A stretch of 64,000 nucleotides of DNA from Tabrizicola sp. (lineage in GTDB: Bacteria > Pseudomonadota > Alphaproteobacteria > Rhodobacterales > Rhodobacteraceae). Below, piece after piece: positions 1 through 64,000 of the stretch; the stretch's first letter is position 1, and every line of letters starts with the position of its first letter. The position numbers were made by a program, and so were the translations under genes. Under the pieces are notes generated by a model. It was not told where the DNA came from and made no database searches. It saw only the letters and a list, made by a program, of their open reading frames with translations. The stretch lies in contig JAEULQ010000116.1 in NCBI GenBank assembly GCA_016792685.1, positions 1 through 64,000 on the forward strand. Reading direction: 5' to 3'.

Positions 1-1
1 T

Positions 2-592
2 GCCGTCCTGTTCCTGTTCCCGATCATCTTCCTGACCGTGCTCTTCAATGCCCGCTTCTTCACCGATCCGTCGAAGCGGAACCTTTACGTCGGCGCAGTC
101 CTGGTGATCGGCCTCTGGGCCTATTCGGGCCTCGCCTTCAACATGGATCCGCTCGGCATCTGGTCGATGGAGCCGAACATGCTGAACGTCTTCGTTTCGG
201 TCGTGTTCGTGAACTCGCCCACCGTCTTCCGCATCGTCCGCGGCATCGTCATGGACCTCAAGTCGCGCGACTATGTGGCCGCCGGCCAGACCCGCGGCGA
301 GGGTCCCTGGTACATCATGCTGTGGGAAATCCTGCCCAACGCACGCGGTCCCCTGATCGTCGATTTCTGCCTCCGGATCGGCTACACCACGATCCTGCTC
401 GGAACCCTCGGCTTCTTCGGCCTCGGCGTGTCGCCCGACAGCCCGGACTGGGGCTCCACGATCGACGACGGTCGCAAGACGCTCAATATGTTCCCGCATC
501 CAGCGGTCGTTCCCGCCCTTGCCCTCATGAGCCTGGTCCTCGGCCTGAACCTTCTGGCCGACGGGTTGCGCGAAGAAAGCCTGAAGGATTGA
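2..592 (+). CDS. Dipeptide/oligopeptide ABC transporter permease (DppC/OppC family), 5'-truncated
   Basis: This is the C-terminal 196 residues of an inner-membrane permease for peptide uptake; the start lies before the window. Reading frame 2 is open from base 2. Hydrophobic segments alternate with the cytoplasmic EAA-type loop (around AAGQTRGEG...LPNARGPL) that contacts the ATPase. The next gene, a double peptide-transport ATPase, begins 4 nt after the stop, so the two are surely one operon. The family could carry peptides, nickel or other small solutes; the sequence does not decide the substrate. The permease call is firm. Confidence 0.88.
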   Translation, partial: AVLFLFPIIFLTVLFNARFFTDPSKRNLYVGAVLVIGLWAYSGLAFNMDPLGIWSMEPNMLNVFVSVVFVNSPTVFRIVRGIVMDLKSRDYVAAGQTRGEGPWYIMLWEILPNARGPLIVDFCLRIGYTTILLGTLGFFGLGVSPDSPDWGSTIDDGRKTLNMFPHPAVVPALALMSLVLGLNLLADGLREESLKD

Positions 593-596
593 CGCC

Positions 597-2684
597 ATGA
601 CCGACGCAGCCTGGGATCCCTCGCAACCGATCCTCGAGATCGACCACCTGTCGATCAGCTTCTTCACCCGCCTGCGCGAGATTCCGGCGGTGATGGACTT
701 CTCGTGCAAGGTCATGTCGGGCGAGGCCATGGGCCTTGTCGGCGAATCCGGCTGCGGCAAGTCGACCGTGGCCCTGGCCGTGATGCGCGAGCTTGGCAAG
801 AACGGCCGGATCACGGCCGGGACCATCAAGTTCAAGGGCCGCGACCTGACCCATATGGGGGACGAGGACCTCCGCCACATCCGTGGCTCGGAAATCGCGA
901 TGATCTACCAGGAGCCGATGGCCTCGCTGAATCCGGCGATGAAGATCGGTGCGCAACTGGCCGAAGTGCCGATGATTCATTCCGGCATGTCGAAAGACGA
1001 CGCCTGGAAGCTTGCCCGCCAGATCGTCGCCGACGTCCGCCTGCCCGACCCCGAGCGGATCATCAACGCCTATCCTCACCAGCTTTCGGGTGGCCAGCAG
1101 CAGCGCATCGTCATCGCAATGGCGCTGATGGCGAAGCCCGCGCTTCTGATCCTCGACGAACCCACCACCGCGCTGGACGTGACGGTCGAGGCCGGGATCG
1201 TCGATCTCGTCAAGGAACTGGGCGAGAAGTACGGCACTTCGATGCTGTTCATCAGCCACAACCTTGGCCTCGTCATGGATGTCTGCGACCGGATCTGCGT
1301 GATGTATTCGGGCGAGGCGGTCGAGACCGGGAACGTAACCCAAGTCTTCGACAAGATGCGCCACCCCTATACCCAGGCGCTTTTCCGTTCGATTCCGCTG
1401 CCGGGCGCCGACAAGAACGCACGGCCGCTGATCAGCATTCCCGGCAACTTCCCCCTGCCCCACGAACGACCCCAGGGCTGCAATTTCGGGCCGCGCTGCG
1501 ACTATTTCCAGAAGGGCCGCTGCGACGCCGCCGATGTGCCGATGTCCGGCGTTCCCGGCGACGACCGTCACGAAAGCCGCTGCCTGCGCTGGACCGAAAT
1601 CGACTGGGAAGCACCTCCTGCCAAGCGCGAAGTGAAGGAAAAGGCCGCGGTCGGCAAGGTCGTCCTGAAGATGGACGATCTGAAGAAGTACTACGCCGTC
1701 TCTTCGGGTGCGTTCGGCGGCGGGGCCAAGAAAGTCGTGAAGGCCAACGAAACGCTCAGCTTCGAAGCACGCGAGGGCGAAACGCTTGCCATCGTGGGAG
1801 AATCGGGCTGCGGCAAATCCACCTTCGCCAAGGTGCTGATGGGGCTTGAGACCGCGACCTCCGGCTCGATCATGCTTTTTGACGAGAACGTACAGTCGAC
1901 CCCGATCCAGAAGCGCAACACCGATACCGTGTCCTCGGTGCAGATGGTGTTCCAGAACCCATTTGACACGCTGAACCCCTCGATGACCGTCGGGCGTCAG
2001 ATCATCCGTGCGCTCGAGATATTCAAATACGGCAAGTCCGACGCCGAGCGTCACCAGCGCATGCTCGAACTCCTTGACCTGGTGAAATTGCCGCGTGCCT
2101 TCGCCGACCGGATGCCGCGCCAGCTTTCTGGCGGCCAGAAACAGCGCGTCGGCATTGCCCGGGCCTTTGCGGGCGGTGCCAAGGTTGTTGTCGCTGACGA
2201 ACCCGTTTCTGCTCTCGACGTCTCGGTCCAGGCGGCGGTCACCGACCTCCTGATGGACATCCAGCGCGAGAACAAGACCACGCTTCTGTTCATCAGCCAT
2301 GACCTCTCGATCGTCCGCTATCTCTCGGACCGGGTGCTGGTGATGTATCTTGGCCATGTGGTCGAGACCGGCACGACCGATCAGGTCTTCCAGCCGCCCT
2401 ACCATCCCTATACCGAGGCGCTGCTGTCGGCCGTCCCGATCGCCGACACCAAGGTCACCCGCAAGCGCATCGTGCTGGAAGGCGACATCCCGTCGGCCAT
2501 GAACCCGCCGCCCGGCTGCCCGTTCCAGACCCGCTGCCGCTGGAAGTCCCAGGTTCCTGGCGGGCTTTGCGATCGCGAGGTCCCGCCCGTACAGACCCTG
2601 GAAGGCGGCCACCAGATCAAGTGCCACCTTTCGCGCGAAGTGCTGGCGACCATGGAGCCGGTTATCAAGATCGCTGCAGAGTAG
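597..2684 (+). CDS. Peptide ABC transporter ATP-binding protein, fused DppD-DppF type
   Basis: A 695-residue cytoplasmic ATPase powers the permease encoded just upstream. It holds two complete nucleotide-binding domains. The first has Walker A GESGCGKST at residues 49-57, signature LSGGQQQR near 162 and Walker B LLILDEPTTA. The second has an identical Walker A near 400 and signature LSGGQKQR near 510. Each half ends in the Cys-containing oligopeptide-transporter C-terminal motif (GCNFGPRC and GCPFQTRC). The fused layout is that of GsiA/YejF-like proteins rather than separate DppD and DppF. The ATG lies 4 nt after the permease stop. The transported substrate is not evident. Confidence 0.93.
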   Translation: MTDAAWDPSQPILEIDHLSISFFTRLREIPAVMDFSCKVMSGEAMGLVGESGCGKSTVALAVMRELGKNGRITAGTIKFKGRDLTHMGDEDLRHIRGSEIAMIYQEPMASLNPAMKIGAQLAEVPMIHSGMSKDDAWKLARQIVADVRLPDPERIINAYPHQLSGGQQQRIVIAMALMAKPALLILDEPTTALDVTVEAGIVDLVKELGEKYGTSMLFISHNLGLVMDVCDRICVMYSGEAVETGNVTQVFDKMRHPYTQALFRSIPLPGADKNARPLISIPGNFPLPHERPQGCNFGPRCDYFQKGRCDAADVPMSGVPGDDRHESRCLRWTEIDWEAPPAKREVKEKAAVGKVVLKMDDLKKYYAVSSGAFGGGAKKVVKANETLSFEAREGETLAIVGESGCGKSTFAKVLMGLETATSGSIMLFDENVQSTPIQKRNTDTVSSVQMVFQNPFDTLNPSMTVGRQIIRALEIFKYGKSDAERHQRMLELLDLVKLPRAFADRMPRQLSGGQKQRVGIARAFAGGAKVVVADEPVSALDVSVQAAVTDLLMDIQRENKTTLLFISHDLSIVRYLSDRVLVMYLGHVVETGTTDQVFQPPYHPYTEALLSAVPIADTKVTRKRIVLEGDIPSAMNPPPGCPFQTRCRWKSQVPGGLCDREVPPVQTLEGGHQIKCHLSREVLATMEPVIKIAAE

Positions 2685-2840
2685 TCTGCAAGCTGCGTTC
2701 GTCGGGCGGCTTGGTTGTCGCCCGGCCCATGCTGTGCGCTTTGGAAGCGCCTGAAGACCGCAGGCACATAGGACCACCGCAGCTGACCCACTGCGTTGAC
2801 AGGCGTAACGCCGGATTTTTCACGAAGAGCGCTGCGGAAC

Positions 2841-2856
2841 GTGGGCAGTTGCCCAC
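2841..2856. repeat. Perfect inverted repeat between convergent genes
   Basis: GTGGGCA, a 2-nt spacer and TGCCCAC form a perfect 7-bp inverted repeat that ends one base before the stop codon of the minus-strand transglycosylase. It lies in the 173-bp gap between two convergent genes. No clear T-run follows on either side, so a terminator role is possible but not proven. The rest of the gap shows nothing recognisable. Confidence 0.4.
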
Positions 2857-2857
2857 A

Positions 2858-3484
2858 CTACCCGAGGATTGCCTTCACATAGCCCTCGGTCTCGGCATAG
2901 GGCGGGATACCGTTGTGTTCTTCAACGGCTCCGGGCCCCGCATTATAGGCCGCCAGCGCCAGCTCCCAGGTGCCGAACTTGTCGAACATCATTCGCAGAT
3001 AGCGTGCGCCGCCGTCGAGGTTTTCCTCAGGATTGTCGATGTCGACACCCAACGTCGCAGCAGTCTCCGGCATCAACTGCGCCAGCCCCGTCGCGCCCTT
3101 GGTCGAGACCGCGACCGGGTTCCAGCCGCTTTCCTGCTGCACCAGCCGCAGGAACAGATCCTCGGGCACGCCGTGTTTCCGCGCCGCCGCTTTCGCGATC
3201 TCCAGATACTCGCCCTTGTAGCTGCCGCGATAGGCCGGAATTGCACCGGCGCTTTCGATTTGTTCCTTGTTTTTCTTGTACTTGGGCGTGAACTTGACAG
3301 AGCCGCTGTATTGCTTCTTCAGCTTCTTGTCGATCAGGTCAGACTGGCTTTCAAACAGCGCGGCGCGGGATTTGGTCGACCCGGTCAGGTTCAACCCTTC
3401 CGCCCCGGCAACACCCGAGGCGAGGGCCACCAGCGCAAACGCGGCAGCTTGGGCGACACTCCGACTTCCCAGACCCACTTCCAT
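2858..3484 (-). CDS. Lytic transglycosylase (SLT domain), secreted
   Basis: A 208-residue periplasmic enzyme predicted to cleave peptidoglycan glycan strands to 1,6-anhydromuropeptides. I chose the ATG at 3484 because it gives a signal-like N-terminus (hydrophobic stretch [18 protein letters not shown], residues 11-28). The longer open frame reaches into the ssb control region. A basic linker (residues 36-90) precedes the SLT domain (about 93-208). The expected catalytic Glu is E118 in QQESGWNP, followed by [10 protein letters not shown] and [10 protein letters not shown], all hallmarks of family 1 lytic transglycosylases. It is divergent from ssb. Confidence 0.9.
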
Positions 3485-3597
3485 CCCCTGCACACCCGGC
3501 GGCGCGACTATAGCCTTTTCCCCCCGGTTTTCCAGCCGCGATTTGGCAGGCATTCCCGATCTAGCAGGAGCGTGCCGATTGCCCCCTGCAAGCTTGG

Positions 3598-3640
3598 TTG
3601 CAGCGGCCAGCGGGCAAGGTATAGGGTTTGTTAACCAACC
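3598..3640 (+). promoter_or_regulatory. Candidate ssb promoter with overlapping palindrome
   Basis: TTGCAG (3598-3603), a 16-bp spacer and TATAGG (3620-3625) resemble a sigma-70-type promoter ahead of ssb. GGTTTGTTAACCAACC (3625-3640) overlaps the presumed start site and is a palindrome with one mismatched pair, which would suit a repressor site. It is not a GTTC-N7-GTTC LexA box of the alphaproteobacterial type. The assignment is by eye only. Confidence 0.35.
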
Positions 3641-3680
3641 GCGGCGAAGCTGCCGCGGACACCAACTCAGGGAGAATCGT

Positions 3681-4205
3681 ATGGCGGGGTCGGTCAACAA
3701 GGTCATCATCATCGGCAACCTCGGCCGCGACCCCGAGGTGCGCAGTTTTCCCAGCGGCGGCAAGGTGGTGAACCTCCGCATCGCCACGTCCGAGACCTGG
3801 CGCGACAAGCAGTCGGGCGAGCGCAAGGAGCGCACCGAATGGCATTCGGTCGCGATCTACAATGAAGCTCTGGGCAAGATTGCCGAACAGTATCTGCGCA
3901 AGGGCTCGACCGTCTATATCGAGGGCCAGCTTGAAACCCGGAAATGGCAGGACCAGTCCGGCGCTGACCGCTACTCGACCGAGGTCGTCCTGCGACCGTT
4001 CCGGGGCGAACTGACCCTGCTTGGCGGCCGTGACGGCGGCGGTTCCGGCGGCGGTTCGGGCGGTGGCGGGGGCTATGACGATCGCGGCGGCTATGATGAC
4101 GGCGGTCAGGCCGGAGGCGGCTATGGCGGTGGCTCGGGCGGCGGTGCCCGGGGTGGCGCTGGCGGTGGCGGCCGGTCGGACATGGACGACGAAATCCCGT
4201 TCTGA
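3681..4205 (+). CDS. ssb: Single-stranded DNA-binding protein
   Basis: This 174-residue protein coats single-stranded DNA in replication, recombination and repair. The N-terminal OB-fold (about residues 5-112) has the typical [14 protein letters not shown] opening and the TEWHSVAIY segment. A long Gly/Asp/Tyr linker (115-165) follows, then the acidic tip MDDEIPF that recruits partner proteins. The ATG at 3681 follows a GGGAG ribosome site and gives the canonical N-terminus; the longer open frame from 3267 is antisense to the transglycosylase and is not real coding sequence. Confidence 0.97.
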
Positions 4206-4285
4206 CGCCTCGCCCGGCGCCACTGGACCTTGGCCGACACAATCCCTATATAATCGGTCAACTACTTCTGCCGCCGGGGAGCACC

Positions 4286-4639
4286 ATGCAGGATCAGATC
4301 GAGGGCAAGCCGCTCATCAAGCCCTCCACCACCGATCATCCGCTTTATCCGCAGATCGTCGAGGCCTGCCGGACGGTATTCGACCCGGAAATTCCGGTGA
4401 ACATCTATGATCTTGGCCTGGTCTACACGATCGAGATCGGCGCCGAGAACGAAGTCGACATCACCATGACTCTGACCGCGCCCGGCTGTCCGGTGGCTGG
4501 CGAGATGCCCGGCTGGGTCGCAAATGCAGTCGAACCCCTGCCGGGCGTGAAGCAGGTCGATGTCCAGATGACCTTCGACCCGCCCTGGGGCATGGAGATG
4601 ATGTCCGACGAAGCGCGGCTGGAACTGGGGTTCATGTAG
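4286..4639 (+). CDS. sufT: Fe-S cluster assembly protein SufT-like (MIP18/DUF59 family)
   Basis: This 117-residue cytosolic protein belongs to the MIP18 (DUF59) family, which helps deliver or mature iron-sulfur clusters. The family signature DPEIPVNIYDLGLVY is at residues 31-45, and TLTAPGCPVAGEMP carries the conserved Cys. The ATG at 4286 follows GGGGAGCACC. A sufA-type gene lies 1.6 kb downstream, so the two Suf accessory genes are separated by the SatD-like/DUF3307 pair. The rest of the suf operon is not in this window. Confidence 0.88.
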   Translation: MQDQIEGKPLIKPSTTDHPLYPQIVEACRTVFDPEIPVNIYDLGLVYTIEIGAENEVDITMTLTAPGCPVAGEMPGWVANAVEPLPGVKQVDVQMTFDPPWGMEMMSDEARLELGFM

Positions 4640-4646
4640 CACAAAG

Positions 4647-4751
4647 GCAAGGTATTTGCCTTGCATTGCCAAAAAGCAAACCCAATAGATTGCATTTCAT
4701 AAAAGCAAATCTTTTTCCTTGCATTTCTTGAAAGCAAGGCGAATACTTTGC
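4647..4751 (+). repeat. 29-bp-periodic array of palindromes (candidate operator/iteron array)
   Basis: The AT-rich gap between sufT and the SatD-like gene is filled by three palindromes of form TTGC-N11-GCAA, starting at exactly 4661, 4690 and 4719. Further half-sites lie in phase: GCAA at 4647 and TTGC at 4748. The result is four GCAA and four TTGC half-sites alternating with a strict 29-bp period. The units read TTGCATTGCCAAAAAGCAA, TTGCATTTCATAAAAGCAA and TTGCATTTCTTGAAAGCAA. The last half-site reaches to 3 bp before the ATG. Such an array suits cooperative binding of a dimeric regulator; the downstream protein has a C-terminal HTH and is the obvious candidate binder, which is inference. 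Confidence 0.8.
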
Positions 4752-4753
4752 CC

Positions 4754-5407
4754 ATGACGCGCACCGTTGCCATTCTGACCGGCGACCTGATCCGGTCGAC
4801 CGAGGCCAGCCCCGAAGCCGTTGACTCAGCAATGGGCGTCATTCGCGATTGCGCGGCCCGGATCGGCCCGCGCACCGATTTCACCCGTTTCCGTGGCGAC
4901 GGCTGGCAACTGCGGCTGGAAAATCCCGGCGACCATCTCTGGGCCTGCCTGCTGATCCTCGCCCGGCTTCGCGCGCAAGAGGGTATCCCCGGATGCCGCA
5001 TCGCGGTGGGAATTGGCGCGGAGAATCCGACGGATACCAGGGATCTTTCAACTGCGCTGGGCCCGGCTTTCACCGCCTCGGGTCGGGCGCTTGACCAGAT
5101 GAAGCCCGACCGGCTGCTTGCACTGGACGGAGCCGGCATCGACGCATTCCGCCGCCTGGCCTATCAGGTGGCGGGCGAACTGGTTGGCCGCTGGACCACG
5201 GGTCAGGCCGAAGCCCTGGCCCTGAAGCTTGACCCAGACAGCCCGGCCGACGAGCGATTGTCGAACGAAGCCATCGCCCGAAAACTTGGCATCACTCGAC
5301 AGGCAGTGGACGCAAGGCTCAAGGCGGCGGATTATCCCATCCTCGACGACATGATGCAGGCCTTTATCGACGATTCCCTGCCCCGTGGGAGGACCAAGGA
5401 TGACTGA
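4754..5407 (+). CDS. SatD-like protein with cyclase-like N-terminus and C-terminal HTH
   Basis: This 217-residue protein resembles the SatD family (named from streptococcal secretion and acid tolerance genes; biochemical role unknown to me). The N-terminal half has ILTGDLIRST (D11) and FTRFRGDGWQ (D49), then a GIGAEN segment. This order recalls class III nucleotide cyclases, where two Asp residues bind metal. Residues about 169-192 (SNEAIARKLGITRQAVDARL) form a clear helix-turn-helix. The ATG at 4754 sits just after the 29-bp-period array, and no strong ribosome site is seen; an in-frame TTG at 4748 is an alternative start. It overlaps the DUF3307 gene by 8 nt. Cyclase activity and autoregulation are hypotheses. 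Confidence 0.8.
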   Translation: MTRTVAILTGDLIRSTEASPEAVDSAMGVIRDCAARIGPRTDFTRFRGDGWQLRLENPGDHLWACLLILARLRAQEGIPGCRIAVGIGAENPTDTRDLSTALGPAFTASGRALDQMKPDRLLALDGAGIDAFRRLAYQVAGELVGRWTTGQAEALALKLDPDSPADERLSNEAIARKLGITRQAVDARLKAADYPILDDMMQAFIDDSLPRGRTKDD

Positions 5408-6215
5408 AACCTTCATTGCCCTCCTCTTCGCCCACACGCTTGCGGATTTTGTCCTCCAGACCAACTGGATCGCGACGAACAAGCGCCATCCCCTTGCGCT
5501 AGGTCTGCATTTCGCCGCGGTCTACGCGACAGCCATTGCCGCCACCGGCTCGATCCATCCTGCGCTGCTTGTCCTGGCCCTTGTCCATATCGGCATCGAT
5601 GTCGGCAAGCTGCTGCTCACGGCCGCATGGAAATCGTCCGGCCGGTTGGGGCCGTTCATGCTCGACCAGGCGTTGCATCTTGCGACCCTCGCCGTGCTTG
5701 CGCTCTGGCTTCCCGACCTCTGGGCGCAGGGCCTCTGGGCCCCCGGCGCCATCGTGACCGGCGATGACACCGGCATCCTCGGCACCGGCATCTGGTCCGA
5801 GGAAACGCCCCTGCCCATCAGCCATCTGCCCGCGTTGATGGTGCTGCTGACTGGCCTTGTCCTCGCGACCCGCGCCGGTGGCTTTGCAGTGGGCCTGCTG
5901 ATGGAACCCTTCGCGCCGCATCTGGGCCAGGATGACGAAGGGAAAAGCCTGCCCGGTGCAGGTCGCGTCATCGGACAGCTGGAGCGCGGGCTGATCTTTG
6001 CTCTGGTCCTTTTCGGCCAGCCCGAGGGCGTTGGCCTTCTGATCGCCGCAAAATCCATCCTGCGGTTCGGCGCGGTGAAGGATGACCGTCGCCTCTCGGA
6101 ATACGTCATCATCGGCACGCTGGCCTCCTTCGGATGGGCGCTTGTCGTGGCCTATGCGACGGTTTGGGGGATGGCGGCCCTGCCCCCGCTTGGAATTCCG
6201 TCCGCGGCACCCTAG
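5400..6215 (+). CDS. DUF3307 family polytopic membrane protein
   Basis: A 271-residue integral membrane protein translationally coupled to the SatD-like gene (8-nt overlap, GGGAGGA ribosome site inside the upstream gene). Several hydrophobic segments carry polar residues: FAHTLADFVLQ near the N-terminus, VHIGIDVGK near residue 65, DQALHL near 90, and LERGLIF and AAKSIL toward the C-terminus. Conserved His and Asp within membrane helices suggest a membrane enzyme or transporter rather than a passive anchor, but I know of no proven activity. Co-occurrence with SatD-like proteins suggests a two-part system. Confidence 0.78.
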   Translation: MTETFIALLFAHTLADFVLQTNWIATNKRHPLALGLHFAAVYATAIAATGSIHPALLVLALVHIGIDVGKLLLTAAWKSSGRLGPFMLDQALHLATLAVLALWLPDLWAQGLWAPGAIVTGDDTGILGTGIWSEETPLPISHLPALMVLLTGLVLATRAGGFAVGLLMEPFAPHLGQDDEGKSLPGAGRVIGQLERGLIFALVLFGQPEGVGLLIAAKSILRFGAVKDDRRLSEYVIIGTLASFGWALVVAYATVWGMAALPPLGIPSAAP

Positions 6216-6238
6216 ATTAGGGGGAAAGGAGTCCGCCC

Positions 6239-6598
6239 ATGTTTGGCATTCCCGGCAAAGCCGCCGTCACCTTGACCCAATCTGCCGTGCAGCAGATCGC
6301 CCGCCTGATGGAACGTCAGGGCAGTCAGGGCCTGCGCATCGGCGTCAAGAAGGGCGGCTGTGCGGGCATGGAATACACCATGGACTATGTCACATCGGTC
6401 AACCCGCTGGACGAAGTGGTGGAACAGGACGGCGCCCGGGTGATGATCGCCCCCATGGCGCAGATGTTTCTCATCGGCACGGAAATCGACTACGAGATCG
6501 GCCTGATCGAAAGCGGGTTCAAGTTCCGCAATCCCAACGTGGTCGAAGCCTGCGGCTGCGGGGAATCGATCAAGTTCCGCGAGACACCCGCCGCGTGA
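6239..6598 (+). CDS. sufA: A-type iron-sulfur carrier SufA/IscA (HesB family)
   Basis: This 119-residue cytosolic carrier holds a nascent Fe-S cluster and passes it to apoproteins. The three conserved ligands are visible: C41 in KKGGCAGMEY and C105/C107 in EACGCGES near the C-terminus. The ATG follows an AAAGGAG ribosome site. The gene starts 23 nt after the DUF3307 gene and so may be cotranscribed with it. Symbols sufA, iscA and erpA cannot be separated from sequence alone; the sufT-like gene upstream favours a Suf role. Confidence 0.9.
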   Translation: MFGIPGKAAVTLTQSAVQQIARLMERQGSQGLRIGVKKGGCAGMEYTMDYVTSVNPLDEVVEQDGARVMIAPMAQMFLIGTEIDYEIGLIESGFKFRNPNVVEACGCGESIKFRETPAA

Positions 6599-6682
6599 TT
6601 GTCAAACAGCGCAGCCTGCCGCCGGGTCAAGGTTCGCGCCGACAGATTGTTCCCGATCTGCCGTCTTTTCCTTTCCACTTTT

Positions 6683-6697
6683 ACACGCTAGGCGTGT
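6683..6697. promoter_or_regulatory. Perfect 6-bp inverted repeat upstream of tpiA
   Basis: ACACGC-TAG-GCGTGT lies 25 bp before the tpiA start, within the 123-bp gap after sufA and just after a pyrimidine-rich stretch. It could be an operator or a small 5'-UTR hairpin. No further copy was seen nearby. Confidence 0.3.
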
Positions 6698-6721
6698 CCT
6701 GACTGCAAAGGGGACAGCAGA

Positions 6722-7465
6722 ATGAAGAAACTCGCCGCCGGAAACTGGAAAATGAATGGCACCAAGGCCTCGCTGGCCGAAGTTGCCGCCCTTCTGTCGG
6801 CGCATGGCCAACCAGCCTGCGAGATGTTGCTCTGCCCGCCCGCAACACTGATCGCCGCAATGGCCGAAGCCGCGCAGGGCACGGCGCTGAAGGTTGGTGC
6901 ACAGGATTGCCACCCCAAACCCCAGGGCGCCCATACCGGCGACATCTCGGCCGCCATTCTGAAGGACGCGGGCGCGAGCCATGTCATCCTTGGCCACTCC
7001 GAGCGGCGGACCGACCATGGCGAGACTGATGACCTGGTCCGCGCCAAGGCCGAAGCCGTGGTCGATGCGGGCCTCGTCGCGATCGTCTGCATCGGCGAGA
7101 CCGAGGCCGAACGCGACGCCGGAAAGACCCTGGCAGTGATCGGCACGCAGCTTGACGGCTCGATCCCGATGGGGGCGACTGCGGCCAATCTGGTCGTCGC
7201 CTACGAGCCGGTCTGGGCCATCGGTACCGGCCGCACACCGACCCTGTCCGAGATTGCCGAGGTTCACAGCTTCCTGCGCGGCCGGCTGCGCGGCCTTATC
7301 GGCGACGAGGCCGAGACCGTGCGGATTCTCTATGGCGGATCGGTGAAGCCGTCCAACGCGGTCGAGATCTTTGCCGTTCCGCACGTCGATGGTGCCTTGG
7401 TCGGGGGCGCAAGCCTCAAGGCCGTAGATTTCGGTGCCATCGTCGAGGCGCTTTCAGCCGCCTGA
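6722..7465 (+). CDS. tpiA: Triosephosphate isomerase
   Basis: This glycolytic and gluconeogenic enzyme interconverts dihydroxyacetone phosphate and glyceraldehyde 3-phosphate in the cytosol. It has 247 residues, the usual length. N8 and K10 lie in AGNWKMNG, catalytic H92 in LGHSERR, catalytic E162 in [10 protein letters not shown] (with flexible loop 6), and the phosphate-binding YGGSV lies near the C-terminus. The ATG at 6722 follows AAAGGGGACAGCAGA. The gene appears to be transcribed alone. Confidence 0.97.
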
Positions 7466-7525
7466 CGACCTTCTCCTGTCGCTGGCAAGCCAGCCTGCGT
7501 CCATCCGGACCTCTAGGTTTCGCCC

Positions 7526-8440
7526 ATGACCGCCCTTGATCCCTCGGCGCGCCGATCCCTTGTCGTTGCCAATCTGATCTGCCTCGCCTCGATGGTGATC
7601 TGGGCGGCAGGCCTGCCCGCGGCCGATCTGATCATCCCGCACATGCCGCCCGTAGCCCTTACAGCCTGTCGCGCGCTCTTGGCAGCCGCAGTGCTGTTGC
7701 CCATCTGGTGGCTGGTCGACGGCAAGTCGGTCGTGCTGGGCGCCAACTGGCTCATGGGCGCCTGGGTCGGCTTTGTCACGCTGGGCCTTGCCTCGTTCTT
7801 CGTGATCATCGCGCTCCAGTTCAACGATCCGGTCACGGTGGCGATCGTCAGCGCGATCATGCCCGTGATCGGCATCCTGCTCGAATGTCTTGCTGATCAC
7901 CGCCCCTTTACCCGGGCGCTGGCCGTTGGTCTGGCCCTTTCGGTCGCGGGCGGGCTGATTGCCGTCAACGGTGCCGAAGGCGAGGTGAGCTTCGGGATCG
8001 GCGTCCTGGCCGCTCTCGCCTCGGTCACCTTCTACACCTGGGGCTCACGCGAGACGGTGAAGGCCTTCCCCGATCTCAGCCCGCTCGGCCGCAGCACCAT
8101 TACTATCGCGGGCGGCGCCATCGTGGCGACGATCGCCGCACTTGCCGATGGCCTCCTGCGGGGTCAGTGGCCAGACTGGGCCGCCATCGGCTGGGTGGAA
8201 TTCGGCGGGCTGGCCGCTTTCAGCATCGGCTCGATGGCCGTGGCACAGCTTCTGTGGATCGTCTCGGTCGGCCGGATCGGCATCGGGGCGGCCTCAATGC
8301 ACATGAATGCCGTGCCCTTCTATGTCATGCTGATCGTGTTCCTGGCCGGCGGGCCCTGGAACTGGTGGCAATCACTCGGCGCCGTCATAGTCGTCACCGG
8401 CGCGCTGATTGCCCAGGGGCTGATTACACGGACAAGGTAA
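7526..8440 (+). CDS. DMT superfamily (EamA) transporter
   Basis: A 304-residue inner-membrane protein of the drug/metabolite transporter superfamily. It shows about ten hydrophobic segments arranged as two EamA repeats (roughly residues 15-150 and 160-300). The first has the usual P-x-x-L-T-A-C-R-A (PVALTACRALLAA) following TM2. EamA proteins export or import small metabolites such as amino acids; the substrate cannot be predicted. The P450 gene starts 4 nt after its stop, so transporter and P450 are probably cotranscribed. Confidence 0.88.
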   Translation: MTALDPSARRSLVVANLICLASMVIWAAGLPAADLIIPHMPPVALTACRALLAAAVLLPIWWLVDGKSVVLGANWLMGAWVGFVTLGLASFFVIIALQFNDPVTVAIVSAIMPVIGILLECLADHRPFTRALAVGLALSVAGGLIAVNGAEGEVSFGIGVLAALASVTFYTWGSRETVKAFPDLSPLGRSTITIAGGAIVATIAALADGLLRGQWPDWAAIGWVEFGGLAAFSIGSMAVAQLLWIVSVGRIGIGAASMHMNAVPFYVMLIVFLAGGPWNWWQSLGAVIVVTGALIAQGLITRTR

Positions 8441-8443
8441 GCC

Positions 8444-9619
8444 ATGATCGAACTGCAGCAATCCCCGACCGAACCCGCTTTCGTCCAGAACCCCTACCCT
8501 TTCTACGAGCGCGCCCGCGTTGCCGGCCCGTTTTTCCGCTGGCAGGACTATGGCCTGATCTGCACCGGTAATTCCGCCGCCGTGAACGCCATCTTCCGCG
8601 ACCGCCGGTTTGGCCGCGAACCGGTCGAACCGCTGGTCGTTCCGCCGCATCTGGCGCCGTTCTACGCCGTCGAAGCGCATTCGATGCTGGAGCTTGAGCC
8701 CCCCCGGCACACCCGCCTGCGCAGTCTTGTCCTGCGTGCCTTCACCTCGCGGCGGATTGCCGGGCTTGCGCCAGACGTCACGGCGCTGGCAGAGGAACTG
8801 GTCGCAGCCTTCCCGCCCGGCGAATTCGACCTTCTTGCCGCCTTTGCCCAACCGCTGCCGGTCCGGATCATCGCCCGGCTGCTGGGGGTGCCGGAGAGCA
8901 TGGCTCCCGACCTTCTGCGCTGGTCGAATGCCATGGTTGCCATGTACATGGCCGGCCGCACCCGGGCGATGGAGGATCGCGCCGTTGCCGCAACCGAGGC
9001 TTTCGTGGCCTTCATGCGGTCCTACGTCGAAGAGCGCCGCGCCCGTCCCGCCGACGACCTGATCACCCAGCTCATCGCCGCCGAGATGGAGGGTGAACGG
9101 CTGACGACGGACGAGCTGATCACCACCTGCATCCTCCTGTTGAATGCCGGCCACGAGGCGACGGTTCACACGATCGGCAATGGCGTGAAGACCCTGCTGG
9201 AAACCGGAACGCCTGCGACGACGCTCGGACCTGACCAAGTCGAGGCGACGGTCGAGGAAATCCTCCGCTTCGATCCTGCCCTCCACATGTTCACCCGCTG
9301 GGCCTATGAGGACGTCGAAGTGATGGGCCACACGTTCCACCGGGGCGATCAGGTGGGCCTGCTTCTGGGCATGGCCAACCGCGATCCGTCGGTCTGGGAA
9401 GACCCTGCCCGTTTTGCCCCAGCTCGCCTGGTAAAGCCCATTGCCACCTTCGGTGCTGGCCTGCACTTCTGCGTCGGCGCACCCTTGGCGCGGCTCGAGC
9501 TGCAGGTCGCACTGCCGATCCTCTTCCAGCACCATCCGAACCTCGCCCTGGCCAAAGCGCCGCAATATGCCGATGTCTTCCACTTCCACGGCCTGCGAGA
9601 GCTTTGCGTCCGGACCTGA
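8444..9619 (+). CDS. Cytochrome P450
   Basis: A 391-residue soluble bacterial P450 monooxygenase. The I-helix oxygen-activation motif is AGHEAT (LLNAGHEATVHTI), the K-helix ExxR is EEILR, and the heme-ligand loop FGAGLHFCVGAPLARLELQ supplies C343. No ferredoxin or ferredoxin reductase gene is adjacent, so electrons must come from elsewhere; the FNR at 13.6 kb belongs to a different transcription unit. The substrate is unknown. It is the last gene of the short unit with the EamA transporter, and a hairpin region follows. Confidence 0.93.
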   Translation: MIELQQSPTEPAFVQNPYPFYERARVAGPFFRWQDYGLICTGNSAAVNAIFRDRRFGREPVEPLVVPPHLAPFYAVEAHSMLELEPPRHTRLRSLVLRAFTSRRIAGLAPDVTALAEELVAAFPPGEFDLLAAFAQPLPVRIIARLLGVPESMAPDLLRWSNAMVAMYMAGRTRAMEDRAVAATEAFVAFMRSYVEERRARPADDLITQLIAAEMEGERLTTDELITTCILLLNAGHEATVHTIGNGVKTLLETGTPATTLGPDQVEATVEEILRFDPALHMFTRWAYEDVEVMGHTFHRGDQVGLLLGMANRDPSVWEDPARFAPARLVKPIATFGAGLHFCVGAPLARLELQVALPILFQHHPNLALAKAPQYADVFHFHGLRELCVRT

Positions 9620-9648
9620 AAGGTCCTTGCGCTTGTCCCTGGCACGCC

Positions 9649-9701
9649 GGGGGTTTGGGGGTGAAACCCCCATCAGCCGAGGAGGAGGGCCCAGTCCCTC
9701 C
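9649..9701. repeat. Two hairpins between convergent P450 and Lrp genes
   Basis: GGGGGTTT (9649-9656), a 7-nt loop and AAACCCCC (9664-9671) form a perfect 8-bp stem. GGAGGG (9684-9689), a 6-nt loop and CCCTCC (9696-9701) form a second stem. They lie in the 130-bp gap between convergent genes and probably help end transcription, although neither has a T-run. Confidence 0.45.
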
Positions 9702-9749
9702 GACGAGACAGAAGACGTGCGCGCCAGCGCTCCGCCTGAAAACCGCCCT

Positions 9750-10211
9750 TTACAATGGCAGAACGGTCGTCGACTTGATTTCTTCCATGCTCAGAAGAGC
9801 AGTCACGTTGTAGATCTTCACTTCGGAAATCAGCGCCTGGTAGAACGTATCATAGGCCCGGGCATTCTTGACCCTGACCTTCAGGATATAGTCGATGTCG
9901 CCCGCCAGCCGGTGTGCCTCAAGAACTTCCGGCCGTTCCCTGAGCGCCTTCAGGAACTTGCGCTGCCATTCCGCCTCGTGCTCCGAGGTCCGGATCAACA
10001 CGAAGAAGCAGGCCTCAAGCCCCAGCGCCTCGGCATCCAGGATCGCGGTCGTTCGGGTGATCACCCCCTGCTCGCGCATGCGCCGGATCCGGTTCCACAC
10101 CGGGGTCTTCGACGACCCGACCTTGCGGGCGATTTCATCCAGCGACTGTTCGGCATCCTGTTGCAGTTCGGACAGGATTTTCCGGTCCAGATCATCCAGC
10201 GCGGCGCTCAT
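9750..10211 (-). CDS. Lrp/AsnC family transcriptional regulator
   Basis: A 153-residue feast/famine regulator. An N-terminal HTH (LDEIARKVGSSKTPVWNRIRRM, about residues 23-44) is followed by a C-terminal RAM ligand-binding domain with the typical GDIDYILKVRV. I chose the ATG at 10211 because it gives the canonical ALDDLDRKIL start; the longer frame crosses the divergent promoter region. It is divergent from the sulfite/sulfate reduction operon, which suggests control of cysteine biosynthesis, possibly with cysteine or a related amino acid as ligand. That regulatory link is inference from position. Confidence 0.9.
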   Translation of the reverse strand: MSAALDDLDRKILSELQQDAEQSLDEIARKVGSSKTPVWNRIRRMREQGVITRTTAILDAEALGLEACFFVLIRTSEHEAEWQRKFLKALRERPEVLEAHRLAGDIDYILKVRVKNARAYDTFYQALISEVKIYNVTALLSMEEIKSTTVLPL

Positions 10212-10351
10212 TCCTGAATTTCCCCTATTCCCGGAACATGGGTTTTCTCGCCCGGCAGTATCGGAACAATCATCCTTATCTGCAAGGGTCACTGGTTCAG
10301 AACAGGGAAAATATTCTATATTCATCCTGTACTCCAGACCCCGAGGGCACC
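10212..10351. promoter_or_regulatory. Divergent control region between Lrp regulator and cys operon
   Basis: This 140-bp region is locally AT-rich, unlike its neighbours. GAATTTCCCC near the regulator start and GGGAAAATATTC (about 10304-10315) near the operon start are roughly inverse copies, as expected of degenerate Lrp-family sites. TATATT (about 10317-10322) could be a -10 element for the operon. Exact sites cannot be fixed by eye. Confidence 0.4.
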
Positions 10352-10657
10352 ATGAGCCGCCGCTTCACACCGAAGATCGTGACCGCGAACCGCCTGCGGG
10401 AAGGCGATGTCGTCTATCTGACCGCCGATGACCAATGGTCGCCCTTCCACCACGAGGCGGAACTGATCGAGGACGAGGCCCATGCCCAGATGCGGCTTCT
10501 GCACGCCGCGGCCCAAAGGCTGAGCATTGTCGGCGCCTATCTGGCCGATGCCAGACCCGGCCCGAAAGGCCCCGAACCCACCCATTTCCGCGAGGAATTC
10601 CGGACGCGGGGCCCATCGAACTATCACCACGGCAAACAAGCCGACCACGCGAGCTGA
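10352..10657 (+). CDS. DUF2849 domain protein of the sulfite reduction operon
   Basis: This 101-residue protein of unknown function is regularly found ahead of the nitrite/sulfite reductase gene in alphaproteobacteria. It opens with FTPKIVTANRLREGDVVYL and has an acidic and His-rich middle. The ATG at 10352 is 3 nt beyond an AGGG run, and the stop is 3 nt before the reductase start. Position suggests a small accessory or regulatory factor for siroheme-dependent sulfite reduction; no catalytic motif is visible. Confidence 0.8.
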   Translation: MSRRFTPKIVTANRLREGDVVYLTADDQWSPFHHEAELIEDEAHAQMRLLHAAAQRLSIVGAYLADARPGPKGPEPTHFREEFRTRGPSNYHHGKQADHAS

Positions 10658-10660
10658 GAC

Positions 10661-12331
10661 ATGTATTCCTATTCCGACTTCGACGAAGCTTTCGTCCGCT
10701 CGCGCGTGGCCCAGTTCAGCCATCAGGTGGAACGCCGCCTGGATGGCAGCCTCACGGAAGACGAATTCCGTCCGCTGCGTCTGATGAACGGGCTTTATCT
10801 GCAGCTCCACGCCTACATGCTGCGGGTGGCGATCCCCTATGGCTCGCTGAACCCGGGCCAGATGCGCCAGCTCGCCTATATCGCCGACACCTGGGACAAG
10901 GGCTACGGCCACTTCACCACGCGGCAGAACATCCAGTTCAACTGGCCGAAACTGCCCGACGTGCCTGCGATCCTTGGCGCGCTGGCGGATGTCGAGATGC
11001 ATGCCATCCAGACCTCGGGCAACTGCGTGCGGAACGTCACCGCCGACCATTTCGCCGGTGCCGCGGCCGATGAGATCGCCGACCCCCGTCCTTACGCCGA
11101 GCTTCTGCGCCAGTGGTCCACCGACCATCCTGAATTCCAGTTCCTGCCGCGCAAGTTCAAGATCGCCATCACCGGCAGCCCGAACGACCGCGCCGTGACC
11201 CGCGCGCATGACATCGGCCTGCGCATGGTCCGCAATGCAGCGGGCGAACCCGGCTTCGAAGTCATCGTCGGCGGTGGCCTTGGCCGGACTCCGATGATCG
11301 GCGTCACTGTCCGCGACTTCCTGCCTGAGGCGGACCTCCTGCCTTACGTCGAGGCCGTCCTCAGCGTCTACAACACGCTTGGCCGCCGCGACAACAAGTA
11401 CAAGGCGCGGATCAAGATCACCGTGCATGAGACCGGCAAGGAAGCGATCACCGAAATGATCGAGGCCCGCTTTGCCGAACTGCGTCCGCTTTTCGGCGGC
11501 AACGATCAGAAGCTGCTGACCGAGATCCGCGAGGCTTTCGCGCCCCCCGCCTTCCGCAATGCGCCGGTGGATGCCTATGACGCCTTCTACAAGGCCGACC
11601 CGGTCTTCCGCGCCTGGGCCGACACCAACCTGACCGCGCACCGCAACGCTCAATATGCGATCGTCACGATCAGCCTGAAGGCGCATGGCCAGACCCCGGG
11701 CGATGCCACCAGCGACCAGATGCGCCTCATCGCCGATCTTGCTGAAAAATATGGTCATTCCGACCTGCGGATCAGCCATGAGCAGAACGTCATCCTGCCG
11801 CATGTCCACAAATCCGACCTGCCGACCCTGCATGCAGCGCTGGTGCAAGCGGGCCTCGGCACGGCCAATGTCGGACTTCTTTCCGACATCATCGCCTGCC
11901 CGGGCATGGACTATTGCGCCCTTGCCACCGCCCGCTCGATCCCCGTCGCACAGGAGCTGGCCACGCATTTCGATGCGCTGAAGCTGGAGCATGACATCGG
12001 CCCGCTGAAGATCAAGATCTCGGGCTGCATCAACGCCTGCGGCCACCACCACGTCGGCCATATCGGCATTCTCGGCCTCGACCGCGCGGGGGTAGAGAAT
12101 TACCAGATCACCCTTGGCGGCGACGGCACCGAGGATGCAGTGATCGGCGAAAAGACCGGCCCGGGCTTTGCCTATACCGAAATCGTCCCCGCCATCGAAC
12201 GCATCCTGCGCGCCTATCTCGGGCTGCGGAGCGAGCCGTCAGAAACTTTCCTGCAGGCTTTCAAGCGTGTCGGTATGGAGCCGTTCAAGGCCGCGCTCTA
12301 CGACACGGAAGACGCGCAAGATGCCGCGTGA
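10661..12331 (+). CDS. cysI: Assimilatory sulfite reductase hemoprotein (nitrite/sulfite reductase family)
   Basis: A 556-residue siroheme/[4Fe-4S] enzyme that reduces sulfite to sulfide in six electrons. The cluster and siroheme ligands are C413 and C419 (CPGMDYC) and C456 and C460 (SGCINACGHH), in the expected C-x5-C ... C-x3-C spacing. Two ferrodoxin-like half-domains precede each siroheme-binding half. No flavoprotein CysJ is adjacent; a ferredoxin-NADP reductase gene ends the cluster, so ferredoxin is the likely donor. The family includes nitrite reductases, but the neighbouring APS reductase indicates sulfite as substrate. Confidence 0.93.
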   Translation: MYSYSDFDEAFVRSRVAQFSHQVERRLDGSLTEDEFRPLRLMNGLYLQLHAYMLRVAIPYGSLNPGQMRQLAYIADTWDKGYGHFTTRQNIQFNWPKLPDVPAILGALADVEMHAIQTSGNCVRNVTADHFAGAAADEIADPRPYAELLRQWSTDHPEFQFLPRKFKIAITGSPNDRAVTRAHDIGLRMVRNAAGEPGFEVIVGGGLGRTPMIGVTVRDFLPEADLLPYVEAVLSVYNTLGRRDNKYKARIKITVHETGKEAITEMIEARFAELRPLFGGNDQKLLTEIREAFAPPAFRNAPVDAYDAFYKADPVFRAWADTNLTAHRNAQYAIVTISLKAHGQTPGDATSDQMRLIADLAEKYGHSDLRISHEQNVILPHVHKSDLPTLHAALVQAGLGTANVGLLSDIIACPGMDYCALATARSIPVAQELATHFDALKLEHDIGPLKIKISGCINACGHHHVGHIGILGLDRAGVENYQITLGGDGTEDAVIGEKTGPGFAYTEIVPAIERILRAYLGLRSEPSETFLQAFKRVGMEPFKAALYDTEDAQDAA

Positions 12332-13073
12332 CGGCCGCCACGAAGGTCCCGTCGCCGAACGGGTCAGCGCGCTGAACGCGCGCTACAAGCACCACTCAGC
12401 AACCGCGGTGCTGGAACATGCGTTGAAGGACGCGGACCTTGGCAAGGTTGCGCTGGTTTCCTCCTTCGGGGCGGAATCGGTGGTCCTCCTCCACCTCGTC
12501 AGTGTCATCGCGCCTGAAACCCCGGTGCTTTTCATTGACACGCGGATGCTGTTTCAGGAAACGCTCGACTACCAGCGCGAGTTGGCCGAGAAGCTGCACC
12601 TCTGCGACATCCGCACGATCCGGGCGAACCCGGCGCGGGTGAATTTCGAGGATCCGGACGGGACGCTCCACCAGTTCTCGACCGATGCCTGCTGCAATGT
12701 CCGCAAGGTCGAGCCGCTGGAACGGGCGCTTGCACCCTTCGACGGCTGGATCACCGGCCGCAAGCGGTTCCAGAATTCCGACCGCGAGGCGCTCCAGTTC
12801 TTCGAGAACGAGGGCGATCACCGGATCAAGGTCAACCCGCTGGCCCATTGGGGCCGCGAGGACCTTGAGGAATACATGGTCGAAAACCGCCTTCCCCGGC
12901 ATCCGCTGGTGGCGAAGGGCTACCCTTCCATCGGCTGCGCGCCGTGCACAAGCCCGGTGAAACCGGGTGAAGATCCCCGCGCAGGCCGTTGGCGCGGAAG
13001 CCAAAAAACCGAATGCGGTATCCATTTTATCGACGGCAAGGCCGTGCGCACACCCAAGGAGAACGCGGCATGA
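12321..13073 (+). CDS. cysH: Adenylylsulfate (APS/PAPS) reductase, [4Fe-4S] type
   Basis: A 250-residue assimilatory reductase that makes sulfite from activated sulfate using thioredoxin or a similar donor. C124/C125 (DACCNVRK) and C206/C209 (GCAPC) are the four ligands of the [4Fe-4S] cluster that mark the APS-type enzyme; C232 in KTECGIH is the catalytic Cys. The ATG at 12321 overlaps the end of cysI by 11 nt and gives a full-length family protein. The cluster ligands argue for APS rather than PAPS as substrate, by family knowledge. Confidence 0.93.
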   Translation: MPRDGRHEGPVAERVSALNARYKHHSATAVLEHALKDADLGKVALVSSFGAESVVLLHLVSVIAPETPVLFIDTRMLFQETLDYQRELAEKLHLCDIRTIRANPARVNFEDPDGTLHQFSTDACCNVRKVEPLERALAPFDGWITGRKRFQNSDREALQFFENEGDHRIKVNPLAHWGREDLEEYMVENRLPRHPLVAKGYPSIGCAPCTSPVKPGEDPRAGRWRGSQKTECGIHFIDGKAVRTPKENAA

Positions 13074-13474
13074 GCGTGATCGTCACCGATGCGGGCTTTG
13101 CCCCAGCCACCGCGCGCGAAATCGTGGTGCTGTCCGATCTGACCGACCAGACGGCGGTGGACCTGTCAAACACCGATGACCCTGCCGCGCTGGAAGGTGC
13201 GCTGGACCGGCTGACCCTGATCCGCGTGGCCTTCCCCGCCTTCAACGATGGCCGGGCCTTCACCATCGCCCGGCGTCTGCGGATGATGGGCTACAAGGGA
13301 CAGCTCCTTGCGCTTGGTCCGGTCATTGCCGACCAATATGCGATGCTGCGCCGGGTGGGCTTTGATGGGGCGGAGATCCCCGATGAAATCGCCGCCCGCC
13401 AACCCGCCGAGCAGTGGCAGTTCCGCGCCGCCGACTGGCGCGATCATCACTATCAGGCCCGCCTGCGCGCTTGA
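13070..13474 (+). CDS. DUF934 domain protein of the sulfate assimilation operon
   Basis: A 134-residue protein of the DUF934 family, usually annotated as an oxidoreductase-like partner of sulfite reductase. It overlaps cysH by the ATGA tetranucleotide. Conserved features are the Arg-rich FNDGRAFTIARRLR segment and the C-terminal RAADWRDHHYQARL. No cofactor motif is recognisable. Constant linkage with cysI and cysH indicates a role in sulfite reduction, mechanism unknown. Confidence 0.82.
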   Translation: MSVIVTDAGFAPATAREIVVLSDLTDQTAVDLSNTDDPAALEGALDRLTLIRVAFPAFNDGRAFTIARRLRMMGYKGQLLALGPVIADQYAMLRRVGFDGAEIPDEIAARQPAEQWQFRAADWRDHHYQARLRA

Positions 13475-13501
13475 GGCGCTGGACTGATCGCCCCCAATAT
13501 T

Positions 13502-13515
13502 GTATGCATGCATAC
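13502..13515. promoter_or_regulatory. 14-bp perfect palindrome upstream of fpr
   Basis: GTATGCATGCATAC is a perfect palindrome in the 117-bp gap before ferredoxin-NADP reductase, in an AT-rich patch within GC-rich DNA. Its look recalls GntR-type operators. It marks a separate promoter for fpr more likely than read-through only. No regulator gene of that family is in the window. Confidence 0.5.
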
Positions 13516-13530
13516 GATTTCCGGCCGCGA

Positions 13531-13549
13531 CCCTGCGACCCGAGCAGGG
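13531..13549. other. Small hairpin in fpr leader
   Basis: CCCTGC, a 7-nt loop and GCAGGG form a 6-bp hairpin 43 bp before the fpr ATG. It could be part of a leader or a weak stop for the cys operon. There is no T-run. Confidence 0.3.
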
Positions 13550-13591
13550 CTTCCCATGTGGCCAACACTCGCCTAAGGAGGGCGAAAGGCC

Positions 13592-14413
13592 ATGACTGAG
13601 GCACTGACCATGGACGCCAAGCCCGCAAAGCCGCACCTTCCGGATGCGCAGACTGTCACCAGCGTAAGGCACTGGACTGACCGGCTGTTCTCTTTCCGGG
13701 TGTCGCGGCCGGCAACGCTGCGCTTCCGTTCGGGCGAGTTCGTGATGATCGGTCTCCTGGGCGAAAACGGCAAACCGCTCCTCCGCGCCTATTCCATCGC
13801 TTCACCCTCGTGGGACGAAGAGCTGGAGTTCTACTCGATCAAGGTGCCGGATGGCCCGCTGACCTCACGGCTTCAGCATATCCAGCCGGGCGACGAGATC
13901 ATCCTGCGCCCGAAGCCCGTGGGGACGCTGGTCGTGGACGCGCTGTTGCCGGGCAAGCGGCTTTGGTTCCTGGCCACGGGGACCGGTCTTGCCCCCTTCG
14001 CCAGTTTGATGCGTGACCCCGAAGTCTATGAGAAATTCGACCAGGTCATCATGATGCACACCTGCCGCGAGGTGGCGGAGCTGGAGTATGGCCGCCAACT
14101 GGTCGAAGGGCTGCAGGACGATCCGCTGATCGGCGAGATGGTGCAGGGCAAGCTGCGCTACTACCCGACCACGACCCGCGAGACCTTCCACCACATGGGC
14201 CGCGTCACCGACAACCTCGCATCGGGCAAGGTCTTCGCTGACCTCGATCTGCCAAAGATGAATCCGACCGAGGACAGGGCCATGGTCTGCGGCAGCCTTG
14301 CCTTCAACGTCGATGTGAAGGCGATCCTGGAGGGCTTCGGCCTGCGCGAAGGCGCGAATTCGGATCCGAAGGAGTTCGTGGTCGAAAAGGCCTTTGTCGG
14401 CGACGGGATCTGA
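13592..14413 (+). CDS. fpr: Ferredoxin--NADP+ reductase
   Basis: A 273-residue FAD enzyme that moves electrons between NADPH and ferredoxin or flavodoxin. RAYSIASPSW is the FAD-binding motif, GTGLAPFASL the NADP pyrophosphate motif, and MVCGSLAFN a further conserved NADP segment. The ATG follows a strong AAGGAGGGCG ribosome site. It stands 117 bp after the sulfite reductase operon and can supply reduced ferredoxin to CysI, although a palindrome in the gap suggests some separate control. The gene ends at a strong bidirectional terminator. Confidence 0.93.
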   Translation: MTEALTMDAKPAKPHLPDAQTVTSVRHWTDRLFSFRVSRPATLRFRSGEFVMIGLLGENGKPLLRAYSIASPSWDEELEFYSIKVPDGPLTSRLQHIQPGDEIILRPKPVGTLVVDALLPGKRLWFLATGTGLAPFASLMRDPEVYEKFDQVIMMHTCREVAELEYGRQLVEGLQDDPLIGEMVQGKLRYYPTTTRETFHHMGRVTDNLASGKVFADLDLPKMNPTEDRAMVCGSLAFNVDVKAILEGFGLREGANSDPKEFVVEKAFVGDGI

Positions 14414-14431
14414 ACGGTCCGACCGAAAGCA

Positions 14432-14460
14432 AAAGGCCCCGGGGATCCCCCGGGGCCTTT
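14432..14460. terminator. Bidirectional rho-independent terminator
   Basis: AAAGGCCCCGGGGATC and its mirror CCCCGGGGCCTTT form a long GC stem with A-run on one side and T-run on the other, flanked by a further CCGAAAG/CTTTCGG pair. It sits between the convergent fpr and the Ala-rich gene and can stop both. Confidence 0.9.
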
Positions 14461-14482
14461 GCCTTTCGGCTGAAGCCGAAGA

Positions 14483-14902
14483 TTACATGCCAAGCGCGGT
14501 CTTGACCTGCGCGATGGTGTCGGCGACGAGCGCCGGGTTGGCCTTGGCGGCCTCGACAGCGGTCTTCAGCGTGGTCTTCATGGCGTCGTCCAGCGTCGAG
14601 CCGTCGATCAGCGCCACAACGGCATCCGCGTTGAAGTTGGCCGGGTCGAGCGCGGCAGCAGCAGCAGCGGCAGCCTCGTCAGCGGCTTTCTGGGCGGCAG
14701 CAGCAGCCTCTTCAGCAGCCTTGGCAGCTTCCTCTTCGGCCTTCTTCGCAGCTTCTTCAGCAGCTTTGGCGTCAGCAGCAGCCTGCTCTTCAGCAGCTTT
14801 CGCAGCAGCGGCAGCTTCCTGAGCGGGCTTGTAGCTGAACTGGTAGTAGCCGCCAGCAGCCAGAAGGACGACGATGGCGCCGATGATTACAGTTCTGTTC
14901 AT
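14483..14902 (-). CDS. Alanine-rich membrane-anchored coiled-coil protein
   Basis: A 139-residue protein of unknown function. One N-terminal hydrophobic helix (residues 4-20, [18 protein letters not shown]) suggests an inner-membrane anchor with the rest in the periplasm. Residues about 28-97 are almost only Ala, Glu and Lys in a helical or coiled-coil pattern, followed by a small folded-looking tail ([16 protein letters not shown]...). The ATG at 14902 has a GGGAGAAATTGAC ribosome site. Similar composition recurs in the OmpA-like protein at 17.8-20 kb, but homology cannot be inferred from such a biased segment. Confidence 0.75.
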
Positions 14903-15110
14903 GTCAATTTCTCCCATGACCGGAGCTTGGGCCCGGATGGCGCCCATATGGCAGCTTGCCCGGGAAATGAAAAGGGTACCGCACCCTCCTCATGCCAAAA
15001 AGGCCAGAAATCCGCGGAAAACTGGGCGCTCTCATGGGATGCCGGGTTGCAGTGCCCGGATGGCGCGTCTAAATTGCCGCCGCAAGCTGAACCATCAAAG
15101 GACGACTGCC

Positions 15111-15650
15111 ATAGCCCGCCGACCGCACAACGCCCCACCGCAACGCGAAACCGGACCCCGCATCAATGACCGCATCCGAGCACCGGAAATCCGACTGATC
15201 GGCGCGGACGGCGAAAACGTAGGGGTGGTGACCCCGGCCCGAGCGCTACAGATGGCCGAGGAAGCAGGGCTGGATCTGGTTGAAATCTCGCCGACGGCGA
15301 TACCGCCGGTCTGCAAGATCATGGACTTCGGCAAGTTCAAGTACGAGACCCAGAAGCGCGAGGCCGAGGCCCGCAAGAAGCAGAAGATCATCGAGATCAA
15401 GGAAATCAAGTTCCGTCCGGGTACCGACAAGCACGACTATGACGTCAAGATGCGCTCGGTGATGAAGTTCCTGGACGAGGGCGACAAGGTAAAAGTCACC
15501 CTGCGCTTCCGCGGCCGCGAGATGGCTCACCAGGAACTTGGGCTCGAGCTTCTGAACCGCGTCGCTGCCGATGTCGGCGAAGAGGGCAAGGTCGAAAGCA
15601 TGCCGCGGCTGGAAGGCCGCCAAATGGTGATGATGATCGCGCCAAAGTAA
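15111..15650 (+). CDS. infC: Translation initiation factor IF-3, probable ATA start
   Basis: IF-3 binds the 30S subunit, keeps subunits apart and checks the start codon. Both domains are present: N-terminal with [17 protein letters not shown], and C-terminal with [12 protein letters not shown]. The usual family N-terminus ([10 protein letters not shown]) is preceded by ATA at 15111, with an AAAGGACG ribosome site 7 nt upstream. No ATG, GTG or TTG lies at that point; the in-frame ATG at 15060 would add 17 unlike residues without a good ribosome site. A rare start codon fits the known IF-3 self-control (AUU in E. coli infC). The product would have 179 residues. Confidence 0.9.
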
Positions 15651-15678
15651 GGCGACACATCGCGACAGGAACGGGGAT

Positions 15679-15700
15679 GGGGGCGGTCAGCCCCCGTTTT
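15679..15700 (+). terminator. Rho-independent terminator of infC
   Basis: GGGGGC, loop GGTCA, GCCCCC, then GTTTTC. The stem follows the infC stop by about 28 nt and overlaps the end of the convergent molybdopterin-binding gene. Confidence 0.75.
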
Positions 15701-16707
15701 CATTCGGTCCTGGTCTCGCGCAGGTGGCCGCGCAGCGGGATTTCCTTCAAAAGGCCGCCGACCCCCATTGCAGCTATGTCATCGTCGCTTGGGGAAAGAC
15801 CACATGCAAAGCGCTCCAGAACCCAATCGGCACCGTTCAGGGCCGGACTGCGCGCACAACCCGGAAGGCCGATGACCGGCTTTGCCTCAAGCGCACCGAA
15901 GAACAGCAGGTTGCCCGGATCAACGGGCATTCCGAAACGCTGGACCTGACCGCCTGCCCTGCGCAGCCCCTCGGGCGCAACGTCCTGCGGGTCCGAAGTC
16001 GCCGATCCGGTCAGGATCAACAGCAGGTCGCCCTTTGCCTCGGCCAGGGCCTGCGCCACAGCTGCGGTCTGGTGCGGCACCGTCACGCAGTCGACCAGCG
16101 CTATTCCAAGCGCACGAAGCCGACCCTCGATGGCCCTGCGACCCTTGGCGGCAAGCTTCGGATCAAGCTCGGGCACTTCAGTCAGGATCAGGCTTGCACT
16201 TTGGCGCACGACCGGCTGAACCCGAAGCGCGCCGCGGCCGATGTGACATGCCTCAACCAGGGCCGCTTCGGGGACCGAATAGGTGATGATCTTGACCGTA
16301 GCCACCAACTGACCCGGCGCCACGCGGGCATAGGGTGCCAGCGTTGCCAGCGTGATTGCCGGGTGCACCCGGTTCATCGCGTGGATGGCCGCTGCGTCGG
16401 GAATCATGAGGCCGGGACAGCGGGCATTCAGGTTCACCCGGCCAGTGAAGGCCGCCGACAGCGCCAGCCCGGCAGCTTCCGGCGCGGGCACCAGTGCCCT
16501 TGCCAGGCGATCCGCAGCGATGTCTTCGGCCACATCCGCCGGGTCAAGCAATGCCACCATGACTTCCGTCACGCCAGCGGCGCGCAGACGGATCAGCTCG
16601 GCCTCGTCCAGCACGCAGCCCTTGCGCAACCGCCCTCCAGGCAGGACCACGGAATGGGCGAGGATCGCCCCCTTTGCGCGGTCAATTGGAAGCGGGCCAA
16701 AACGCAT
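15700..16707 (-). CDS. Molybdopterin-binding domain protein (MoeA/MogA-like)
   Basis: A 335-residue protein with the MoCF-type molybdopterin-binding fold. The C-terminal half has DLLLILTGSATSDPQDVAPEG and IGLPGCARSPALNGADWVLE, as in MoeA/MogA-like domains, while the N-terminal FGPLPIDRAKGAILAHS resembles the start of MoeA-like proteins. Such proteins help load the molybdenum cofactor. The start overlaps the stop of the XdhC-like gene, so the two form an operon. No molybdoenzyme structural gene is in the window, so the client is unknown. Confidence 0.8.
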   Translation of the reverse strand: MRFGPLPIDRAKGAILAHSVVLPGGRLRKGCVLDEAELIRLRAAGVTEVMVALLDPADVAEDIAADRLARALVPAPEAAGLALSAAFTGRVNLNARCPGLMIPDAAAIHAMNRVHPAITLATLAPYARVAPGQLVATVKIITYSVPEAALVEACHIGRGALRVQPVVRQSASLILTEVPELDPKLAAKGRRAIEGRLRALGIALVDCVTVPHQTAAVAQALAEAKGDLLLILTGSATSDPQDVAPEGLRRAGGQVQRFGMPVDPGNLLFFGALEAKPVIGLPGCARSPALNGADWVLERFACGLSPSDDDIAAMGVGGLLKEIPLRGHLRETRTE

Positions 16708-17696
16708 CAGAGCCGCAGGCGTTGCGTGATCTGCGCAATGATGCTGACGGCGATCTCGGCCGGGGTCTTGGCCCCGATGTCAAGGCCCACCGGCGCATGG
16801 ATGCGGGCAAGCTCCTCGGCAGAATAGCCCGCCTCGGCCAGCCTTTCGATCCGCTTGGCATGGGTCTTCTTTGACCCGAGACACCCCAGGTAGAAGGCCC
16901 CCGACCGCAACGCGACCCGGATCGCCGGATCGTCGAGCTTCGGGTCATGGGTCAAGGTGACAATCGCGGTCCTGGCGTCGGGGTTCAGCCTGGCCAACGC
17001 CTCGTCCGGCCAGTCGTCCAGGATCGTCTCTCCGGGGAAACGGTCGGCAGAACCAAAGGCCGCCCGCGGATCGATCAGCGTTGGCGCATAGCCACAGGTC
17101 CGGGCGATGGCCAGAAGCGGTTGGGCAATGTGGACGGCACCTACAACGATCAAGCGCAGTGGCGGATTGTGAACCGCAATGAAACGGCCTTCCTCTTCCA
17201 TGCCGGAACGGTCGGCCTTCAGGCGCGCGTCGACCACCTGATCTTGCCCGGGCACGCAAAGCTCGCGGTCCCAGCTGTCCAGCCGGGTCACCAGAGCCAC
17301 CGCACGTGGCGCTGAGCGGGCGGCGATCAGGTCGGCAAGCAGGCTTTCGGCCAGGGCTTCGGACCCGTCGCCAACCGGCTCGACCAGGACGCGGATCGTG
17401 CCGCCACAGGCCAGACCTGCGGCAAAGGCGGTCTCGTCGCTGACGCCAAAGGTCAAAAGCCGGGATTTTCGATCCTGCAGGGCGTCCAGCGCCTCGGTGA
17501 CGACGGCGCCTTCGACACAGCCACCCGAAACCGAGCCGATCATCTCGCCCTCGCCCGAGATGGCAAGTTGGCTGCCCGCCTGACGCGGAGCCGAGCCCCA
17601 GGTCTCGACGACAGTGGCAATGGCCGCACCTTTCCCGGCACGATGCCAGGCCAGCGCGGCTTCGGGGATCATGTCATGGGGGGCACGCTTTTCCAT
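16707..17696 (-). CDS. XdhC/CoxI family molybdoenzyme maturation factor
   Basis: A 329-residue cytosolic protein of the XdhC/CoxI family, which binds molybdenum cofactor and supports its sulfuration and insertion into xanthine dehydrogenase or CO-dehydrogenase-type enzymes. An N-terminal XdhC-CoxI region has TVVETWGSAPRQAGSQLAI and GSVSGGCVEGAV with the conserved Cys. A C-terminal Rossmann-like region has LIVVGAVHIAQPLLAIA and FYLGCLGSKKTHAKR. I took the ATG at 17696; no strong ribosome site distinguishes it from nearby starts. It precedes the molybdopterin-binding gene with an overlapping stop and start. Confidence 0.85.
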   Translation of the reverse strand: MEKRAPHDMIPEAALAWHRAGKGAAIATVVETWGSAPRQAGSQLAISGEGEMIGSVSGGCVEGAVVTEALDALQDRKSRLLTFGVSDETAFAAGLACGGTIRVLVEPVGDGSEALAESLLADLIAARSAPRAVALVTRLDSWDRELCVPGQDQVVDARLKADRSGMEEEGRFIAVHNPPLRLIVVGAVHIAQPLLAIARTCGYAPTLIDPRAAFGSADRFPGETILDDWPDEALARLNPDARTAIVTLTHDPKLDDPAIRVALRSGAFYLGCLGSKKTHAKRIERLAEAGYSAEELARIHAPVGLDIGAKTPAEIAVSIIAQITQRLRL

Positions 17697-17784
17697 GCTG
17701 CAAGTATGCGTCCGGGATCGGAGCTTTGCCACAGAAATGGTTGCGCCGCGGGCGGACCCGCGGCGCAAGTTCGGTAGGACGCGC

Positions 17785-19956
17785 TCAGCGCAGTTCGGCC
17801 GTGCGCATCAAGGGCGTGATCACCTTCACTTCGACACGACGGTTAAGAGGCTCGTTCTCCTGCGTATCGATGAGAAGCTCGGTCTCACCATAGCCCTGAA
17901 CAATCATGTTTTCGGGCGGGATGTCGAAGTATTCGGTCAAGGCAAGCGCCACCGATTCCGCACGACGGTCCGAAAGCGCCAGGTTCATCGCCGTCTTGCC
18001 GGTCGCGTCGGTGTGACCCATGACCAGGAAAACCTCGGCCGGATTCTCATCCAGAAGCTCCTGCATCACGCGCCCCAGATCGGCAAGGTTGCGCGCTTCC
18101 TCCGCAGTCACAGCCGCCGAACCGGTCGCGAACTTGACGGGCTCGACGTCAATCGTGGCCGCAAGGTCGCGCACTTCCGGGATCTCGCGGATCTGGCGCA
18201 GCGAGAACTTGCGCCCCGCCTTCTCGGCCTCAAGCCGTGCCAGTTCGCGCTTCAAGGCCGAATCCTCGTCCTTCGAAGAGATGACGATCTTCTTCTTCGG
18301 CCTCGGAAGGTCGCGGACAATGACCACTTCCTCTTCCACCAGGTCGTCGATCAGGACCAATTCACGCCCACGGTCGTCATAGGTCGCACGGCGCAAGACG
18401 CGGCCGGTCGCATCGCGGATCGTCACTACCTGAGTGCCGTCCGGACGTTCCACGATCGTGCGGGTCGAGCCATCCCTGAAGGTCTCGGTCCGAACGGTCG
18501 AGCCTGGCCGACGGATCACGGTGTCGTCGTCCTTGAGCACCTGATATGTGCCATCCGGCCGCAACACGATCACCCGGTCGCCCGTGTTCGACACGACGCG
18601 GCGTTCTTCTGCCTTGGCCTTGTTCGCATTGATGATCGAACCGACCACCAACGCACCAAGGACAACCAGCCCAGCCTTTTCGAGGTCCGACAGCTTGCTT
18701 TTCGTGCCGGCGGCCATGGCAACCGGTGGTGCGGCGAACTCTTCGGCCGAGGTACGCACACTTTCTTCCGTGATCGTCTCGGTCACTGCCGCGACAAGGG
18801 CGGCCGGATCGGGTTCCGCCAGAACGACGGTCCCGTCTTCTGGCGCAGGCGCCGACACGGTTTCCGCAGCGGCAAGCGCCGACGGTTCGATTGCCGTCGG
18901 GTCGGCAGTCAGAAGCTGGGTCAGGCTCTCGACCTCGCCTTCGGAAACTTCCGGAACTTCGACCGGAACGATTTCCAGCGTCGGATCCTCTGCGGCGACC
19001 TTCAGACCGGCAGCTGGGTCGACGACCTCGCCACCTTCGGTAATCGCGAGCTCGGCCTCGGCTTCGGCCAGCGCTTCCGCCGCGACTTCCGGGTCAACCG
19101 GTTCACCGGTTGCCGAATCGATCACGCCTTCAATCGGCTCTTCGCTGACAGAAGTTTCCGCCGCAGCGGCCTCTTCTGCTGCCGCAGCGGCAGCTTCTTC
19201 CTCGGCAGCCTTTGCCGCAGCTGCTTCGGCCTCTGCCTGAGCGGCAGCTTCGGCGGCAGCCGCTTCCTCGGCGGCCTTGGCAGCCGCTTCCTCTTCCGCA
19301 GCCTTTGCGGCGGCGGCATCGGCTTCAGCCTGGGCAGCCGCCTCAGCAGCCGCCGCTTCCTCGGCGGCCTTCGCGGCCGCTTCCTCTTCCGCAGCCTTTG
19401 CAGCCGCAGCTTCGGCTTCGGCCTGGGCAGCCGCCTCAGCTGCTGCCGCTTCCTCGGCAGCCTTGGCGGCGGCTTCCTCATCCGCAGCCTTCGCAGCCGC
19501 AGCTTCAGCCTCAGCCTGAGCAGCCGCTTCAGCAGCTGCCGCTTCCTCGGCAGCCTTGGCGGCGGCTTCCTCTTCTGCGGCCTTGGCGGCCGCTTCCTCT
19601 TCTGCGGCCTTGGCGGCCGCTTCCTCTTCCGCAGCCTTTGCGGCCGCAGCTTCAGCAGCTGCCGCTTCCTCGGCAGCCTTGGCGGCGGCTTCCTCTTCCG
19701 CAGCCTTAACCGCGGCGGCTTCCACCGCGGCGGCCTCGGCTGCCGCTGCCTCTTCCGCTACCTTCAGGGCCTCGATGATCGCTTCAAGATCACAAACCAC
19801 CTCGGAAGTCGGCACGCAAAGTACGGTTCCGTCCAAACCCGTTACCGAGCCATCCTCGTTCATGACCTGAGCAAAGGCAGGCATTGTGCTCAGCGGGCTG
19901 ATGGCCACCGAAAGGGCCGTCGTGGAAATAAGAAGTCGTCTCATACTGGTCCTCAT
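17785..19956 (-). CDS. OmpA family protein with long Ala/Glu repeat region
   Basis: A 723-residue exported envelope protein. The N-terminus is a signal peptide (RRLLISTTALSVAISPLSTMPAFAQ). Residues about 66-265 are Ala/Glu/Lys-rich with a 31-residue repeat and should form a long helix or coiled coil. A central acidic region and a possible short hydrophobic segment (KAGLVVLGALVVGSII) follow. The C-terminal 120 residues are an OmpA peptidoglycan-binding domain (FATGSAAV, LVMGHTDATG, NLALSDRRAESV, NRRVEV). The rod-like middle probably spans the periplasm to reach the wall. The first ATG has an AGGAAGGG ribosome site; the ATG 12 nt later is an alternative. Confidence 0.88.
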   Translation of the reverse strand: MRTSMRRLLISTTALSVAISPLSTMPAFAQVMNEDGSVTGLDGTVLCVPTSEVVCDLEAIIEALKVAEEAAAAEAAAVEAAAVKAAEEEAAAKAAEEAAAAEAAAAKAAEEEAAAKAAEEEAAAKAAEEEAAAKAAEEAAAAEAAAQAEAEAAAAKAADEEAAAKAAEEAAAAEAAAQAEAEAAAAKAAEEEAAAKAAEEAAAAEAAAQAEADAAAAKAAEEEAAAKAAEEAAAAEAAAQAEAEAAAAKAAEEEAAAAAAEEAAAAETSVSEEPIEGVIDSATGEPVDPEVAAEALAEAEAELAITEGGEVVDPAAGLKVAAEDPTLEIVPVEVPEVSEGEVESLTQLLTADPTAIEPSALAAAETVSAPAPEDGTVVLAEPDPAALVAAVTETITEESVRTSAEEFAAPPVAMAAGTKSKLSDLEKAGLVVLGALVVGSIINANKAKAEERRVVSNTGDRVIVLRPDGTYQVLKDDDTVIRRPGSTVRTETFRDGSTRTIVERPDGTQVVTIRDATGRVLRRATYDDRGRELVLIDDLVEEEVVIVRDLPRPKKKIVISSKDEDSALKRELARLEAEKAGRKFSLRQIREIPEVRDLAATIDVEPVKFATGSAAVTAEEARNLADLGRVMQELLDENPAEVFLVMGHTDATGKTAMNLALSDRRAESVALALTEYFDIPPENMIVQGYGETELLIDTQENEPLNRRVEVKVITPLMRTAELR
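19161..19761 (-). repeat. 93-bp in-frame tandem repeat in the OmpA-like gene
   Basis: The Ala/Glu-coding stretch is internally repeated with an exact 93-bp period: the GCCTG marker (Gln codon region) recurs at 19235, 19328, 19421 and 19514. Each unit codes for 31 residues ([21 protein letters not shown] plus AQAEAEAAAA). Copies differ by a few silent and conservative changes (Glu/Asp). The flanks, to 19161 and 19761, are less regular Ala-rich copies. Such repeats commonly vary in number between strains. Confidence 0.85.
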
Positions 19957-20101
19957 CCGTTACCCTTCCTACCGGACCGAGCGATTCGATCCGCGCAAAG
20001 GCTGGGCTACCCGGTCAGAATGCAGCAATGGTCCGGATATGCCATAACATGTGTTTGCCATCCGATAGCCATCGGCGAGGATCGGCAAACGGTGCTGCGC
20101 C

Positions 20102-21004
20102 CTAGGTCAAACCTGGCACCAGATCGCCCCCGACTTCCGCTGTCACCCAGTCGCGGAATGAATTCAGCGGGCCCCGCGCCGATACGGAACGCGGCCAGAC
20201 CAGCCAATAACTGCCCAAAGCGGCAACCGGGCCGCCATGGATTGGGACCAGTCGCCCCTCGTCCAACTCGCTGCGGATCAGAAAGGTCGGCACCAGCGCC
20301 ACCCCCATGCCATGGATCGCCCCCTGGATCAGCGTGGCGAACTGGTCGAACATCATGCCGGGCGGGCGCAGACCGGGCCGTCCGTGATGCGCGAGCCAGC
20401 GTCCCCAGTCGCCCGTACGGCTTTCCAGCTGCAAAAGCGGTTGGCTCAGGATGTCTTCAGCCCTGGGCAGGGACCCGCAAAGGCCGGGGGCGGCGACCGC
20501 GATGACCTCTTCGTCCATGAGTTTAAGGTAGTCGACCCCCGGCCAGTCCTGCCGTCCGTAATGGATCGCCGCATCAAAGGCAGTGCCCGCAAAGTCAAAG
20601 GGCCGCAGCCGCGTGGACAGGTTCACTGTCACCTCGGGGTGGTTCTGCGCGAAACGGGCCAGCCGGGGCGCCAGCCAGTGCATGCCGAAGGCCGGAAGGA
20701 TCGCAAGATTCAGGCTGCCGCCCGTCGGATTGGCCCGCAGCGTTATCGAGGCTGTGGCGAGGAGGTTCAGCGCCTTGCGCACCTCGCCCACATAGTCCTG
20801 CCCGGCCGACGTGAGATGCAGCCGCTGCTTTTCCCGGCGGATCAGGGTCACGCCAAGCTGTGCCTCCAGCCCCTGCAATGCCCGGCTGATCGCCCCTTGG
20901 GTCAGGGACAGTTCCGCCGCCGCTGCCGACGCGGTGCCCAACCTTTCAACCGCCTCAAGCGCCATCAGGGCCGGGATCGCGGGCAGATAGCGGCGGGGCA
21001 GCAT
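20102..21004 (-). CDS. LysR family transcriptional regulator, GcvA-like
   Basis: A 300-residue regulator. The N-terminal winged HTH includes ASAAAAELSLTQGAISRALQGLEAQLG (as two parts, about residues 25-50), and the C-terminal periplasmic-binding-like effector domain spans about 90-295. It is divergent from glutaryl-CoA dehydrogenase with an 88-bp gap containing palindromes, so it is the likely regulator of that gene. The effector, perhaps glutarate or glutaryl-CoA, is inference. The call as LysR type is secure. Confidence 0.92.
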   Translation of the reverse strand: MLPRRYLPAIPALMALEAVERLGTASAAAAELSLTQGAISRALQGLEAQLGVTLIRREKQRLHLTSAGQDYVGEVRKALNLLATASITLRANPTGGSLNLAILPAFGMHWLAPRLARFAQNHPEVTVNLSTRLRPFDFAGTAFDAAIHYGRQDWPGVDYLKLMDEEVIAVAAPGLCGSLPRAEDILSQPLLQLESRTGDWGRWLAHHGRPGLRPPGMMFDQFATLIQGAIHGMGVALVPTFLIRSELDEGRLVPIHGGPVAALGSYWLVWPRSVSARGPLNSFRDWVTAEVGGDLVPGLT

Positions 21005-21005
21005 T

Positions 21006-21068
21006 ATGAGTTTCCCTCATGATCTCGTGCAGGCCTTTCGATAGCGCCAAATGCCATTCCATGCAATG
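21006..21068. promoter_or_regulatory. Candidate LysR-type binding sites
   Basis: ATGAG-TTTCC-CTCAT (21006-21020) is a perfect 5-bp inverted repeat with T-N11-A geometry adjoining the regulator start. CATTCCATGCAATG (21055-21068) is a near-perfect second palindrome closer to gcdH. Two such sites about 50 bp apart suit a LysR tetramer. Confidence 0.45.
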
Positions 21069-21092
21069 TTTCCGGCAAAGATGGAGGGTTCG

Positions 21093-22313
21093 ATGACCGA
21101 TCAACCGAAACTGAAGGCCAAGGATGCACCCGACCTGGGTCGGTTCGACTGGGAGGATCCCTTCCGTCTGAACGACCAGCTGACCGAAGAAGAACGGATG
21201 CTGCGCGATGCGGCCCGGGCCTATGCCCAGGAAAAGCTGCAACCCCGCGTCATCGCCGCATACCGCGACGAACAGACTGACCCCTCGATTTTCCGCGAGA
21301 TGGGCGAGATGGGCCTGCTGGGCGTCACGATCCCTGAGGAATACGGCGGGCTTGGCGCGTCCTATGTGGCCTACGGGCTGGTCGCGCGGGAAGTCGAACG
21401 GGTCGACTCGGGTTACCGGTCGATGATGTCGGTCCAGTCCTCGCTGGTCATGTATCCGATCTACGCCTACGGCACCGAAGCGCAGCGGATGAAGTATCTG
21501 CCGAAACTTGCCTCGGGCGAGTGGATTGGCTGCTTTGGCCTGACCGAGCCTGATGCAGGCTCGGACCCGGCCGGGATGAAGACCACCGCGAAGAAGACAG
21601 CGAACGGCTTTGTGCTAAACGGCGCGAAGATGTGGATTTCGAACGCACCGATCGCCGATGTCTTCGTCGTCTGGGCCAAGTCCGAGGCGCATGGCGGCAA
21701 GATCAAGGGCTTTGTCCTCGACAAGGGCACCAAGGGTCTGTCCGCGCCGAAAGTTGGCGGCAAGCTGTCGCTGCGGGCATCGATCACCGGCGAGATCGTG
21801 CTGAAGGATGTCGAAGTCGGCGAAGACGCGCTGTTGCCGAATGTCGAGGGCCTGAAAGGCCCGTTCGGCTGCCTCAACCGGGCGCGCTACGGGATCAGCT
21901 GGGGTGTGATGGGCTCGGCCGAGTTCTGTCTGCATGCCGCGCGGCAGTATGGGCTGGACCGCAAGCAGTTCAACAAGCCCATTGCCGGTACGCAGCTCTT
22001 CCAGCTCAAGCTTGCGAACATGCTGACCGAAATCTCGCTCGGCCTGCAGGCTTCCCTGCGCGTCGGGCGTCTTCTGGACGAGGCCAATGCCGCGCCCGAG
22101 ATGATCTCGATCATCAAGCGCAACAATTGCGGCAAGGCACTGGAGGCCGCCCGCTGGGCGCGCGACATGCATGGCGGCAATGGCATCCAGGAAGATTTCC
22201 AGATCATGCGCCACATGGTGAACCTCGAGACGGTCAACACCTATGAGGGCACGCATGACATCCATGCGTTGATCATCGGTCGCGCGATCACCGGGCTGCA
22301 GGCCTTCTTCTGA
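21093..22313 (+). CDS. gcdH: Glutaryl-CoA dehydrogenase (acyl-CoA dehydrogenase family)
   Basis: A 406-residue FAD enzyme that oxidises and decarboxylates glutaryl-CoA to crotonyl-CoA in lysine and tryptophan breakdown. Features are the N-terminal helical domain, [34 protein letters not shown], and the catalytic base E385 in [19 protein letters not shown], a sequence typical of the glutaryl-CoA subgroup. The ATG at 21093 follows GGAGGG; the frame extends upstream but without such support. It is divergent from a LysR regulator. Confidence 0.92.
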
Positions 22314-22372
22314 TTTTGCGGCGTCGTGCCGGTCGTGCTAAGCCTCGACCGGCGCGCCCTTCCCGGGCCGCA

Positions 22373-22409
22373 GAGGCCTCCGGTGGGGATATTTTCGCAA
22401 AGATGAAAG
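22373..22409 (+). repeat. Rhodobacteraceae-type dispersed intergenic repeat, copy 1
   Basis: GAGGCCTCCGGTGGGGATAT followed by TTTCGCAAAGATGAAAG. It lies between gcdH and the glycosyltransferase, ending 10 nt before the next ATG. A second copy in inverse orientation is at 40435-40472; about 33 of 37 positions agree. Confidence 0.75.
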
Positions 22410-22419
22410 CGCAGGCGCA

Positions 22420-23442
22420 ATGCGGGTGACGGCCGTTCTGACGGTGCGCAACGAGGGCGCCTTCCTGCTGGAATGGCTGGCGCATCACCGCGCCATCGGG
22501 ATCACCGACTTCCTTGTCTTCTCGAACGACTGCAGCGATGGCACCGACGCCATGCTCGACCGGCTGCAGGCGATGGGCTGGCTGACCCATGTGCGCAATC
22601 CTGGACCCCATGACGAAGGCCCGCATTGGGCGGCGTTGAAACAGGCCGACCGCCACCCCCTGGTCAAGCAGGCGGATTGGCTGATCGTCATCGACATTGA
22701 CGAGTTCATCAATGTCCACGTCGGCAATCGGACGCTTGTCGATCTCGTCTCTGCCCTGCCGGGCGCCACGGCCATTGCCCTGTCCTGGCGGATGTTCGGC
22801 AATTCCGGGGTCGTCCGCTATGAGGACGCGCCTGTCACCGAAACCTTCACCCGTGCGGCGCCGCGGCAGCTCAACTGGCCCTGGCGCGCTGCGATGTTCA
22901 AGACACTGTTTCGCAATGACGGCTCTTACGGCAAGCTCGGCGTCCACCGCCCGCGGAGCCCGAAAGCGGAACGGATGGCCGATCAGCGCTGGTTCGACGG
23001 ATCCGGCAATGCCCTGCCACCGACACTGCACACCGAGCGGGTCTTCCTTGACCCCGGACGTGACCGCTACCGGCTGGTCCAGTTGAACCACTATGCCCTT
23101 GGTGCCGTTGAAAGCTTCCTGTTGAAATCCGACCGCGGCAATGCCTTCGCGAATGGCGAGCCTCTGAACGTGGATTACTGGGTCGACCGGAACTTCGCGC
23201 AGGAGGAAGACCGCAGCATCCTGCAGGCGGACAGCCGGAAGATCCGGGCAGATCTGCAGTCCGATCCCGTCTTGAAGGATCTGCATCGCGCGGCCGTTGC
23301 CTGGCGGCATGAGCGTTTCCGCATCCTGATGGCCGAGGAGCCCTGGCGTGCGCTTTTCGGGCGTTTGCTGATGACCCCGCCGTCCCGCGCACTCAGCCGG
23401 GAAGAGGCCGAGTCGGTCTGGAAGAACCGAAAAGGGCGATGA
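22420..23442 (+). CDS. Glycosyltransferase family 2-like protein
   Basis: A 340-residue cytosolic enzyme with a GT-A fold. It begins VTAVLTVRNEGAFLLEWLAHH, the nucleotide-sugar-binding strand and the pattern common in family 2 and family 92 transferases. IDIDEF (residues 91-96) gives the metal-binding DxD. RLVQLNHYALGAVESFLLK is a typical conserved C-terminal segment. It likely adds a sugar to a surface polysaccharide or lipid; donor and acceptor are unknown. The ATG follows a dispersed repeat unit. No other polysaccharide genes adjoin. Confidence 0.83.
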   Translation: MRVTAVLTVRNEGAFLLEWLAHHRAIGITDFLVFSNDCSDGTDAMLDRLQAMGWLTHVRNPGPHDEGPHWAALKQADRHPLVKQADWLIVIDIDEFINVHVGNRTLVDLVSALPGATAIALSWRMFGNSGVVRYEDAPVTETFTRAAPRQLNWPWRAAMFKTLFRNDGSYGKLGVHRPRSPKAERMADQRWFDGSGNALPPTLHTERVFLDPGRDRYRLVQLNHYALGAVESFLLKSDRGNAFANGEPLNVDYWVDRNFAQEEDRSILQADSRKIRADLQSDPVLKDLHRAAVAWRHERFRILMAEEPWRALFGRLLMTPPSRALSREEAESVWKNRKGR

Positions 23443-23453
23443 AAAACTTCTGA

Positions 23454-23477
23454 TTGTATTGATTGTTGCCAATACAA
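23454..23477. promoter_or_regulatory. Perfect 8-bp inverted repeat in AT-rich gap
   Basis: TTGTATTG, an 8-nt spacer (ATTGTTGC) and CAATACAA. It begins 12 bp after the glycosyltransferase stop, in a 180-bp AT-rich gap before the next gene. Without a T-run it looks more like an operator or attenuator hairpin than a terminator. Confidence 0.5.
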
Positions 23478-23622
23478 CTCATACTCACCCAACTCAGGAA
23501 GAACGGCCGAATAAACAGAGCTCGGGTGCATCGATTGTCGCTTGTTCTACCACAAGGACTTGTTCTGGCCATTTTCTCTCGCCAGAGTCGCACTGTCGCC
23601 AACGGATCACGTTTTCGCCGTC

Positions 23623-24525
23623 ATGTTTGCCATGCCTGACCTAGCCCAGCCGCCTGACTGGCAGCGCCCGATGCTGGAGATTGCCGAAGGCGACGGAGAT
23701 TTTCTGCCGCTCGGCGACAAGCATTACGCCTTCTTCGCCGAAGAGCGTCCGGTCCTGCTGGTGACCTTCGAAGACGCGGCCGCGCTGCGCGAGCGTGAAG
23801 ATCATTTGCCCGAACATTTTGCTCTGGCCCAGTCGCGCGGCTGGTCGATGCTGACCATCCTGTGCGAGGGCGAGACCTGGTGGCGCGATCCGGCCGTGTT
23901 CCGCTACTTCGACCGGTTGTCCGACGACGGTTTTCTGGAAGACTTCGACCGGGTGGTCTTTTACGGCGCCGGAGCAGCCGGTTATGCGGCGGCGGCCTAT
24001 TCGATCACGGCACCCGCTGCCGAACTTCTGCTGATCGCCCCGCGGGCCACGCTTGACCCGGCGCTGGCCGGCTGGGACGAACGCCACCGGATCGCGCGGC
24101 GCATCAACTTTCGCGGCCGCTATGGCTACGCCCCGGACATGACGGAAAGCGCCTCGAAGGTCTGGCTGATCCACGACCCGCTGCACCAGCCTGATGCCAT
24201 GCATGCGGCCCTCTTCCAGCGTCCCTGGGTCACGCCGCTCCATGCGCGCTATACCGGCGAGGGCACCGAAGATACCCTGCGCGAAATGAAGGTGCTGGAC
24301 CGCATCCTCGAGGCCTCGATGGAAGGCAAGCTCACGCCAGACCTGTTTTCCTGGCTTTGGCGCGGGCGGCGGTCGAACAGCAGCTACCTCCGCGCCGTTT
24401 TGGCCGCGGCCCGGCTCTCGGGTCACCCGAAACGTGAAGTCAAGATTTGCCGCTCGGTGACCTCGCGACTGAACGCCCCGCGATTTGCGCGGCGTCTGGA
24501 GGAACTGACCGGCGAAAAGGTCTGA
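23623..24525 (+). CDS. Conserved protein of unknown function, alpha/beta-hydrolase-like core
   Basis: A 300-residue protein I cannot assign. Some related entries are, I believe, labelled phosphoadenosine phosphosulfate reductase, but no such motif is visible. VVFYGAGAAGYAAAAYS near residue 110 has the shape of the nucleophile elbow of alpha/beta hydrolases (compare YGSSMGGYAA), but the Ser position appears to be Gly, so activity may be lost. The C-terminus is basic. The ATG at 23623 is preferred over 23542 because the upstream part is AT-rich and not protein-like; 23632 is also possible. Confidence 0.65.
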   Translation: MFAMPDLAQPPDWQRPMLEIAEGDGDFLPLGDKHYAFFAEERPVLLVTFEDAAALREREDHLPEHFALAQSRGWSMLTILCEGETWWRDPAVFRYFDRLSDDGFLEDFDRVVFYGAGAAGYAAAAYSITAPAAELLLIAPRATLDPALAGWDERHRIARRINFRGRYGYAPDMTESASKVWLIHDPLHQPDAMHAALFQRPWVTPLHARYTGEGTEDTLREMKVLDRILEASMEGKLTPDLFSWLWRGRRSNSSYLRAVLAAARLSGHPKREVKICRSVTSRLNAPRFARRLEELTGEKV

Positions 24526-24927
24526 TCAGCCGCTATAGGCCTCGACCATGCTGCGCAGATGCGCCGTGCGCTCCACCGTCAAAAGCCGCATGCACCCATA
24601 GATGAGGAGCGGCTCGGCGCTTCCGCCTTTCATGGCATAGCCTTCCGCCGCACAGGCCTGATCGCGGAAGGTGATCCAGGCCCGCTGCGCTTCCTTCAGC
24701 GCTTTGGCCCCGCCACGCTCGGCGGCAGGCAAGCCTTCGTCCCACCCCTGCAAAAGCGCCATCGCCTCCTTGTAGGCGGCGTTCAGGTCCGCGTCAGCCG
24801 CTTCCCAGTCCTGATAGGCGCATTGGTTCAATTCGCTCTGCGCCATCGCATTGGCACAGTCGATCTCTTGCGCCTGCGCGGTCTGGCAAAGCGCGAGGCC
24901 AAGCAGAAGGCAACTGGTTCTGAACAT
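24526..24927 (-). CDS. LprI-like lysozyme inhibitor family protein (DUF1311), secreted
   Basis: A 133-residue exported protein with a signal peptide ([19 protein letters not shown]). The mature part begins [21 protein letters not shown], with the paired Cys and N-x-C pattern of the DUF1311/LprI family, and has further Cys at QACAAEGYA and YGCMRLL, suggesting disulfides in the periplasm. Mycobacterial LprI inhibits lysozyme; function in this group is unproven. It is convergent with the preceding gene, with no gap, and divergent from pyrC. Confidence 0.82.
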
Positions 24928-25016
24928 GCCGCAATCCCGGTTGTGACGATTCTGCTGCCTGTCTAGCCGTCTTGCCACTGGAAAGAGAGTCCGGTTTGCG
25001 TTACCCGGGGCGCGCC

Positions 25017-26057
25017 ATGCACCAGATCACGCTTCCCCGCCCCGACGATTGGCACCTGCATCTGCGCGATGGTGCGATGCTGCAGGCCGTCCTGCCCGAA
25101 ACCGCCCGGCATTTCGCCAGGGCGATCGTGATGCCGAACCTGGTGCCGCCCGTGGTGACCCTGGCCGACGCGCAAGCCTATCATTCACGGATCATGGCCG
25201 CCCTGCCCCGGGATATGGCTTTCGAACCCCTGATGACGCTTTACCTGACCGAGGGCACCGATCCGGCCGATGTCGCGGCCGCCCATGCTTCGGGCCTGGT
25301 AAAGGCGGTGAAGCTCTACCCCGCCGGGGCCACGACCAATTCGCATTCCGGGGTCCGCGATCTGACCAAGGTCATGCCGGTGCTGGAGAAAATGGCCGAG
25401 ATCGGCCTGCCGCTTTGCACCCATGGCGAGGTCACCGACCCGTCGGTCGACATCTTCGACCGTGAGGCGGTGTTCATCGACACTGTCCTCGACCCGCTCC
25501 GCCGCCGCCTGCCCGGACTTCGGCTGGTCATGGAGCATATCACCACCGAGGAAGGCGTGGCCTATGCGGCCGAGGGCGGAGAGAACCTCGCCGCAACGAT
25601 CACCACCCATCACCTGATCATCAACCGCAACCATATCCTCGCGGGCGGGATCAAGCCGCATTACTACTGCCTGCCCGTCGCCAAGCGTGAAAAGCACCGC
25701 CTGGCGCTGCGCAAGGCCGCGACCTCCGGCAGCCCGCGCTACTTCCTTGGCACCGACAGCGCCCCGCATGTCGATGCGCTGAAGGAACACGCCTGTGGCT
25801 GCGCGGGCTGCTTTACTGCGACCAACACGCTCTCGCTTCTGGCCCATGTCTTCGAGGAAGAGGGCGCGCTCGACAAGCTCGCAGGCTTCACCTCGCTGAA
25901 CGGACCCGCCTTCTATCGCCTGCCGGTCAACACGGCCACGATCCGCCTCGAAAAGCGCGCCGAGCCCTGCATATGGCCCGAAAAGATCGTCGCCGATGCA
26001 GGCCCCGTCACCGTTTTCAACCCCGGCTTCCCCGTGCACTGGCACGTCTTGCCGTAA
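25017..26057 (+). CDS. pyrC: Dihydroorotase, class II
   Basis: A 346-residue zinc enzyme that cyclises carbamoyl-aspartate to dihydroorotate in pyrimidine synthesis. H13 and H15 (DWHLHLRDG) and the carboxylated lysine K99 ([12 protein letters not shown]) bind the two metals; LGTDSAPH gives the catalytic Asp. The ATG at 25017 gives the family N-terminus. pyrE, encoding the next-but-one pathway step, starts 45 nt downstream, so the two form an operon. Confidence 0.96.
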
Positions 26058-26102
26058 GCCTAGACTTTTCGCCGAAAATTCGACGATGCCGAAAGGACCC
26101 CG

Positions 26103-26783
26103 ATGATCCCCTCCGCCTTCCCCCCGAAAGAGGAAATCGCCCGCCTGACAGCGCGTGCGCTGCTTGAGATCAAGGCCGTCCATTTCAACGCCGAGACCCC
26201 CTTCACCCTCGCGTCTGGCCTACCCTCGCCCACCTATATCGACTGCCGCAAGCTGATCTCCTACCCCCGCATCCGCTCCACCCTGATGGACTTTCTCGCC
26301 GTCACCGTGATGCGCGAGGCGGGCTTCGAGGCCTTTGACAACATCGCGGGCGGCGAGACGGCCGGCATCCCCTTTGCGGCGCTGGTGGCAGAACGCCTGG
26401 CCCTGCCGATGACCTATGTCCGCAAAAAGCCCAAAGGTTACGGCCGCAACGCCCGGATCGAAGGCGCGATGAGCGAGGGGCAGCGCGTCCTTCTGGTCGA
26501 AGACCTGACCACCGACGGCGGCTCGAAGCTCAGCTTCGTCGACGCGATCCGCGAGACCGGCGCCACCTGCGGTCATACAGCGGTGATCTTTTGCTATGGC
26601 ATCTTCCCCGACACCGAAGCCAAACTTGGCGCGCATGGGGTGAAGCTTCACGCACTTTGTACCTGGTGGGACGTCCTGGCCGAGGCCCGCGCGCAAGGGT
26701 CGTTCGACGCTGCGACGCTTGCCGAGGTCGAAAGCTTTCTGAAAGCCCCCCGCGCCTGGCAAGAGGCGCGGAAACCCGCGTGA
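26103..26783 (+). CDS. pyrE: Orotate phosphoribosyltransferase
   Basis: A 226-residue enzyme that joins orotate and PRPP to give orotidine 5'-phosphate. The PRPP motif is [13 protein letters not shown], and the conserved [17 protein letters not shown] loop contains the catalytic Lys region. It lies directly after pyrC. The ATG follows a GAAAGGACCCCG ribosome site. A GC hairpin follows its stop. Confidence 0.96.
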
Positions 26784-26796
26784 CCTCCCTGGCACG

Positions 26797-26812
26797 CCCC
26801 GCGAATTCGGGG
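26797..26812 (+). terminator. Possible terminator after pyrE
   Basis: CCCCG-CGAATT-CGGGG forms a 5-bp stem 13 nt after the pyrE stop, followed by GGCGGGTTTG. The T-run is short, so it is a weak candidate. Confidence 0.4.
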
Positions 26813-27016
26813 GGCGGGTTTGTGGACGAATTGGGGATAATCCCTCACGCGAATCGTAACTTCTGGTGTTTGCCATCGACGCCCCACCGAGATGTGGTAG
26901 GCTACTGAGAACAAACCACGCCCGCCGACAGCCCATACCCGGCTTGTCCACAGACTTGTTCCCGGGTTGCAGGCAGGCGGCTTGATCGTGCAGAGAGGGC
27001 GCGGCAGGAGGCAGAC

Positions 27017-28519
27017 ATGACCGAAATTACCGCGCTTAGGCCCATCGTTCCGGCCGCGTCCGCCCCGGAATCCGAGGTCCTGCCCCACAATATCGAGGCT
27101 GAACAACAGCTTCTCGGCGCGATCCTGACCAACAACGACATCTACGACCGCATTTCATCGGTGGTGAAGGCCGAGCATTTCTTCGACCCCGTCCACCAGC
27201 GCATCTTCGAGATTGCCGCTGCCCGCATCCAGAAGAACGCCCTCGCCTCGCCCGTGACGCTCAAGGCCTTCCTCGAAGATGACGCGGGGCTCAAGGAGCT
27301 TGGCGGTCCCGCCTATCTCGTCCGCCTCGCCGGAGCCGCGATCTCGGCCTATGCCGCGCGGGACTATGCGCAGATGGTCTATGACCTCGCCGTGCGCCGC
27401 GAGCTTATCCAGCTTGGCCGCGACATCGCCGCCCAGGCCGCCAAGGTCGAGGTGGCAAGCGAGCCAAAGGACCAGATCATCGAAGCCGAACAACGGCTTT
27501 ACAAGCTGGGCGAACAGGGCGTCGCAGAACGCGGTTTTCAAAGCTTTCTCAAGGCGGTAACCGACGCTGTTAATGTGGCCAACGCCGCCTACCAGCGCGA
27601 CGGGGGCCTTGCCGGCATCTCGACCGGCCTCATCGACATGGACAAGAAGCTCGGCGGGCTCCACCCTTCCGACCTCCTGATCCTTGCCGGCCGACCGTCG
27701 ATGGGGAAAACCTCGCTCGCCACCAATATCGCCTTCAACATCGCCAAGGCCTACAAGCGCGGGCGCATGCCGGATGGCACAGAAGGCGCCATCGAAGGGG
27801 GTGTGGTAGGCTTCTTCAGCCTCGAAATGTCGGCCGAGCAGCTTGCCGCGCGTATCCTGTCGGAAGCCTCGGAGGTTCCGTCCGAACAGATCCGCCGTGG
27901 CGACATGACCGAAGCCGAGTTCCGCCGCTTTGTCGAAGCCGCCAAGGCGCTGGAGGCCTGCCCGCTTTACATCGACGACACGCCCGCCCTTCCGATCAGC
28001 CAGGTCGCGGCCCGGGCACGGCGCCTGAAGCGGACTCATGGGCTTGACGTGCTGATGGTCGACTACCTGCAGCTCCTCAAGGGCTCGTCCAAGGACAACC
28101 GGGTCCAGGAAGTGTCTGAAATCACTCAGGGTCTGAAGGCCATCGCGAAAGAGCTGAACATCCCGGTCATCGCCCTCTCACAGCTCAGTCGGGCCGTGGA
28201 AAGCCGCGATGACAAGCGGCCGCAGCTTTCCGACCTTCGCGAATCCGGCTCGATCGAGCAGGACGCCGACGTGGTCATGTTCGTCTTCCGCGAAGAATAC
28301 TACCGCGAACGCGAAAAGCCCGGAGACCACGAACTGGAAAAGATGGCTCAGTGGCAGGCTCTGATGGAATCGGTGCATGGCAAGGCCGAGGTCATCATCG
28401 GCAAGCAGCGCCACGGGCCCATCGGCACCGTTGAGCTCAGCTTCGAGGGCCGCTTCACCCGCTTTGGCAACCTTGCCAAGCCCTGGCAGGGTTCGGGCGG
28501 GCCCGACGTCGGGTTCTGA
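27017..28519 (+). CDS. dnaB: Replicative DNA helicase DnaB
   Basis: A 500-residue hexameric helicase that unwinds DNA at the replication fork. The N-terminal primase-interacting domain begins with LPHNIEAEQQLLGAIL. The RecA-like domain has Walker A GRPSMGKTS, Walker B VLMVDYLQLL, and DLRESGSIEQDADVVMFV. The C-terminal GPIGTVELSFEGRFTRF is typical. No intein is present at the usual sites. The 233-bp upstream gap holds one weak DnaA-box-like TTGTCCACA (26944-26952) and otherwise nothing clear. Confidence 0.97.
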   Translation: MTEITALRPIVPAASAPESEVLPHNIEAEQQLLGAILTNNDIYDRISSVVKAEHFFDPVHQRIFEIAAARIQKNALASPVTLKAFLEDDAGLKELGGPAYLVRLAGAAISAYAARDYAQMVYDLAVRRELIQLGRDIAAQAAKVEVASEPKDQIIEAEQRLYKLGEQGVAERGFQSFLKAVTDAVNVANAAYQRDGGLAGISTGLIDMDKKLGGLHPSDLLILAGRPSMGKTSLATNIAFNIAKAYKRGRMPDGTEGAIEGGVVGFFSLEMSAEQLAARILSEASEVPSEQIRRGDMTEAEFRRFVEAAKALEACPLYIDDTPALPISQVAARARRLKRTHGLDVLMVDYLQLLKGSSKDNRVQEVSEITQGLKAIAKELNIPVIALSQLSRAVESRDDKRPQLSDLRESGSIEQDADVVMFVFREEYYREREKPGDHELEKMAQWQALMESVHGKAEVIIGKQRHGPIGTVELSFEGRFTRFGNLAKPWQGSGGPDVGF

Positions 28520-28536
28520 CACCAGACGGTTGCTGA

Positions 28537-31250
<2,714 letters not shown>

Positions 31251-31364
31251 GCTCTCCCCCGGGGCCTACCCGCCCACAGTTGCGCGGGAACCCGCCCGGG
31301 GGCAAGGGCCGCCCATCCGGATGTTTCCGCTTGACCCTGCCCACTGCTGCGGCAAAACAGCCGC

Positions 31365-32414
31365 ATGGCCACAGCGACCCTCACGATTGATCTTGATGCC
31401 ATTGCGGCCAACTGGCGCGCCCTTGACCGGCTTTCGGCGGCAAGCGTGCAAACGGCGGCGGTGGTCAAGGCGGATGCCTACGGCCTGGGTGTCGCCAGGG
31501 TCGCGCGGGCACTGGCACGGGCCGGAGCGCGCAGGTTCTTCGTCGCCTGCGCGGAAGAAGGCGCCGAGCTTCGCCAGGCACTGGGACCGGGACCGCAGAT
31601 ATCCATCCTGACCGGCCATATGCCCGGCGACACCGAGATGATCCACGATCTCGACCTGACACCGATGCTGAACAGCCTCGAGCAGATCACCCGGCACCTG
31701 GAATCGCTTCCGGGCCATCCCTTCGGTGTCCAGCTTGATACCGGCATGAACCGGCTTGGCGTCGAGATGCTGGAATGGCAGGCCGTCGCGCCAATTCTCG
31801 TCGATGCGGGCCCCGAACTCCTGATGAGCCATCTCGCCTGCGCCGACGAGCCCGATCATCCGGCAAACGAGGCGCAGCTCAAGGCCTTCCATGAGATGAC
31901 CGACGGCACGGGCCTGCCGCGCAGCTTTGCAGCTACCGGGGGCATCCTCCTTGGCCCCCGCTATCACTTCGACCTGACCCGCCCCGGCGTCGGCCTTTAT
32001 GGCGGCCGCCCGCATGAGGCTGCGATTCCGGCCGTCAGCCTGTCGCTTCCCGTGATCCAGACCCGCGAGGTCGAGCCGGGCGAAACCGTGGGCTACGGAT
32101 GTTCCTGGACCGCCGAGAAGCCGTCGATCATTGCCACACTTGCGGGCGGCTATGCCGATGGGTTGCCCCGCACTTTGTCGAACAAGGCGCGGCTCTGGGA
32201 CGGCGACACCCCCTGCCCGCTTGTCGGCCGCGTCTCGATGGACCTGATCACCGTCGACGTCACCCATCTGCCCGAAGTCCCCCGCAGCCTCGATATCCTC
32301 GGGCCGAACCAGTCGGTCGATGATCTGGCGGATGAGGCGGGCACCATCGGCTACGAAATCCTGACCTCCCTCGGCCCCCGTTACACCCGCCGCTATCAGG
32401 AGCGACCCGCATGA
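31365..32414 (+). CDS. alr: Alanine racemase
   Basis: A 349-residue PLP enzyme that makes D-alanine for peptidoglycan. The PLP lysine is K35 in [10 protein letters not shown]. The C-terminal domain has [12 protein letters not shown] with the second catalytic Tyr region, and [16 protein letters not shown]. It overlaps mlaE by ATGA, so cell-wall precursor synthesis is coupled in one transcript with an envelope lipid transporter. Confidence 0.95.
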
Positions 32415-33190
32415 TCGCCAAGGCGCTGGCTGCCCTTGGCCGCCCGGTCCTGCTGGCCATCGCAGCCGTGGGCCGAGTAACCCTTTTCGCAGGCGCCATC
32501 CTTGGCCATATCCTGCGCCCGCCCTTCTACCTGCGCGAGCTTGGGGCGTGCCTTCTGCAGATCGGCTGGTACTCGCTCCCCGTCGTGGGCCTGACCGCGA
32601 TCTTCACTGGTGGCGCGCTCGCCTTGCAAATCTACGCCGGCGGAGCCCGGTTCAATGCCGAGGCCGTCGTCCCCTCCATCGTCGCCATCGGCATGACCCG
32701 TGAGCTTGGCCCCGTCCTCGGCGGCCTCATGGTCGCGGCCCGGGTCGCAAGCTCCATCGCCGCCGAGATCGGCACGATGAAGGTCACCGAACAGATCGAC
32801 GCGCTTGTGACCCTGTCCACCAACCCGCTGAAATACCTTGCCGTCCCCCGAGTCGTCGCCGCCACCCTCTCGATGCCCGTCCTTGTGGCCACCGGCGACG
32901 CCATCGGCATCATGGGCGGCTGGCTTGTCGGCATCACCCGGCTCGACTTCAACTCGGCCACCTACCTCAAGAACACCGTCGATTTTCTTGAGGCCTGGGA
33001 CGTCGGCTCAGGCCTAGTCAAAGGCGCGGTCTTCGGCTTCATCGTGGCGCTCATGGGTTGCTACCACGGCATGAACTCGGCCCGTGGCGCCCAAGGCGTG
33101 GGGGCCGCAACCAAGTCTGCCGTGGTATCCGCAAGCGTGCTGATCCTCGCGGCCAACTACCTTCTGACCGAGGTCTTTTTCACCTCATGA
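32411..33190 (+). CDS. mlaE: MlaE-family ABC transporter permease
   Basis: A 259-residue inner-membrane permease of the MlaE/Ttg2B family, which moves phospholipids between the two membranes of the envelope. It shows about five or six hydrophobic segments and the conserved [23 protein letters not shown] (split over 90-115) and [12 protein letters not shown] motifs. It overlaps alr and mlaF by 4 nt at each end. The MCE substrate-binding subunit (MlaD) is not encoded in this window. Confidence 0.92.
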
Positions 33191-33933
33191 TCACGCTTAC
33201 CGATGTCCACAAGGCCTTCGGGGCCAACCGGGTGCTGCAGGGGGTGAATCTCACGATTCAGTCGGGCAGCTCCATGGTGATCATCGGCGGCTCGGGCACC
33301 GGCAAATCGGTGCTTTTGAAATGCATCCTCGGTCTCGTCCGCCCCGACAGCGGCACGATCACGCTTGACGGCCAGGACGTGACCAAGACCGACCGCGACG
33401 CCTTCCTTGCCCGCTTCGGCATGCTCTTCCAGGGCGGCGCACTCTTCGACTCCTTGCGGGTCTGGGAAAACGTCGCCTTCCGCCTTCTTCGCGGCCCGAA
33501 GGCCCTGCCGAAACCCGAGGCCCGCGAGCTTGCGATCGAAAAACTCCGCCGCGTGGGCCTCAAACCCGAAGTGGCCGACCTCTACCCCGCCGAGCTTTCC
33601 GGCGGCATGCAGAAACGCGTCGGCCTCGCCCGCGCCATCGCAGCCTCGCCCGAGATCATCTTCTTCGACGAACCCACCACTGGCCTTGACCCGATCATGG
33701 CCGGCGTGATCAACGAACTCATCCGCGAGATCGTGACCGAGATGGGTGCCACCGCCATGACCATCACCCACGACATGTCCTCGGTCCGCGCCATCGCCGA
33801 CAATGTCGCGATGCTGCATGGTGGGGTGATCCGCTGGACCGGGCCGGTCAGCGAAATGGACGCAACGTCAGATGCTTACGTCCAACAGTTCATCCACGGC
33901 CGCGCGGATGGACCGATTGAGAGTGTGCGATGA
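33187..33933 (+). CDS. mlaF: MlaF-family ABC transporter ATP-binding protein
   Basis: A 248-residue ATPase partner of MlaE. Walker A is GGSGTGKSV, the signature ELSGGMQKRVGLARAIA, Walker B EIIFFDEPTTGLDPI, and the H-loop MTITHDMSS. ATG at 33187 overlaps the mlaE stop (ATGA) and gives the normal family N-terminus. It is followed by a possible tiny ORF and a half-size PqiA gene. Confidence 0.94.
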   Translation: MITLTDVHKAFGANRVLQGVNLTIQSGSSMVIIGGSGTGKSVLLKCILGLVRPDSGTITLDGQDVTKTDRDAFLARFGMLFQGGALFDSLRVWENVAFRLLRGPKALPKPEARELAIEKLRRVGLKPEVADLYPAELSGGMQKRVGLARAIAASPEIIFFDEPTTGLDPIMAGVINELIREIVTEMGATAMTITHDMSSVRAIADNVAMLHGGVIRWTGPVSEMDATSDAYVQQFIHGRADGPIESVR

Positions 33934-34043
33934 CCGGTCAGGATTGCCGGAATTGCCGCCTGCTCAAGATCAGACTATCCCACGGGAAGCTTCAAGGGCG
34001 TGAAACACTCCTGCCCGCTGCCAGCAAGGAAGCCCTAGGTTGA
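33930..34043 (+). CDS. Possible 37-residue small protein with CxxC
   Basis: A short ORF whose ATG overlaps the mlaF stop (ATGA) and whose stop overlaps the TTG start of the next gene (TTGA). The product would be basic and begin MTGQDCRNCRLLK, with one CxxC. The exact overlaps at both ends are the only support; no strong ribosome site is seen, and the ORF could be a chance reading of a short leader. Confidence 0.3.
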   Translation: MTGQDCRNCRLLKIRLSHGKLQGRETLLPAASKEALG

Positions 34044-34465
34044 AATACCTGAACCTCGCCCTCCTCATCCTCTTTCCCATCGCCTGGTTCGCGCCGCTCC
34101 TCCGGGCCGCCCTCCTGCCGATCTTCGGGATGGACGAGATCAGCGTCATCACCGGCCTCCAATCCTTGTGGGAATCCGATGCGGTCCTGGCCCTTCTCGT
34201 CACCTTCCTTGCGATCTTCGCTCCCTATGCCAAGACAATCGGCCTTGCGCTCCTGCACTGGAATCTGCTCAGCCCGAAGACCCTTCCCACGCTGGAAGTG
34301 CTCGGCAAGCTTGCCATGGCCGATGTCTTCCTGATCGCGCTCTACATCGTGATCGTGAAGGGCGCAGGCTACGTCACGATCGAGACCGCATGGGGCCTCT
34401 ACCTCTTCAGCGCCTGCATCCTCACGTCCATCCTGATTTCCTGGAAGTCGAAACCCCACGCCTGA
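34040..34465 (+). CDS. pqiA: Paraquat-inducible protein A (PqiA)-like, single domain
   Basis: A 141-residue membrane protein with four hydrophobic segments and the conserved FGMDEISVITGLQSLW and AYAKTIGLALLHWNLL-like (FAPYAKTIG) features of PqiA domains. Full-length PqiA has two such domains, so this is a half-size version. The TTG at 34040 has an AAGGA ribosome site 10 nt upstream and is the only start giving the hydrophobic N-terminus. PqiA works with MCE proteins in lipid transport, which suits its place after mlaEF. Confidence 0.82.
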   Translation: MKYLNLALLILFPIAWFAPLLRAALLPIFGMDEISVITGLQSLWESDAVLALLVTFLAIFAPYAKTIGLALLHWNLLSPKTLPTLEVLGKLAMADVFLIALYIVIVKGAGYVTIETAWGLYLFSACILTSILISWKSKPHA

Positions 34466-34523
34466 GCCGCGTGCCGGTTCCGAATGCGAAACCGAACCTT
34501 CGTCCTTCAGACCTGCGCGTGGC

Positions 34524-35138
34524 TCAGTCCGCGAAGATCGCCTCGAATTCCGGCGGGATATCCGCAACCGGGATTCGCCGAAGATCATAGGTCACGGTCC
34601 CCATGGGCGGCGGCAAATCAACAAACATCTGCAGGCTGTCACCGGAACAGGCATAGCGCATGGCCGGGGTGAACCCCGAACCGCCAGCCACCACCGGGGC
34701 GGCAGCCCCGCCACCCTCACCCTCTATCGACATGACGCCCCAGCCGCCGGACAGGCTGCAAAAGGCCAAATCCTCGGTCCCGGAGGTGGAAAAGTACCCT
34801 GTCCCGCCCGAAGCCTGCAGATTGGCGGTGAATTCCGCGATGAAGCCGCTGTCGGAAAGGATCGCCGCATCTGCCGCCGCAGCCATCGGCGACGTGATGA
34901 AATGGCCATCGGCGCCGATCCGGATGAACAGGTTTTGGCCCGAACCAGGCCGCCCGCTTGCCCAGACATTCTCGGGCAGCTGGGCGAACATCTGGTTCAT
35001 CCGCTCTTCCATGTCATTCTCGCCCGTCCAAGTGCCGACCATGCAGGACGGAACAGCACCGCGGGCGTCCGCGGCACACATCTGTTGTGCCAGGGCAGGA
35101 CTGGAAAGAAACAGAAGCACCACCAGGCTCTTACACAT
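34524..35138 (-). CDS. Secreted protein of unknown function
   Basis: A 204-residue protein with a clear signal peptide (CKSLVVLLFLSSPALAQQ). The mature part has Cys residues (QMCAADARGAVPSC, AFCSLSGGWG, YACSGDSL) likely to form disulfides, and a WTGENDMEERMNQMF segment. I recognise no family. It faces pqiA tail to tail and is divergent from radA. Confidence 0.65.
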   Translation of the reverse strand: MCKSLVVLLFLSSPALAQQMCAADARGAVPSCMVGTWTGENDMEERMNQMFAQLPENVWASGRPGSGQNLFIRIGADGHFITSPMAAAADAAILSDSGFIAEFTANLQASGGTGYFSTSGTEDLAFCSLSGGWGVMSIEGEGGGAAAPVVAGGSGFTPAMRYACSGDSLQMFVDLPPPMGTVTYDLRRIPVADIPPEFEAIFAD

Positions 35139-35300
35139 CTACACCTCCGTTCTCGGCATCTTGGCGCGTCAGATGCTGCCACAGCTTGTGCCGTTGCGGC
35201 AAATCCCAAGATTCATGGGGTTATCCTCGGTTCCCGCGCTTCGACGCCCGCCAATCGGCTGCCTTGATGCTGCCAAACATTCCGGGCAGTGTCGCGTCCC

Positions 35301-36656
35301 ATGAAACAGACTGCCTCTTTCACCTGTACTGTCTGCGGCGCGGCCTATCGCAAGTGGACCGGCAAATGTGACGCATGCGGCGGGTGGAACACGGTTGTCG
35401 AAGAGGCACCGCTCTCCACCGGCCCGAAATCGCTTGGGGCGAAGGGACGGGTCATCCCACTGTCCGACCTCGCGACCGAAGAGGCCCCGCCGCCGCGCGC
35501 GTCTTCCGGCATTGATGAACTCGACCGGGTCCTCGGCGGCGGGCTGGTTCCGGCCTCGGCGATCCTCGTGGGCGGCGATCCCGGCATCGGCAAATCCACA
35601 CTTCTGTTGCAGGCCGCTGCAAGTTTCGCCCGCAAGGGTCTGAAATGTCTCTATATCTCGGGGGAAGAGGCGTCAGCCCAGGTCCGCATGCGCGCGCAGC
35701 GGCTGGGGCTGACCGATGCGGCAGTCGGCCTTGGGGCCGAAACGAACCTGCGCGACATCCTCACCACACTAGATGCCGAGCGGCCCGCCCTGGCGATCAT
35801 CGATTCGATCCAGACCATGTGGCTCGACCAGGTCGAGGCGGCACCCGGCTCGGTCTCACAGGTCCGCGCCGCCGCGCATGAGCTGGTGACCTTCGCCAAA
35901 CGCCGGGGTGTGGCGGTGATCCTTGTCGGCCACGTCACCAAGGACGGCCAGATCGCCGGTCCCCGCGTGGTCGAGCACATGGTCGACACCGTCCTCTACT
36001 TCGAGGGCGAGCGCGGCCACCAGTTCCGCATCCTGCGCGCGGTCAAGAACCGCTTTGGTCCAGCCGACGAAATCGGCGTCTTCGAGATGACCGGCGGCGG
36101 GTTGGCCCAGGTTCCCAACCCCTCGGCCCTGTTCCTTGCCAACCGCGACCAGCCTGCTCCGGGCTCGGCGGTCTTTGCCGGAATCGAGGGGACGCGGCCC
36201 GTCCTGACCGAAATCCAGGCCTTGGTCGCGCCTTCGACCCTGGCCAGCCCGCGCCGCACCGTCGTCGGGCTCGATTCCGGCCGGGTCTCGACCATCCTCG
36301 CCGTGCTCGAAGCACGTTGCGGCATTCCCTTCGCCGGACTTGACGTCTTTCTGAACGTCGCCGGCGGTCTGCGTGTCAGCGAACCGGCCGCCGATCTGGC
36401 GGTCGCGGGGGCGCTTTTGTCGGCCCGCGAGGACATCGCGATCCCGCCCGACATGGTGCTTTTCGGAGAAATCAGCCTATCGGGCGCCCTGCGCCCGGTG
36501 GGGCAGACGGAAAACAGGTTGAAAGAAGCCTCGAAACTTGGTTTCTCACAGGCAACTGTACCCTCCCATTCGAAGATCGAGGGGGCGACAGGTCTGACGG
36601 TCCGGCAGATGCCCGACCTGACGGCGTTTGTGGGCGAAATGTTCGGGGCAGGATAA
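35301..36656 (+). CDS. radA: DNA repair protein RadA
   Basis: A 451-residue recombination helper that promotes branch migration. An N-terminal four-Cys zinc finger (C9, C12, C23, C26), a RecA-like core with Walker A GGDPGIGKST, the RadA motif KNRFG, and a C-terminal Lon-protease-like domain (FLNVAGGLRVSEPAADLAVA) are in the usual order. The ATG at 35301 starts just before the zinc finger. cvpA follows in 34 nt. Confidence 0.96.
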   Translation: MKQTASFTCTVCGAAYRKWTGKCDACGGWNTVVEEAPLSTGPKSLGAKGRVIPLSDLATEEAPPPRASSGIDELDRVLGGGLVPASAILVGGDPGIGKSTLLLQAAASFARKGLKCLYISGEEASAQVRMRAQRLGLTDAAVGLGAETNLRDILTTLDAERPALAIIDSIQTMWLDQVEAAPGSVSQVRAAAHELVTFAKRRGVAVILVGHVTKDGQIAGPRVVEHMVDTVLYFEGERGHQFRILRAVKNRFGPADEIGVFEMTGGGLAQVPNPSALFLANRDQPAPGSAVFAGIEGTRPVLTEIQALVAPSTLASPRRTVVGLDSGRVSTILAVLEARCGIPFAGLDVFLNVAGGLRVSEPAADLAVAGALLSAREDIAIPPDMVLFGEISLSGALRPVGQTENRLKEASKLGFSQATVPSHSKIEGATGLTVRQMPDLTAFVGEMFGAG

Positions 36657-36690
36657 GCCTTTGCAAAAGAATGGAATGGGGACGTAACCG

Positions 36691-37305
36691 ATGGAAAACC
36701 TGACCGCAGTCGATGGTGGTGCGGCGCTCATCATCATCATTTCGGCCATTCTCGCCTTCTCGCGCGGTCTGGTTCGGGAACTCATGGCGATCCTCGGCTG
36801 GATCGGTGCGGCCATCGCCGCCTACTACTTCGCCCCAGGCGTCCAGCCGCTGGTCAAGGAACTGCCGGTCGTGGGCGAGTTCCTGTCCGACAGCTGCGAG
36901 CTTTCGGTGGTCGCGGCCTTCGCAGGCGTCTTCGTCGTGGGCCTGATCGTCGCCGCCCTCTTCACACCCCTCTTCTCCGGCGCCGTCCAGCGCTCCGCCC
37001 TTGGCGGGATCGACCAGGCGCTCGGCTTCCTCTTCGGGGCGGCGCGCGGGGTTCTCTTGATCGCCATCGCCTTCATCGTCTACGACCGTGTGCTGTCCGA
37101 CCAGTCGATCGCGATGATCGACGAAAGCCGCACGGCGCTGGTCTTTGCCAATTTCCAGGCCCAGATCGATGAAAACATCCCTTCGGACGCGCCCGGCTGG
37201 ATCGTCGATCGCTACAACGATCTGACCAATGTCTGCGCCACCGGGGCTGCGCCCACCGTCGAACCGGCCGCACCGGAGACCGAGGCTCCGGCCACAAACC
37301 CCTGA
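36691..37305 (+). CDS. cvpA: CvpA family membrane protein
   Basis: A 204-residue inner-membrane protein of the CvpA family (needed for colicin V production in E. coli). Four hydrophobic segments lie in the first 130 residues, with LAFSRGLVRELMAILGWIGA as the conserved start. A soluble Pro/Ala/Glu-rich tail ends in PETEAPATNP. The gene just precedes purF, the usual cvpA-purF order. Confidence 0.92.
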   Translation: MENLTAVDGGAALIIIISAILAFSRGLVRELMAILGWIGAAIAAYYFAPGVQPLVKELPVVGEFLSDSCELSVVAAFAGVFVVGLIVAALFTPLFSGAVQRSALGGIDQALGFLFGAARGVLLIAIAFIVYDRVLSDQSIAMIDESRTALVFANFQAQIDENIPSDAPGWIVDRYNDLTNVCATGAAPTVEPAAPETEAPATNP

Positions 37306-37390
37306 TCCGATCCCGATAGCGTTTCGGGGCGTGACAGCCCCGGCCCGCTGCCGTAAACACCCGGCAACGCCAGGTACAGGATTCGGACGC

Positions 37391-38854
37391 ATGGCCCCTT
37401 TCCGCTCACACCCCTTCGATGATGACAAGCTGAAGGAGGAATGCGGAATTTTCGGCGTGGTCGGTGTGGCAGACGCATCGAACTTCGTGGCGCTTGGCCT
37501 GCATGCCTTGCAGCACCGGGGTCAGGAAGCCGGCGGTATCGTCGCCTATCACCCCGACCAGGGCTTCAACTCGGCCCGCCGCTTTGGCTATGTCCGCGAC
37601 AACTTCACCAAGCCTGACGTGATGGACACGCTGCCGGGCAGCCTTGCCATCGGCCATGTCCGCTATTCGACCGCCGGATCGAAGGGCGCAACCGCCATCC
37701 GCGACGTCCAGCCCTTCTTTGGCGAATTCTCGATGGGTGGCTGCGCCATCGCGCACAACGGCAACCTGACCAACGCCGCCGCCCTTCGCCGCGAACTGAT
37801 CGAGCGCGGCTCGATCTTCCAGTCCTCCTCGGACAGCGAATGCATCATCCACCTGATGGCCCGCTCGATCCAGAAGACCCTGGCCGAACGGATCAAGGAC
37901 GCGCTGCGCCGGGTCGAGGGGGCCTTTTCGGTCGTGGCCATGACCCGGACCAAGCTCATTGGAGTTCGCGACCCCCTGGGCGTGCGCCCGCTGGTTCTGG
38001 GCCGGATCGGCGACAGCGGCTGGGCGCTCAGTTCCGAAACCTGCGGTCTTGACATCATCGGGGCAGATTTCGTCCGCGAGATCGAGCCGGGCGAGATGGT
38101 GGTGATCGAGGGCAACAAGGTCGAGACGACCCGCCCCTTCACCCCCGCCAAGTCGCGCTTCTGCATCTTCGAGAACGTCTATTTCTCCCGTCCCGACAGC
38201 ATCATCGGTGGCCGCTCGGTCTATGAAACCCGTCGGCAGATCGGCGTCGAACTTGCGCGCGAGGCTCCGGTTGATGCCGACCTCGTCTGCCCCGTCCCAG
38301 ACAGCGGAACGCCCGCGGCCATCGGCTACAGCCAGGAATCGGGCATTCCCTACGCGATGGGCATCATCCGCAACCAGTACATGGGCCGGACCTTCATCGA
38401 GCCCACCGACCACATCCGCAACATGGGCGTGCGACTGAAGCTCAACGTCAACCGCGCGCTCATCAAGGGCAAGCGGGTGATCCTGGTCGACGACTCGGTC
38501 GTGCGCGGCACCACCAGCCGCAAGATCAAGGACATGATCCTTGAAGCAGGCGCCGCCGAGGTCCACTTCCGCATCGCCTCGCCCCCCACGGCCTGGCCCT
38601 GCTTCTACGGCGTCGACACCCCGGAACGCTCGAAACTCCTCGCCGCGACAATGAGCGAGGACGAGATGCGCGACTGGATCGGCGTCGACAGCCTGAAATT
38701 CATCTCGCTCGACGGCCTCTACCGCGCCGCAGGCGAGGCGCAAGGCCGCGACCCTGCGGCACCCAAGTTCTGCGACGCCTGTTTCTCGGGCGACTACCCC
38801 GTGGCCCCTTCCGACAAGATCGAGGAAGGCTTCCAGATGAAGGCCGCGGAGTGA
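37391..38854 (+). CDS. purF: Amidophosphoribosyltransferase
   Basis: A 487-residue enzyme for the first committed step of purine synthesis. The glutaminase nucleophile is C18 after a short propeptide (KLKEECGIFGVVG), which is normally cut off. The synthase domain has the PRPP loop VILVDDSVVRGTT. I chose the ATG at 37391; the longer frame upstream runs through the gap after cvpA without protein character. It overlaps the DUF2264 gene by GTGA. Confidence 0.96.
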   Translation: MAPFRSHPFDDDKLKEECGIFGVVGVADASNFVALGLHALQHRGQEAGGIVAYHPDQGFNSARRFGYVRDNFTKPDVMDTLPGSLAIGHVRYSTAGSKGATAIRDVQPFFGEFSMGGCAIAHNGNLTNAAALRRELIERGSIFQSSSDSECIIHLMARSIQKTLAERIKDALRRVEGAFSVVAMTRTKLIGVRDPLGVRPLVLGRIGDSGWALSSETCGLDIIGADFVREIEPGEMVVIEGNKVETTRPFTPAKSRFCIFENVYFSRPDSIIGGRSVYETRRQIGVELAREAPVDADLVCPVPDSGTPAAIGYSQESGIPYAMGIIRNQYMGRTFIEPTDHIRNMGVRLKLNVNRALIKGKRVILVDDSVVRGTTSRKIKDMILEAGAAEVHFRIASPPTAWPCFYGVDTPERSKLLAATMSEDEMRDWIGVDSLKFISLDGLYRAAGEAQGRDPAAPKFCDACFSGDYPVAPSDKIEEGFQMKAAE

Positions 38855-40044
38855 GTCGCTGGCCGTTCCCCTTCGGCTCAAGCGCCAAACCACTTCCTCC
38901 GCATCCGGACCGTGCCGAATACCTGGCCATCGCAGAAAAGCTGATGCAGCCATTTCTTGCTGCCCCCGCGGGCAATATCCGCGCGGTCATGCCGATCGAC
39001 ATGCCCACGGGCGGCCAGGCCAAGCTGCGGGGCACTGGGCCCCTTGAAGGGCTTTGCAGGATGATCGCGGGCATTGCCCCCGCGCTCGAAGCCCGGGTTC
39101 TGGACTACACCCCTTGGCACCGCATGCTCGCCGTCGCATTCGATCCGGCGTCGGACGGCTATCTGGTACGCCCCCAAACCAACCAGACGCTGGTTGAACT
39201 GGCACTTCTGGCCCAAGCAATCATCGCCGCACCGAATGCCTTGTGGAAAACCCTGCCGGAGACGACCCGCACCCACATGCTGTCGGCCTTTGTCGCCTCG
39301 CGCAAGCTTCGGCCTTGGCGGAACAACTGGCTTCTCTTCGCGGCGATGATCGAGGCCTTGCTGTTCCGGCTTGGTCAAGACTGGGACGCCATGCGTGTCG
39401 AATATGCGGTCGAGCAGCATATGGCCTGGTACAAAGGCGATGGCGTGTACGGCGACGGCGCATCATTCCATGCCGACTACTACAACAGCATCATGATCCA
39501 TCCACTGATGCTCGACGTCCTTCGGGTCCTGTCCCCCGAAATGCGAACGCTGAAGCACCATCAGCCGATCGTGCTGGCGCGCGCCCGGCGCTATGCCGAG
39601 ACACTGGAACGCCTGATCGCACCCGATGGGAGTTTTCCTCCCCTGGGTCGTTCGCTGGCCTATCGCTGCGGCCTGTTTCACCTTCTGTCGCGGCTGGCCC
39701 TCTACGACCAGCTTCCGCCCAGCCTGCCTCCGACCCAGATCCGCACGGCGCTCTTGTCGATCGCGCGCCGCACACTTCTGACGCAGGGCAGTTTCGGCCC
39801 TGGCGGATGGCTGACCATCGGGCTTAACGGCAGAGACGTGGAACTTGGAGAGCAATACATCAACTCTGGCAGCGTCTATTTCGCGAGCCTTGTGCTGTTG
39901 CCGCTTGGCTTGCCGGAACAACATCCCTTCTGGGTTGATCCACCGGGGGTCCTGACCCAGACGCGGCTCTGGTCCGAGGCCAATGAGATTCCGCGAGACG
40001 CCGCCATGTCAGAGGATGTCGCATCGCCAAAGAGGTCGCGGTAG
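38851..40044 (+). CDS. DUF2264 domain protein
   Basis: A 397-residue protein of the DUF2264 family, thought to have an (alpha/alpha) barrel fold as in glycan-degrading enzymes. Segments such as RPWRNNWLLFAAMIEALL, AWYKGDGVYGDGASFHADYYNS and YGDGASFH are family hallmarks with Asp and His that could be catalytic. It starts with GTG overlapping the purF stop; the next gene starts immediately after its stop. No signal peptide is seen. Substrate unknown. Confidence 0.8.
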   Translation: MSRWPFPFGSSAKPLPPHPDRAEYLAIAEKLMQPFLAAPAGNIRAVMPIDMPTGGQAKLRGTGPLEGLCRMIAGIAPALEARVLDYTPWHRMLAVAFDPASDGYLVRPQTNQTLVELALLAQAIIAAPNALWKTLPETTRTHMLSAFVASRKLRPWRNNWLLFAAMIEALLFRLGQDWDAMRVEYAVEQHMAWYKGDGVYGDGASFHADYYNSIMIHPLMLDVLRVLSPEMRTLKHHQPIVLARARRYAETLERLIAPDGSFPPLGRSLAYRCGLFHLLSRLALYDQLPPSLPPTQIRTALLSIARRTLLTQGSFGPGGWLTIGLNGRDVELGEQYINSGSVYFASLVLLPLGLPEQHPFWVDPPGVLTQTRLWSEANEIPRDAAMSEDVASPKRSR

Positions 40045-40416
40045 ATGCGCGCCGCTCCCGTCGACGCCTATCTCGCCGCCTTGCCCGCCGATCAGCGTAC
40101 CGCTCTCAGCACGCTCCGCACTCGGCTCGGCGAACTCCTGCCCGACCACATCGAGTGCATGTCCTATGCCATGCCGGGGCTTCGCCAACCGGGGCCCAAG
40201 GGCAAGATGGTCGTGGGCTACGCGGCCTTCGCCCGGCACCTCGGCCTCTACCCCCATTCCGGCACGGTTATTCCGCAGATCGACTGCACGCCGTTCAAGA
40301 CCTCGAAGTCCGGCGTCCTCTTCACCCCCGACCGGCCCTTGCCTGACGCGCTTCTGGAAACCATCATCCGCACCCGCCAGGCCGAGCTTGCTGCGGGGTA
40401 TGGTCGCAAGGCCTGA
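40045..40416 (+). CDS. DUF1801 (YdhG/iron chaperone-like) protein
   Basis: A 123-residue cytosolic protein of the DUF1801 family. It has the typical VDAYLAALPADQRTALSTLR start and IECMSYAMPGL, and FARHLGLYPHSG. Some members are linked with iron handling (frataxin-like fold); this role is not established here. Its ATG directly follows the DUF2264 stop with no gap. Confidence 0.82.
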   Translation: MRAAPVDAYLAALPADQRTALSTLRTRLGELLPDHIECMSYAMPGLRQPGPKGKMVVGYAAFARHLGLYPHSGTVIPQIDCTPFKTSKSGVLFTPDRPLPDALLETIIRTRQAELAAGYGRKA

Positions 40417-40434
40417 ACCGCCCTCCCCCTTGCC

Positions 40435-40472
40435 CTTTCATCTTTGCCCAAATATCCCCGCCGGAGGCTCCG
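40435..40472 (-). repeat. Rhodobacteraceae-type dispersed intergenic repeat, copy 2
   Basis: The minus strand reads CGGAGCCTCCGGCGGGGATA followed by TTTGGGCAAAGATGAAAG, matching copy 1 at 22373-22409. It lies in the 78-bp gap between the DUF1801 gene and the second SDR gene. Confidence 0.75.
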
Positions 40473-40494
40473 ACGCCCCCAAAAGGACCGACCC

Positions 40495-41166
40495 ATGACT
40501 CAGAAGACCGCCGCCCAGAAAGTCGCCCTTGTCACCGGAGCCTCGCGCGGCTTGGGATCAGCCCTCGCCGAACAGCTCGCGCTCCGCGGCTGGCACGTCG
40601 TGGCACTGGCCCGAACCGTCGGCGGGCTGGAAGAGCTTGATGACCGGGTGAAGAAGGCTGGCCTTCCCGGCGCGGGTGGCATGACGCTGGCGCCGATGGA
40701 TGTGACCAATGACGACGCGATGCGGCACCTCTGCCGACAGATCCACGACCGCTGGGGCGGACTTGGGCTCTGGGTTCATGCCGCCGTGCACGCCGCGCCG
40801 CTGGCGCCGATGGGGTCGCTGGACCAGAAGGACTGGGAAAAGTCGATCGCCACGAATACCCGTGCGACCGGCATGCTGATCCCGATGGTCGAGCCGCTCT
40901 TGCGCGCCCACGCGGGCACCGCGCTTTTCCTCGACGACCCCCGCGCAGGCCAGCCCTTCTTCGGAGCCTATGGCGCAAGCAAGGCAGCCCAGATCGCCCT
41001 TGCGAAAAGCTGGCAGGCCGAGACGGCCAAACACGGACCCCGGGTGCTGATCGAGACGCCCGCGCCACTACCAACCGCCACCCGCGCCCGTTTCTTCCCG
41101 GGCGAGGACCGCAGCAAGCTGGGCGACCTTCAGGCCGAAGCCGCCCGGCTGCTTGACCGGCTGTAG
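40495..41166 (+). CDS. SDR-family protein with altered active site
   Basis: A 223-residue Rossmann-fold protein. The cofactor motif TGASRGLG and the YGASK active-site Tyr and Lys are intact. However, the usual NNAG is replaced by HAAV (WVHAAVHAA), and the position 13 residues before the Tyr, normally the catalytic Ser, falls in FLDDPRAG and is not Ser. It may bind NAD(P) without normal SDR catalysis. The ATG at 40495 follows AAAAGGACC. It faces holC tail to tail. Confidence 0.8.
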   Translation: MTQKTAAQKVALVTGASRGLGSALAEQLALRGWHVVALARTVGGLEELDDRVKKAGLPGAGGMTLAPMDVTNDDAMRHLCRQIHDRWGGLGLWVHAAVHAAPLAPMGSLDQKDWEKSIATNTRATGMLIPMVEPLLRAHAGTALFLDDPRAGQPFFGAYGASKAAQIALAKSWQAETAKHGPRVLIETPAPLPTATRARFFPGEDRSKLGDLQAEAARLLDRL

Positions 41167-41170
41167 GCGA

Positions 41171-41638
41171 CTACTTCCCCGGGTACTCGGCCTTCTTTTC
41201 CCACCGCCCGCTTTCCTCGGACCAGTATTGCGCGGCATGCCCTGCGGCTGTCATGGCCTTCCATTGCGCCCGGGCGGCTTGCAGGCGGGGCTCGTCATTG
41301 CCGTCAAACAGCACCCAGACGCGCTCCATCGCCGCGATCTCGGCATCACTTGCAGTGGCCCCATCGACCAGGGCCAGCACCTTGGCGCCATTGGCCGGCG
41401 CCCCCTGGCCCAGAAGCACCGGTTGGTCTGCGTCATGCGGGCCACCGGCCAGACCATGCGGCAGAAAGCTTTCGTCCCCGCCGCGCAACCAGAGGTGCCC
41501 GTCCAGCCGTTCCAGTGCCGCCGGGTCGGTGCCGCGCACCATGACACGCCAGCCCTGATTCAAGGCGCGCGGGGCATTGATGGCAAGCGTGTCGGCCGGG
41601 GCCGACTGCATCAGGTGAAAGAACATCACCGTGCCCAT
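41171..41638 (-). CDS. holC: DNA polymerase III chi subunit
   Basis: A 155-residue subunit of the clamp-loader complex that binds SSB. It begins with TVMFFHLMQSAPADTLAIN and has the PVLLGQG, GAKVLALVDGATASD and RVWVLFDGND segments typical of HolC. The ATG at 41638 has an AAAGGTC ribosome site; the longer frame upstream enters the gap to pepA. It lies downstream of pepA on the same strand, the common pepA-holC order. Confidence 0.92.
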   Translation of the reverse strand: MGTVMFFHLMQSAPADTLAINAPRALNQGWRVMVRGTDPAALERLDGHLWLRGGDESFLPHGLAGGPHDADQPVLLGQGAPANGAKVLALVDGATASDAEIAAMERVWVLFDGNDEPRLQAARAQWKAMTAAGHAAQYWSEESGRWEKKAEYPGK

Positions 41639-41732
41639 GGATCTGACCTTTCGGGTCCGCGCATCGCCTGTCTTGACCAGCTCTTCACTGCGCGCCCGTC
41701 CGCAAGGACCGACGCGAAGCGAAGGCGGTGGC

Positions 41733-43202
41733 TCATTTCTCGAACCGGTCGCGGATAAGGCGGTCAAGCGACATGACCCCCCAGCCCGTCGCCCCTTTCG
41801 GTGCCAGGGTGCTGTCGGACTTGAGAAGCGCCGTCCCGGCAATGTCGAGGTGACACCAGGGCACGTCAGGCTTGACGAAACGCTGCAGGAACTGCGCCGC
41901 CGTGATCGCCCCGCCATCGCGACCGCCGACATTCATCATGTCCGCGATGCGGCTTTTCAGCTTTGCGTCATAGGCTTCACCCATCGGCATCCGCCAGGCG
42001 CCCTCGCCCTCGGCCTTGGCCGCAGCCAGGAAGGCGTTGCAGAGATCGTCGTTGTTCGAAAAGACGCCGGTATTCTCGTGCCCAAGCGCAATGATGACCG
42101 CGCCCGTCAGCGTGGCAAGGTTGATCATGCCCACCGGTTTGAACCGCTCCTGCGCGTACCAAAGCACGTCTGCCAGAACCAGACGGCCCTCGGCGTCGGT
42201 GTTGATCACCTCGATCGTGTCACCCTTCATCGACTTCACGACGTCGCCCGGGCGCTGCGCGCGGCCATCGGGCATGTTCTCGACCAGACCGACAAGGCCG
42301 ACGACATTGGCCTTGGCCTTGCGCAGGGCCAGCGTCCGCATGACGCCCGCAACGACGCCCGCGCCGCCCATGTCCATCGTCATCTCTTCCATGCCAGCCG
42401 CCGGCTTGATCGAGATCCCGCCAGTGTCGAAGACGACACCCTTGCCGATCAGCGCAAAGGGCGCCTCGCCCTTCTTGCCGCCCTTCCACTGCATCACAAC
42501 GACCTTGGACGGGCTCTCGGACCCCTGGCCCACGCCAAGAAGTGCCCCCATGCCCAGCTTCATCAGCTCTTCTTCTTCCAGGATCTCGACATCGAGGCCC
42601 AGCTCCTGCATCGCCGCAAGGCGCGCGGCAAAGTCATGCGTGGTCAGGACATTGGCCGGCTCGTTGACCAGGTCACGGGTGAAAAAGACCCCTTCGGCAA
42701 CCGCCGCCATCGGTGCCGCCGCGCGGGCCACCGATTCCGGCTTGGCCGCCATCATCGTCACCGGACCCGGAGCAGTCTTCTCGCCGGTCTTGTGGGTGTT
42801 GAAGTCATAGGCGCGCATCGCCAGGCCAAAGGCCAGATCGGCAGCCCGTGCATGGGCTTCGGCCAGAACCAGCGTTCCTGCGGTCCCGTGGCTGCGCCCG
42901 ACCGCCGCCCCGGCCTTCCGTGCCTGGGCCTGGTCGGCCTTCTTCGGCAGACGGATGACCTGCACGGCATCGGCAGCAATTCCCGGCGGGTAGGTCAGGT
43001 CCAGCGCCTCGCCCGGCTTCAGTTTCGCGAAAGCCTCCGACCCGATCGCCCGGGACAGCGCCCCCTTGGTCAGCCGGTCAAGCCGCCGAACCCCGGCGCT
43101 GGTTGCCTGATCGGGTTCGGCCAGAACGGCGATGCGGCCCTTGGCGGTGGCAAGGGTGTCAAGATCAAGAGCCTGAAACTGGATCGGCAAGGGATTTGGC
43201 AT
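41733..43202 (-). CDS. pepA: Leucyl aminopeptidase (M17)
   Basis: A 489-residue cytosolic metallopeptidase that removes N-terminal residues. Metal ligands lie in VGKGVVFDTGGISIKPA and in the M17 signature NTDAEGRLVLAD, and DMGGAGVVAGVM is also typical. The N-terminal domain is of normal length. It is divergent from lptF with a 163-bp gap, and holC follows. Confidence 0.95.
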   Translation of the reverse strand: MPNPLPIQFQALDLDTLATAKGRIAVLAEPDQATSAGVRRLDRLTKGALSRAIGSEAFAKLKPGEALDLTYPPGIAADAVQVIRLPKKADQAQARKAGAAVGRSHGTAGTLVLAEAHARAADLAFGLAMRAYDFNTHKTGEKTAPGPVTMMAAKPESVARAAAPMAAVAEGVFFTRDLVNEPANVLTTHDFAARLAAMQELGLDVEILEEEELMKLGMGALLGVGQGSESPSKVVVMQWKGGKKGEAPFALIGKGVVFDTGGISIKPAAGMEEMTMDMGGAGVVAGVMRTLALRKAKANVVGLVGLVENMPDGRAQRPGDVVKSMKGDTIEVINTDAEGRLVLADVLWYAQERFKPVGMINLATLTGAVIIALGHENTGVFSNNDDLCNAFLAAAKAEGEGAWRMPMGEAYDAKLKSRIADMMNVGGRDGGAITAAQFLQRFVKPDVPWCHLDIAGTALLKSDSTLAPKGATGWGVMSLDRLIRDRFEK

Positions 43203-43365
43203 CTGGGACTCGCTGTCGAGAATGGTTTCCGGGAAGGATTACCGCACCTTGGGCGGCGCCTTGCCAAAGGCTACAACCGGCCCATGCGAATGGCCAGATA
43301 CCAGTTTTCGCCGCCGGTGAATTCCGTTAGGGTCGCCGCAACATCTTGTAGGGGCCGGATCAGGC

Positions 43366-44481
43366 GTGTCTAGATTCGACAGATATCTCTTGTCGCAACT
43401 CTTGCAGCTGTTTGGCTTTTTTGCCCTGGTCCTTGTTGCGGTCTACTGGGTGAACCGGGCTGTCGGGCTCTTCGACCAGCTGATCGGCGACGGTCAATCG
43501 GCGATGGTGTTTCTTGAGTTCTCGATCCTGACCCTGCCGAACGCGATCCGCCTTGTGCTTCCAGTCGCGGCCTTTGCGTCAACCGTCTATGTCGCGAACC
43601 GCCTGATGCAAGAATCCGAGCTTGTGGTCATGCAGGCCACCGGCTTTTCGGCCTTTCGTCTGGCGCGGCCCGTCCTTTACTTCGGCCTTACGGTCATGGT
43701 GATGCAGCTTGTGCTGACAAATGTGCTCGTCCCCGCCAGCCAGCGCATCCTGAGCGAGCGCAGCGCCGAGATTTCGCGAAACGTGACCGCCAGGTTCCTG
43801 ACGGCCGGTCAGTTCATGCATCCCTCGCCCGGAATCACCCTCTACATCCGCGAGATCAGCCCAAACGGAGAGCTGCTCGATCTCTTCCTTGCCGACGAGC
43901 GTTCGGCGGAAAGCCGCGCGATCCACACCGCGCGCAAGGCCTTTCTGGTGCGCGGAGAGGTCGCGCCCAAGCTCGTGATGGTCGATGGCGCGACGCAGGA
44001 TGTCACGCGCCACGACGGGCGCCTTTCGGTCACCCGGTTCTCGGACTTCACGCTTGATCTGGCGGGCCTCCTGTCGGTCGGCGAGACCGGCCAGATTGCG
44101 CTGAACGCGCTGTCGACCCAAACATTGCTTGCGGCTTCGCCCGAAGCGATAGAAGCAACCGGCGCAAGCCGGGCACAAATCCTTGAGGAAGGTCATTCCC
44201 GGCTTGCCGCGCCACTGCTGGCCGTTGCGGCACCCCTGATCGGGTTCGCGGCACTGATGCTTGGAAGCTTCTCGCGCTTTGGCCTTTGGCGGCAGATGGC
44301 CCTGGCGGTGATCCTGCTGATCGGCATGCAGCTTCTCTGGACCTGGGCGGGCAGCCTGGCCATCACTGCCGCCACGGGATGGGCAATCGTCTACGCACCA
44401 CCGCTCCTTGGTGTCGCTGCGGGGGTCGGGCTTCTGTGGCAGGCACAACGGCCCCGGCGTCTGCGAAGGGTGGCTGCATGA
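43366..44481 (+). CDS. lptF: LPS export permease LptF
   Basis: A 371-residue inner-membrane protein of the LptBFG transporter, which extracts lipopolysaccharide from the inner membrane. Three hydrophobic segments at each end flank a periplasmic beta-jellyroll domain (about residues 130-260). It starts with GTG at 43366, giving the family start SRFDRYLLSQLLQLFGFF. It overlaps lptG by ATGA. The gene for the ATPase LptB is not in the window. Confidence 0.93.
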   Translation: MSRFDRYLLSQLLQLFGFFALVLVAVYWVNRAVGLFDQLIGDGQSAMVFLEFSILTLPNAIRLVLPVAAFASTVYVANRLMQESELVVMQATGFSAFRLARPVLYFGLTVMVMQLVLTNVLVPASQRILSERSAEISRNVTARFLTAGQFMHPSPGITLYIREISPNGELLDLFLADERSAESRAIHTARKAFLVRGEVAPKLVMVDGATQDVTRHDGRLSVTRFSDFTLDLAGLLSVGETGQIALNALSTQTLLAASPEAIEATGASRAQILEEGHSRLAAPLLAVAAPLIGFAALMLGSFSRFGLWRQMALAVILLIGMQLLWTWAGSLAITAATGWAIVYAPPLLGVAAGVGLLWQAQRPRRLRRVAA

Positions 44482-45575
44482 CGCTAAGCCTCTACATTGC
44501 GCGGCGCTTTCTGGGCACGGTAGGTCGGGTGTTCCTGATCTTCTTCGCCATTCTCTTGCTGATCGACATGATCGAACAGCTCCGCCGATTTTCTGGGGAC
44601 GGAGTGGGTCTGGCCGGGGCCGCACAGCTTTCGCTCCTCAGCGTGCCCGAGACGCTTTACCGTATCCTTCCCCTGATCATGATCATGGGTGCAATCGCCA
44701 TGTTCCTGGGCCTCGCACGCTCTTCGGAACTGGTTGTGGTCCGCGCCGCCGGCCGCTCGGGCCTGCGCTTCCTCATGACCCCGCTTCTGGTCTCAATCGC
44801 GCTAGGCTGTCTGGCGGTTGCGTTCTTCAACCCGCTGGTTGCGGCCACGTCAAAGGCCTATGATGACAAGCGCGCCGAGTTGAGCCAGGGCGGCCGGTCT
44901 GTCCTTTCGGTGGCCGACACCGGCCTTTGGCTGCGGCAAGGGTCGGAAGAGGGCCAGACCGTGATCCAGGCGGCACGCTCGAACCTTGATGGAACCGAGC
45001 TTTTCGGCGTGACCTTCCTTGGCTTCGACAGCATTGGTCTGCCCCGCACCCGGATCGAGGCCGACTCTGCCCGCCTTGTCTCCGGCGCCTGGGAATTGAC
45101 GGGCACCAAGACCTGGGACCTGACTGCAGGCAACCCCGAACTTGCGGCCGTCACCGCTGCGGGACCGATTGCCCTGCCGTCGGACCTGACACCGGAACGC
45201 ATCCGCGACAGCTTTGGCACCCCGTCGGCGATCGGATTCTGGGATCTGCCCGGCTATATCGGTGATCTTGAACGCGCAGGCTTTTCCGCCCAGGCCTACA
45301 AACTTTGGTACCAGATGGAACTGGCCCTGCCGCTTCTGATGGCTGCCATGGTCCTGGTGGCCGCAGGCTTCACCATGCGCCACACCCGTTTCGGCGGCAC
45401 GGGCAAGATGGTGCTCTTTGCCCTCTTGGCGGGGTTCGGCTTCTACTTCCTGCGCAACTTTGCGCAGGCGCTTGGCGACAGCGGCCAGATTCCCGTCCTT
45501 CTCGCCGCCTGGAGCCCCCCCGTCGCCGCCGTGATGCTGTCGCTTGGCCTTCTTCTGCACCTTGAGGATGGCTGA
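44478..45575 (+). CDS. lptG: LPS export permease LptG
   Basis: A 365-residue partner of LptF with the same layout: N-terminal hydrophobic segments beginning TLSLYIARRFLG, a periplasmic domain (about 110-260), and C-terminal segments including TRFGGTGKMVLFALLAG. The start overlaps the lptF stop; lptD begins 1 nt after its stop. Together they build the inner-membrane end of the LPS bridge. Confidence 0.93.
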   Translation: MTLSLYIARRFLGTVGRVFLIFFAILLLIDMIEQLRRFSGDGVGLAGAAQLSLLSVPETLYRILPLIMIMGAIAMFLGLARSSELVVVRAAGRSGLRFLMTPLLVSIALGCLAVAFFNPLVAATSKAYDDKRAELSQGGRSVLSVADTGLWLRQGSEEGQTVIQAARSNLDGTELFGVTFLGFDSIGLPRTRIEADSARLVSGAWELTGTKTWDLTAGNPELAAVTAAGPIALPSDLTPERIRDSFGTPSAIGFWDLPGYIGDLERAGFSAQAYKLWYQMELALPLLMAAMVLVAAGFTMRHTRFGGTGKMVLFALLAGFGFYFLRNFAQALGDSGQIPVLLAAWSPPVAAVMLSLGLLLHLEDG

Positions 45576-45576
45576 G

Positions 45577-47718
45577 ATGACCCGCCTCCTCGCCCTCATT
45601 TGCCTTCTTCTGACCCTGGCCCTACCGGCAGCGGCGCAGGACCGGGCGACGCTCGTCTCGGACAGCCTGTCGATCACCGGTGACACCCGTCTCATTGCCG
45701 AGGGCAATGTCGAGGTCTTCTTCAAAGGACGTCGCCTAAAGGCGAGCCGGATCGTCTTTGACCAGGCCACGAACCGGCTTGAGATCACCGGACCGATCGT
45801 CCTGACCGAGGAATCCGGCGACATCCTGATCCTGGCATCGCAAGCAGACCTGCAGGCCGACATGTCCGAAGGCATCCTGACCAGCGCGCGGCTTGTGCTG
45901 AACCGCCAGTTGCAGCTTGCGGCCAACCAGATGGTGCGCGTCTCGGGCCGTTATACCGCGCTGCAGACCGTGGCGGCCTCGTCCTGCAAGGTCTGCGAAG
46001 GCGATCCGACGCCGCTTTGGGAAATCCGGGCCCGCCGTGTCGTGCATGACGAGGTCGAACGGCAGATCTACTTCGACCGCGCCCAGTTCCGGCTGGGTGG
46101 CATCCCGGTACTTTATATCCCGCGCCTGCGCATGCCGGATCCCACGCTGAAGCGCGCCACAGGGTTCCTCATGCCCTCGCTCAGGACGACGTCTCAGCTC
46201 GGGACGGGGATCAAGCTCCCGTATTTCCTGGTTCTCGGAAAATCCTCCGACCTGACGCTGACGCCCTATGTCACCTTGCGCGACAGCACCACGCTTGACC
46301 TGCGGTACCGCCGCGCCTTCGCGACCGGCCTTCTGGAAGTCACCGGCGCCTTGACCCGTGACCAGCTGGATCCGGGCAGGACCCGCGGCTATCTCTTCGT
46401 GGATGGCACCTTCAGCCTGCCCGAGCGTTTCGGCCTGACGATCAAGGGCCAGACGGTCACCGACCCGGCCTATCTTCTGGACTATGGCATCGCCAACATC
46501 GACCGTCTGGACAGCCGGATCGAGGTCAAGCGGACCCGGCGGAACGAACATATCTCGGCCCGGATCATCAGCTTCCAGACCCTGCGCGAGGATGAAGACG
46601 ACAGCACCATCCCTTCGATCATCGCCGACATTACTTTCCACCGCCGCTTCTCGCTTGGGCCACTCGGCGGCGAAGGCGGGCTGCGGTTCCAGACCCACAA
46701 TCACTATCGCAGCTCCTCGAACCCGCTTGACGGGCTCGACAGTGACACGATCGCCGATGGCCGGGATCTCGGACGGTTCTCGGCCCGGATCGACTGGCGG
46801 CGGAGCTTCCTGCTGCCGATGGGCATCGAGGGCACCGTCCTTGGCGAAGTCACGGCAGATGCCTACCGGATCGCCCAGGATACGGCGTTTGCCGGCAGCA
46901 CCACCCGGACCCATGCCAATGCCGGGGTCGAGCTGCGGTGGCCCTGGATAAAGGCCGGCCGGAACGGGGCGACCCATGTGATCGAACCTGTCGTGCAGCT
47001 GCTTTATGCCTCGTCGGCCGCGGAAACCCTGCCGAACGAGGACTCGGCGCTCGTCGAATTCGACGAGGGCAACCTCTTCGCGCTTGACCGCTTCCCGGGT
47101 TCGGACGCCGTCGAACGTGGACCTCGGGCAAATGTCGGTATCACCTGGACCCGATATGCCCCTGAAGGCTGGTCCATGGGCCTGACCGTCGGGCGGGTCT
47201 TCCGCGAAGCCGACCTTGGCCAGTTCGGCCCAAGCTCGGGCCTCGCAGGCAAACAGTCCGATTGGCTGGCCGCGGTCAATTTCACCCTGGCTGACGGTCT
47301 GGCCGTCACCGGGCGCCTGGTGATCGACGACGAGCTGAACATTTCCAAAGGCGAGGCAAGGGTCACGCTGAACGGTCCGAAGACCTCGATCGCGTCCTCG
47401 GTGATCTGGGCGGTGCCCGACCTGCTCGAAAACCGGCCCGATCCGACGCAGGAATTCACCTTCGATGCTCGCCGCCGTCTGAACCCGAACTGGACTGCCA
47501 AACTCTCTGGCCGTTATGACTTTGTCGCCGACCGGGGCACAGTCGCCGGTCTGGGTCTGGAGTTCCTGAACGAATGCGTGCGGTTTGATGTTTCCCTCTC
47601 GCGTCGCTTCACGTCCTCGACTAGTGTGACCCCGACAACAGATTTCGGCCTTTCGCTGGACCTTGTCGGGTTCGGCGGTGGCGTAACCGGGGGTCCGGCG
47701 CGGACCTGTCGGCAATGA
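45577..47718 (+). CDS. lptD: LPS assembly outer-membrane protein LptD
   Basis: A 713-residue protein that inserts LPS into the outer leaflet. A signal peptide (TRLLALICLLLTLALPAAAQ) is followed by an OstA/LptA-like domain (LIAEGNVEVFFKGRRLKASR) and a large C-terminal beta-barrel. Cys pairs SCKVC near residue 135 and two late Cys (NECVRF and RTCRQ) could form the disulfides known to be needed in E. coli LptD. ATG at 45577 has a TTGAGGA ribosome site; ATG at 45568 is an alternative. Confidence 0.94.
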   Translation: MTRLLALICLLLTLALPAAAQDRATLVSDSLSITGDTRLIAEGNVEVFFKGRRLKASRIVFDQATNRLEITGPIVLTEESGDILILASQADLQADMSEGILTSARLVLNRQLQLAANQMVRVSGRYTALQTVAASSCKVCEGDPTPLWEIRARRVVHDEVERQIYFDRAQFRLGGIPVLYIPRLRMPDPTLKRATGFLMPSLRTTSQLGTGIKLPYFLVLGKSSDLTLTPYVTLRDSTTLDLRYRRAFATGLLEVTGALTRDQLDPGRTRGYLFVDGTFSLPERFGLTIKGQTVTDPAYLLDYGIANIDRLDSRIEVKRTRRNEHISARIISFQTLREDEDDSTIPSIIADITFHRRFSLGPLGGEGGLRFQTHNHYRSSSNPLDGLDSDTIADGRDLGRFSARIDWRRSFLLPMGIEGTVLGEVTADAYRIAQDTAFAGSTTRTHANAGVELRWPWIKAGRNGATHVIEPVVQLLYASSAAETLPNEDSALVEFDEGNLFALDRFPGSDAVERGPRANVGITWTRYAPEGWSMGLTVGRVFREADLGQFGPSSGLAGKQSDWLAAVNFTLADGLAVTGRLVIDDELNISKGEARVTLNGPKTSIASSVIWAVPDLLENRPDPTQEFTFDARRRLNPNWTAKLSGRYDFVADRGTVAGLGLEFLNECVRFDVSLSRRFTSSTSVTPTTDFGLSLDLVGFGGGVTGGPARTCRQ

Positions 47719-47775
47719 GAGCGACGAAACGGGCGGGCCCAAGACCCGCAAGCTTGAGGAAGAGCGGCTGAGGCG

Positions 47776-48978
47776 ATGAGGTTTTCCTTCCTGAAACAGC
47801 AGTTGGTGGCGCTGACCTGCAGCGTGGCCTTCGCGGCACCGGTTCTGGCGCAAGACCTGTTCACGCCCCGGCTTTACGTCAATGACCGGGCCATCACTGT
47901 CTATGAGCTTGAGCAGCGCGCCTTGTTCCTGCGTGTCCTGCGGGCGCCCGGCAACCCCGAGGAAGAGGCCCTGAAGGCTCTGATCGAGGACCGCCTGCGC
48001 CAGACCGAAGCCGAGCGCCTCGGCCTGAAGCTGACCGAACAGGATGTGATGGCCGGGATGACCGAATTCGCCGCGCGGGCGAACCTCACGCCCGAGCAGT
48101 TCGTCGAGGAGCTCGGCAAGGCAGGTGTCTCGGCCGAGACCTTCCGTGATTTCGTTTCCGCCGGACTGATCTGGCGGCAGGCCGTGCGCGCTCGTTTCCT
48201 TGGCCAGATTCCGATCAGCGACAATGACATCGATCGTGCGCTCGAGGCCTCGGCCAGACCGCGCGCCCTGCAGGTTCTGGCCAGCGAACTCGTCATTCCC
48301 GCTCCGGAAGGCGAGGAAGAGGCCGCCATGGCCCAGGCGCAGGAACTGGCAGATTCCATCAGCGGCGAAGGTGCCTTTGCGTCCGCCGCACGCCAGTACT
48401 CCGCGGCCCCCACAGCCGGGGCTGGCGGCCGACTGGATTGGCTTCCCCTCGCCAACCTTCCCGCTGCCATCGGCCAGAAGATCCTTGCCCTCGACGCGGG
48501 CGAGGTTTCCGACCCGATTTCAGTTCCCGGTGCGGTCGTTCTTTTCATGCTGCGCGATGTGGCCGAGGACAAGACCGCCGAACCGATTGCCGTATCCGTC
48601 GAATGGGCCGAGTTCCTGGTTCCCGACGACGCGGCCGAGATCGCCCGGATCCGTGCTGCCTCGGATGAATGCAACGACCTTAATGCCCAGGCGAAGGGCC
48701 TGCCCGAAGATCGCCTGACGATCACCAAATCGGCGCTTGAAGCGGTGCCGGGTGACGTTGCGCTTGAGCTTGCCAAGCTTGACCCCGGCGAAAGCTCGGT
48801 TGCACTGACCCGGGGCGGGTTCCGCAGGTTTCTGATGCTCTGCGGCCGCGAACAGGTGCTTGAACCGCAGCCGACCCGCGAACAGGTCCGCGAACAGGTG
48901 ATCAACCAGAAACTTGAAGGCATGGCGGAAGGCTATCTCGAAGAACTGCGCGCCGCCGCCTTCATTCGCGAGCCGTGA
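47776..48978 (+). CDS. surA: SurA-like periplasmic peptidyl-prolyl isomerase/chaperone
   Basis: A 400-residue exported chaperone that helps outer-membrane proteins such as LptD fold. The signal peptide is FSFLKQQLVALTCSVAFAAP. The SurA N-domain (YVNDRAITVYELEQRALFL) is followed by one parvulin PpiC domain (about 175-285: RALQVLASELVIP, GGRLDWLPLANLP). It sits 57 nt after lptD and overlaps pdxA by GTGA. Confidence 0.9.
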   Translation: MRFSFLKQQLVALTCSVAFAAPVLAQDLFTPRLYVNDRAITVYELEQRALFLRVLRAPGNPEEEALKALIEDRLRQTEAERLGLKLTEQDVMAGMTEFAARANLTPEQFVEELGKAGVSAETFRDFVSAGLIWRQAVRARFLGQIPISDNDIDRALEASARPRALQVLASELVIPAPEGEEEAAMAQAQELADSISGEGAFASAARQYSAAPTAGAGGRLDWLPLANLPAAIGQKILALDAGEVSDPISVPGAVVLFMLRDVAEDKTAEPIAVSVEWAEFLVPDDAAEIARIRAASDECNDLNAQAKGLPEDRLTITKSALEAVPGDVALELAKLDPGESSVALTRGGFRRFLMLCGREQVLEPQPTREQVREQVINQKLEGMAEGYLEELRAAAFIREP

Positions 48979-49943
48979 CCGCACCGGTCATACTGACCTC
49001 GGGCGACCCATCCGGAATCGGTCCGGAAATCGCCGCCAAGGCTTGGTCCCGGGGCGAACGCTTTGTCTGGATCGGCGATCCCCGGCATCTGCCCGCAGAT
49101 ACCCAATGGCGACCGGTTGCCGAGGGCGAAGCGCCCGGCAACGGCCCCATGGCCGTCCTGCCACATGACTTTGCCGCCCCCGCCCGTCCCGGCAGCCCCG
49201 ATCCGGCCAACGCAGCCGGGGTGGTCGCGGTGATCGAACGCGCCGTCCGGCTGGTGCAGGCAGGCCAGGCCTCGGCGCTCTGCACCGCGCCCATCCACAA
49301 GAAGGCTCTGAAGGACGGGGCTGGCTTTGCCTTCCCGGGCCATACCGAATTCCTGGCCCACTTGGCGGGCGTGGAACACGTGGTGATGATGCTCGCCTGC
49401 CCCGGCCTGCGCGTCGTCCCGGCAACGATCCATATTCCGCTGGCCGAAGTGCCCCGGGCCCTTACCCCAACAGTACTGGAAACGACGATCCGCATCACCC
49501 GCGCGGGCCTGGTGCGGGACTTCGGTATAGCCGAACCGCGGATTGCGGTGGCGGGTCTCAATCCCCATGCCGGAGAAGGTGGAGCGATGGGGCGCGAAGA
49601 GCTTGACTGGATGGCGCCGCTTGTCGCCCGGCTGCGGGGCGAGGGCCTGCACATCCGCGGCCCGCTGCCTGCCGACACGATGTTTCATGCCCAGGCCCGC
49701 GCGGGATATGACGTGGCGATCTGCGCCTATCACGACCAGGCGCTGATCCCGATCAAGACCATCGACTTCGCTGGCGGAGTGAACGTGACCCTGGGACTTC
49801 CCTTCGTGCGCACGTCACCTGATCACGGTACGGCCTATGACATCGCAGGCCAGGACCGGGCCGATCCCTCCAGCCTGATTGCGGCCTTGCGCCTGGCGCG
49901 CGAAATGGCAGCAGCGCGCGGGCCGTCCGCGCGGATGGTTTGA
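48975..49943 (+). CDS. pdxA: 4-hydroxythreonine-4-phosphate dehydrogenase
   Basis: A 322-residue enzyme of vitamin B6 (pyridoxal phosphate) synthesis. It begins VILTSGDPSGIGPEIAAKA, and its metal-binding His residues lie in GHTEFLAHL, LNPHAGEGG and AYHDQALIP. The start is GTG at 48975, overlapping the surA stop. The surA-pdxA-rsmA order is widely conserved. Confidence 0.95.
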   Translation: MTAPVILTSGDPSGIGPEIAAKAWSRGERFVWIGDPRHLPADTQWRPVAEGEAPGNGPMAVLPHDFAAPARPGSPDPANAAGVVAVIERAVRLVQAGQASALCTAPIHKKALKDGAGFAFPGHTEFLAHLAGVEHVVMMLACPGLRVVPATIHIPLAEVPRALTPTVLETTIRITRAGLVRDFGIAEPRIAVAGLNPHAGEGGAMGREELDWMAPLVARLRGEGLHIRGPLPADTMFHAQARAGYDVAICAYHDQALIPIKTIDFAGGVNVTLGLPFVRTSPDHGTAYDIAGQDRADPSSLIAALRLAREMAAARGPSARMV

Positions 49944-49967
49944 ACCGCATGACAGCCGGAGGGTGAC

Positions 49968-50807
49968 TTGGGTACGATCGATGGCCTGCCACCGTTGCGC
50001 GACGTCATCCGGACGCATGAGTTGGTGGCGCGCAAGCAGCTTGGTCAGAACTTCCTTCTGGATCTGAACCTGACCGCCAAGATCGCGCGGTCTGCGGGGG
50101 ACCTGTCGGGTTGCGATGTGCTGGAGGTCGGGCCGGGCCCCGGCGGCCTGACACGTGGCCTCTTGGCCGAAGGCGCGCGCCGGGTGGTCGCCGTCGAGAA
50201 GGATGCCCGCGCCCTGCCCGCGCTGGCCGAGATTGCCGCCGCCTACCCTGGCCGGCTGGAGGTCCTGCATGGCGATGCGCTGGACCTTGATCTGGCCGCG
50301 CATCTCAACCCTCCCTTCAAGATCGTCGCCAACCTCCCCTACAACATCGGCACAGAACTCCTGATCCGCTGGTTGACCCCTCAGGTCTGGCCCCCGCTCT
50401 GGTCCTCGCTCACGCTCATGTTCCAGAAGGAAGTGGCCGAGCGGATCGTGGCAAAGCCGAAATCCGACCACTACGGCCGACTTGCGCTTTTGGCCCAATA
50501 TCGCTGCGACGCGAAGATCGTGATGACCCTGCCGCCCGAGGCCTTCACCCCCGCCCCAAAGGTCCATTCGGCGGTCGTCCATCTGACAGCTTTGCCAGAA
50601 CCCCGTTTTCCCTGTGACTTCAAGGTCTTGCAGAACGTAACTGCCATGGCCTTCAACCAGCGGCGCAAGATGCTGCGCGCAAGTCTCAAGGCACTCGGCC
50701 CCGACATCGAAGCCAGGCTCGAAGCTGTGGGCATCCCCCCCACCGCAAGGGCCGAGGAAATCGGGCTTGAGGCCTTCTGCGCCCTTGCCCGCGCCATCAA
50801 GGGCTAG
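49968..50807 (+). CDS. rsmA: 16S rRNA dimethyladenosine transferase
   Basis: A 279-residue SAM-dependent enzyme (KsgA) that dimethylates two adjacent adenines near the 3' end of 16S r[18 protein letters not shown], the SAM motif [16 protein letters not shown], and the catalytic NLPYNIG are present. The start is TTG at 49968 with a strong CCGGAGGGT ribosome site. It ends the lptF-rsmA series. Confidence 0.95.
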
Positions 50808-50871
50808 CTCGGGTCGGGGTCAACTCTGCTGCCTTCTCCCCAGAGGGCAAGACAGTGCCCGGCCATGGCCC

Positions 50872-51756
50872 TCAGCTTGCGCGGGCCGCCGCCAAGGCCT
50901 CACGATAGGTCGCAAGGTAGTCGGCGGTATAGGCTGCATAGTCGAAATCCAGTTCGGAATGGATCTCCTGAACCATCGACCACATGGCCTCGCGCAGGGC
51001 TGCGGCGGCCTTCATGGACCGGTAGCGCTTCCACAGATCGGCATCCGGCCCGCGACCATAATAGGTCTCAAGAATCCAGGCCTCTTGCGCTGCATCCAGC
51101 CCGTTGTTTGCAGCAAGACCGCCCAGATCAAACAGTGGCGAGCCCCAACCCGCATAGTCCCAGTCGATCAGCCACATCCGGTTGCCGTCATGCAGAAAGT
51201 TCGCGGGCAAAAGGTCATTGTGGCCGAACACCATCTCGATCCTGCCCACCGCGCGTTCCAGCTCTGCCGCCTCGTCCAAAAGGGCCGGAAGCCCCGGCAA
51301 ATGCCGAGAGGCGCCTTCCCGCAACGTCCCGGCATAGTCGCGCAGAACCTGGAAGACCCAGAAGGTCAGCGCCGGTCCACGCAACACCTTGGGGATGTCG
51401 TGATGTGCCCGCATGACAAGGCGCAGCGCCGCATCAAGATTTTCAGGGCGGCGCAGATCTTCCGCCCGCATCGTCTTGCCCACGACGAAGTCGATCACCA
51501 GGGCGCCCGGTTCGTGGTAGATCACTTCGGGCGACACCCCTGCGGCGTGGGCGGCATGGCTGGCGGCCAGTTCGTTGAACCGCATGATCTGGTGGACCGG
51601 AATGTCATCACCGATCCGCACCACGGCCCGACGCACGGCGTCGGTGACCAGCACATTGAGATTGGTGATGCCACCGCCCAAGGGCTCGGCCTTCGCCTGC
51701 CCATGCCAGATCGGCAGGGCAAGCGCCCGTTCAACCGGCTTGCGACGCTCAGTCAT
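50872..51756 (-). CDS. Choline/aminoglycoside kinase-like phosphotransferase
   Basis: A 294-residue kinase-fold protein. The catalytic loop is VFGHNDLLPANFL and the metal motif LIDWDYAGWGSP, both closest to choline and ethanolamine kinases. The N-lobe has EPLGGGITNLNV. It probably phosphorylates choline or a similar alcohol, feeding phosphatidylcholine synthesis, but aminoglycoside-type substrates cannot be excluded. The ATG at 51756 follows GGCGAGGC. The 209-bp gap to the next gene upstream shows nothing recognisable. Confidence 0.85.
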   Translation of the reverse strand: MTERRKPVERALALPIWHGQAKAEPLGGGITNLNVLVTDAVRRAVVRIGDDIPVHQIMRFNELAASHAAHAAGVSPEVIYHEPGALVIDFVVGKTMRAEDLRRPENLDAALRLVMRAHHDIPKVLRGPALTFWVFQVLRDYAGTLREGASRHLPGLPALLDEAAELERAVGRIEMVFGHNDLLPANFLHDGNRMWLIDWDYAGWGSPLFDLGGLAANNGLDAAQEAWILETYYGRGPDADLWKRYRSMKAAAALREAMWSMVQEIHSELDFDYAAYTADYLATYREALAAARAS

Positions 51757-51965
51757 GGCAGCCTCGCCGAAAGGCAGCCGGGCTTGGGGAACCAAACGTC
51801 ACCGCACCCCACGACCCTCTCTGTGGCCGACCTTTCCTGGCCGGATCAAGCCGCCATTGCATCTGGACATCCCCTTCCGACGGCGGCCCGAGGTTCCTTG
51901 CCCCGCCGCAACTGCACCGATCGCGCAGCTTTCCTGGCGGAAGATGAAGCGCCGAAACCGACTTG

Positions 51966-54900
51966 TCAAAGGTCAGCATGGTCAACAGCCTGCCGCTGGA
52001 CCGGCTCAACCTCACCGATGCAATGAAGAAGCGCACGGGCAAGAACGTCCATCCGGATCGGCTTGGCGACAACCGCCGCGAAGCCGCGCGCCAGATACTC
52101 ACCGACCTGGTGGGTCATCACATTCGCGGTCACGGCAATCGCCCGTGGACCGGGGGACCCTTGCCGTTCGGCTGCGATTGTCAAGGCGTCCAGGGTTTCC
52201 AGGCCATTCATTCCGGGCATGGCGATATCGAGCAGAACAGCATCGTAGCGACCCGTTACATAACGGCTGACCGCTTCTCCACCATCGGCAACGATCTCTG
52301 CCTCGACCCCCAGCGCCCGCAGCATGCTTTGCAGGATGATCCGGTTGGTCGCATTGTCTTCGGCGGCCAGGACGCGCAAGGGCGGCAACGGGCGCGCCAT
52401 GAGGTCATCTGTCGTCCCGGCCTCCTTGTCCAGCAGGGGCAACTGCACCTCGACCCGGGCCGTCACACCCCCGGCCTCAGACGAGGAAAGCGAAACCTCG
52501 CCCCGCATCAACCGCACAAGGCGACGCACGATCGGCAAGCCAAGGCCTGTTCCCTCCTGTCGGCGTCCCGTGCTGCCGGCACCTTGGGTGAATTCGTCGA
52601 AGGCCCGCCCGATTTCGTCCTCGGACATCCCGATTCCGGTGTCCGAGACGGTGATGACCACCTGCAGATCCGAGCTTTGGTCGATTTCGACCCGAACTTC
52701 GCCTTCCGTCGTGAACTTGAGCGCATTGCCGATCACGTTGTGCAGGATCTGGATGATCCGCTGTTCGTCACCGTACCGTCTCTGGTCGCTCTCTCCACCC
52801 TTGCACAAGGTGACCAGTCGCAGGCCCTTTTCCTCGGCCGCGTGACGATGCAAGGCGACAACGCGTTCCAGGGTATCGGGCAGCCGCAGCGGCTTTGGGT
52901 CCAGCACCATGCGCCCGGCCTCGATCTTGGCTAGGTCCAGAATATCGTTGATGACGCCCAACAGATGTTCGCCCGAATCCCGGATGATCTGCAGCATCTC
53001 AAGGTCTGCCGGGTCGGCCAACCGGTTCGAAAGCACTGTCGCCATCCCAAGAACCCCGTTCAGGGGTGTCCGGATTTCATGGCTCATCGCGGCCAGGAAA
53101 TCCGACTTGGCCCGGCTCGCGGCTTCAGCGGTCGTGATGGCGGCCCGCAGACGGTCTTCGTTCTTCACCTCGGCAGTGATGTCGGTGAAACTGCAGACCG
53201 CCGCAAGACCCGTTCCCGGCGCGGAAAGCGGCGCGGCCGAGACCGAAACAACGCGCCGCTCGCCTCCCGGCCAGTGGATCACATGCCGCATCTCGTGCAG
53301 ACCGGATTTGCGGGCAAGGGCGCGCCCGATGGGCAATTCGGATGCACTGACCGGCCGGCCGGTCATGTCGACAATATCCGCACGGGACAGGAGTTCGACC
53401 AGGTTGTCATCCGGGCTGATGTCGCGGCCCAGGATCCGTTCGGCCGCCGCGTTGGTGAAGACAACGCCCCCTTCGGCATCGACCGCGATAATGCCTGAAA
53501 CCGAAGTCTCCATGATCCGGGCCAGAATGTCGCGCTCGCGGGCAAGGGCCATTTCCAGCGCCTTCGCCGCGGTAATGTCCAGATGGATCCCGCTCTCGCG
53601 CAAGGGGCGTTTCTCGTCGTCCCACTCGGTCACCTGCCCCCGCGAGAGGACCCAGACCCAGTAGCCATCCTTGTGCCGCAGCCTCAGCTCGTCCTGAAAG
53701 GTCGTCAAGTCGCCCTGGCGCTTTGTCTTCTGGCGCGCGAGCAAGGCCTTGCGGTCCTCGGGATGCACAAGGTCCAGCCAGCGCTCGACCCGCAACGGGT
53801 TCAGCTCATCCTTGCGATAGCCAAGGATTTCGGCCCAGACATCATTCACGGTCGATGACTGCTTGCTGTAGTCGTACTCCCAGGTTCCGACCCGCGCCCC
53901 TTCGATGACCTGCTTCAGCCGCTGTTCGGCATCGGTCTGGCCCGAGATGTCCAGGGTCAGCCCCCAGATGCGGCGCGGCTTGCCATTGGCGTGGCGCGAG
54001 GCCACCCGCCCCCGAGACAGAAGCCACACCCAGCGTCCGGACTGGTTCCGCCGCCGATAGCGGACCGTGAAGTCCTCGGCATGGTTTACAAAAAGCGCGT
54101 TCTGCAACTCGCTCAGAAGCTTCTGATCCGCCGGATGCACGTGGCTGAGCAGTCCTTCGAAACTCAGGTCATGCTCAATTCCAAGGATTTCGCCCCATTT
54201 CGCGTTGATGCGGCTGAACCCCTGCTCATCGTCCCAGTCCCAGACCGCCACTTCACCGCTGTCGACGATCTCCTGCAGACGCCTGTCCGCCAGACGACGG
54301 GCCGTGACGTCTTCGTATAGGCCCACCGTTTCGCGCGCTGGTGTAAGCCGTTCCCGGACCCAGATCAGGCGGCCATCGGCAAACTCGTCCTCGTTGTCCC
54401 AGACCTCATCCAGCGGCCGGTCCAGCCGTCGCTGCAGGTTCGCCGCGTCCCGTTCGCCTTCGACCCCGAAGATACCGCGGTCGATCGCGGCGCGAAGCAG
54501 GTCGTCATAAAGCGCCCCTACCCGGATCAGATCCTCAATCGCAGCAAAAACCCGCACATAGGGCTTGTTCCACAGCACCAGACGATCTTCCGCGTCAAAG
54601 ACCGCAAAACCATCGTCCAGGGCCTCAATTGCAGACACGAACCTGGAACGGGTGGCGTCCAGGGCCTGGCTTTCCGCCACCAGCGCCGCTTCCTTCATGC
54701 GGATTTCGGTCATATCCTCGATCAAGGACCAGACCAGCCTTCTGCCGTCAGGGTCGGTGCTGAGAAAGCACCTTACCGTGACCGGGAACCGGGTTCCGTC
54801 CTTGCGGCGGAACATGGCGTCCTGGGGGCCGAAACTCTGCCTCGCTCTCAGCTTTTCCACGGCCGCGTCGACGACCCAGTAGGTATCCGGGGGCAGGATC

Positions 54901-55994
54901 TCCCAGACCTGAAGACGGCGGCCGGTTTGCGGGTCAAGCCCGAAGACATCCTTGAACGCCTGGTTTCCATCCAGGATCTCGCCGGTGTCGAAGTCGTTCA
55001 GCAGGATGGGATGCGGACACATCTCGAAGAAGGCGTTGAACTGGCCTTCCCGGTAGGATGCCATTTCGCCCGTGCGCTCTGCGGCCGAAAGGTCGCGGAT
55101 CACCGCCACGAAGTTCATCGCACAATCGCCCGGACACCCGACAAGCGGCGCCAGCGACACTTCGTAACTGTGCGGCGCAACCAAGGCATGATCCCCGACC
55201 TGCCGGGTCCGCACCCGGCGCTCTGCCTGAGGGTCGGCCAGCGCGGCTTCCAGCACTTCGGCAAGCGGCGGCGGGAACACGTCCCGCAAATGGCTGCCGA
55301 TCCCGGCATGGACCAGTCCTGACAGCCAGGGCAGTTTGCTGCTGCGGCAGGCAACTAGCTCGCCCTTGGCCGACAGTTCGATCACCAGATCGGGCAACGC
55401 GCTTAGCGTCGCTTCAAGATGCGCACGGGTGTCGCTTTCCGCTGCCGCCGCTTCATGCCGCAACATGACCGAAGCCATGGCCCGGCTGATCGAAACCAGC
55501 AGGAAGACATCTTCCTCGGCCCAGATCCGGTCGTCCGAACCGCAATCGAAACCGATCACGCCAAACAGCCGATCACCGTCCCGCATCGGCACTTTCAGCG
55601 AAGAGCGGACCCCGATCTCCTCAAGGAACTGCCGCTCGGCCGAGCCTTCGGGCAAATCCTCCCGGTTGCGGACCGCGACGATCTCGCCCGCCAGAAGCGC
55701 ACGATGCCACGCCGGCCGCAGTGTCGGCGGATCGGACTGCATCCTGCTGATCATGGGGGTCACACCCGGCGCAACCCACTCATGCGTGTTGCGATAGCCG
55801 ATGGTTTCGTCAAACCGGAAGACGAAGGTGCGGTCAAGCCCGCAAGCCTCCCCGATCGCCGCCAGAGTGGCATTGAATGCCGCATCGATCCCGCCTGCAC
55901 CGGCAGCGAGGAGCTGGTTCATCTGCTCGACGACCAGGAATTCCTTTCGCACCGGCCCTTTGTTTTCCGGGTCCGGCTCCCGTCTCTCTTGCAT
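51966..55994 (-). CDS. Hybrid sensor histidine kinase with GAF and multiple PAS domains
   Basis: A very large (1342-residue) soluble-looking sensor with no clear membrane segment. Order: GAF (about 20-180), about six PAS domains (starting near ALPDLVIEL, MCPHPILLN, ALDDGFAVF, SGEVAVWDW, GARVGTWEY and TSVSGIIAV), HisKA with phospho-His H972 (AMSHEIRTPLNG), HATPase (NVIGNALKFT, GTGLGLPIV), and a C-terminal receiver with phospho-Asp D1256 (LLDIAMPGMNG). The ATG at 55994 is preferred over 56072. The signal and output are unknown; the lack of an output domain suggests phosphorelay to an Hpt protein elsewhere. It follows DUF1501 on the same strand. Confidence 0.92.
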   Translation of the reverse strand: MQERREPDPENKGPVRKEFLVVEQMNQLLAAGAGGIDAAFNATLAAIGEACGLDRTFVFRFDETIGYRNTHEWVAPGVTPMISRMQSDPPTLRPAWHRALLAGEIVAVRNREDLPEGSAERQFLEEIGVRSSLKVPMRDGDRLFGVIGFDCGSDDRIWAEEDVFLLVSISRAMASVMLRHEAAAAESDTRAHLEATLSALPDLVIELSAKGELVACRSSKLPWLSGLVHAGIGSHLRDVFPPPLAEVLEAALADPQAERRVRTRQVGDHALVAPHSYEVSLAPLVGCPGDCAMNFVAVIRDLSAAERTGEMASYREGQFNAFFEMCPHPILLNDFDTGEILDGNQAFKDVFGLDPQTGRRLQVWEILPPDTYWVVDAAVEKLRARQSFGPQDAMFRRKDGTRFPVTVRCFLSTDPDGRRLVWSLIEDMTEIRMKEAALVAESQALDATRSRFVSAIEALDDGFAVFDAEDRLVLWNKPYVRVFAAIEDLIRVGALYDDLLRAAIDRGIFGVEGERDAANLQRRLDRPLDEVWDNEDEFADGRLIWVRERLTPARETVGLYEDVTARRLADRRLQEIVDSGEVAVWDWDDEQGFSRINAKWGEILGIEHDLSFEGLLSHVHPADQKLLSELQNALFVNHAEDFTVRYRRRNQSGRWVWLLSRGRVASRHANGKPRRIWGLTLDISGQTDAEQRLKQVIEGARVGTWEYDYSKQSSTVNDVWAEILGYRKDELNPLRVERWLDLVHPEDRKALLARQKTKRQGDLTTFQDELRLRHKDGYWVWVLSRGQVTEWDDEKRPLRESGIHLDITAAKALEMALARERDILARIMETSVSGIIAVDAEGGVVFTNAAAERILGRDISPDDNLVELLSRADIVDMTGRPVSASELPIGRALARKSGLHEMRHVIHWPGGERRVVSVSAAPLSAPGTGLAAVCSFTDITAEVKNEDRLRAAITTAEAASRAKSDFLAAMSHEIRTPLNGVLGMATVLSNRLADPADLEMLQIIRDSGEHLLGVINDILDLAKIEAGRMVLDPKPLRLPDTLERVVALHRHAAEEKGLRLVTLCKGGESDQRRYGDEQRIIQILHNVIGNALKFTTEGEVRVEIDQSSDLQVVITVSDTGIGMSEDEIGRAFDEFTQGAGSTGRRQEGTGLGLPIVRRLVRLMRGEVSLSSSEAGGVTARVEVQLPLLDKEAGTTDDLMARPLPPLRVLAAEDNATNRIILQSMLRALGVEAEIVADGGEAVSRYVTGRYDAVLLDIAMPGMNGLETLDALTIAAERQGSPGPRAIAVTANVMTHQVGEYLARGFAAVVAKPIRMDVLARALLHCIGEVEPVQRQAVDHADL

Positions 55995-56062
55995 GATCCG
56001 CTCTGCCCCTTGGGTTGAGTATCGGGCAGAAACTTCACGTCCGCAAGCTTGGGGTTGCCGGC

Positions 56063-57217
56063 CTAGCCCCAAAGACCCAGTGGCTGGGCCTCAAGGCCGG
56101 GGAAGACGGAAAGCGGATCGCCAAGCCGCATATGGCCGGTCAGAAGCTCCGCCAGGACCTGGCGGAAGTCGGTCACGACGGCGAGGTCGGCACCTTCCTC
56201 CAGTGCTTCGTTGGCAAGGCCGGGCCAGGCCCCGATCATACGCCCGCCCCGCGCCTGCGGACCGAGGACCATCATCACATTGCCCCGGCCATGATCCGTA
56301 CCGCCAGCCGTGTTTGACCGCAGGCGCCGCCCGAACTCGCTCATCACCACGACCGAGACATCCTGCTGCAAGGGTCCAAGATCCCGCCAGAAAGCCATCA
56401 GCGCCTGCGACAAAATGCCGACGAGGCCATCGAACTGGCCAGCCTGTCCCGCATGCGTATCCCATCCCGGCACGTCCACCGTCGCGACGCGCAGGCCAAG
56501 GTCCTCCTTGATCGACTGCGCGACTGTCATCAGGGGACCGCTGACCGGGTTACCCTCCGGATAGGCCCCCGCTTGCGCATAGGCGCGCATCGCGTTGTCC
56601 GAGGGCGACCAGAACCGGTTCCGCACCAGATCGGAAAGTCCAAGCAGGGCCTGCACCGGTTCCGCCAGCGGGCCATGATCGCCAAATCCCGCCGCCAATC
56701 GGGCGCGCAGCAGGTCCGAGAGCCAATGACCCTGCCCCAAGACCAGGTCGGCCAGGCTTTCCGCCACCGCGGCATCCGCCCCGATCAGGCTGGCAGGCCG
56801 CATCGCCCCAACGGCAAGCGCCGGCATCGGCCCGCCCGGCGCGGCGCTCTGCAACCAGCGCCCGATCCAGCCCGAAGGATCGCCCGGAGGCTGTCCAGTG
56901 CCGAAAATGCCGCGTTCGATCCGGGCTTCGGCGTCGAAATGGCTTCGCGTCGCCTCCGGCAGGCCCGCCGCATGGATCAGTGACAGATCACCCGCGTCGT
57001 AAAGCTCGGACAGCGGCGCGGCCGCCGGATGAAACCGGAAATCCACGTCGGCAATAGATTGGCGGATCGAGCGGCCCGCAGCATCACCCGCCCGCAGGAC
57101 CCGCAATGCTTCGGGCCGTGCCGCGATGAAGTCGGGATCGCTTGTGGGCGAGACCAGCGCCAGCCCGTCCGCGCCACCCCGCAGGAAGATCACCACCAGG
57201 ATCGGATCACGCGCCAT
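56063..57217 (-). CDS. DUF1501 domain protein
   Basis: A 384-residue member of the DUF1501 (sulfatase-like) family. It begins directly with RDPILVVIFLRGGADGLALV, the core motif, and has DVPGWDTHAG, VVVMSEFGRR and GGTDHGRGNVMMVLG, all typical. Many family members start with a Tat signal peptide; none is seen here. It starts 6 nt after the DUF1800 stop and forms the standard DUF1800-DUF1501 pair. Function unknown. A 6-bp hairpin (TTGGGG/CCCCAA, 56049-56072) covers its stop. Confidence 0.85.
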   Translation of the reverse strand: MARDPILVVIFLRGGADGLALVSPTSDPDFIAARPEALRVLRAGDAAGRSIRQSIADVDFRFHPAAAPLSELYDAGDLSLIHAAGLPEATRSHFDAEARIERGIFGTGQPPGDPSGWIGRWLQSAAPGGPMPALAVGAMRPASLIGADAAVAESLADLVLGQGHWLSDLLRARLAAGFGDHGPLAEPVQALLGLSDLVRNRFWSPSDNAMRAYAQAGAYPEGNPVSGPLMTVAQSIKEDLGLRVATVDVPGWDTHAGQAGQFDGLVGILSQALMAFWRDLGPLQQDVSVVVMSEFGRRLRSNTAGGTDHGRGNVMMVLGPQARGGRMIGAWPGLANEALEEGADLAVVTDFRQVLAELLTGHMRLGDPLSVFPGLEAQPLGLWG

Positions 57218-57223
57218 GACAAC

Positions 57224-58888
57224 CTACCGCATCAGGAATTCGGGGGTGAGTGCCGCGAAGGTCACTGCCGACCGGGCCAGACCCTGCCGATCCTCGGCCG
57301 AGGCGTCGCGGGCCGGTGTTGCACCATCCAGTCCGAAGGCCTCGGCCAGCGCCTGGAAGACAGGCTCGCCCTGCCCCGGCACCAGCGCATCGGCCTGTCG
57401 CTCGCCAAAGGCGCGAAGGGTCTCGTCCTCGCCGCGCAGGGGCGACAGATCGGCCGCGGCGCCATCGAACCAGCCTTCCAGCGCGTTCAGAGCAATATCG
57501 ACATAGCGGTTCAGTGTGCTCGCCCCGGTCCAGGCCTCGGCCCGGTCGGGATGTCCCGTTGGTGGACCATAGGTGTGCTGACGCCACCCGGCGCGTCCAA
57601 GCATCCAGTGAAATCCGTTTTCACTCGCCGTCACTTCGGCACCCGCCGCGCGATATAGCGCCACCATGAACTCGAACGGACGGCGCAACTTGACCGGCGG
57701 GCTTGCGAATTCCGGGGCCTGCACCAGAACCCGGATGACCTGGGCGATCTGGTCCGGCGCGTCGCTTGCGGCAAGGAAGGCTTCGGCCATCTCGGCGACA
57801 AGCCTGGGTGGCGGGTCGTCGGTCAACAGACGTCGGGCGATCTTTTCACAGACAAAGCGCGCGGTCCCGGGATGGCGGGCCAAAATGTCCAGCACCTCAT
57901 CGCCATCCTCCATCGGCCCCCGATTGGGCAGAAACTCGCGGCCAAGGACGCGCTTCTGATACGGGTCATGCCAGCGGGCAACATAATGGAAGCGGCCCGT
58001 CCGGGGCGCGTTCTCGCCTTCCGAAATCCAGCGACCGTCACCGACCGTCCAGCCGGTGAAGGCGCGGGCCACCTCATAGACGTCCAGATCAAGATAGCCC
58101 TCGGCCATACCATCCTCGGCCCCGGGCACGGCCCGCCAGTCGGAATAGCGGTCGTTCAGGTAATTCGCCGCCCCCAGCGTGTGCAGCTCCAGCAACTCGC
58201 GCGCATAGTTTTCATTGGCCGGACTGGCGATGCTTTCCGCGTTGTTCAGATAGTAAAGCATCGCCGGAGAGCGTGCGACCTCGCCCAGAAGGTCCCGGAA
58301 ATTGCCAAGCGCATGCTGCCGCATCACGGCATCATGGCTGGGGAAGAAGGCGGCGGTGTATTCGTCCTTCAACGAATTGACGCTGAAATGGTCGTGCCAG
58401 AATTGCGTCATCACCTCGCGCAGTTGCGCTTCGGCATGCACGGCCCGCAACAGAGACACGGAAATGACTTCACTCGCAGGACGGATGCGTTCGGCATAGT
58501 CCATGCCATTGCCGGGCGACCAGTCGACCAGATGCACCTGACCCGCTGGGTCGGCCGACAGGGTCGAAAGCGGGCGAAACTCGTCGATCGCGGGCCAGCT
58601 GGAGCTTTCGTCGCCGCCCTCCGGGTACGAGATGCGCAGCCGGGCCGCACCGATCCGGGCCTCCAGCGCCGCATTGGTCACGGGCAGCGCCAGCTGACGT
58701 TCAAGCCACTCTATCCGACCAAGAGCCGCGATCTCGTCGCGCGATGCCGCCGTGGCGCCAAAGGTCAGCCGGTTCAGCCAAAGCGCGTCGTCATCTGCGG
58801 CGGCAGCACCCGCCAGACGGGGCAGACCGACACCACCAAGCGCCAATGCCGCCAGCAACCGGGTATGGAACATGCGCCGTGTGATCAT
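57224..58888 (-). CDS. DUF1800 domain protein with Tat-like signal
   Basis: A 554-residue exported protein. The N-terminus ITRRMFHTRLLAALALGGVG has the twin-arginine pattern (TRRMF), implying export in a folded state. DUF1800 segments follow: LNRLTFGATAASRDEIAALG, MTQFWHDHFSVN, NENYARELLELHTLGA, and VARAFTGWTVGDG. The ATG at 58888 gives this signal; the longer frame upstream lies antisense and overlaps the DUF1304 gene region. It is paired with DUF1501. The enzymatic role of this pair is unknown. Confidence 0.87.
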   Translation of the reverse strand: MITRRMFHTRLLAALALGGVGLPRLAGAAAADDDALWLNRLTFGATAASRDEIAALGRIEWLERQLALPVTNAALEARIGAARLRISYPEGGDESSSWPAIDEFRPLSTLSADPAGQVHLVDWSPGNGMDYAERIRPASEVISVSLLRAVHAEAQLREVMTQFWHDHFSVNSLKDEYTAAFFPSHDAVMRQHALGNFRDLLGEVARSPAMLYYLNNAESIASPANENYARELLELHTLGAANYLNDRYSDWRAVPGAEDGMAEGYLDLDVYEVARAFTGWTVGDGRWISEGENAPRTGRFHYVARWHDPYQKRVLGREFLPNRGPMEDGDEVLDILARHPGTARFVCEKIARRLLTDDPPPRLVAEMAEAFLAASDAPDQIAQVIRVLVQAPEFASPPVKLRRPFEFMVALYRAAGAEVTASENGFHWMLGRAGWRQHTYGPPTGHPDRAEAWTGASTLNRYVDIALNALEGWFDGAAADLSPLRGEDETLRAFGERQADALVPGQGEPVFQALAEAFGLDGATPARDASAEDRQGLARSAVTFAALTPEFLMR

Positions 58889-58988
58889 GGCCCGTCCTCC
58901 CTCAAGCGAGCTTGCCATGCCAGGCGGGCGGCAGAAATCCTGCCCTGCAGACCAAGCGGAAGCCCGCCAACCGGCCCACCGGAAAGGC

Positions 58989-59348
58989 TCAGACGCCGAG
59001 GAGGACAGCCAGCAGCGCCAGCGCTGCCGGGGCAGCCTGCACATAAAGGATCCGCCGCCCCGCCGTGGCCGCGCCGTAAAGCCCGGCGACGATGACACAA
59101 GCCAGCACGAAATGCGCAAGCTCAAGCCCCGCGCCCGGCACCCCGCGCAAAAGGGCAAGAATCAACCCCGCGGCCAGAAAGCCGTTGTAGAGCCCCTGAT
59201 TGGCCGCCAGCACGCGCGTCGCCGCCGCGAATTCCGGCGTCAGCCGGAAAATCGCGCGTACCCGGGGCGTTTCCCACAGGAACATCTCCATCACCAGGAT
59301 CCAGACATGGATCACCGCAACCAGCGCGATCAGGGCTGTCCCGATCAT
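58989..59348 (-). CDS. DUF1304 family membrane protein
   Basis: A 119-residue protein with four hydrophobic segments and the DUF1304 features HVWILVMEMFLW and ANQGLYNGFLAAGL. The function is unknown. Its start overlaps the M20 amidohydrolase stop by 4 nt, so it is translated from the same message. Confidence 0.83.
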   Translation of the reverse strand: MIGTALIALVAVIHVWILVMEMFLWETPRVRAIFRLTPEFAAATRVLAANQGLYNGFLAAGLILALLRGVPGAGLELAHFVLACVIVAGLYGAATAGRRILYVQAAPAALALLAVLLGV

Positions 59349-60511
59349 GCTGCTGGCATCCGGGTTTCGGCCATCTCGGCATACCAGGTCGCGCCGAAGG
59401 GAATGGCACTGTCATCGAAATTGTAGGCCGGGTGATGCACCATCGCCGTATCGCCGTTGCCTAGGAAGATATAGGCGCCCGGCCGTTCGTTCAGCATGAA
59501 GCTGAAGTCCTCGGCACCCATCAGCGGCGGCGTGTCGATGTCGACATGACCCGACACCTTCTGCGCCACCTCGGCGGCAAAGCTGGTATTCTCGGGCGTG
59601 TTGATCGTCACCGGATAGCCGCGCTGGTAATGCACCTCGGCCCGCGCCCCAAGCGCAAGCGCCGTGCCCTCGACGATCTGGCCGATCCGGGCCTCGACAT
59701 AGTCCTGGACCTTGGGGTCCATCGTCCGGACCGTGCCCTTCATCTTGACCACCTGCGGAATGACGTTGTGCGCGGTCGAATCCGTCTCGACCGTGCAGAC
59801 TGAGACCACGACCTGCTTCAGCGGGTCGACATTGCGGCTGGCGATCGTTTGCAGCGCCACGATGATATGGGCGCTGACCACGGTCGTATCGACGCAGTCA
59901 TGCGGTTTCGCCGCATGGCCGCCCTTCCCCGTCACCACGATCTCGAACTGGTCGGCCGCCGCCATCATCGCGCCGGGCCGGATCGCGAAATGCCCGACGG
60001 GAATGCCCGGCATGTTGTGCATGCCGTAGACTTCCTGCACGTTCCACCGGCTCAGCATCCCGTCCTTCACCATCTCGCGGCCGCCCCCGCCGCCTTCTTC
60101 GGCCGGCTGGAAGATGCAGACCACCGTCCCGTCAAAGTTCCGCGTCTCGGCCAGGTACTTGGCCGCCCCCAGCAACATCGCCGTGTGTCCGTCATGACCG
60201 CAGGCATGCATCTTGCCCGGGGTCTTCGAGGCATAGGGCACCCCGGTCTGTTCGTTGATCGGCAGCGCGTCCATGTCGGCGCGCAGGCCCACGACCCGGC
60301 CCCGGCTGTCCGAGCGCCCCTTGATCACCGCCACGACGCCCGTGCGCCCAATCCCCTCGACCACCTCGTCGCAGCCAAAGGCGCGGCACAGCTCGGCGAC
60401 CTTGGCCGCCGTGCGATGGACGTCAAACAGCAGCTCCGGATGTTCATGGAAATCCCGGCGCCAGGCGGTGATTTCGGGCAAAAGCTCGGCGAAACGGTTC
60501 TTGACGGGCAT
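59345..60511 (-). CDS. M20 family amidohydrolase (hippurate hydrolase-like)
   Basis: A 388-residue metal-dependent amidase that hydrolyses N-acyl amino acids or related amides. The conserved RRDFHEHPEL start, LRADMDALPINEQTG, MHACGHDGHTAMLLGAA and the metal-binding QPAEEGGGG are present. The strong ribosome site AAAGGAG before the ATG at 60511 fixes the start. It leads the minus-strand series with DUF1304. Substrate unknown; hippurate, N-acetyl-amino acids and auxin conjugates are all used by relatives. Confidence 0.91.
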   Translation of the reverse strand: MPVKNRFAELLPEITAWRRDFHEHPELLFDVHRTAAKVAELCRAFGCDEVVEGIGRTGVVAVIKGRSDSRGRVVGLRADMDALPINEQTGVPYASKTPGKMHACGHDGHTAMLLGAAKYLAETRNFDGTVVCIFQPAEEGGGGGREMVKDGMLSRWNVQEVYGMHNMPGIPVGHFAIRPGAMMAAADQFEIVVTGKGGHAAKPHDCVDTTVVSAHIIVALQTIASRNVDPLKQVVVSVCTVETDSTAHNVIPQVVKMKGTVRTMDPKVQDYVEARIGQIVEGTALALGARAEVHYQRGYPVTINTPENTSFAAEVAQKVSGHVDIDTPPLMGAEDFSFMLNERPGAYIFLGNGDTAMVHHPAYNFDDSAIPFGATWYAEMAETRMPAA

Positions 60512-60749
60512 GGCTGTACTCCTTTGCACGCAGGTTGAACCTGTCGCGCTGAATCGGCAAGTCCCGCCGCGCCGCGAATTCCCTTGCGTCAGCATGGTCG
60601 GGAAAACCATAGCCAGGGCTGGAACCTGTTGCCGATGTCGCACATATCGGGCAAGGCGTCGCAAAAACGTCACGAACCGGGCTTGTTCAAGCCTTCTCAC
60701 CGCGCAATATGCGGAAAAGTTGAATAAAAAACCACGACGGAGCAGTCAC

Positions 60750-60881
60750 ATGGCATCGAAACCCGCCCAGCCCCAACAAGGTGGCAGCAGCGGCCAGACC
60801 CAACAGCAGCAGGGCCAGCAATCCGGCGGCTCGACTCAGCAGGGTAGCCAGCCGATCTTCAAGGACTGGGCGTCGATCTGA
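60750..60881 (+). CDS. 43-residue Gln/Gly/Ser-rich small protein
   Basis: A small stand-alone gene: ATG at 60750 with CGGAGCAG ribosome site, a 43-residue product of low complexity (QTQQQQGQQSGGSTQQGSQ) ending in IFKDWASI, and a strong terminator 26 nt after the stop. A possible promoter lies in AT-rich DNA about 50 bp upstream. No family recognised. The conserved-looking hydrophobic tail after a flexible Q/S/G region could be a binding peptide. Confidence 0.65.
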   Translation: MASKPAQPQQGGSSGQTQQQQGQQSGGSTQQGSQPIFKDWASI

Positions 60882-60907
60882 CCCCTTTGGACCGGTTGAC
60901 AACACAC

Positions 60908-60934
60908 GGGCCAGCCGCGAGGCTGGCCCTGTTT
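60908..60934 (+). terminator. Rho-independent terminator
   Basis: GGGCCAGCC-GCGA-GGCTGGCCC forms a perfect 9-bp stem with a 4-nt loop, followed by TGTTTTGTT. It ends the 43-residue gene unit. Confidence 0.9.
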
Positions 60935-60947
60935 TGTTCCAGGCCCG

Positions 60948-61289
60948 ATGATGTCCAGTCCCGTCTCCTCGATCCCGAATCTTGGCCCTGCCTCCGAGGC
61001 GGCCTTCGCCCGCGCGGGCATCACCACAGCCGAGGAAATCCGCGAAATGGGCGCTGATGCGGCCTATTCCCGATTGCTCGCCAGCGGGTCGCGTCCGCAT
61101 TTCATCGGCTACTACGTCCTGGTGATGGGCCTGCAGGGCCGACCCTGGAACGACTGCAAGGGCGAAGAAAAGAAGACGCTGCGCAAGCGTTTCGACACGC
61201 TCTGCGCCGGGTTCAACCGGTCGGATGCGAAACTCCGGGCCGATCTGGAAGCGACGCTCAGCTTCCTTGGCGTGATCGAACGCCCTTAG
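60948..61289 (+). CDS. TfoX C-terminal domain protein
   Basis: A 113-residue protein matching the C-terminal domain of TfoX/Sxy, which has a helix-hairpin-helix-like fold: IPNLGPASEAAFARAGITTAEEIREMG is the hallmark (given here in two overlapping parts of about 27 residues, 9-34). The N-terminal TfoX domain is absent, as in many alphaproteobacteria. TfoX promotes competence in gammaproteobacteria; whether this protein has any such role is unknown. ATG at 60948 or 60951. Confidence 0.82.
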   Translation: MMSSPVSSIPNLGPASEAAFARAGITTAEEIREMGADAAYSRLLASGSRPHFIGYYVLVMGLQGRPWNDCKGEEKKTLRKRFDTLCAGFNRSDAKLRADLEATLSFLGVIERP

Positions 61290-61335
61290 CGCGGGCAAGC
61301 TACCCACGCGACCTCAGGCGCTCAGATACCGGATG

Positions 61336-61411
61336 TGGTGCCCCCAGAGGGACTCGAACCCCCGACCCTCTGATTACAAATCAGATGCTCTACCAGCTGA
61401 GCTATAGGGGC
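61336..61411 (-). tRNA. tRNA-Thr (anticodon TGT)
   Basis: On the minus strand a complete cloverleaf: 7-bp acceptor stem GCCCCTA/TGGGGGC, D-arm with AGCTCAGCTGG, anticodon stem TCTGA/TCAGA with loop TTTGTAA (anticodon TGT), and T-arm with GGTTCGAGTCC. The encoded CCA end is at 61336-61338. It lies between the TfoX-like gene and the iron permease and has no neighbouring tRNA. Confidence 0.96.
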
Positions 61412-61466
61412 CACGCCCGTCAGATACTCTCACCGCCCGGCCCGCGCAAGGGCTGCGTGGCGGGCC

Positions 61467-63122
61467 TCAGCCCCGTTGGCCCCGGGCCAGCACGATGACG
61501 GCTGAAAGCCCCACCGCCATGACCAGAAGGGCGGCTGGAGCAGCCTCGGACAGCCGCTCAAGGCTCGCCAGTTCGAAGACACGGGTCGACAAGGTGTTGT
61601 AGTCGAAGGGCCGCAGAAGCAGGGTCGCCGGCAATTCCTTCACGCAGTCGACGAAAACCACAAGAAGCGCCGTCAGGATCGATCCGCGCATCAGGGGCAG
61701 ATAGACGCTCTCCAGCGTACCGCCCGCCGTGCGGCCAAGCGAGCGCGCCGCAAGGGCCAGCGAGGGCGACACCCGGCCATAGGCCGCGTCGATCGCCCCC
61801 TGCGCGATCCCGAAGAACCGCACCAGATAGGCCAGCCCCAGCGCAAAGGCGGTGCCGGTGATCATCAGCCCCGGATCCCATCCGGTCACGGCAAGGACGC
61901 TGTCGGCCAGCCAATGGTCCAGCGCGGCCAACGGCATCAGAAGCCCCAGCGCCAGCACCGCCCCCGGCGCGGCATAGCCGATCAGCGTCAGCGGCATGAG
62001 CCATTCGGCCATCCGCGATCCCGCCATGCGCAGGGCATAGACCAGGAAAAGCGCCGCCCCGACGGTTGCCGCAGCTGCCAGACCGCCGACGATCAACGTG
62101 TTTCGCAAGGCTTCCAGCAACCCCGGCGCCAGCCAGCCCTGCGGCGCGGCGGCCGAATGGACCAGCATCACCACGACCGGCAACAGGAAGCCCCCGGCAA
62201 AGGGCAAAAGGCAAAGCGCCGTGGCCAGCCAGCGCCGTGGCCCCAGGATCGGCTGCGGCTCGACCGGTTGCGCCGCCCGCCCCAGGCGGTGGAACCGCGC
62301 CCCGCCCCGCCCGGCCCGTTCCAGGCCCACCAGCACCAGGATCAGGACCAGAATCACCCCGGCAATCTGCGCCGCACCGCCCGCATTGCCACCGTTCAGC
62401 CAGGTCGAGAAGATCCCCGTCGTCAGGGTCTGCACCCCGAAATGCAGCACCGTGCCGTAGTCGGCCACTGTCTCCATCAAGGCCAGCGCCACGCCCGCGG
62501 CGATTGCCGGCCGGGCCAGCGGCCAGCCGATCCGCAGGAACATGCCCCAGGGTCCGCAGCCAAGCGCGCGTGCCACCTCATAGGCCCGGCCCGATTGCTC
62601 GCGATAGGCGGCGCGGGCAAGAAGATAGACGTAGGGGTAAAGCGCAAAGGACAAGACCAGGATCGCCACTGGCAGCGAGCGCGTCTCGGGAAACCAGTAG
62701 TCCCGCGCCGAGGCCCAGCCAAAGGCGGCCCGCAGGCCCGTTTGCACCGGCCCCGCATAGTCCAGCACATCGACCAGCGCATAGGCCCCGACATAGGCCG
62801 GGATCGCCAGGGGGAACAGCAGCGCATGGGCCAGCCAGTCACGTCCGGGAAAGCGGTACTGGCTGACCAGCCAGGCCGCGCCCGTGCCCATCGCTGCCGT
62901 CAGAAGGGCGACGCCCAGCATCAGCGCCAGCGTCGTGGCCAGATAGCGCGGCAGGACGGTCGCCATCAGATGGGGCCAGATGTTCTCGGTCGGGTTCAGC
63001 GCGATCCAGAGGATCGAAAGGATCGGCGCCAGAACCACCAGGGCAATCACCATCGCCCCCAGCGTCCAGAGATCGGGTCTCAGGCGCCGCGTCAGGCCAA
63101 GTTGAGTGAAACGGTTGGTCAT
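61467..63122 (-). CDS. Iron(III) ABC transporter permease (FbpB/AfuB-like)
   Basis: A 551-residue inner-membrane permease with two fused permease halves, about twelve hydrophobic segments. Each half has an EAA-like loop (ARALGCGPWGMFLRIGWPLARPAI and ARSLGRTAGGTLESVYLPLMR, about 24 and 21 residues). This layout is that of FbpB-type ferric iron and thiamine-type importers. The binding protein and ATPase genes are not in the window. It is divergent from the unknown gene at the end. Confidence 0.9.
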   Translation of the reverse strand: MTNRFTQLGLTRRLRPDLWTLGAMVIALVVLAPILSILWIALNPTENIWPHLMATVLPRYLATTLALMLGVALLTAAMGTGAAWLVSQYRFPGRDWLAHALLFPLAIPAYVGAYALVDVLDYAGPVQTGLRAAFGWASARDYWFPETRSLPVAILVLSFALYPYVYLLARAAYREQSGRAYEVARALGCGPWGMFLRIGWPLARPAIAAGVALALMETVADYGTVLHFGVQTLTTGIFSTWLNGGNAGGAAQIAGVILVLILVLVGLERAGRGGARFHRLGRAAQPVEPQPILGPRRWLATALCLLPFAGGFLLPVVVMLVHSAAAPQGWLAPGLLEALRNTLIVGGLAAAATVGAALFLVYALRMAGSRMAEWLMPLTLIGYAAPGAVLALGLLMPLAALDHWLADSVLAVTGWDPGLMITGTAFALGLAYLVRFFGIAQGAIDAAYGRVSPSLALAARSLGRTAGGTLESVYLPLMRGSILTALLVVFVDCVKELPATLLLRPFDYNTLSTRVFELASLERLSEAAPAALLVMAVGLSAVIVLARGQRG

Positions 63123-63220
63123 GCTGGAATCGGGCTACAGGAAAGCGGTTTAACTGTCCAGAAAAGCCCGTATAGTCGCGCCGCCGGGCCCAAGGCGCCC
63201 GATCCGAAAAGCAAGAGCCG

Positions 63221-64000
63221 ATGCGTATCGTCTATCACCTGGGCGCCCATTGCACCGACGAGGACCGGCTGATCCGCTGCCTCCTGAAGAACCGCGCCCT
63301 CCTTGCCGAGGAAGGCATCATCGTCCCCTCGCCCACCCGCTACCGCAAGCTTTTGCGCGATACGGCCGTCCAGTTGCGTGGCGCCGCCGCACCCGAGGAG
63401 ACCCAGGCGGTCATTCTTGACCAGATCATGGAAGAGACCCAGGCCGAACGGCTGATCCTGTCCTGGGAAAACTTCATGAGCTTTCCGGTCTGGGCCGTGA
63501 CCAACCAGCTTTACGAATATGCCGGGGAACGTCTGCACGCCTTTGCCCAGATCTTCCCCGAAATCGAGGCCGAGTTCCATCTGGCCATCCGCAACCCCGC
63601 AACCCTCCTGCCGGGCCTCAAGGCAAAGATCATGGCCAAGGGGCAGAACGAAAGCATGGTCGAATCCGACCCGCTGCAACTCAGCTGGGCCGGGGTCGTG
63701 CGGCAGATCATCCGCATCAATCCCGGGATCCCGGTCACGGTCTGGTGCGACGAGGATGTGCCACTGGTCTGGCCCGAAGTGCTCCAGGCCGTGTCGGGCC
63801 ATTCCGACGCTTTGGTCCTGCAAGACACGGACGAGATCCTGTCCCAGATCATGACCGAAATCGGCATGAACCGGATGCGCGACTACCTGGCCCAGCATCC
63901 GCCGCGCAGTGTCGCACAGCGCCGCCGCGTCGTGTCGGCCTTTCTGGAGAAATTCGCCCGCCCCGAACAGATCGAGATCGAGGTCGACATGCCGGGCTGG
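63221..64000 (+). CDS. Protein of unknown function, 3'-truncated by the window end
   Basis: An open frame from ATG 63221 to the last base (260 codons, no stop). The protein begins RIVYHLGAHCTDEDRLIRCL and includes LILSWENFMSFPVWAVTN and ITVWCDED-like (VTVWCDEDVP) segments. The opening (strand, G-x-H, then a charged helix) is reminiscent of sulfotransferase-type P-loop regions, but I cannot assign it. An antisense ORF in the same place is a shadow: its composition is Gly/His/Asp-rich and it runs into the fbpB-like promoter. Confidence 0.7.
   Translation, partial: MRIVYHLGAHCTDEDRLIRCLLKNRALLAEEGIIVPSPTRYRKLLRDTAVQLRGAAAPEETQAVILDQIMEETQAERLILSWENFMSFPVWAVTNQLYEYAGERLHAFAQIFPEIEAEFHLAIRNPATLLPGLKAKIMAKGQNESMVESDPLQLSWAGVVRQIIRINPGIPVTVWCDEDVPLVWPEVLQAVSGHSDALVLQDTDEILSQIMTEIGMNRMRDYLAQHPPRSVAQRRRVVSAFLEKFARPEQIEIEVDMPGW

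Follow-up and report, generated by a model that had tools for sequence, protein, structure and literature searches.

A phased array of dyads in front of a satD-like/DUF3307 gene pair in Tabrizicola and its relatives, a probable autoregulatory operator

The window analysed here is a stretch of 64,000 nucleotides of a Tabrizicola sp. contig (JAEULQ010000116.1). In it, a gene for a 217-aa protein (4754..5407, forward strand), here called satD-like, overlaps by eight bases the next gene, which encodes a 271-aa protein (5400..6215, forward strand). This pair, the cassette, is flanked by two further forward-strand genes: an FeS_assembly_P gene (4286..4639), assigned by Pfam and by comparison of gene neighbourhoods, which we take to be sufT, and a sufA-like gene (6239..6598), presumably sufA itself, placed by its position in congeners. 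The second protein of the pair matches DUF3307 (PF11750) with 49.8 bits, the cut-off being 23 bits, and is predicted to be an all-helical membrane protein. Thus, of the SatD-like/DUF3307 operon proposed in an initial annotation, the DUF3307 half stands, whereas the first protein gives no match to the Pfam SatD model (PF16264, cut-off 29 bits) at E 1. The SatD profile has no match in the genome of the window or in control genomes. What the protein shares with the SatD family is an N-terminal GD motif, a similar length and a terminal helix-turn-helix (HTH).

According to structure prediction, the satD-like protein combines a class III nucleotidyl-cyclase fold, which spans residues 1 to about 145, with a C-terminal HTH, the latter as the initial annotation had proposed. 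Its likeness to class III cyclases such as Ma1120, Rv1900c and OaPAC consists of this predicted fold and of two aspartates, D11 and D49, which are invariant across 20 aligned sequences and align, in a profile match of low significance (E 0.11), with the metal-binding aspartates of Ma1120. In contrast to these cyclases, it carries the C-terminal HTH, and the columns that we assume to be the catalytic Asn and Arg vary among the 20 sequences; the Ma1120 profile alignment ends before those positions. At least 2725 protein clusters match the satD-like profile, with no Pfam domain in any of the 120 matches listed. Only one distant relative (L127) exceeds the SatD cut-off, with 42.2 bits. It is preceded by a 28-bp array, and its partner (L127:1395-1778, 127 aa) does not match the Pfam DUF3307 model, although by eye it looks like the C-terminal portion of a DUF3307 protein.

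The gap in front of the satD-like gene is filled by a regular array. GCAA occurs at 4647, 4676, 4705 and 4734, and TTGC occurs in phase at 4661, 4690, 4719 and 4748, both with a period of 29 bp; two more TTGC, at 4656 and 4666, are out of phase. Together, these half-sites form four unstranded GCAA-N10-TTGC dyads of 18 bp each, found by pattern match at 4647..4664, 4676..4693, 4705..4722 and 4734..4751 and spaced by exactly 29 bp, the last of which ends two bases from the ATG. The initial annotation had described three TTGC-N11-GCAA palindromes at 4661, 4690 and 4719 with in-phase half-sites at 4647 and 4748, in one regular array near the start codon. All of these positions are exact, and the two half-sites complete the first and the last dyad, so that the array is better read as four N10 dyads. 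The AT-richness that had also been pointed out is real, with 39% G+C in the gap and about 57-72% in its surroundings.

Such an arrangement is not expected by chance. When 4640-4753 was put through 20,000 dinucleotide shuffles, four dyads were never obtained, three were obtained once and two 19 times, and the three TTGC-N11-GCAA palindromes were likewise never obtained. In the whole window, TTGC-N11-GCAA has six matches for 1.25 expected, a number that none of 100 shuffles reached. The longer pattern GCAA-N10-TTGC-N11-GCAA occurs in series in this array only (six exact matches over both strands) in the genome of the window, which is 89% complete, with one lone exact match elsewhere (C96). When one mismatch is allowed, the genome has 16+9 matches, compared with 6+2 for a reversed control pattern. 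On the minus strand, dyad 1 and an adjoining T run (4647-4664) resemble an intrinsic terminator, with one such site found and 0.4 expected.

Relatives of the cassette were collected from several sources. In the genus of the window, 23 of 32 genomes have a relative, the window's own genome counted. The named genomes represent the best 80 of 341 relatives, chiefly Rhodobacteraceae and including three metagenome-assembled genomes (MAGs) labelled Gemmatimonadota; a phylum-wide sample of 398 genomes gave 21 with a match; and two further families gave matches in 42/118 and 68/121 genomes, from each of which 30 loci were taken. The first set of 95 loci was reduced to 92 by removal of three duplicates. 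The counts omit loci L002-L008, whose contigs are those of L028-L034, as well as the fragments L023-L026, and 10 of 73 distant loci were dropped where the pattern used missed the reading frame. The three Gemmatimonadota-labelled contigs (L074, L088 and L104) carry the cassette with Rhodobacteraceae-like GCAA arrays, which may reflect transfer or a binning error.

The initial annotation had proposed that the same palindrome and spacing should be sought upstream of related operons, and periodicity, rather than its absence, is what was found. In a motif-free test, the 150 bases preceding each start codon were scored for their best repeat lag in the range 20-40, and this lag was 27-30 (4 of 21 possible lags) in 131 of 149 upstream regions, or in 80/92, 21/23, 28/30 and 2/4 by set. 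Against their own shuffles, 110 of the 149 regions reach p 0.05 or better, and 106 of these 110 do so at a lag of 27-30. Similarly spaced rows of palindromes thus stand ahead of related cassettes across several lineages of bacteria, and the array of the window is real, conserved and operator-like. Its internal geometry can also be read from the upstream regions of the 95 relatives: from the start of GCAA to that of TTGC, 144 pairs have a distance of 14, and neither 13 nor 15 is among the eight commonest values, while the distance from TTGC to GCAA is 15 in 89 pairs and 14 in 14. These counts indicate that the N10 dyad is rigid and that the N11 stretch serves as a linker. The TTGC-N11-GCAA palindrome originally singled out does exist, but it represents the linker phase. 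Five more loci of the same family (L130-L134), outside the counts, were inspected by eye: two have arrays and RQ helices (see below), L133, also with an RQ helix, has degenerate GCAA sites, and no array was seen in L132 and L134.

The array belongs with the satD-like/DUF3307 pair and not with the upstream gene sufT. DUF3307 is present in 89 of 91 loci, and the exceptions (L035 and L020) are short; it is also present in all 63 distant loci, some duplicates among them. In contrast, sufT is present in 81 of the 91 loci and in none of the 63 distant ones, and the ten loci of the first set that lack it all have GCAA arrays. Five congeners lack the cassette; in these, sufT and the sufA-like gene downstream of it are separated by 63-159 bases that hold neither a satD-like nor a DUF3307 match, and no array was seen by eye in the four of these spacers that were read.

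The sequence of the half-site varies together with the predicted recognition helix of the satD-like protein (residues 182-191, encoded at 5297..5326 on the forward strand and placed by alignment and structure prediction), which in the window begins with an arginine at residue 182. Exact sites occur in 81 of the 92 non-redundant loci, with GCAA in 54 and TCAA in 27. Arg182 is found in 54 of 54 GCAA loci, of which 53 are informative, since L035 is truncated and its Arg is an alignment artefact. By contrast, Arg182 is found in none of the 26 readable TCAA loci, which have Pro (18), Thr (3), Ala (2), Gln (2) or Ser (1) instead. In the whole protein, residue 182 is the most informative column for the half-site class. 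Other families use GTAAC or GTAAT with SR[VAE]N, GCAA with RQN, and ATAGCC with QPS. Four classes can thus be described (RQ with GCAA, xQ with TCAA, R[VAE] with GTAA and QP with ATAGC), which were drawn up after inspection of the data and agree with the half-site in 120 of 122 cases; 123 of the 149 rows could be classed, 122 of them with a readable helix, and 26 were unclassifiable.

The two rows that disagree are L035 and L069, and the latter contradicts the rule, as it has Arg182 and yet TCAA-like sites; it is one of five loci with imperfect sites that were tallied separately. Six of the 92 loci (L068, L080, L096, L101, L017 and L018) have neither a GCAA nor a TCAA array. Read by eye, L017 has a third half-site, GCTGAA/TTCAGC, at 29 bp, with a different helix. 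L068, L080, L096 and L101 have the unusual helices QQA, PQS and QQS, and DNA binding may be lost or altered in them. On the best tree, which was built from the cyclase-fold domain only, the half-site class changes four times, and well-supported branches force one change; with so few switches, significance is out of reach for an independent-pairs test. The agreement between half-site and helix is a strong pattern on few evolutionary events (about four independent switches).

The position of the last dyad suggests a promoter. By analogy with relatives, a -35 element (TTGCAT, 4719..4724, forward strand) is predicted to begin with the right arm of dyad 3, and a -10 element (AATACT, 4742..4747, forward strand) is predicted 17 bp after it and six bases before the ATG, giving the order TTGCAT, 17 bp, AATACT, TTGCCC, ATG. 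A scan with a strict sigma-70 consensus found no promoter at the window's array. Among the relatives, the right arm of the last dyad lies six bases before the ATG in 37 of 86 arrays and 3-8 bases before it in 68 of 86. In these 37 arrays, the hexamer before the right arm is -10-like, starting with T (0.70), A (0.89) and T (0.81). Likeness to TATAAT is 2.83/6 in the last dyads (n=86) compared with 2.06/6 in the upstream dyads (n=178; p 2.8e-6). In 70 of 86 cases, a hexamer starting with TTG lies 17 bp upstream of the -10-like hexamer, a distance that is largely a consequence of the 29-bp period itself. A -10 element six bases before the ATG would imply a leaderless start at the ATG, and a ribosome-binding site cannot fit between dyad 4 and the start codon two bases away. 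In the relatives, then, the last dyad likely overlaps a leaderless promoter.

Self-binding repressors are common, and the array is quite probably an operator by which the predicted cyclase-fold HTH protein would repress the putative leaderless promoter of its own gene and thereby also the DUF3307 gene. One dimer would bind each dyad, and several dimers abreast, possibly acting cooperatively, would cover the promoter and shut out RNA polymerase, as the predicted -35 would be the right arm of dyad 3 and the predicted -10 the right-hand portion of dyad 4's centre. The cyclase-fold domain, which retains the two aspartates aligned with cyclase metal ligands, may serve as a sensor, so that the nucleotide held, or its product, would set how tightly the protein grips the array. 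The initial annotation had also suggested autoregulation through the HTH. This is partly supported, in that arrays precede most of the orthologous operons examined and the half-site tracks the helix, while the phase of the dyads needed correction. Against the autorepression model stand the few half-site switches, the exceptions to the helix rule, the loci that lack an array and the negative strict promoter scan. In addition, a step of 28-29 bp is not an integral number of DNA turns, and neighbouring dimers would thus not lie on one face.

It is also conceivable, although rather unlikely, that the satD-like protein is an activator, or a dual regulator that acts differently at low and high occupancy, and not a plain repressor. 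Dyads 1 and 2 sit upstream, at positions open to activators, and in the two other families the array is tens of bases farther from the start codon in many loci. Nevertheless, 68 of 86 relatives have the last dyad downstream of the predicted -10 and ahead of the start codon, and a protein bound there would block. Less probable still is a role for the array as RNA, in which hairpins in the transcript would control translation or termination of the cassette. RNA folding is indeed marked: 4640-4760 has a z of -6.0 and the entire array of the window can form one long hairpin, while over 81 arrays the mean z is -3.0, with 61 below -2 and local hairpins in 70. However, such folding is expected from any DNA palindrome, the long hairpin is seen in just 16 of the 81 relatives, and the inner dyad positions pair in 37-60% only, whereas the outer half-sites track the protein helix. 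In Rfam 15, no family was found, the sole match being SNORD126 at chance level (17.8 bits against a gathering threshold of 55, E 0.62). In addition, the predicted leaderless start would leave the array outside the cassette's own transcript. The RNA-level role that had been mentioned as an option is, in consequence, compatible with the folding but disfavoured.

That a different regulator uses the array, with the HTH agreement reflecting shared ancestry only, appears very unlikely. The small number of independent half-site switches would allow it; against it, the genome has no second array in series, the array is missing from the four cassette-free congener spacers that were read, residue 182 is both the best-associated column and the start of the predicted recognition helix, and other families have other half-site types before the same gene pair. 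Finally, an iteron-like or partition-like site, which the regular spacing and the plasmid location of some relatives might suggest, appears extremely unlikely, as the neighbours of the cassette here are ordinary genes for iron-sulfur assembly and the dyads overlap a promoter-like site in relatives.

With a first gene that is probably self-regulated, a second that overlaps it and encodes a predicted membrane protein, and an occurrence that is optional and in some cases on plasmids, the cassette looks like a toxin-antitoxin or guard module. Like type II toxin-antitoxin operons, it has a first protein with a predicted DNA-binding domain, palindromes over a promoter (here predicted), an overlapping second gene and a patchy, at times plasmid-borne, distribution; unlike them, its first protein has a predicted cyclase fold and its second is a predicted membrane protein. 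In Panoptes, as the accessible part of its report describes, the cyclase mCpol restrains the toxic membrane protein 2TMbeta (PMC12657230). Compared by description, each of the two gene pairs encodes a small protein that resembles cyclases, together with a partner in the membrane, but that part of the report does not mention an operator array. By analogy, Panoptes is the nearest working model for the satD-like/DUF3307 cassette. A PADLOC 2023 search at E 1, with a library older than Panoptes, gave no match for either protein. In a transposon meta-analysis, satD of Streptococcus pyogenes was, according to the accessible text, the sole accessory gene (178/249 genomes) scored as essential (PMC11323703), which is what an antidote would show.

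A more speculative proposal, which we regard as doubtful, is that the cassette is mobile and functions, so far unrecognised, as a guard or toxin-antitoxin module: a cyclase-fold antitoxin would restrain a toxic DUF3307 effector and a private 28-29-bp array would meter the pair, with arrays mutually orthogonal. Restraint of DUF3307 would act by contact or by the nucleotide made, as for mCpol with 2TMbeta, and the start of the recognition helix would set the operator address. If so, the family would be a ready-made natural set of repressor-operator pairs. More generally, the analysis of the cassette offers a way into two poorly characterised gene families; the role of residue 182 is now open to direct test, the operators are possibly orthogonal, and the results may bear on the essential score of an accessory satD in a streptococcus, as given in the accessible text of PMC11323703. 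In the open-licence literature, no report was found of a cyclase-fold family with a DNA-binding tail, strict array geometry and rewritten half-sites.

Ten plasmid-borne or other-phylum relatives were also considered, and arrays were called in three of them. L207 (Vibrio lentus) has three TTAGCC dyads at 28 bp; L216 (Pseudoalteromonas) has two GTAAC dyads at 28 bp with an SRVN helix, as the helix rule predicts; and L208 (Segatella) has a TTGATT dyad with an RQN helix, against the rule. The array caller found no such array in the other seven, among them L205 (Sphingomonas), whose TRQM helix is of the RQ type. On visual inspection, AACC/GGTT palindromes spaced by close to 29 bp were seen in L211 and L214, and a single GCAA-N10-TTGC dyad in L215 (Fusobacterium, SRQS helix). 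The first of these, pEC34A (L211:1792-3481), is a mobilizable E. coli plasmid of 3,770 bp whose listed genes are rop, mobA, a 51-aa hypothetical gene, a DUF3307 gene and the gene preceding it, which is read as satD-like judging by its motifs and HTH matches. Its DUF3307 is matched by five Klebsiella plasmids of equal length, and no near match was found among complete E. coli genomes. Another plasmid, of 4,424 bp, also carries a satD-like/DUF3307 pair, and in a Pseudomonas fragi plasmid the pair adjoins an antitoxin-type gene. In a single case, on a Sphingomonas insulae plasmid (L210:9192-13643, NZ_CP048421.1), the pair lies tail to tail with a Pycsar-type operon, its neighbours being a cyclase, an E2-associated protein and a Pycsar effector family protein, with a TIR-domain gene nearby.
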